DNA of 16,378 bases from Bacteroidota bacterium. Its GTDB lineage: Bacteria > Bacteroidota > Bacteroidia > Chitinophagales > Saprospiraceae. Below, one piece after another: positions 1-16,378 of the stretch (positions within the stretch are counted from its first letter, which is position 1; every line of letters starts with the position of its first letter). The DNA is taken from assembly GCA_024280135.1 (NCBI GenBank), contig JAJRQS010000205.1, forward strand, positions 1 to 16,378, in the 5' to 3' direction. The position numbers and the translations under genes were made by a program. The notes beneath the pieces were generated by a model. The model was not told where the DNA came from, did no database searches, and saw only the letters and a program-made list of their open reading frames with translations.

Positions 1-82
1 CGCTTTGCGCGTTTATGTACGCTTTGCGCGTTTATATGCCTTTGGCGTTTATGTGCCTTTGGCGTTTATGTACTCCCACATG
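1..82. repeat. Short diverged tandem array, inverted relative to the main array
   Basis: Two units of about 19 bp (CTTTGCGCGTTTATGTA type) are followed by two units of about 17 bp (CTTTGGCGTTTATGTGC type). Read on the plus strand, they match the minus-strand reading of the large array at 147-666 (CTTTGGTCGCGTTTATGTGC), with a 2-3 bp deletion in the middle and a shortened tail. The array is already inside a unit at base 1, so it probably continues beyond the window. No gene is visible here. Confidence 0.75.
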
Positions 83-146
83 GTTTGGACACGAATTAGC
101 ACAAATTACGCGAATTAAGAGTACGACTATGTCGTATGCAATAGCA
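83..146. other. Spacer between inverted repeat arrays, with a degenerate AATTA triplet repeat and a hairpin
   Basis: This unique segment separates the two oppositely oriented arrays. At 90-117 it holds three degenerate 9-10 bp repeats (CACGAATTA, GCACAAATTA, CGCGAATTA). I recall similar CACGAATTA-like strings as dispersed intergenic repeats in Bacteroidota. At 122-136 TACGAC and GTCGTA form a perfect 6-bp stem around TAT. No reading frame is convincing. Confidence 0.5.
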
Positions 147-666
147 CATAAACGCGACCAAAGGAGCAAATAAACGCGACCAAAGGAGCAAATAAACGCG
201 ACCAAGGGAGCAAATAAACGCGACCGAAGGGAGCAAATAAACGCGACCGAAGGGAGCACATAAACGCGACCAAAGGAAGCATATCAACGCGACCAAAGGA
301 GCAAATAAACGCGACCGAAAGCACATAAACGCGACCAAAGGGAGCATATCAACGCGACCGAAGGGAGCACATAAACGCGACCAAAGGGAGCACATAAACG
401 CGACCAAAGGGAGCATATCAACGCGACCAAAGGGAGCATATCAACGCGACCAAAGGAGCAAATAAACGCGACCGAAGGGAGCATATAAACGCGACCAAAG
501 GAAGCATATCAACGCGACCGAAGGGAGCAAATAAACGCGACCGAAGGGAGCAAATAAACGCGACCAAAGGAAGCATATCAACGCGACCGAAGGGAGCACA
601 TAAACGCGACCAAAGGAAGCATATCAACGCGACCGAAGGGAGCACATAAACGCGACCGAAGGGAGC
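147..666. repeat. 23-copy tandem repeat array (20-23 bp units), minisatellite-like
   Basis: The 9-mer AACGCGACC occurs 23 times, starting at 151, 173, 195, 217, 240, 263, 286, 308, 328, 351, 374, 397, 420, 443, 465, 488, 511, 534, 557, 580, 603, 626 and 649. Sixteen of the 22 spacings are 23 bp, five are 22 bp and one is 20 bp. The core is invariant. Variation is confined to the next base (A or G), the G-run (AAGGAG, AAGGGAG, AAGGAAG) and the end of the unit (AAATA, ACATA, ATATC). There are no unique spacers, so this is not CRISPR. The units are not a multiple of three and all minus-strand frames stay open by chance, so the long ORFs here are artefacts. The array ends in a run of eight C at 666-673 that touches the ABC transporter stop codon. 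Confidence 0.95.
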
Positions 667-672
667 CCCCCC

Positions 673-2409
673 CTACACCAATTGATGAGCATAAAGTTGA
701 TGGTAACTGCTTTGTTCATTATCCAACAAATCTTCATGACTACCCACTTCTAAAATCCGTCCTTTTTCCAATACAACGATCTGATCCGCCTTCTTGATAG
801 TGCCTAGTCGATGTGCGATAACAACAGAAGTTCTCTGTTCGATAATTTTTTCTATTGCTAATTGTATAGCAGATTCCGTAGTCGGATCAATAGAAGAAGT
901 CGCCTCATCTAATATTAGAATGTCGGGATTAACCACCAAGGCTCTTACAAAAGAAATCAATTGCCGTTGTCCAGCTGAGAGATTACTACCTCTTTCCATG
1001 ACTTCAAATTGATAGCCATTGGGCAGTCGTTCAAAAAACGTATGTGCCCCAATATCTTTGGCTGCCTGAATGACCTCCTCTGGTGTTATTTCGTCATTAC
1101 CCATCAGTATATTTTCCATGATGCTTGCGCGAAAAAGAAATACATCTTGCAACACTACTGCAATTCGCTTACGCAAACTATACAAGTCGTACGCTTTAAT
1201 ATTAGTATTTCCTATCAAAATTTCACCGTCCTCCAAATCATAAAAACGATTTATCAATCCTATCAATGTCGTCTTCCCAGAGCCCGTACTTCCAACTAGC
1301 GCAGTCGTTTTTCCGTAAGGAATGGTCAAGGATAAATCCTTTAATATGGGATGCCCTTCTTGATAAGAAAAATTAATATTCTTTAATTGAATATCACCAG
1401 ATAATTTTTTCGCAACAATAGTACCCGTATTGGGAATATGCTCATCTGTATCCAAAACTTTAAAAATACGACGGGCTACAATTAATCCCATCTGTAAGGT
1501 ATTAAACTTATCAGCCAACATCCTAACGGGTCGGTACAACATCCCAATATACAAAGGAAAGGCAACCAATGTACCGATGGTTACTTCATTCTTCAATACC
1601 CCACCCGCTCCATACCAAATCATCAACCCAAAAGAAACCGCAGATATTAATTCTACTACTGGGAAAAAAACTGCATAATAAAAAATAGAATGAATATTAG
1701 CTGTCGTGTATGCTTTATTTATTTTTCTAAACTTTTGCTCCTCTTCCTCCTCTTTGCTAAAAGTCTTTATCGCATGTATGCCCGAGATGCGTTCTTGAAG
1801 AAAAGCATTCATTTCAGATATTTTTGTACGAACAATTTCATAGGACTTCCGGACACCTTCTTTAAACAAGTAAGTGCTTAATATCAAAAATGGCAATACA
1901 GCTAACACCACTAAAGTCAATTTCCAGCTCGTCCACAACATCATCGAAATAACAAACAACATGGTTAAAATATCAGAAACAATCGTCACGAGTCCTTGCG
2001 AAAAAATACTATTAATCGTTTCCACGTCATTAATCGTTCGAGTCTGTAAAGTTCCGATAGGCGTCCGGTTAAAAAAGGATAAATGCATCTTCGTCAAATG
2101 CTGAAATACATCAAAACGAAGTCGGCGGATGATGGCTTGCCCCAACCATTTGGAGTTATAACTAAACCAATAACTCAAAAAAGCCTCCAAGACAATTGCG
2201 CCCATCGTAGCAGCGGCTATTATCCAAAGCGTTTCTATTTGCCTGGGAACGATGTACTCATCCACCATTATTTTAATCAATGTCGGTCGTAAAACCGCTA
2301 CGGGTGCTATGATGATACCGATAATGGAGACCATCCAGAATTTTCTCCTGAAAGGGCTAGTCAACTGAAGGACTCGCTTAAAAATTGGCAATAAAGGTTC
2401 TTTTTCCAT
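673..2409 (-). CDS. ABC transporter, fused permease and ATPase (MsbA/LmrA-like exporter)
   Basis: This 578-residue half-transporter should work as a dimer in the inner membrane and use ATP to export a lipid or hydrophobic compound; the substrate cannot be read from the sequence. An N-terminal six-helix membrane domain spans about residues 20-310. The ATPase domain has Walker A GSTGSGKTT (373-381), Q-loop Gln421, X-loop-like MERG (471-474), signature LSAGQ (477-481), Walker B ILILDE with catalytic Glu502, and H-loop His533. All catalytic residues are present, so a homodimer with two working sites is likely. The length is normal for the family. The start ATG at 2407-2409 gives the family N-terminus and I see no better start upstream. 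The gene is monocistronic and diverges from hsp20. No terminator follows: 6 bp after the stop the 23-copy array begins. A lipid A flippase (MsbA) or drug exporter role is possible; I infer only 'exporter'. Confidence 0.93.
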   Translation of the reverse strand: MEKEPLLPIFKRVLQLTSPFRRKFWMVSIIGIIIAPVAVLRPTLIKIMVDEYIVPRQIETLWIIAAATMGAIVLEAFLSYWFSYNSKWLGQAIIRRLRFDVFQHLTKMHLSFFNRTPIGTLQTRTINDVETINSIFSQGLVTIVSDILTMLFVISMMLWTSWKLTLVVLAVLPFLILSTYLFKEGVRKSYEIVRTKISEMNAFLQERISGIHAIKTFSKEEEEEQKFRKINKAYTTANIHSIFYYAVFFPVVELISAVSFGLMIWYGAGGVLKNEVTIGTLVAFPLYIGMLYRPVRMLADKFNTLQMGLIVARRIFKVLDTDEHIPNTGTIVAKKLSGDIQLKNINFSYQEGHPILKDLSLTIPYGKTTALVGSTGSGKTTLIGLINRFYDLEDGEILIGNTNIKAYDLYSLRKRIAVVLQDVFLFRASIMENILMGNDEITPEEVIQAAKDIGAHTFFERLPNGYQFEVMERGSNLSAGQRQLISFVRALVVNPDILILDEATSSIDPTTESAIQLAIEKIIEQRTSVVIAHRLGTIKKADQIVVLEKGRILEVGSHEDLLDNEQSSYHQLYAHQLV

Positions 2410-2495
2410 CTATCCCCTAACAGCCAAAACGCCACAAAGTTGGAACCAATAACCAATGAATTGACTTACAAAATGACAGCTTACTTTCTCGTAAA

Positions 2496-2534
2496 CTGCC
2501 ATAATGACGCGACAATACAAATAAAGCTGCCATA
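2496..2534. promoter_or_regulatory. Repeated CTGCCATA sites upstream of hsp20, possible activator sites
   Basis: The 8-mer CTGCCATA occurs at 2496-2503 and 2527-2534, 31 bp apart (about three helical turns). TGACAG at 2474-2479 is an inverted relative. The proximal copy starts 36 bp before the TGGCACG element of hsp20. A similar GCTGTCA lies 37 bp before the equivalent element of groES. Activator binding is inference from spacing and similarity only. Confidence 0.3.
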
Positions 2535-2562
2535 TTGGCGTTGAAAATTTAAAAAAATGGGC

Positions 2563-2579
2563 TGGCACGCAGATTGATG
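2563..2579 (+). promoter_or_regulatory. Putative -24/-12-like promoter of hsp20 (TGGCACG-N4-TTGATG)
   Basis: TGGCACG (2563-2569), four bases and TTGATG (2574-2579) resemble the sigma-54 consensus TGGCACG-N4-TTGCW, but the -12 GC dinucleotide is GA. The same element with the same internal spacing precedes groES. No TAnnTTTG housekeeping box is visible in front of hsp20. If the GA marks about -12, transcription would start near 2588, leaving a leader of about 37 nt. The assignment to RpoN is inference; the sharing between two chaperone units is seen directly. Confidence 0.5.
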
Positions 2580-2624
2580 TTGTATTATTGAATTTAAAAT
2601 TATTTCAAACTAAAATAACGAATC

Positions 2625-3068
2625 ATGACACTTGTAAAATTCAATCCATTCTTTCCAGCTGTATCTAAAGATTTAGATCGCGTTGTTAATGACTTTATGA
2701 ATCGCCCAATCGGAAGCGTATTCAAAGATGATGTACCTTTCAATTCGCCGGCAATCAATGTACACGAATCAGAAAAAGGATATTTCATTTCATTAGCCGC
2801 GCCTGGATTAGAGAAGGAAGACTTCAAAGTTGATTTGGAGAAAAACATTTTAACCATTTCAGTGGAGAAAGACGAAAAGGTATTAGAAGAAGGGACAAAA
2901 GCGACAAGAAAAGAGTTTAGCTACTTCAAGTTCAAGCACGCTTTCACCTTACCTGAAGATGCCGATCCAGCGAAAATCAAAGCTGAATACTTAAACGGAA
3001 TCCTAGGTCTAGAACTTCCTAAAAAAGCAAACAAAATACTTAAAGCAAAATCAATTGCGGTTAAGTAA
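2625..3068 (+). CDS. Small heat shock protein, Hsp20/alpha-crystallin family
   Basis: This is an ATP-independent holdase that binds unfolding proteins in the cytoplasm and keeps them refoldable by DnaK and, less directly, GroEL. The 147-residue length is typical. The alpha-crystallin domain runs from about residue 42 to 134, with the conserved start AAPGLEKEDF (58-67) and the GIL motif (125-127, consensus G-V/I-L) near its end. The C-terminal IAV (144-146) fits the I-x-I/V motif used for oligomer assembly. The short N-terminal arm holds FNPFF, common in bacterial Hsp20. The start ATG is preceded by an A-rich leader without a Shine-Dalgarno sequence. The gene stands alone between a specific promoter-like element and its own terminator, consistent with separate heat-shock control shared with groESL. 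Confidence 0.95.
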   Translation: MTLVKFNPFFPAVSKDLDRVVNDFMNRPIGSVFKDDVPFNSPAINVHESEKGYFISLAAPGLEKEDFKVDLEKNILTISVEKDEKVLEEGTKATRKEFSYFKFKHAFTLPEDADPAKIKAEYLNGILGLELPKKANKILKAKSIAVK

Positions 3069-3098
3069 TTAAAAATTCATTGGATTTTAAATTGAAGA

Positions 3099-3127
3099 AG
3101 GCTGCCCAAATGGGTGGCCTTTTTTTT
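3099..3127 (+). terminator. Rho-independent terminator of hsp20
   Basis: AGGCTGCCC (3099-3107) pairs with GGGTGGCCT (3112-3120) over 9 bp with two G-T wobbles around loop AAAT. A run of eight T (3120-3127) follows. It lies 30 nt after the hsp20 stop. The minus-strand permease ends beyond it at 3217, with no clear hairpin of its own. Confidence 0.85.
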
Positions 3128-3216
3128 GCTTAATTGTACATGTATTTATGGTCAACAACTAAATCTGGGAGTGTTTGCCAACTGAAGCAGATATTAAATT
3201 TTCGAGAGAACCCTAC

Positions 3217-5553
3217 TTACTTAATCACCTTCTCCACAGCCGCGTTCACAAATAAAACATTACCAAGTTCATCATAATTGGCAAACGTTTCGACTCCAGT
3301 TCGTTTGATTGTCGAAGCATTAAATCCCAAAATGGTCAAGTCAGCCATTTTTGATTTTTCAGAAATGATGGTTCGACTTTCTTCTTCTTGGATCCGTATG
3401 AACTCAACATTGCTTGGAGAGATGGGTAATTGACCTTCCGAAATTAATTGAATCAACTTCTTTCGTTCTTTCTCTAACTTTTCCTCCGGAAATAAAGCAA
3501 AAATATTTATAGTAGAATGTCGCCAATCTTTGTGCCCCATGATGATATAAGCCAATAATATCATCAAACTAGCATTGTCATAGTCTTTGCTGGTTATCCA
3601 AATGTGTATTTTTTTGCGGAAGCTAAATCCCCGATGACTACTCCCTAGGATAATCGTGTCAAACGCTGAAGCGCGTATCAATTTAAAATTATCAACCAAG
3701 TCATCAAGTTGCGTTAAGTCATCTTTTGGGTATTCAAATAACAATAAATTATTGTCGGTTCCCGCGATTCCTGGCAATTGGATAACTTGAGCAACAGTCG
3801 AAGTAAAAGAAGGACTAATAATCGTATCAACAATAACATGGCTATTGGTTGATTCAGCCATTTTTATTAATTGTGCCTTCGTTTCCTTTCCAATTTTATT
3901 CGTTTCTTTCGATAAATAGCCTTTGATAAAATGTATATACGTCCCAAATCCATATTGATGTGCTATCCAACGCATGAGATTAAAGGCATCTAACCGCTTG
4001 AAGGTATCTTCCGAAATAGCAACCGCAGATGGACGCCAACTTTTACTTTGCTCTTTATCTGCATTTTGTAAAAACACATGGGTTCTTCTAACAAATTGAA
4101 ATAATACACCTTGAAAAATAACGGCCATACTCGTTTTGTCTTTGTTGTAAAACGATACTAAAAAATACAAGACGATTATCATTAGTACTGCTGAAAAAGC
4201 ATACATCGGATTCATAAAAAACATTAACCCAAAACTAGCAATAGCCCCAAACAAAGAAATATACCACCTTGATTTAAAAGTAGGTCGATAGGCAGGATCC
4301 GAAGCAAAATGATTTAAAAAAGATATTAAACTTAATGTACCATAACTCACCATAAAAAACATGGAAATTATTTGGGCAACCCCATCCAAAGCTCCTGCAA
4401 AAATAAAAATGCCTGCAATAATAATGGTAATGAGGGTCGCATTAAAAGGCTCATCCGTTTTTCCTTTACCTAAGGATAACCAATTATTGACACGTGGGGT
4501 AGGAAAAATACGATCTCTGGCTATAGCTTGCAATGTTCGAGGGGCAACCATGATAGAACCCAATGCAGACGAAATCGTCGCCGCTGCCAAACCCACCGGA
4601 ATCAACCACCATCCTTGCCAGGCAATATCCGCCATCACTAAATGAGTCGTATCCATCAATGATTCGGGACTTGCCGAAATATGCAATTTGTAGGCAAGAA
4701 AAAAGTACATAACCATACCCGCTATCGTGGCAGCCAATGTACCTAAAGGAATTGACTTACCTGGATTTTTGAGATCCCCTGACAACCCTACGCCAGCTGT
4801 CATCCCCGTAAACGCCGGAAAAATAATGGCAAAAACAATAAAGAAACCTAATTTATTTATTGGATTAGAATCATCAGGTGTCGAACTCGTAGGCGGACTC
4901 GTATTCATCTCCACTATAGGCACTTCATCTCCTTGCGGAAAAAAAGTAGTATCAATATTATTAATGGTATCTTGTACAAATTCAGTACTAACAACATCAG
5001 GCGTATTTAAATCACCTCCTGTACCCAAAAAAAATGCAATCAAAGATATCGCTAAGGTAACCACAACAATATATAATGCTTTCACACCAAGATTTGCACC
5101 TTTGGTTAGCATGATGTAGGTCAACGCAAGTAAGGCGGGTATCCCAATAGTTTGCTTCATCTGAAGAAGGGTAAATAACCAGTCTGGCATAGCATAAGTA
5201 CTCGTCAACCAATCAATCAAAGACGTAAAGGCCTCCGAAAAAGCCATCACATAAAAAGCAATACTAATGGCTTGAGAAAAATACAATGCAATCCCAATAG
5301 TCGATCCAATGACTAGTCCAAAAGACCTAGAAATAATATAGTATTCTCCGCCGCCTTCTACTTTTTGATTGGTTGCTATCTCTGCAATAGCCATCGCAGT
5401 AGGTATCGTCACTGCATGACCAATAAGTATAATGGCAATCGTCCCCCAGAAGCCAACTTGCCCAACTGCAAACCCAAAACGCAAAAACATAACAGCACCC
5501 AAAATAGTAGAGATGGCCGTTAAGAATACAGGTAGCGTTCCGAATTTTTTCAT
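3217..5553 (-). CDS. Cation-chloride cotransporter-like permease (APC superfamily, SLC12-type)
   Basis: This 778-residue inner-membrane transporter resembles the Na-K-Cl/K-Cl cotransporter branch of the APC superfamily. The first helix has GAVMFLRFGFAVGQ (19-32). A GGGEYY motif (67-72) and the highly typical FPAFTGMTAGVGLSGDLKNP stretch (245-264) match SLC12 proteins. About 12 membrane segments lie before residue 470. A soluble C-terminal half of about 300 residues has SWRPSAVAIS (505-514), as in the cotransporter regulatory tail, and alpha/beta segments that may be universal-stress-like. Family knowledge suggests coupled chloride and cation movement for volume or turgor control; the actual ions are not known. 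It lies 15 nt after the DUF6438 lipoprotein gene and is probably co-transcribed with it and yidC. An amino-acid permease is a less likely alternative. Confidence 0.85.
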   Translation of the reverse strand: MKKFGTLPVFLTAISTILGAVMFLRFGFAVGQVGFWGTIAIILIGHAVTIPTAMAIAEIATNQKVEGGGEYYIISRSFGLVIGSTIGIALYFSQAISIAFYVMAFSEAFTSLIDWLTSTYAMPDWLFTLLQMKQTIGIPALLALTYIMLTKGANLGVKALYIVVVTLAISLIAFFLGTGGDLNTPDVVSTEFVQDTINNIDTTFFPQGDEVPIVEMNTSPPTSSTPDDSNPINKLGFFIVFAIIFPAFTGMTAGVGLSGDLKNPGKSIPLGTLAATIAGMVMYFFLAYKLHISASPESLMDTTHLVMADIAWQGWWLIPVGLAAATISSALGSIMVAPRTLQAIARDRIFPTPRVNNWLSLGKGKTDEPFNATLITIIIAGIFIFAGALDGVAQIISMFFMVSYGTLSLISFLNHFASDPAYRPTFKSRWYISLFGAIASFGLMFFMNPMYAFSAVLMIIVLYFLVSFYNKDKTSMAVIFQGVLFQFVRRTHVFLQNADKEQSKSWRPSAVAISEDTFKRLDAFNLMRWIAHQYGFGTYIHFIKGYLSKETNKIGKETKAQLIKMAESTNSHVIVDTIISPSFTSTVAQVIQLPGIAGTDNNLLLFEYPKDDLTQLDDLVDNFKLIRASAFDTIILGSSHRGFSFRKKIHIWITSKDYDNASLMILLAYIIMGHKDWRHSTINIFALFPEEKLEKERKKLIQLISEGQLPISPSNVEFIRIQEEESRTIISEKSKMADLTILGFNASTIKRTGVETFANYDELGNVLFVNAAVEKVIK

Positions 5554-5568
5554 TAATTTATTTTACTA

Positions 5569-6555
5569 TTACTTCCTTTTTTCTTTAAACTCTTGACGCA
5601 TCAAAACGGCATCTACTTCTTTTAAATACGACACAAGTTCGGAAGGCGCCTCATTTCGGAAAGCAATCCTATGACTCGTCCTTCCATCCATCACCATAAT
5701 TTTATACTCGGGTAAATCAACAATTACGTGCTTTGGATCAAGCGGATAGGTCGCATTCATCTTAAAGAAGCCAATTTCTTTCGCCTTCTTGATTAAAGAA
5801 TTAACCATAGCGGGTGTAGTATGTAATGTATATTTACCAAGGTGTTTAACATCTTTTTTACCATTGTAAAAAATAGTACCATCATCATAAAAGCTAGCTT
5901 GATACCATGGGCATTTTCCGTAACAAGGCGTACGTTCAATTGTTAGTTTTAAGGTACCATGATCGAATCCATCAGGCGCAAGCACCTGCTCAGGCATAAC
6001 TTCAGGTTCAGGCTCAAATAAAGGTTTAAAGTGTTGTTCTGCTATAAAGTTATCTAAATCTGAAGCAAACTCTTTTAAAGCATCTGGCATATCATTGAGA
6101 TAGGAAATTTCATGAACTTGATGACCCGAACGAATTGTCAATTTGGTCATTGGGTTATCCATTATCCTACGTGAAGGCTCAGTCGGATACGCTTTTTCCA
6201 TCTCAAAAAACCCAATCCCCTCTGCTTTGCGAATAAGAGAATTAACAGTAGGCACATTCGTCACTGCTACCTGCTCCCCCATGTGTTTTACATGTTTTTT
6301 ACCCTTGTAAAAAATAGCACCATCTTCATAAATTTGGGCACTATACCAAGGGCATTCTCCCCGACAAGGGCCTCGTTCTATTGATATCATCACAAGTCCA
6401 TGGTCTTGCCCGTCCAAAGCCCTGGTGGGTTTGGGAGGAGGTGGTGGAGCTGGTATTTCCATGTCGGTCTTAGTCACTTTCTTTGCCGTCTTTCTATTAC
6501 AAGAAACGAGTACAATAAGTCCTAACAATAAGGCAATCGGAATTAGATATTTCAT
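5569..6555 (-). CDS. Lipoprotein with two tandem DUF6438 domains
   Basis: The 328-residue protein starts with a lipoprotein signal peptide (lipobox LVSC, Cys19) and a proline-rich linker (about 35-43). Two homologous domains follow, about 51-171 and 198-318. Each opens with DHG, then IER-x-PC-x-G-x-CPWY (Cys64/Cys68 and Cys211/Cys215), an aromatic strand ending in FY-x-GKK-x-VKH (82-91 and 229-238), and an IGFF helix end (114-117 and 261-264). The paired C-x3-C and neighbouring residues are typical of DUF6438, a family without a known function. The Cys pairs could be disulfides or a metal site; that is inference. The protein is probably anchored on the periplasmic side of a membrane. Its position 15 nt before the permease and 85 nt after yidC suggests one transcript. 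The internal duplication is unusual compared with a one-domain form. Confidence 0.85.
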   Translation of the reverse strand: MKYLIPIALLLGLIVLVSCNRKTAKKVTKTDMEIPAPPPPPKPTRALDGQDHGLVMISIERGPCRGECPWYSAQIYEDGAIFYKGKKHVKHMGEQVAVTNVPTVNSLIRKAEGIGFFEMEKAYPTEPSRRIMDNPMTKLTIRSGHQVHEISYLNDMPDALKEFASDLDNFIAEQHFKPLFEPEPEVMPEQVLAPDGFDHGTLKLTIERTPCYGKCPWYQASFYDDGTIFYNGKKDVKHLGKYTLHTTPAMVNSLIKKAKEIGFFKMNATYPLDPKHVIVDLPEYKIMVMDGRTSHRIAFRNEAPSELVSYLKEVDAVLMRQEFKEKRK

Positions 6556-6640
6556 GAGTCAGTTTTTTTTATTAAGATGTCTAATACTAGTAAAGCGTTA
6601 AATCTTTACGCCAAATTAACACAAAAACAACAAACCGCGT

Positions 6641-8521
6641 CTATTTCTTTTTCTTCTTCTGTTGATCTTGAATTTTCTTTTGCTCTTCGACGGCCTTAGC
6701 CATTTTTTCTTGGAAACCAGAGAATCTCCCTTTCTTCTTAGGCTTGTCCTTGTTTTTCAATACTTCCGCTCTCACTTTGTCATCATCAATCACAAATTTC
6801 TTGGTAATAAAAGTCTGTGCAATATTAAACGAATTACTAAAAAGCATATAAGCTGTCAATCCTGCCGCATAACTATTCAAAACAAATAAGAACGTCAAAG
6901 GCATGATGTATTGAATATACTTCATCATCGGATTACCTTGCGTCATATCCACTTGCTTAGAATTATACCAAGTATAAATCATAATAGAAACTACCCAAAG
7001 CAAAGTAAACAAACTCAAGTGATCCCCAAAGATTGGGATTTTGGTAGAAAAGTGTATGATATCATCATAGGTAGATAAATCATCTGCCCACCAAAAACTC
7101 TTTTGACGAAAGTTAATGGCACCTGGGAAAAAGCGATACAAAGCAAACCAGATAGGCATTTGCAACATCATCGGAAAACCACCTCCTAAGGGGCTTACGC
7201 CAAATTCTTGATACAACTTCATACTAGCAGCAGAATACCCCTGCTTATCGTCCCCAAATTTCTTTTTCAAACTTTCCAGCTCTGGTTTTAAAGCTCGCAT
7301 CTTCGCTTGGGACTTCAATGACTTTAGCGTAAGCGGATAGACTGCTAGTTTGACAATGAAAGTCAACAAAACAATAGCCAAACCCACATGCCCAACTATA
7401 CCATGCAAGAAATTAAACAAAGGTCGGACAATCCATCTGTTAATAGATCCAAAAATACTACGGCCAAAAGGCACAATGTCTTCTAATCCAATTTGATAGC
7501 TCCTCAACCGCTTAAATTCATTCGGACCAGAATAGAGCTTCATAGAAATGACCTCTTTTACCGGAATCGCAATATCAGAGGTGATGTTTTTGACAGATTC
7601 AGCTGCTTTATCTGGAACGACAACGCTCACAATGGCACCCGAAAAAGATTCATCCGCAATGATGGTCGTATTAAAAAACTGATTGGCATTAGAGACCCAC
7701 TTTACTGGTTTTTCAGTTGTTTCAGAGTCATTTTTGGTTTGGCTCAACCGGTCCGAGTCATCATCCACATTTTTATAGTAAGCAGTTGCATAAACTTGCT
7801 CACCATAGCTAGTGGGTATCTCTAATTTATTTAGATAATCCTCGACATGTAGATTCAACGGACCATTAATTTTGGACGTAAGCCCATTTAATTTAACCTG
7901 ATAATCTAGCGCATAAGAACCCTCTTTTATGGTATAAACTTGTTGAAAACTAGTTCCACCTTGTCCTTTAGCCGTCAAGGTTAACACATTTCCTGCAAGG
8001 CTTGGTGTAAAATAAAGTTTGGCAGTAGATATTTTGTCACTTGCCCCATTTAATGTAAATTGATACTCAAATTTATTACCTGGATTATCAAATAATCTTA
8101 CAGGCACTTTGGTCTTCTTTCTCGGGTTTTTCTCTAAGATAGTTTTGACATGATCCTTCATGAAAACTTCTTTCAGGCGCCCCCCTTTCGTGGAAAAAGT
8201 CACTTTCATCAAGTCATTCTCCAATACAACCTCTTCATCTTTTCCTGTAAAAGCTGGCGCTAAAATCCCATACTGACGCTGTTGAATGAGCACGTCCAAG
8301 GAATCATTTGTACTAGTAGGTGTTTCGTTGATAACGATCTGAGTGGTATCTGCAGACAGGCTATCTCTATTTACGATAGTAGAATCTGCTTCTATGCTGG
8401 GTACTTCAGCTTTTTTTACGGGTGGCTTAGGTGCAAAGTACTTGGACCAAACAACAAATAGTAAAAATATGAGTCCGAGTCCAATTATAGTATTTAAGTC
8501 AGTCTTCTTTTGCATTGACAA
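6641..8521 (-). CDS. yidC: Membrane protein insertase YidC
   Basis: YidC inserts and folds inner-membrane proteins, alone or with SecYEG. The 626-residue protein has the full Gram-negative layout: an N-terminal anchor (about 10-30), a periplasmic beta-rich domain (about 90-345) and a conserved C-terminal insertase core. In the core the first helix reads VLLTFIVKLAVYPLT (384-398), followed by a basic cytoplasmic hairpin (to about 436), PLGGGFPMMLQMPIWFALY (444-462) and three more helices (about 500-575). By alignment from memory, Lys391 takes the place of the groove arginine of E. coli YidC; I believe Lys is usual in Bacteroidota. The tail (about 580-626) is strongly basic and ends in six Lys, fitting ribosome contact. 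ATG at 8521 or the second Met two codons later could be the start. A TAnnTTTG box lies 41 nt upstream. The downstream minus-strand genes are probably in the same operon. Confidence 0.97.
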   Translation of the reverse strand: MSMQKKTDLNTIIGLGLIFLLFVVWSKYFAPKPPVKKAEVPSIEADSTIVNRDSLSADTTQIVINETPTSTNDSLDVLIQQRQYGILAPAFTGKDEEVVLENDLMKVTFSTKGGRLKEVFMKDHVKTILEKNPRKKTKVPVRLFDNPGNKFEYQFTLNGASDKISTAKLYFTPSLAGNVLTLTAKGQGGTSFQQVYTIKEGSYALDYQVKLNGLTSKINGPLNLHVEDYLNKLEIPTSYGEQVYATAYYKNVDDDSDRLSQTKNDSETTEKPVKWVSNANQFFNTTIIADESFSGAIVSVVVPDKAAESVKNITSDIAIPVKEVISMKLYSGPNEFKRLRSYQIGLEDIVPFGRSIFGSINRWIVRPLFNFLHGIVGHVGLAIVLLTFIVKLAVYPLTLKSLKSQAKMRALKPELESLKKKFGDDKQGYSAASMKLYQEFGVSPLGGGFPMMLQMPIWFALYRFFPGAINFRQKSFWWADDLSTYDDIIHFSTKIPIFGDHLSLFTLLWVVSIMIYTWYNSKQVDMTQGNPMMKYIQYIMPLTFLFVLNSYAAGLTAYMLFSNSFNIAQTFITKKFVIDDDKVRAEVLKNKDKPKKKGRFSGFQEKMAKAVEEQKKIQDQQKKKKK

Positions 8522-8540
8522 TGGGTAGTTTTAGTATTGC

Positions 8541-8553
8541 TCGGATATTCCGA
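8541..8553 (-). promoter_or_regulatory. Small dyad in the yidC leader
   Basis: TCGGA and TCCGA form a perfect 5-bp dyad around TAT between the yidC start codon and its -7 box. It would lie at the very 5' end of the transcript. It may be an operator or only a chance palindrome. Confidence 0.25.
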
Positions 8554-8561
8554 AAGCGCGA

Positions 8562-8569
8562 CAAAGGTA
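8562..8569 (-). promoter_or_regulatory. Bacteroidota -7 box upstream of yidC
   Basis: On the minus strand the bases read TACCTTTG, a perfect match to TAnnTTTG. Transcription would begin near 8556, giving a leader of about 35 nt. No TTTG lies at the ideal -33 distance; the nearest TTG (8585-8587) is only 15 nt away. Confidence 0.6.
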
Positions 8570-8577
8570 GGAATTAA

Positions 8578-8593
8578 TGGCTAGCAATAGCCA
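8578..8593. other. Perfect hairpin with GCAA loop in the yidC promoter region
   Basis: TGGCTA (8578-8583) and TAGCCA (8588-8593) form a 6-bp stem with a GCAA tetraloop. T-rich DNA follows on the plus strand but not directly. It could be an operator dyad at the yidC promoter or a remnant terminator. The stem sequence recalls TAGCCATT at 14191. Confidence 0.35.
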
Positions 8594-8960
8594 GATTTTA
8601 GATGTTTTTTGGGTTTTTATCGACAGATAGCTAGAAGTTGACAACTAGATCTTGGCTAATTAATGACTCCGTTACTTTCTTTTTAAAGGCGCTACCTTGC
8701 GGTAAAAAAGGAAGTGAACAACTGTGTGCAGAGTCCTGCTCATCATGCTAATTAGAAACAAAGCAGGATTTTGTGGAGCCAAGAGCGTGCTATTGCAACA
8801 ACCATAAAATCGAAGCACCGCATGACCCGATCGATTCCCCACAGCATAACCTTGATTCCTCAAAAAAAATGCACAAAGACAAACAATAAGACAAAATGGC
8901 TGTTTGCAACACTAGCAACTTAGCGAAGCTGTCAATAAACGGAAATAATGTCATATTTTT
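8594..8960. other. Intergenic stretch between yidC and groES without a supported gene
   Basis: This forms most of the 502-bp divergent gap. I find no tRNA, no known RNA and no convincing ORF: the best frame (minus, 8863-8672, 63 codons) starts at TTG and matches no family I know. The sequence has a hairpin at 8734-8768 and CTGTCA at 8929-8934, which resembles the sites upstream of hsp20. A decayed gene or an unrecognised small RNA is possible. Confidence 0.5.
8734..8772 (+). terminator. Possible weak terminator or structured RNA element
   Basis: TCCTGCT (8734-8740) pairs perfectly with AGCAGGA (8762-8768) across a 21-nt loop, and four T follow on the plus strand. The long loop and short T-run make it weak. 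No upstream plus-strand gene is visible for it to end. Confidence 0.25.
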
Positions 8961-8965
8961 TCGGT

Positions 8966-8982
8966 TGGCACGAGTTATGATG
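8966..8982 (+). promoter_or_regulatory. Putative -24/-12-like promoter of groESL (TGGCACG-N4-ATGATG)
   Basis: TGGCACG (8966-8972), four bases, ATGATG (8977-8982) is the same element as upstream of hsp20 with identical internal spacing. It lies 41 nt before the groES ATG, against 45 nt for hsp20. The preceding T makes TTGGCACG, an even better -24 half. There is no CIRCE inverted repeat and no TAnnTTTG box in the 80 bases before groES. The sigma-54-like nature is inference. Confidence 0.5.
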
Positions 8983-9023
8983 CTATCAAAATATATTATT
9001 ATTAACCAAAACAAAGACACTCT

Positions 9024-9287
9024 ATGAAGCCTGTCAATGATAGAATCTTGGTCAAACCAAGTAAAGCAGAGAAGAAAACTAAAGGCGGAATCATCATTCC
9101 TGATACCGCAAAAGAAAAACCAAGCAAAGGAAAAATTATAGCAGTAGGCCCAGGAAAAGATGGCGTAAAAGTCTCTTTGAAAGTGGGGCAAACCGTAGTC
9201 TATGGCAAGTTTGCCGGTCAAGAATTAGATCTTGATGGAGAAACTTTTTTAATCATGAGAGAAGACGACGTACTGCTTGTACTTTAA
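9024..9287 (+). CDS. groES: Co-chaperonin GroES (10 kDa chaperonin)
   Basis: GroES caps the GroEL folding chamber as a heptamer in the cytoplasm. The 87-residue protein shows the family start MKPVNDRILVKP, the mobile loop KTKGGIIIPDTAKEKP (18-33) containing the GroEL-binding hydrophobic triplet, GKIIAVGPG (36-44), and the ending YGKFAGQEL to REDDVLLVL. It is a few residues shorter than the E. coli form, within the normal range. The start fits exactly and follows an A-rich leader. The gene leads a two-gene operon: groEL starts 73 nt downstream. The end of the gene, including its stop codon, is duplicated immediately downstream. Confidence 0.98.
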   Translation: MKPVNDRILVKPSKAEKKTKGGIIIPDTAKEKPSKGKIIAVGPGKDGVKVSLKVGQTVVYGKFAGQELDLDGETFLIMREDDVLLVL

Positions 9288-9307
9288 TCACTGCTTGTAC
9301 TTTAATC
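9272..9307. repeat. 18-bp tandem duplication across the groES stop codon
   Basis: The 18-mer beginning ACTGCTTGTACTTT occurs at 9272-9289 and again at 9290-9307 without change. The first copy encodes the last four residues of GroES (LLVL) and the stop; the second is an untranslated, in-frame copy in the groES-groEL spacer. It looks like a recent slippage duplication. Confidence 0.95.
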
Positions 9308-9348
9308 TAGGTCTATCAAAGACCAATCAACCCAATACTAAATATTAA

Positions 9349-11001
<1,653 letters not shown>

Positions 11002-11021
11002 AATAACTTAAAGTTAGAATT

Positions 11022-11055
11022 AAAAGCCCTTTCGGAAACGAGAGGGCTTTTTGTA
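11022..11055 (+). terminator. Strong rho-independent terminator of groESL
   Basis: A 13-bp stem (11022-11034 with 11039-11051, one T-G wobble) is closed by a GAAA tetraloop. Its outer AAAAGCCCT/AGGGCTTTT arms end in a T-rich tail. It lies 20 nt after the groEL stop. Confidence 0.95.
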
Positions 11056-11092
11056 TTTTCTGAGTTCAGAAACTTTGACCTTTTTTCAGGAG

Positions 11093-11160
11093 TTGAGGAA
11101 TCGAAGAGCCGAATTTAAAAATAATTAGAGATTGCACGAAGGATGGTACACGGATGAACG
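11093..11160. repeat. Dispersed intergenic repeat fragments (GAGGAATCGA and ACACGGATGAA types)
   Basis: The stretch 11093-11113 reads, on the minus strand, TTCGGCTCTTCGATTCCTC. It is nearly identical (one mismatch over 19 bp) to the plus strand at 14235-14253 and similar to 14254-14270. The adjoining 11134-11160 has GCACGAAGGATGGTACACGG-type sequence, like dispersed repeats I recall from other Bacteroidota genomes. No gene is present between the groEL terminator and the DUF4395 promoter. Confidence 0.55.
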
Positions 11161-11161
11161 A

Positions 11162-11185
11162 GGCCTGCCTGCCTTCAGACAGGCC
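11162..11185. repeat. GC-rich imperfect hairpin (GGCCTG...CAGGCC)
   Basis: GGCCTG (11162-11167) pairs with CAGGCC (11180-11185). After one mismatch, CTG (11169-11171) pairs with CAG (11176-11178) around CCTT. The CCTGCCTGCC-like core is far more GC-rich than its surroundings and has the look of a dispersed palindromic repeat. No T-run follows. Confidence 0.5.
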
Positions 11186-11257
11186 ATTATTCAAGAATTA
11201 TTATTTTCTGCTAATCCGATTTATCTCCGCACATTTCATTTATACCATTATTTGGCT

Positions 11258-11265
11258 TATTTTTG
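11258..11265 (+). promoter_or_regulatory. Bacteroidota -7 box of the DUF4395 gene
   Basis: TATTTTTG matches TAnnTTTG exactly. It ends 7 nt before the ATG at 11273, so the expected start of transcription falls at or next to the start codon, suggesting a leaderless or near-leaderless mRNA. No good TTG is seen at -33. Confidence 0.5.
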
Positions 11266-11272
11266 CATAAAA

Positions 11273-11803
11273 ATGGAAATCAGTTTTGGTCAACATATCG
11301 AAGGGACACCTTATAAAGTATTAGATGAGCGAGTCATGCGTGCAAGTGCAGGCATTATGCTCCTTTTGGGATTGATTGCCTTTGTCAATGGGTTCGTCCT
11401 AGACAAATATGAAATAATCCCCTATATCTCTGGTTTTCTCGCGTTAAATTTTTTAATCGGTATTTTTTTGAACCCCAAATATGCGCCCACCTACTTTGTA
11501 GCGAGTAGAATCGTGAAAGGTCAATCACCTCTTTTCATAGGAGCTATTCAGAAAAAATTTGCTTGGTCATTAGGGCTTTTGATGTCAGGCGTTATTTTTA
11601 TCCTTTCTCTCTTTTTGCTGAAAGACCCTAGCTATTTCAAACCTGTTTGTTTTATTTGCTTATGGTGCCTTGCCTTTCTATATTTTGAAAGTGCCTTTGG
11701 TATTTGTGTAGGCTGTATCATTTATCATTTTTTCATTCGAGTCAAAATTCTAAAACAACCCGAGATAAAGCCAAATTGCATGGGGGATTCTTGTGATATT
11801 TAA
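11273..11803 (+). CDS. DUF4395 family integral membrane protein
   Basis: The 176-residue protein begins [11 protein letters not shown] and matches DUF4395 by its early LDER-x-MR motif (17-23), several hydrophobic segments (about 24-44, 48-66, 97-117, 122-140) and the C-terminal [10 protein letters not shown] (143-151) with its CxxC pair (Cys145, Cys148). Two further Cys (169, 174) end the protein. Function is unknown; the family often occurs near thiol-redox or sulfur genes, so a redox role is possible. A start at 11132 would add 47 residues translated from repeat DNA and would place the TAnnTTTG promoter inside the gene, so 11273 is preferred. The stop TAA overlaps the stop of the converging peroxidase gene in TTAA (11800-11803), and no terminator separates them. 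Confidence 0.85.
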
Positions 11804-12852
11804 TTGGGGTCCGAACAAGCTTCATTATTAATAAAAGACGTATCCGTTAAAGTCAGTAAATATGCTTTCAATGCCGCTTGTTCGGTAGCAGTCATATCTA
11901 TACCTCCTTCATGTGTCATTAGCGGATCCAGCGTGGACGACACCTTTACATTAGAAGAATAAAACTCAATGACTTCATCTAAAGTTTCAAATCGTCCATC
12001 GTGCATATATGGAGCGGTAAATTTTAAATTCCGCAAGGTGGGTGTTTTAAATTTTCCTTTATCGGCAGCGTTTTGAGTAACCAAATACAGTCCAGGATCA
12101 GCCTCATGATTTTCATCTAGTCCGTTATTGTGAAATTTACCATCAGTAAATAAAATACTTCCGTGACAATGAAAGCAGTCTGCCCTTTCGGAAAAAAATA
12201 AGTCTCGACCTTCTTGCTCTTGATCTGTATAAAAAATACCACTGCCTGACTCAAGGACTTTATCTGTCTTGGAATTAGCCGAAATTAGGGTTCGTTCAAA
12301 TTGAGCAATAGCCTGAATAGCACGATTCTTTGAGATTCCTTTTACTTTAAAAGCCTTTCGGAAAAGTTCTGGGTACTTATCACTAGATTGTAATTTTTGG
12401 ATGACATTGTCCCAATTGGCGTGCATTTCTATCGGGTCTTCTACTGGAAAAATGACTTGATCTTCGACACCCGATGCTCGACCATCCCAAAAGAGCTTAT
12501 CCATCCAACCTACATTAATAATCGGCATTGCGTTTCGCTTACCCAACAAACCATCAATCCCTTTTGAAAATCTTTTGGGATCCGTAAAAGATGCTTCCGC
12601 CAAATGACAAGATGAACAAGATTGGGAATCATCCCCAGATAACATAGGTTCGTAAAACAATGCTCGCCCCAATTCAATTCCTTCTATCGTTAATGGATTG
12701 TCTTCGGGGATTTCCATAATGGGAAATAAATAAGGCATTTCCAGGGTTACTAAAGTTGGCTCAAAGGGTTCTTCGATGGGGGTAACGCCTTTTGGATCTC
12801 TACAACTCCAAAGACCCAAAAACAATATAGTCATTATCCATAAATGCTTCAT
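11800..12852 (-). CDS. Di-heme cytochrome c peroxidase, MauG/MbnH-like lipoprotein
   Basis: This exported protein carries two c-type hemes: CSSCH (79-83) and CFHCH (226-230). Other family marks are [12 protein letters not shown] (61-72), FWDGRA (121-126), TPTLRN (270-275) and [17 protein letters not shown] (282-298). The signal peptide ends in LWSC, so Cys17 is probably lipidated and the protein faces the periplasm. The 350-residue length fits the family. Bacterial members either reduce hydrogen peroxide with electrons from cytochrome c or, as in MauG and MbnH, use high-valent hemes to oxidise residues of a partner protein. Because the gene directly follows an MbnP-like gene (89-nt gap, same strand), an MbnH-type role is a good inference: oxidation of a Trp in MbnP to kynurenine. 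A general peroxide-detoxifying role remains possible. Confidence 0.9.
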
Positions 12853-12941
12853 CTCTACAAAACGTATTTAATGCTGATTATTGCCTAGTACTAGATTCTC
12901 TATTGTAACAGCTGGGGTGATACCGGGACAGTACCTAAAAA

Positions 12942-13688
12942 TCAATCTATAAATACTGAAAACACACCTACTCCATTGCCTTGCGCCAAAGCCTGTGCAT
13001 CAGGTTTACCCATGATACCAGGGCCCCAGACTTCAAAATCATAGTCGGTTGTTCCATTCAGCCATTGATCAATATCCATGATGATGCTTAAATCCACGGC
13101 AGATTCATCAATTTTCAAATCAATCGGTTGATTTACATCAAAAGAATAATCACCACCCTTAGAAGGACCTAAATGATATTTGAAGCTTTTGATGGTACCC
13201 GAATTATTGAGATTATAGTTGCCTTCAAATTTCATGTAGTGATAGGCACCTGGGCCCAACTGTTCTGGCCAAGCCATATTCGCATTGGCAACAGTATTCG
13301 GTAAGAAGTCCACAATATTGTCTGCTTTCTTAAAACCAAAGGTAAAAGTCATCGCTTTATATTGTCCTGCTGGTATTTTTGTCGCTGTAAAGCTTTTGCT
13401 ATCCTCTTTATGCAAGTCAAAAAGGTGGGCTTTGGACAATTCAACTACAGTCCCATCATCCTCCACTAAAGAAATCCGACTCAAATAATAAGTCAACGTC
13501 AGCAAGCTGTAATCATGTCCTACAACTGTAGTGTATTTTATTTCTCCTTCGACTGCTTCTTTATCCTTCACATAAGTTTTTAGTGATACCTTAACATCGG
13601 CAGGTTTTGGCTTTACCTCTTCTTTTCCACAACTTAGAGTAGATAACGTCAAAAGGCTAAATAATATCATGTATAGTTTGTAATCCAT
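12942..13688 (-). CDS. MbnP-like periplasmic copper-associated lipoprotein
   Basis: The 248-residue protein has a signal peptide ending STLSC (Cys20, probable lipid anchor) and a beta-sandwich-like body that matches the MbnP family in my reading: YYLSRISLVEDDG (67-79), IPAGQYKAMTF (105-115) and the NANMAWPEQ to HYMKFEG region (135-156). In characterised MbnP a Trp converted to kynurenine by MbnH takes part in copper binding. Here Trp140 of MAWP is the likeliest counterpart; that residue assignment is inference. Trp209 and Trp221 are others. The gene is first in a two-gene unit with the di-heme peroxidase and has a very good promoter. No methanobactin precursor or biosynthesis genes are visible, so the pair probably serves general copper handling. 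Confidence 0.75.
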   Translation of the reverse strand: MDYKLYMILFSLLTLSTLSCGKEEVKPKPADVKVSLKTYVKDKEAVEGEIKYTTVVGHDYSLLTLTYYLSRISLVEDDGTVVELSKAHLFDLHKEDSKSFTATKIPAGQYKAMTFTFGFKKADNIVDFLPNTVANANMAWPEQLGPGAYHYMKFEGNYNLNNSGTIKSFKYHLGPSKGGDYSFDVNQPIDLKIDESAVDLSIIMDIDQWLNGTTDYDFEVWGPGIMGKPDAQALAQGNGVGVFSVFID

Positions 13689-13714
13689 GCTCTAAAAGTT
13701 TTGGTTATAAAAAT

Positions 13715-13745
13715 CAAAGATAAGTTTAATAACTCCTTAAAACAA
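13715..13745 (-). promoter_or_regulatory. Housekeeping promoter of the MbnP/peroxidase unit
   Basis: On the minus strand TTG (13743-13745), 20 bases and TATCTTTG (13722-13715) match the Bacteroidota TTTG/TAnnTTTG promoter with ideal spacing. Transcription would begin about 20 nt before the start codon. A CAGTG/CACTG dyad at 13763-13779 lies just upstream and could be an operator, though that is weak. Confidence 0.75.
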
Positions 13746-13917
13746 TACTACCTGATTAAAGTCAGTGTAGAAATCACTGCATAAAACCTAAAGTATCAAA
13801 AAAACTTAATCTGTAATTCATTGATATTTACACCTTTACCCATTAAGTGAATCAAATTAAATCTAGAAAATGTAAGAATTACCTTATTTAGGGTATTTCC
13901 TTTTAGAAAGTTTGCCT

Positions 13918-13925
13918 TAACTTTG
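13918..13925 (+). promoter_or_regulatory. Bacteroidota -7 box of the small Cys-peptide unit
   Basis: TAACTTTG matches TAnnTTTG. Transcription is predicted near 13931, 30 nt before the small ORF. The -33 region has only TTT at 13896-13898, so the promoter may need an activator. A 5-bp palindrome GCATT-C-AATGC sits at the predicted start (13930-13940). Confidence 0.6.
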
Positions 13926-13961
13926 TCCTGCATTCAATGCAATACAACAAGTAATAATTTC

Positions 13962-14030
13962 ATGGACATTTTCTTTCAATACGAGCAAGCCCAATCATAC
14001 AGCTGCCGTCCTGGAAAATGTCCGGTTTAA
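13962..14030 (+). CDS. 22-residue Cys-containing small ORF, possible leader peptide
   Basis: ATG at 13962 opens a 22-codon frame that ends at TAA 14028-14030. The peptide begins MDIFF and ends SCRPGKCPV, with Cys15 and Cys20 five residues apart in a C-R-P-G-K-C motif. It sits about 31 nt after a predicted transcription start, behind an A/T-rich leader with no Shine-Dalgarno, like other genes here. It has no signal peptide and no relative I can name with certainty. The short length, the Cys codons near its end and the terminator 67 nt downstream recall amino-acid-sensing leader peptides, but no cysteine or sulfur gene follows within the window. It could also be a functional small thiol or metal-binding peptide. 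Coding is inferred from context; chance cannot be excluded for 22 codons. Confidence 0.5.
   Translation: MDIFFQYEQAQSYSCRPGKCPV
13964..14023 (+). promoter_or_regulatory. Long-range stem joining the start and end of the small ORF
   Basis: GGACATTTTC (13964-13973) is perfectly complementary to GAAAATGTCC (14014-14023), enclosing 40 nt. The 5' arm begins at the G of the ATG. The 3' arm covers the Gly-Lys-Cys codons and the first base of the following Pro codon. Pairing would hide the start codon region; ribosomes in the last codons would open it. A regulatory role is inference. Confidence 0.55.
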
Positions 14031-14096
14031 AAGTAATGATAGCCTTTTCGTGAACATTAAAGGTTTGTCATAAAGATGTAATCGGTTTTTGGGATG

Positions 14097-14127
14097 GCCT
14101 CTCTCTGTATGGAGAGGGGCTTTTTTT
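14097..14127 (+). terminator. Strong rho-independent terminator of the small-peptide unit
   Basis: GCCTCTCTC (14097-14105) pairs with GAGAGGGGC (14112-14120) with one T-G wobble around a 6-nt loop, followed by seven T. No annotated-size gene lies upstream on this strand, so it must end a short transcript. Confidence 0.92.
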
Positions 14128-14149
14128 ATTGGGATTACGTTAATTCTTA

Positions 14150-14230
14150 GCAGGGCGCGAATTTTCGAGAATTACACGAAAGATCGCTTATAGCCATTTT
14201 AATATTGGATAATGGCTAGTTTTTATATTT
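14150..14230. other. Dispersed-repeat-like sequence and an 8-bp hairpin
   Basis: The segment 14155-14183 (GCGCGAATT, then GAATTACACGAAAG) resembles the degenerate CACGAATTA repeats at 90-117. TAGCCATT (14191-14198) and AATGGCTA (14211-14218) form a perfect 8-bp stem with a 12-nt loop, followed by G and five T. This could be a weak second terminator. No gene is visible. Confidence 0.4.
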
Positions 14231-14234
14231 AGGA

Positions 14235-14270
14235 TCGGCTCCTCGATTCCTCAGTTCTTCGATTCCTCAA
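14235..14270. repeat. Two tandem copies of a dispersed TTCGATTCCTCA repeat
   Basis: TCGGCTCCTCGATTCCTCA (14235-14253) is followed by GTTCTTCGATTCCTCAA (14254-14270). The reverse complement of 11093-11113 matches the first copy at 18 of 19 positions. This marks a family of short interspersed repeats in gene-free DNA. Confidence 0.7.
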
Positions 14271-14557
14271 TATAATATTACACCTCTGTTACACGGTCTG
14301 GCATAGTTTTCGCAAACTCTCTCCACGATGCCTTTCTTATCCCTCCTTCTAAAGGCAATCCCCCCTAAATATGGATTTCTTTTGTTAAGCCTCTGGTTTT
14401 ACTAATTCCATAATCTTACTTATTTATGCTCGGTTGGCTTTTGAAAAGTCAACCAGACCGATTTTACTAATTCCCCCCAGCTGAATTGTGTAATCTATGA
14501 TAATACTTACCCTAGTATTCTATCAAAACGATTTCAAAATTCAACAAAAATTTCAAC
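14271..14557. other. Gene-free stretch upstream of the DUF5723 gene
   Basis: I see no convincing ORF or RNA gene. GCCTTT (14330-14335) can pair with AAAGGC (14351-14356). A GATA-ATACT/AGTAT-TCTATC dyad lies at 14499-14523, 35 nt before the start codon, and may be an operator. No TAnnTTTG box is found before the DUF5723 gene, so its promoter is not identified. Confidence 0.5.
14397..14474. repeat. 13-bp direct repeats flanking a hairpin
   Basis: TTTTACTAATTCC occurs at 14397-14409 and 14462-14474. Between them GGTTGGCTTT (14432-14441) pairs with AAAGTCAACC (14445-14454), 10 bp with one wobble and a 3-nt loop. The layout resembles a small element with target duplications, or a duplicated regulatory site around a hairpin. 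It is too short to carry a gene. Confidence 0.55.
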
Positions 14558-16039
14558 ATGGGGAAATTTAAACTATTTTTACTCGGAGCTATTAGCTTCC
14601 TCCTTTCACAAACGGCCTTTTCGCAAGAGCAATTAGGTATTCGATTGGACAATTACACCGGAATGGATCAAGCTTGGCTGAATCCTGCATTTGTAGCAGC
14701 AAGCCCGCTTACATTCGACATCCACTTAGGCGGACTTGGCATGTTTGGTGAAAACAATTATGCTTTTATTCGCAATACGTCTATCTTAGACATGGCAAAA
14801 AATAGCGGAAAATTCATGTCCGCTTTTGACTTAGATGGTGCACCTGCGCCTAAGGGTTATTTGGTTGGAGATATTTATGACAATCCTAACAAAAAATTCT
14901 TAAAATTCACTACGACCTTTACGGGACCGTCTTTAATGTTTAAGATTGCCGAAAAGCACAGTGTCGGTGTTTTTACAAATATGCGTGCAGCATTTTCTGT
15001 AACAAAGATTCCCGAAGTGCTAGGCTTTTTGGAATATGACCGCAAAAAATATGGAGAATCTTTTGAGGTAAGTCCTTTTGAAGCAGCTGGTGCTATTTGG
15101 AATGAAACGGGTATCCACTATGGATTTGATATTGAGAAAAGTAATGGACACATTTCTTTTGGTGCACACTTAAAATACAACTCTTTCTTAGAAAGTGGAT
15201 TTATTGGTATTCAAGATAATTTAACCGTAACAAAAATCAGCAAGGATTCAACATTAATTAATAATCCTGCCGTTGAATTTGCTATCACCACGGGCAATTT
15301 GAATCGGGTAAGTTTTGATGCAAATAATAAGTCCGTTGATATCGGGAAACCTTCAATAGACTTTTATGGGCATGGTGTAAGTGCAGACCTCGGTGCATCT
15401 ATCCAGATTGAGGACAATGAAGTAGAAGGCTATCGTTGGAAAGCTGGTTTTTCTGTTTTAGATTTTGGAATGATTAACATTAAAAAGAAGGCTGAGTTTC
15501 ATACGTCTAGCCCGATACCAGCCGATTACATGTTTACTTTAGAAGATTTACAAGATGCTAAAAATCTAAAAGAAATCGAGCAAACGATTAGTCAGAATGC
15601 TTTGGGCAATCCAAATGCTTCATTGAAAGCTAAGACCTTTAAGATGGGATTACCATCAGCGATTAGCCTTCAAGGAGATTATCAGTTTATTCAAAACATC
15701 TATGTGGGAGGTGCGCTAGTCCAACCTTTTGGGCTGTCTCGTTATAACTTGACGCGTACCGCTATCTTAGCTGTATCGCCTAGATTTGAAAATAGATATT
15801 TCTCTTTATCGGCACCGATTGTCTTGAGAGATTGGAAGTCACCAAGAATGGGATTGGCGGGTCGTTTAGGATTTATATCCTTTGGAACCGACAATATTGG
15901 GAGCTTTATTCGTAAGAAAGATTTTACTGGAACGGACTTTTATTTCTCAGTTAGCTTAAATGCTGTTAACTTGCCGAAGTTTTTGTCCGGTGGCAGAAAA
16001 AGAAGTCGTCGCTCGACTCTTGGATGTTACGGTTTTTAA
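14558..16039 (+). CDS. DUF5723 family protein, predicted secreted/outer-membrane beta-barrel
   Basis: The 493-residue protein has a clear signal peptide (about 1-22, cleavage after AFS, mature start QEQLG). The early LDNYTGMDQAWLNPAFVAASP (31-51), the repeated amphipathic aromatic strands and the final DFYFSVSLNAVNLPKF fit DUF5723, a Bacteroidota family of outer-membrane-type proteins of unknown function, similar in style to PorV/PorP-like barrels. It has no OmpA-like domain and no linked gliding or type IX secretion gene, so a scaffold or porin role is only a guess. The tail is basic (GGRKRSRRS) and ends in an aromatic residue. The ATG at 14558 directly starts the signal peptide. The acetyltransferase gene follows after 30 nt and may be co-transcribed. 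Confidence 0.8.
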   Translation: MGKFKLFLLGAISFLLSQTAFSQEQLGIRLDNYTGMDQAWLNPAFVAASPLTFDIHLGGLGMFGENNYAFIRNTSILDMAKNSGKFMSAFDLDGAPAPKGYLVGDIYDNPNKKFLKFTTTFTGPSLMFKIAEKHSVGVFTNMRAAFSVTKIPEVLGFLEYDRKKYGESFEVSPFEAAGAIWNETGIHYGFDIEKSNGHISFGAHLKYNSFLESGFIGIQDNLTVTKISKDSTLINNPAVEFAITTGNLNRVSFDANNKSVDIGKPSIDFYGHGVSADLGASIQIEDNEVEGYRWKAGFSVLDFGMINIKKKAEFHTSSPIPADYMFTLEDLQDAKNLKEIEQTISQNALGNPNASLKAKTFKMGLPSAISLQGDYQFIQNIYVGGALVQPFGLSRYNLTRTAILAVSPRFENRYFSLSAPIVLRDWKSPRMGLAGRLGFISFGTDNIGSFIRKKDFTGTDFYFSVSLNAVNLPKFLSGGRKRSRRSTLGCYGF

Positions 16040-16069
16040 ATAATACAATACTCATTTAAACACACTTGC

Positions 16070-16378
16070 ATGCCTTCCCCAATTCGTTTTATCAGCAAGT
16101 CCTTTGATGCATTAACCTTGAACGAGTTATATGGATTATTGGCCTTGCGGCAAAAGGTTTTTATTGTCGAACAAAACTGTCCTTATTTGGATACCGACGA
16201 CAAAGACCAAGATGCCATCCATATTATGGGACAAGATGAAGACAGCAATATAGTGGGATATACGCGGCTTTTGCCGAAAGGAATATCCTATGATGACTAT
16301 TGTTCTATTGGACGAGTAGCCACTCACCCTGACTATCGCAACCAGCAATTGGGCAAAAGGCTAATGCAAGCCAGTATC
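16070..16378 (+). CDS. GNAT family N-acetyltransferase, ElaA-like (partial, runs off the window)
   Basis: An ATG at 16070 opens a frame of 103 codons that is still open at the last base. ElaA-type features are LYGLLALRQKVFIVEQNCPYL (21-41), D-x-KDQDAIHI (43-52), VGYTRLLP (62-69) and the acetyl-CoA-binding region IGRVATHPDYRNQQLGKRLM (81-100), whose R-x-x-Q-x-x-G-K/R loop binds the pyrophosphate. Family members transfer acetyl groups from acetyl-CoA; the substrate is unknown. About 45-50 C-terminal residues should lie beyond the window. It follows the DUF5723 stop by 30 nt. Confidence 0.92.
   Translation, partial: MPSPIRFISKSFDALTLNELYGLLALRQKVFIVEQNCPYLDTDDKDQDAIHIMGQDEDSNIVGYTRLLPKGISYDDYCSIGRVATHPDYRNQQLGKRLMQASI

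Follow-up and report, generated by a model that had tools for sequence, protein, structure and literature searches.

The window analysed here is the whole of a 16,378-nucleotide contig of a Bacteroidota bacterium of the Saprospiraceae (assembly GCA_024280135.1, contig JAJRQS010000205.1); within about 210 bp it contains a promoter box, a 22-codon ORF and a terminator that are attached to no larger gene, which raises the question of what such a small unit could be for. The initial annotation offered a functional thiol or metal-binding peptide, a dual-function RNA or an attenuator that had lost its operon. All three signals are present where it placed them (Table 1); the DUF5723 gene (PF18990) begins at 14558 on the same strand, about 430 bp past the unit as claimed, and the divergent side is occupied by genes for MbnP (PF20243) and a di-haem CCP/MauG protein (PF03150). 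The -7 box TAACTTTG, which by its consensus is presumably of the Bacteroidota type, would place the transcription start near 13930, and the promoter and 3′ end of the unit are both beyond chance, as they recur as conserved elements in relatives. The reading favoured here, with a probability of about 0.7, is that of an unannotated base-pairing sRNA of ~198 nt, which would be co-induced with its target, a type IX secretion system (T9SS) cohesin operon, and would probably repress it; among the earlier proposals, the functional RNA is the one with sequence evidence behind it.

Table 1. Features of the mini-unit, in window coordinates.
Feature	Position	Strand	Remark
Operator-like palindrome TACC-N8-GGTA (TACCTTATTTAGGGTA)	13880-13895	+	22 nt before the -7 box
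-7 box TAACTTTG	13918-13925	+	conserved in orthologs
Conserved 5′ element ACAACAAGTAATAATTTCATGGACA	13944-13968	+	identical in G117, one change in G436
22-codon ORF MDIFFQYEQAQSYSCRPGKCPV, ATG 13962 to stop 14030	13962-14030	+	sequence not conserved
Helix P1	arms 13964-13973 and 14013-14023	+	forms in all three orthologs
Anti-EL segment TGCCGTCCTGGAAAA, codons C-R-P-G-K	14004-14018	+	can pair with 14085-14098
Hairpin P2, UGAACA in loop	14035-14071	+	MFE or centroid folds of three orthologs
EL element ATCGGTTTTTGGGATGGCCTC, proposed base-pairing region	14081-14101	+	conserved in the family
Intrinsic terminator, hairpin and T-tract	14096-14127	+	

By eye, an MbnP-like neighbour adjoins the unit in one relative (G117) and is absent from the 13.8-kb contig of another (G436), and is therefore probably irrelevant to the unit; the MbnP start region in the window (13674-13728, minus strand) is weakly complementary to the 3′ element (z -1.44, p 0.08). 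ARAGORN found no tRNA in the window. Elsewhere, a 23-nt tandem repeat at 143-666 (23 copies, 88% matches), which by eye adjoins an ABC-transporter-like ORF at 673-2409, would explain a repetitive ORF at 96-416, and a stretch at 11004-11088 of the minus strand, lying by eye directly after a GroEL-like ORF, has a sub-threshold Rfam match to BSnc120 (30.2 versus 114 bits).

By BLASTN, the whole unit was found in three of the five genus genomes searched, namely the window's own, G436 (75%) and G117 (71%), and the remaining two match it only at the 3′ element. The orthologs agree mostly in the promoter, in ACAACAAGTAATAATTTCATG and around GTAATCGGTTTTTGGGATGGCCTCTCTC in the 3′ segment; their central part has diverged and varies in length, and the unit is conserved as a free-standing one in three species. 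This pattern is not that of a peptide gene. Chance can account for the length of the 22-codon ORF: an ORF of at least 22 codons is present in 30.6% of 2000 shuffled versions of the 198-nt transcript, and the intergenic region holds three, where shuffles have 4.6. A search for DNA that could encode CRPGKCP and continues with NTN-TA matched no other genome among the 297 searched in the order, the window's own being the sole match of 298; in a collection of genome contigs the pattern matched two stretches, one from Desulfobacula and one from a Clostridia MAG, and Pfam and NCBIfam searches with the 22-residue peptide gave no match. The genus orthologs of the ORF encode MDIFPYQGALFFIWTAIPEKCL and MNIFPFLGACSIFPFLSSHPGRMFYF, whose C-termini differ from that of the window peptide, and single-base length changes among them keep the RNA stem and shift the reading frame. 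The thiol or metal-binding peptide was rejected on these grounds (missing pattern, divergent C-termini, frame-shifting length changes), and the reading frame, whose conservation in relatives had been set as the check on that claim, is not kept.

A functional peptide in a broader sense, including a translated leader peptide with a role of its own, has some points in its favour. Among 109 leaders of promoters with the unit's TACC-N8-GGTA palindrome (TACC-box promoters), 22 contain CATGRAC in their first 200 nt, versus 2.0 expected from shuffles, and in 13 leaders with this motif at +20 to +70 (precisely, at +29 to +67) it opens short, unrelated ORFs of 10-41 codons; these leaders are possibly a set of translated leader ORFs, and the 22-codon ORF may be one of them. 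Global alignment scores of the ortholog peptides were reached by 0, 0 and 25 of 300 shuffles in the three pairs, so that two pairs stand above all shuffles. The letters common to the peptides, however, fall where the RNA arms are conserved, and the CRPGK codons coincide with an RNA segment, 14004-14018, that is able to join two exclusive helices; with C-termini that differ, shifted frames and no family match, a functional peptide is highly improbable.

The first of these helices, P1, is formed by the arms GGACAUUUUC and GGAAAAUGUCC; it has 12 column pairs, with all 34 lettered cells paired in the three sequences, one both-side change, in G436, and a matched length change (U4/A4 versus U5/A5), the window being one base shorter on each arm. 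Its covariation statistics, which draw on three sequences only, were reached by 162 of 500 shuffles. The second is made by the anti-EL segment, with counterparts AGCCATCCCGGAAAA or AGCCATCCCGGAAGA in the other two orthologs, which is strongly complementary to the 3′ end GTTTTTGGGATGGC (duplex z -3.7, -4.8 and -4.2 in the three orthologs); 12 column pairs are kept in all three, with no both-side change. The two helices are mutually exclusive, since the anti-EL segment overlaps the 3′ arm of P1. In the full-length RNA, forced folds favour P1 by 1.5 to 3.0 kcal/mol; when the RNA is cut before the terminator hairpin, the anti-EL helix dominates in G436 and G117, not in the window. The stem letters of hairpin P2 differ among the three orthologs, and the proposed seed is only partly unpaired in the predicted folds (mean 0.38-0.46). 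The anti-EL helix also engages the terminator stem at its first three bases, and an attenuator of transcription into DUF5723, the next gene, could exploit two such exclusive folds; the next gene in G117 and G436, however, is a different one and lies on the opposite strand, and hardly any credence can be given to this option.

No Rfam family reaches its gathering threshold on the window; weak matches over the 3′ half of the unit are to the PyrR site (31 versus 54 bits) and Spot 42 (23.6 versus 80). On 13 related loci the sole Rfam match at E ≤0.1 is a tmRNA, whose gene (L099, 2369-2746) lies near one free EL unit. Across 70 copies of EL, pairing with the sequence upstream has a mean z of -0.66, and most of the strong pairing is confined to the genus and a single class of free units. 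Besides the window unit and its orthologs, a class of free RNA units (L006, L056, L059, L061, L110 and L116) has a common segment ending GTGATTCACAAGARCCG before EL, in which CAAGAACCG pairs with EL CGGTTTTTG; several of these units lie downstream of PorP/SprF genes.

The 3′ element itself reaches far beyond the genus. With at most one mismatch, EL ATYGGTTTTTGGGATRGCCTC is present in 33 of the 37 genomes from the window's family versus 1 of 161 from the other families of the order; the reversed element matched none of the same genomes, and 44 of the 48 listed matches are exact where one mismatch was allowed. The view of EL as a mere terminator was not retained, since conservation is as high in the strand preceding the hairpin as at the hairpin foot. 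By eye, copies of EL either follow genes for large T9SS-sorted proteins or for PorP/SprF at a short distance or end free units. EL with up to four mismatches follows 14 of the 109 TACC-box promoter sites within 700 nt and with no intervening ORF of at least 80 residues. Among the fetched loci, the palindrome and -7 box lie within 500 nt of EL in 13 of 36 free copies and in none of 35 gene-end copies, a count that leaves out 38 EL copies with too little context (two of them with the box) and is biased upward for free copies, the box having served to fetch part of the loci; among free copies in loci L001-L092, fetched regardless of the box, 9 of 28 have it, three of these being the genus unit. 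Free units with a TACC-box promoter and EL exist in other genera as well.

The palindrome is kept in both genus orthologs, with varying outer letters. The pattern TACC-N8-GGTAT-N17..21-TANNTTTG was found in 86 of 150 family genomes versus 17 of 150 for the reversed control (hand count), and in the fetched loci the gap is 21 nt, the top of the range allowed, in 32 of 34 distinct sites; when the search admitted gaps of 19 to 22, those of the matches listed for the window's family (17 of 37 genomes) were 21 or 22. Since other families yield matches with gaps of 19 to 22 as well (43 of 161 genomes, against 13 of 161, by hand count, for the reversed control), the short pattern alone is no proof. 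In the five genus genomes it has nine matches, of which five precede the cohesin operon, three precede the unit and one (G436:C295) is unassigned; it marks the promoter of this operon in each of these five genomes, and in operon and unit the CATGRAC start follows at nearly equal distance from the promoter. The geometry of the palindrome is presumably that of sites for NarL/LuxR-type response regulators. Response-regulator-like genes were seen behind TACC-box promoters at L108 (Pfam match) and L139 (by eye).

The operon so marked is a long one for secreted surface proteins and consists of a cohesin gene with a T9SS tail, a ~1940-residue protein, PorP/SprF and a ~1933-residue dockerin protein, also with a T9SS tail, followed by EL and a large gene; it was seen almost whole in G436 and G437, and some of the tail-domain matches lie just under the Pfam cut-off (26.0 versus 27 bits). 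In the window's own genome, which is 80% complete, the operon promoter and the cohesin gene are on two contigs overlapping by 141 nt, the 3′ end of the operon was not found, and the EL of the unit is the only one, no second copy having been detected. Relatives of the cohesin protein occur at E 1e-8 in 151 of 199 family genomes, not all of them being the operon gene. EL lies 6-11 kb downstream of cohesin, on the same contig and strand, at 34 of 49 loci, taken as one per genome and in some cases because EL had already been seen on the contig.

Sites antisense to EL are found at the starts of the operon genes. In 5/5 genus genomes, TGACCAAAACCGAA is present in the leader immediately upstream of the cohesin start, and in the window's own genome CCAAAACCGA precedes the cohesin gene and CAUCCCAAA the second gene. 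Among the cohesin starts that were read, some show a site resembling CCAAAACCGA, AACCAATTGTT or AATCCCATG and others no recognisable site; for the second gene CATCCCAAATTCC is the typical site, around -20, and many PorP genes carry CCCAAAAC or AACCGATTT. Between -30 and +3, 8-mers antisense to the common EL occur at 7 of 47 cohesin, 15 of 24 second-gene and 14 of 27 PorP starts, some of the start codons having been chosen by rule and possibly being wrong. At -63 to -31 the corresponding numbers are 1, 2 and 0 (3 of 98 starts), at -96 to -64 they are zero for each of the three genes, and sense-orientation 8-mers of EL are absent from all 98 of the same starts. A slightly different gene collection gave antisense 8-mers at 5 of 24 cohesin, 11 of 18 second-gene, 16 of 30 PorP and 10 of 241 other starts, counts reached by 4, 7, 0 and 2 of 500 shuffled ELs, respectively; the pool of other starts exceeds most shuffled ELs partly because six of its ten matches are cohesin or second genes missed by the classifier. 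As for duplex energies, cohesin starts do not differ from other genes with the common EL (p 0.36), and cohesin sites differ from other genes with the variant EL described below (p 0.013). In the window's own genome the cohesin/EL duplex is not significant (z -0.01) and that of the second gene reaches weak significance (z -2.1, p 0.034); same-genome versus cross-genome energies, permuted over 25 genomes, are no more than suggestive (p 0.096).

Natural variation of EL adds a further line of evidence. Nineteen of the 34 cohesin operons with a downstream EL have a TTGG-type EL, and CCAATTG stands before the cohesin gene in 7 of 17 variant-EL operons versus 0 of 15 common-EL ones (Fisher p 0.006, a value that counts only operons with a start that was read and treats them as independent, the relatedness of species being left in); the entry of G404 among the fifteen is uninformative, since the start chosen there is internal. 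The EL AACAATTGG goes with the site CCAATTGTT in five operons (G134, G325, G338, G342 and G408), and the EL ATCAATTGG with the site CCAATTGAT in two operons of one genus (G238 and G434). The matching site is absent in 10 of the 17 variant-EL operons, and G294 has the CCAATTG site and no variant EL within two mismatches.

These data bear on an explanation in which EL would serve a specialised terminator by binding a protein or conferring stability, the unit would titrate that protein and the complementarity would reflect a common initiation motif. Such a role would suit an EL that, little changed, ends mRNAs as well as free units, and the strong conservation of the second-gene site itself lets seven of the 500 shuffled ELs match it equally often; however, the 8-mer matches are antisense only and concentrated at the start region, and the variants of EL and site go together in seven operons, which makes titration unlikely. 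The unit might also be a functionless remnant, left by a duplicated operon that lost everything between leader and terminator, given that it has the promoter type, the leader start and the 3′ element of the operon. The changes that keep the stem, the 5′ and 3′ segments conserved in three species despite a divergent centre, and the free units with this promoter type and EL in other genera argue against decay, and a remnant is very unlikely. The attenuator that lost its operon, proposed by the initial annotation, was right in part: the promoter type and 3′ end are those of a real operon and the RNA has two exclusive folds, but the unit is free-standing in three species.

In the sRNA reading, an activator acting at TACC-N8-GGTA would switch on the sRNA together with the T9SS cohesin operon, and the 3′ segment AUCGGUUUUUGGGAUGG, which adjoins the terminator, would base-pair with the ribosome-binding sites of the operon; the pairing of EL would block translation and provide a delayed negative feedback. 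Repression as the sign of the effect is suggested by the position of the sites, and the operon probably also feeds back on itself, since its own 3′ end carries EL in relatives. The segment 14004-14018 resembles the target and could pair with the seed or, partly, with the 5′ arm of P1, so that the seed would be masked or free, with the mini-ORF or a partner RNA possibly choosing between these states. The direct support for this reading consists of conservation, the common promoter and 3′ end, complementarity and matched variants, and the case for an sRNA rests on the exact matches, their position and strand, the sites at the second gene and PorP, the common promoter and the variants, all of them sequence features; transcription, pairing in vivo, repression, the identity of the activator and the gating are what we infer. 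As for trans-encoded sRNAs in general, the unit has its own promoter and intrinsic terminator, as sequence signals, and a conserved seed complementary to translation initiation regions.

A wider version of the sRNA reading, tentative and rather doubtful, would be a family-wide RNA regulon based on a seed that lies within a terminator, in which the early genes of the operon carry sites for its own 3′ end, free copies are co-activated and, in the genus, the seed is gated by a target mimic that translation of the mini-ORF melts; translation of the mini-ORF would then arm or disarm the sRNA. If the sRNA reading holds, this tiny locus yields predictions of an sRNA with its seed and targets, of its co-activation and of natural matched variants in one family, with a type IX secretion system and its PorP/SprF, cohesin and dockerin proteins as the predicted target, and a terminator could also act as an antisense seed and, when copied, give rise to new regulators. 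To our knowledge, such RNAs with known targets are still few, and a search of the literature for EL, including its sequence letters, and for its setting found nothing on the element.

In leaders of the transcription attenuator type, a short ORF overlaps one of two exclusive helices before a terminator. The unit resembles them in having a short ORF over one of two such helices and then a terminator; unlike them, it has no co-directional following gene in two of the three orthologs (G117 and G436), where the terminator accordingly does not precede a gene that it could regulate. A second likeness is with OppZ and CarZ of Vibrio cholerae, operon 3′ ends which pair with the mRNA of their own operon and inhibit its translation (PMC7398697). 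The predicted likeness lies in an sRNA sequence at an operon 3′ end, pairing with that operon and negative feedback. OppZ and CarZ are cut from the mRNA by RNase E in that account (PMC7398697), whereas the window unit has its own conserved promoter and is therefore no 3′ UTR fragment; location at the 3′ end of the paired operon applies to the EL copies of relatives, not to the window unit, and neither does release from an mRNA by an endonuclease. A further difference is that here sites at three operon genes match EL. GibS of Bacteroides thetaiotaomicron, from a genus without obvious Hfq or ProQ, pairs at start regions and is likewise a free-standing intergenic Bacteroidota sRNA with its own start and intrinsic terminator (PMC7366714). 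Its seed is single-stranded and in the 5′ part, whereas the one proposed here is 3′, against the terminator, and the GibS targets given there are unrelated to those predicted for the window unit (PMC7366714). By analogy, the window unit would work like both OppZ/CarZ and GibS.
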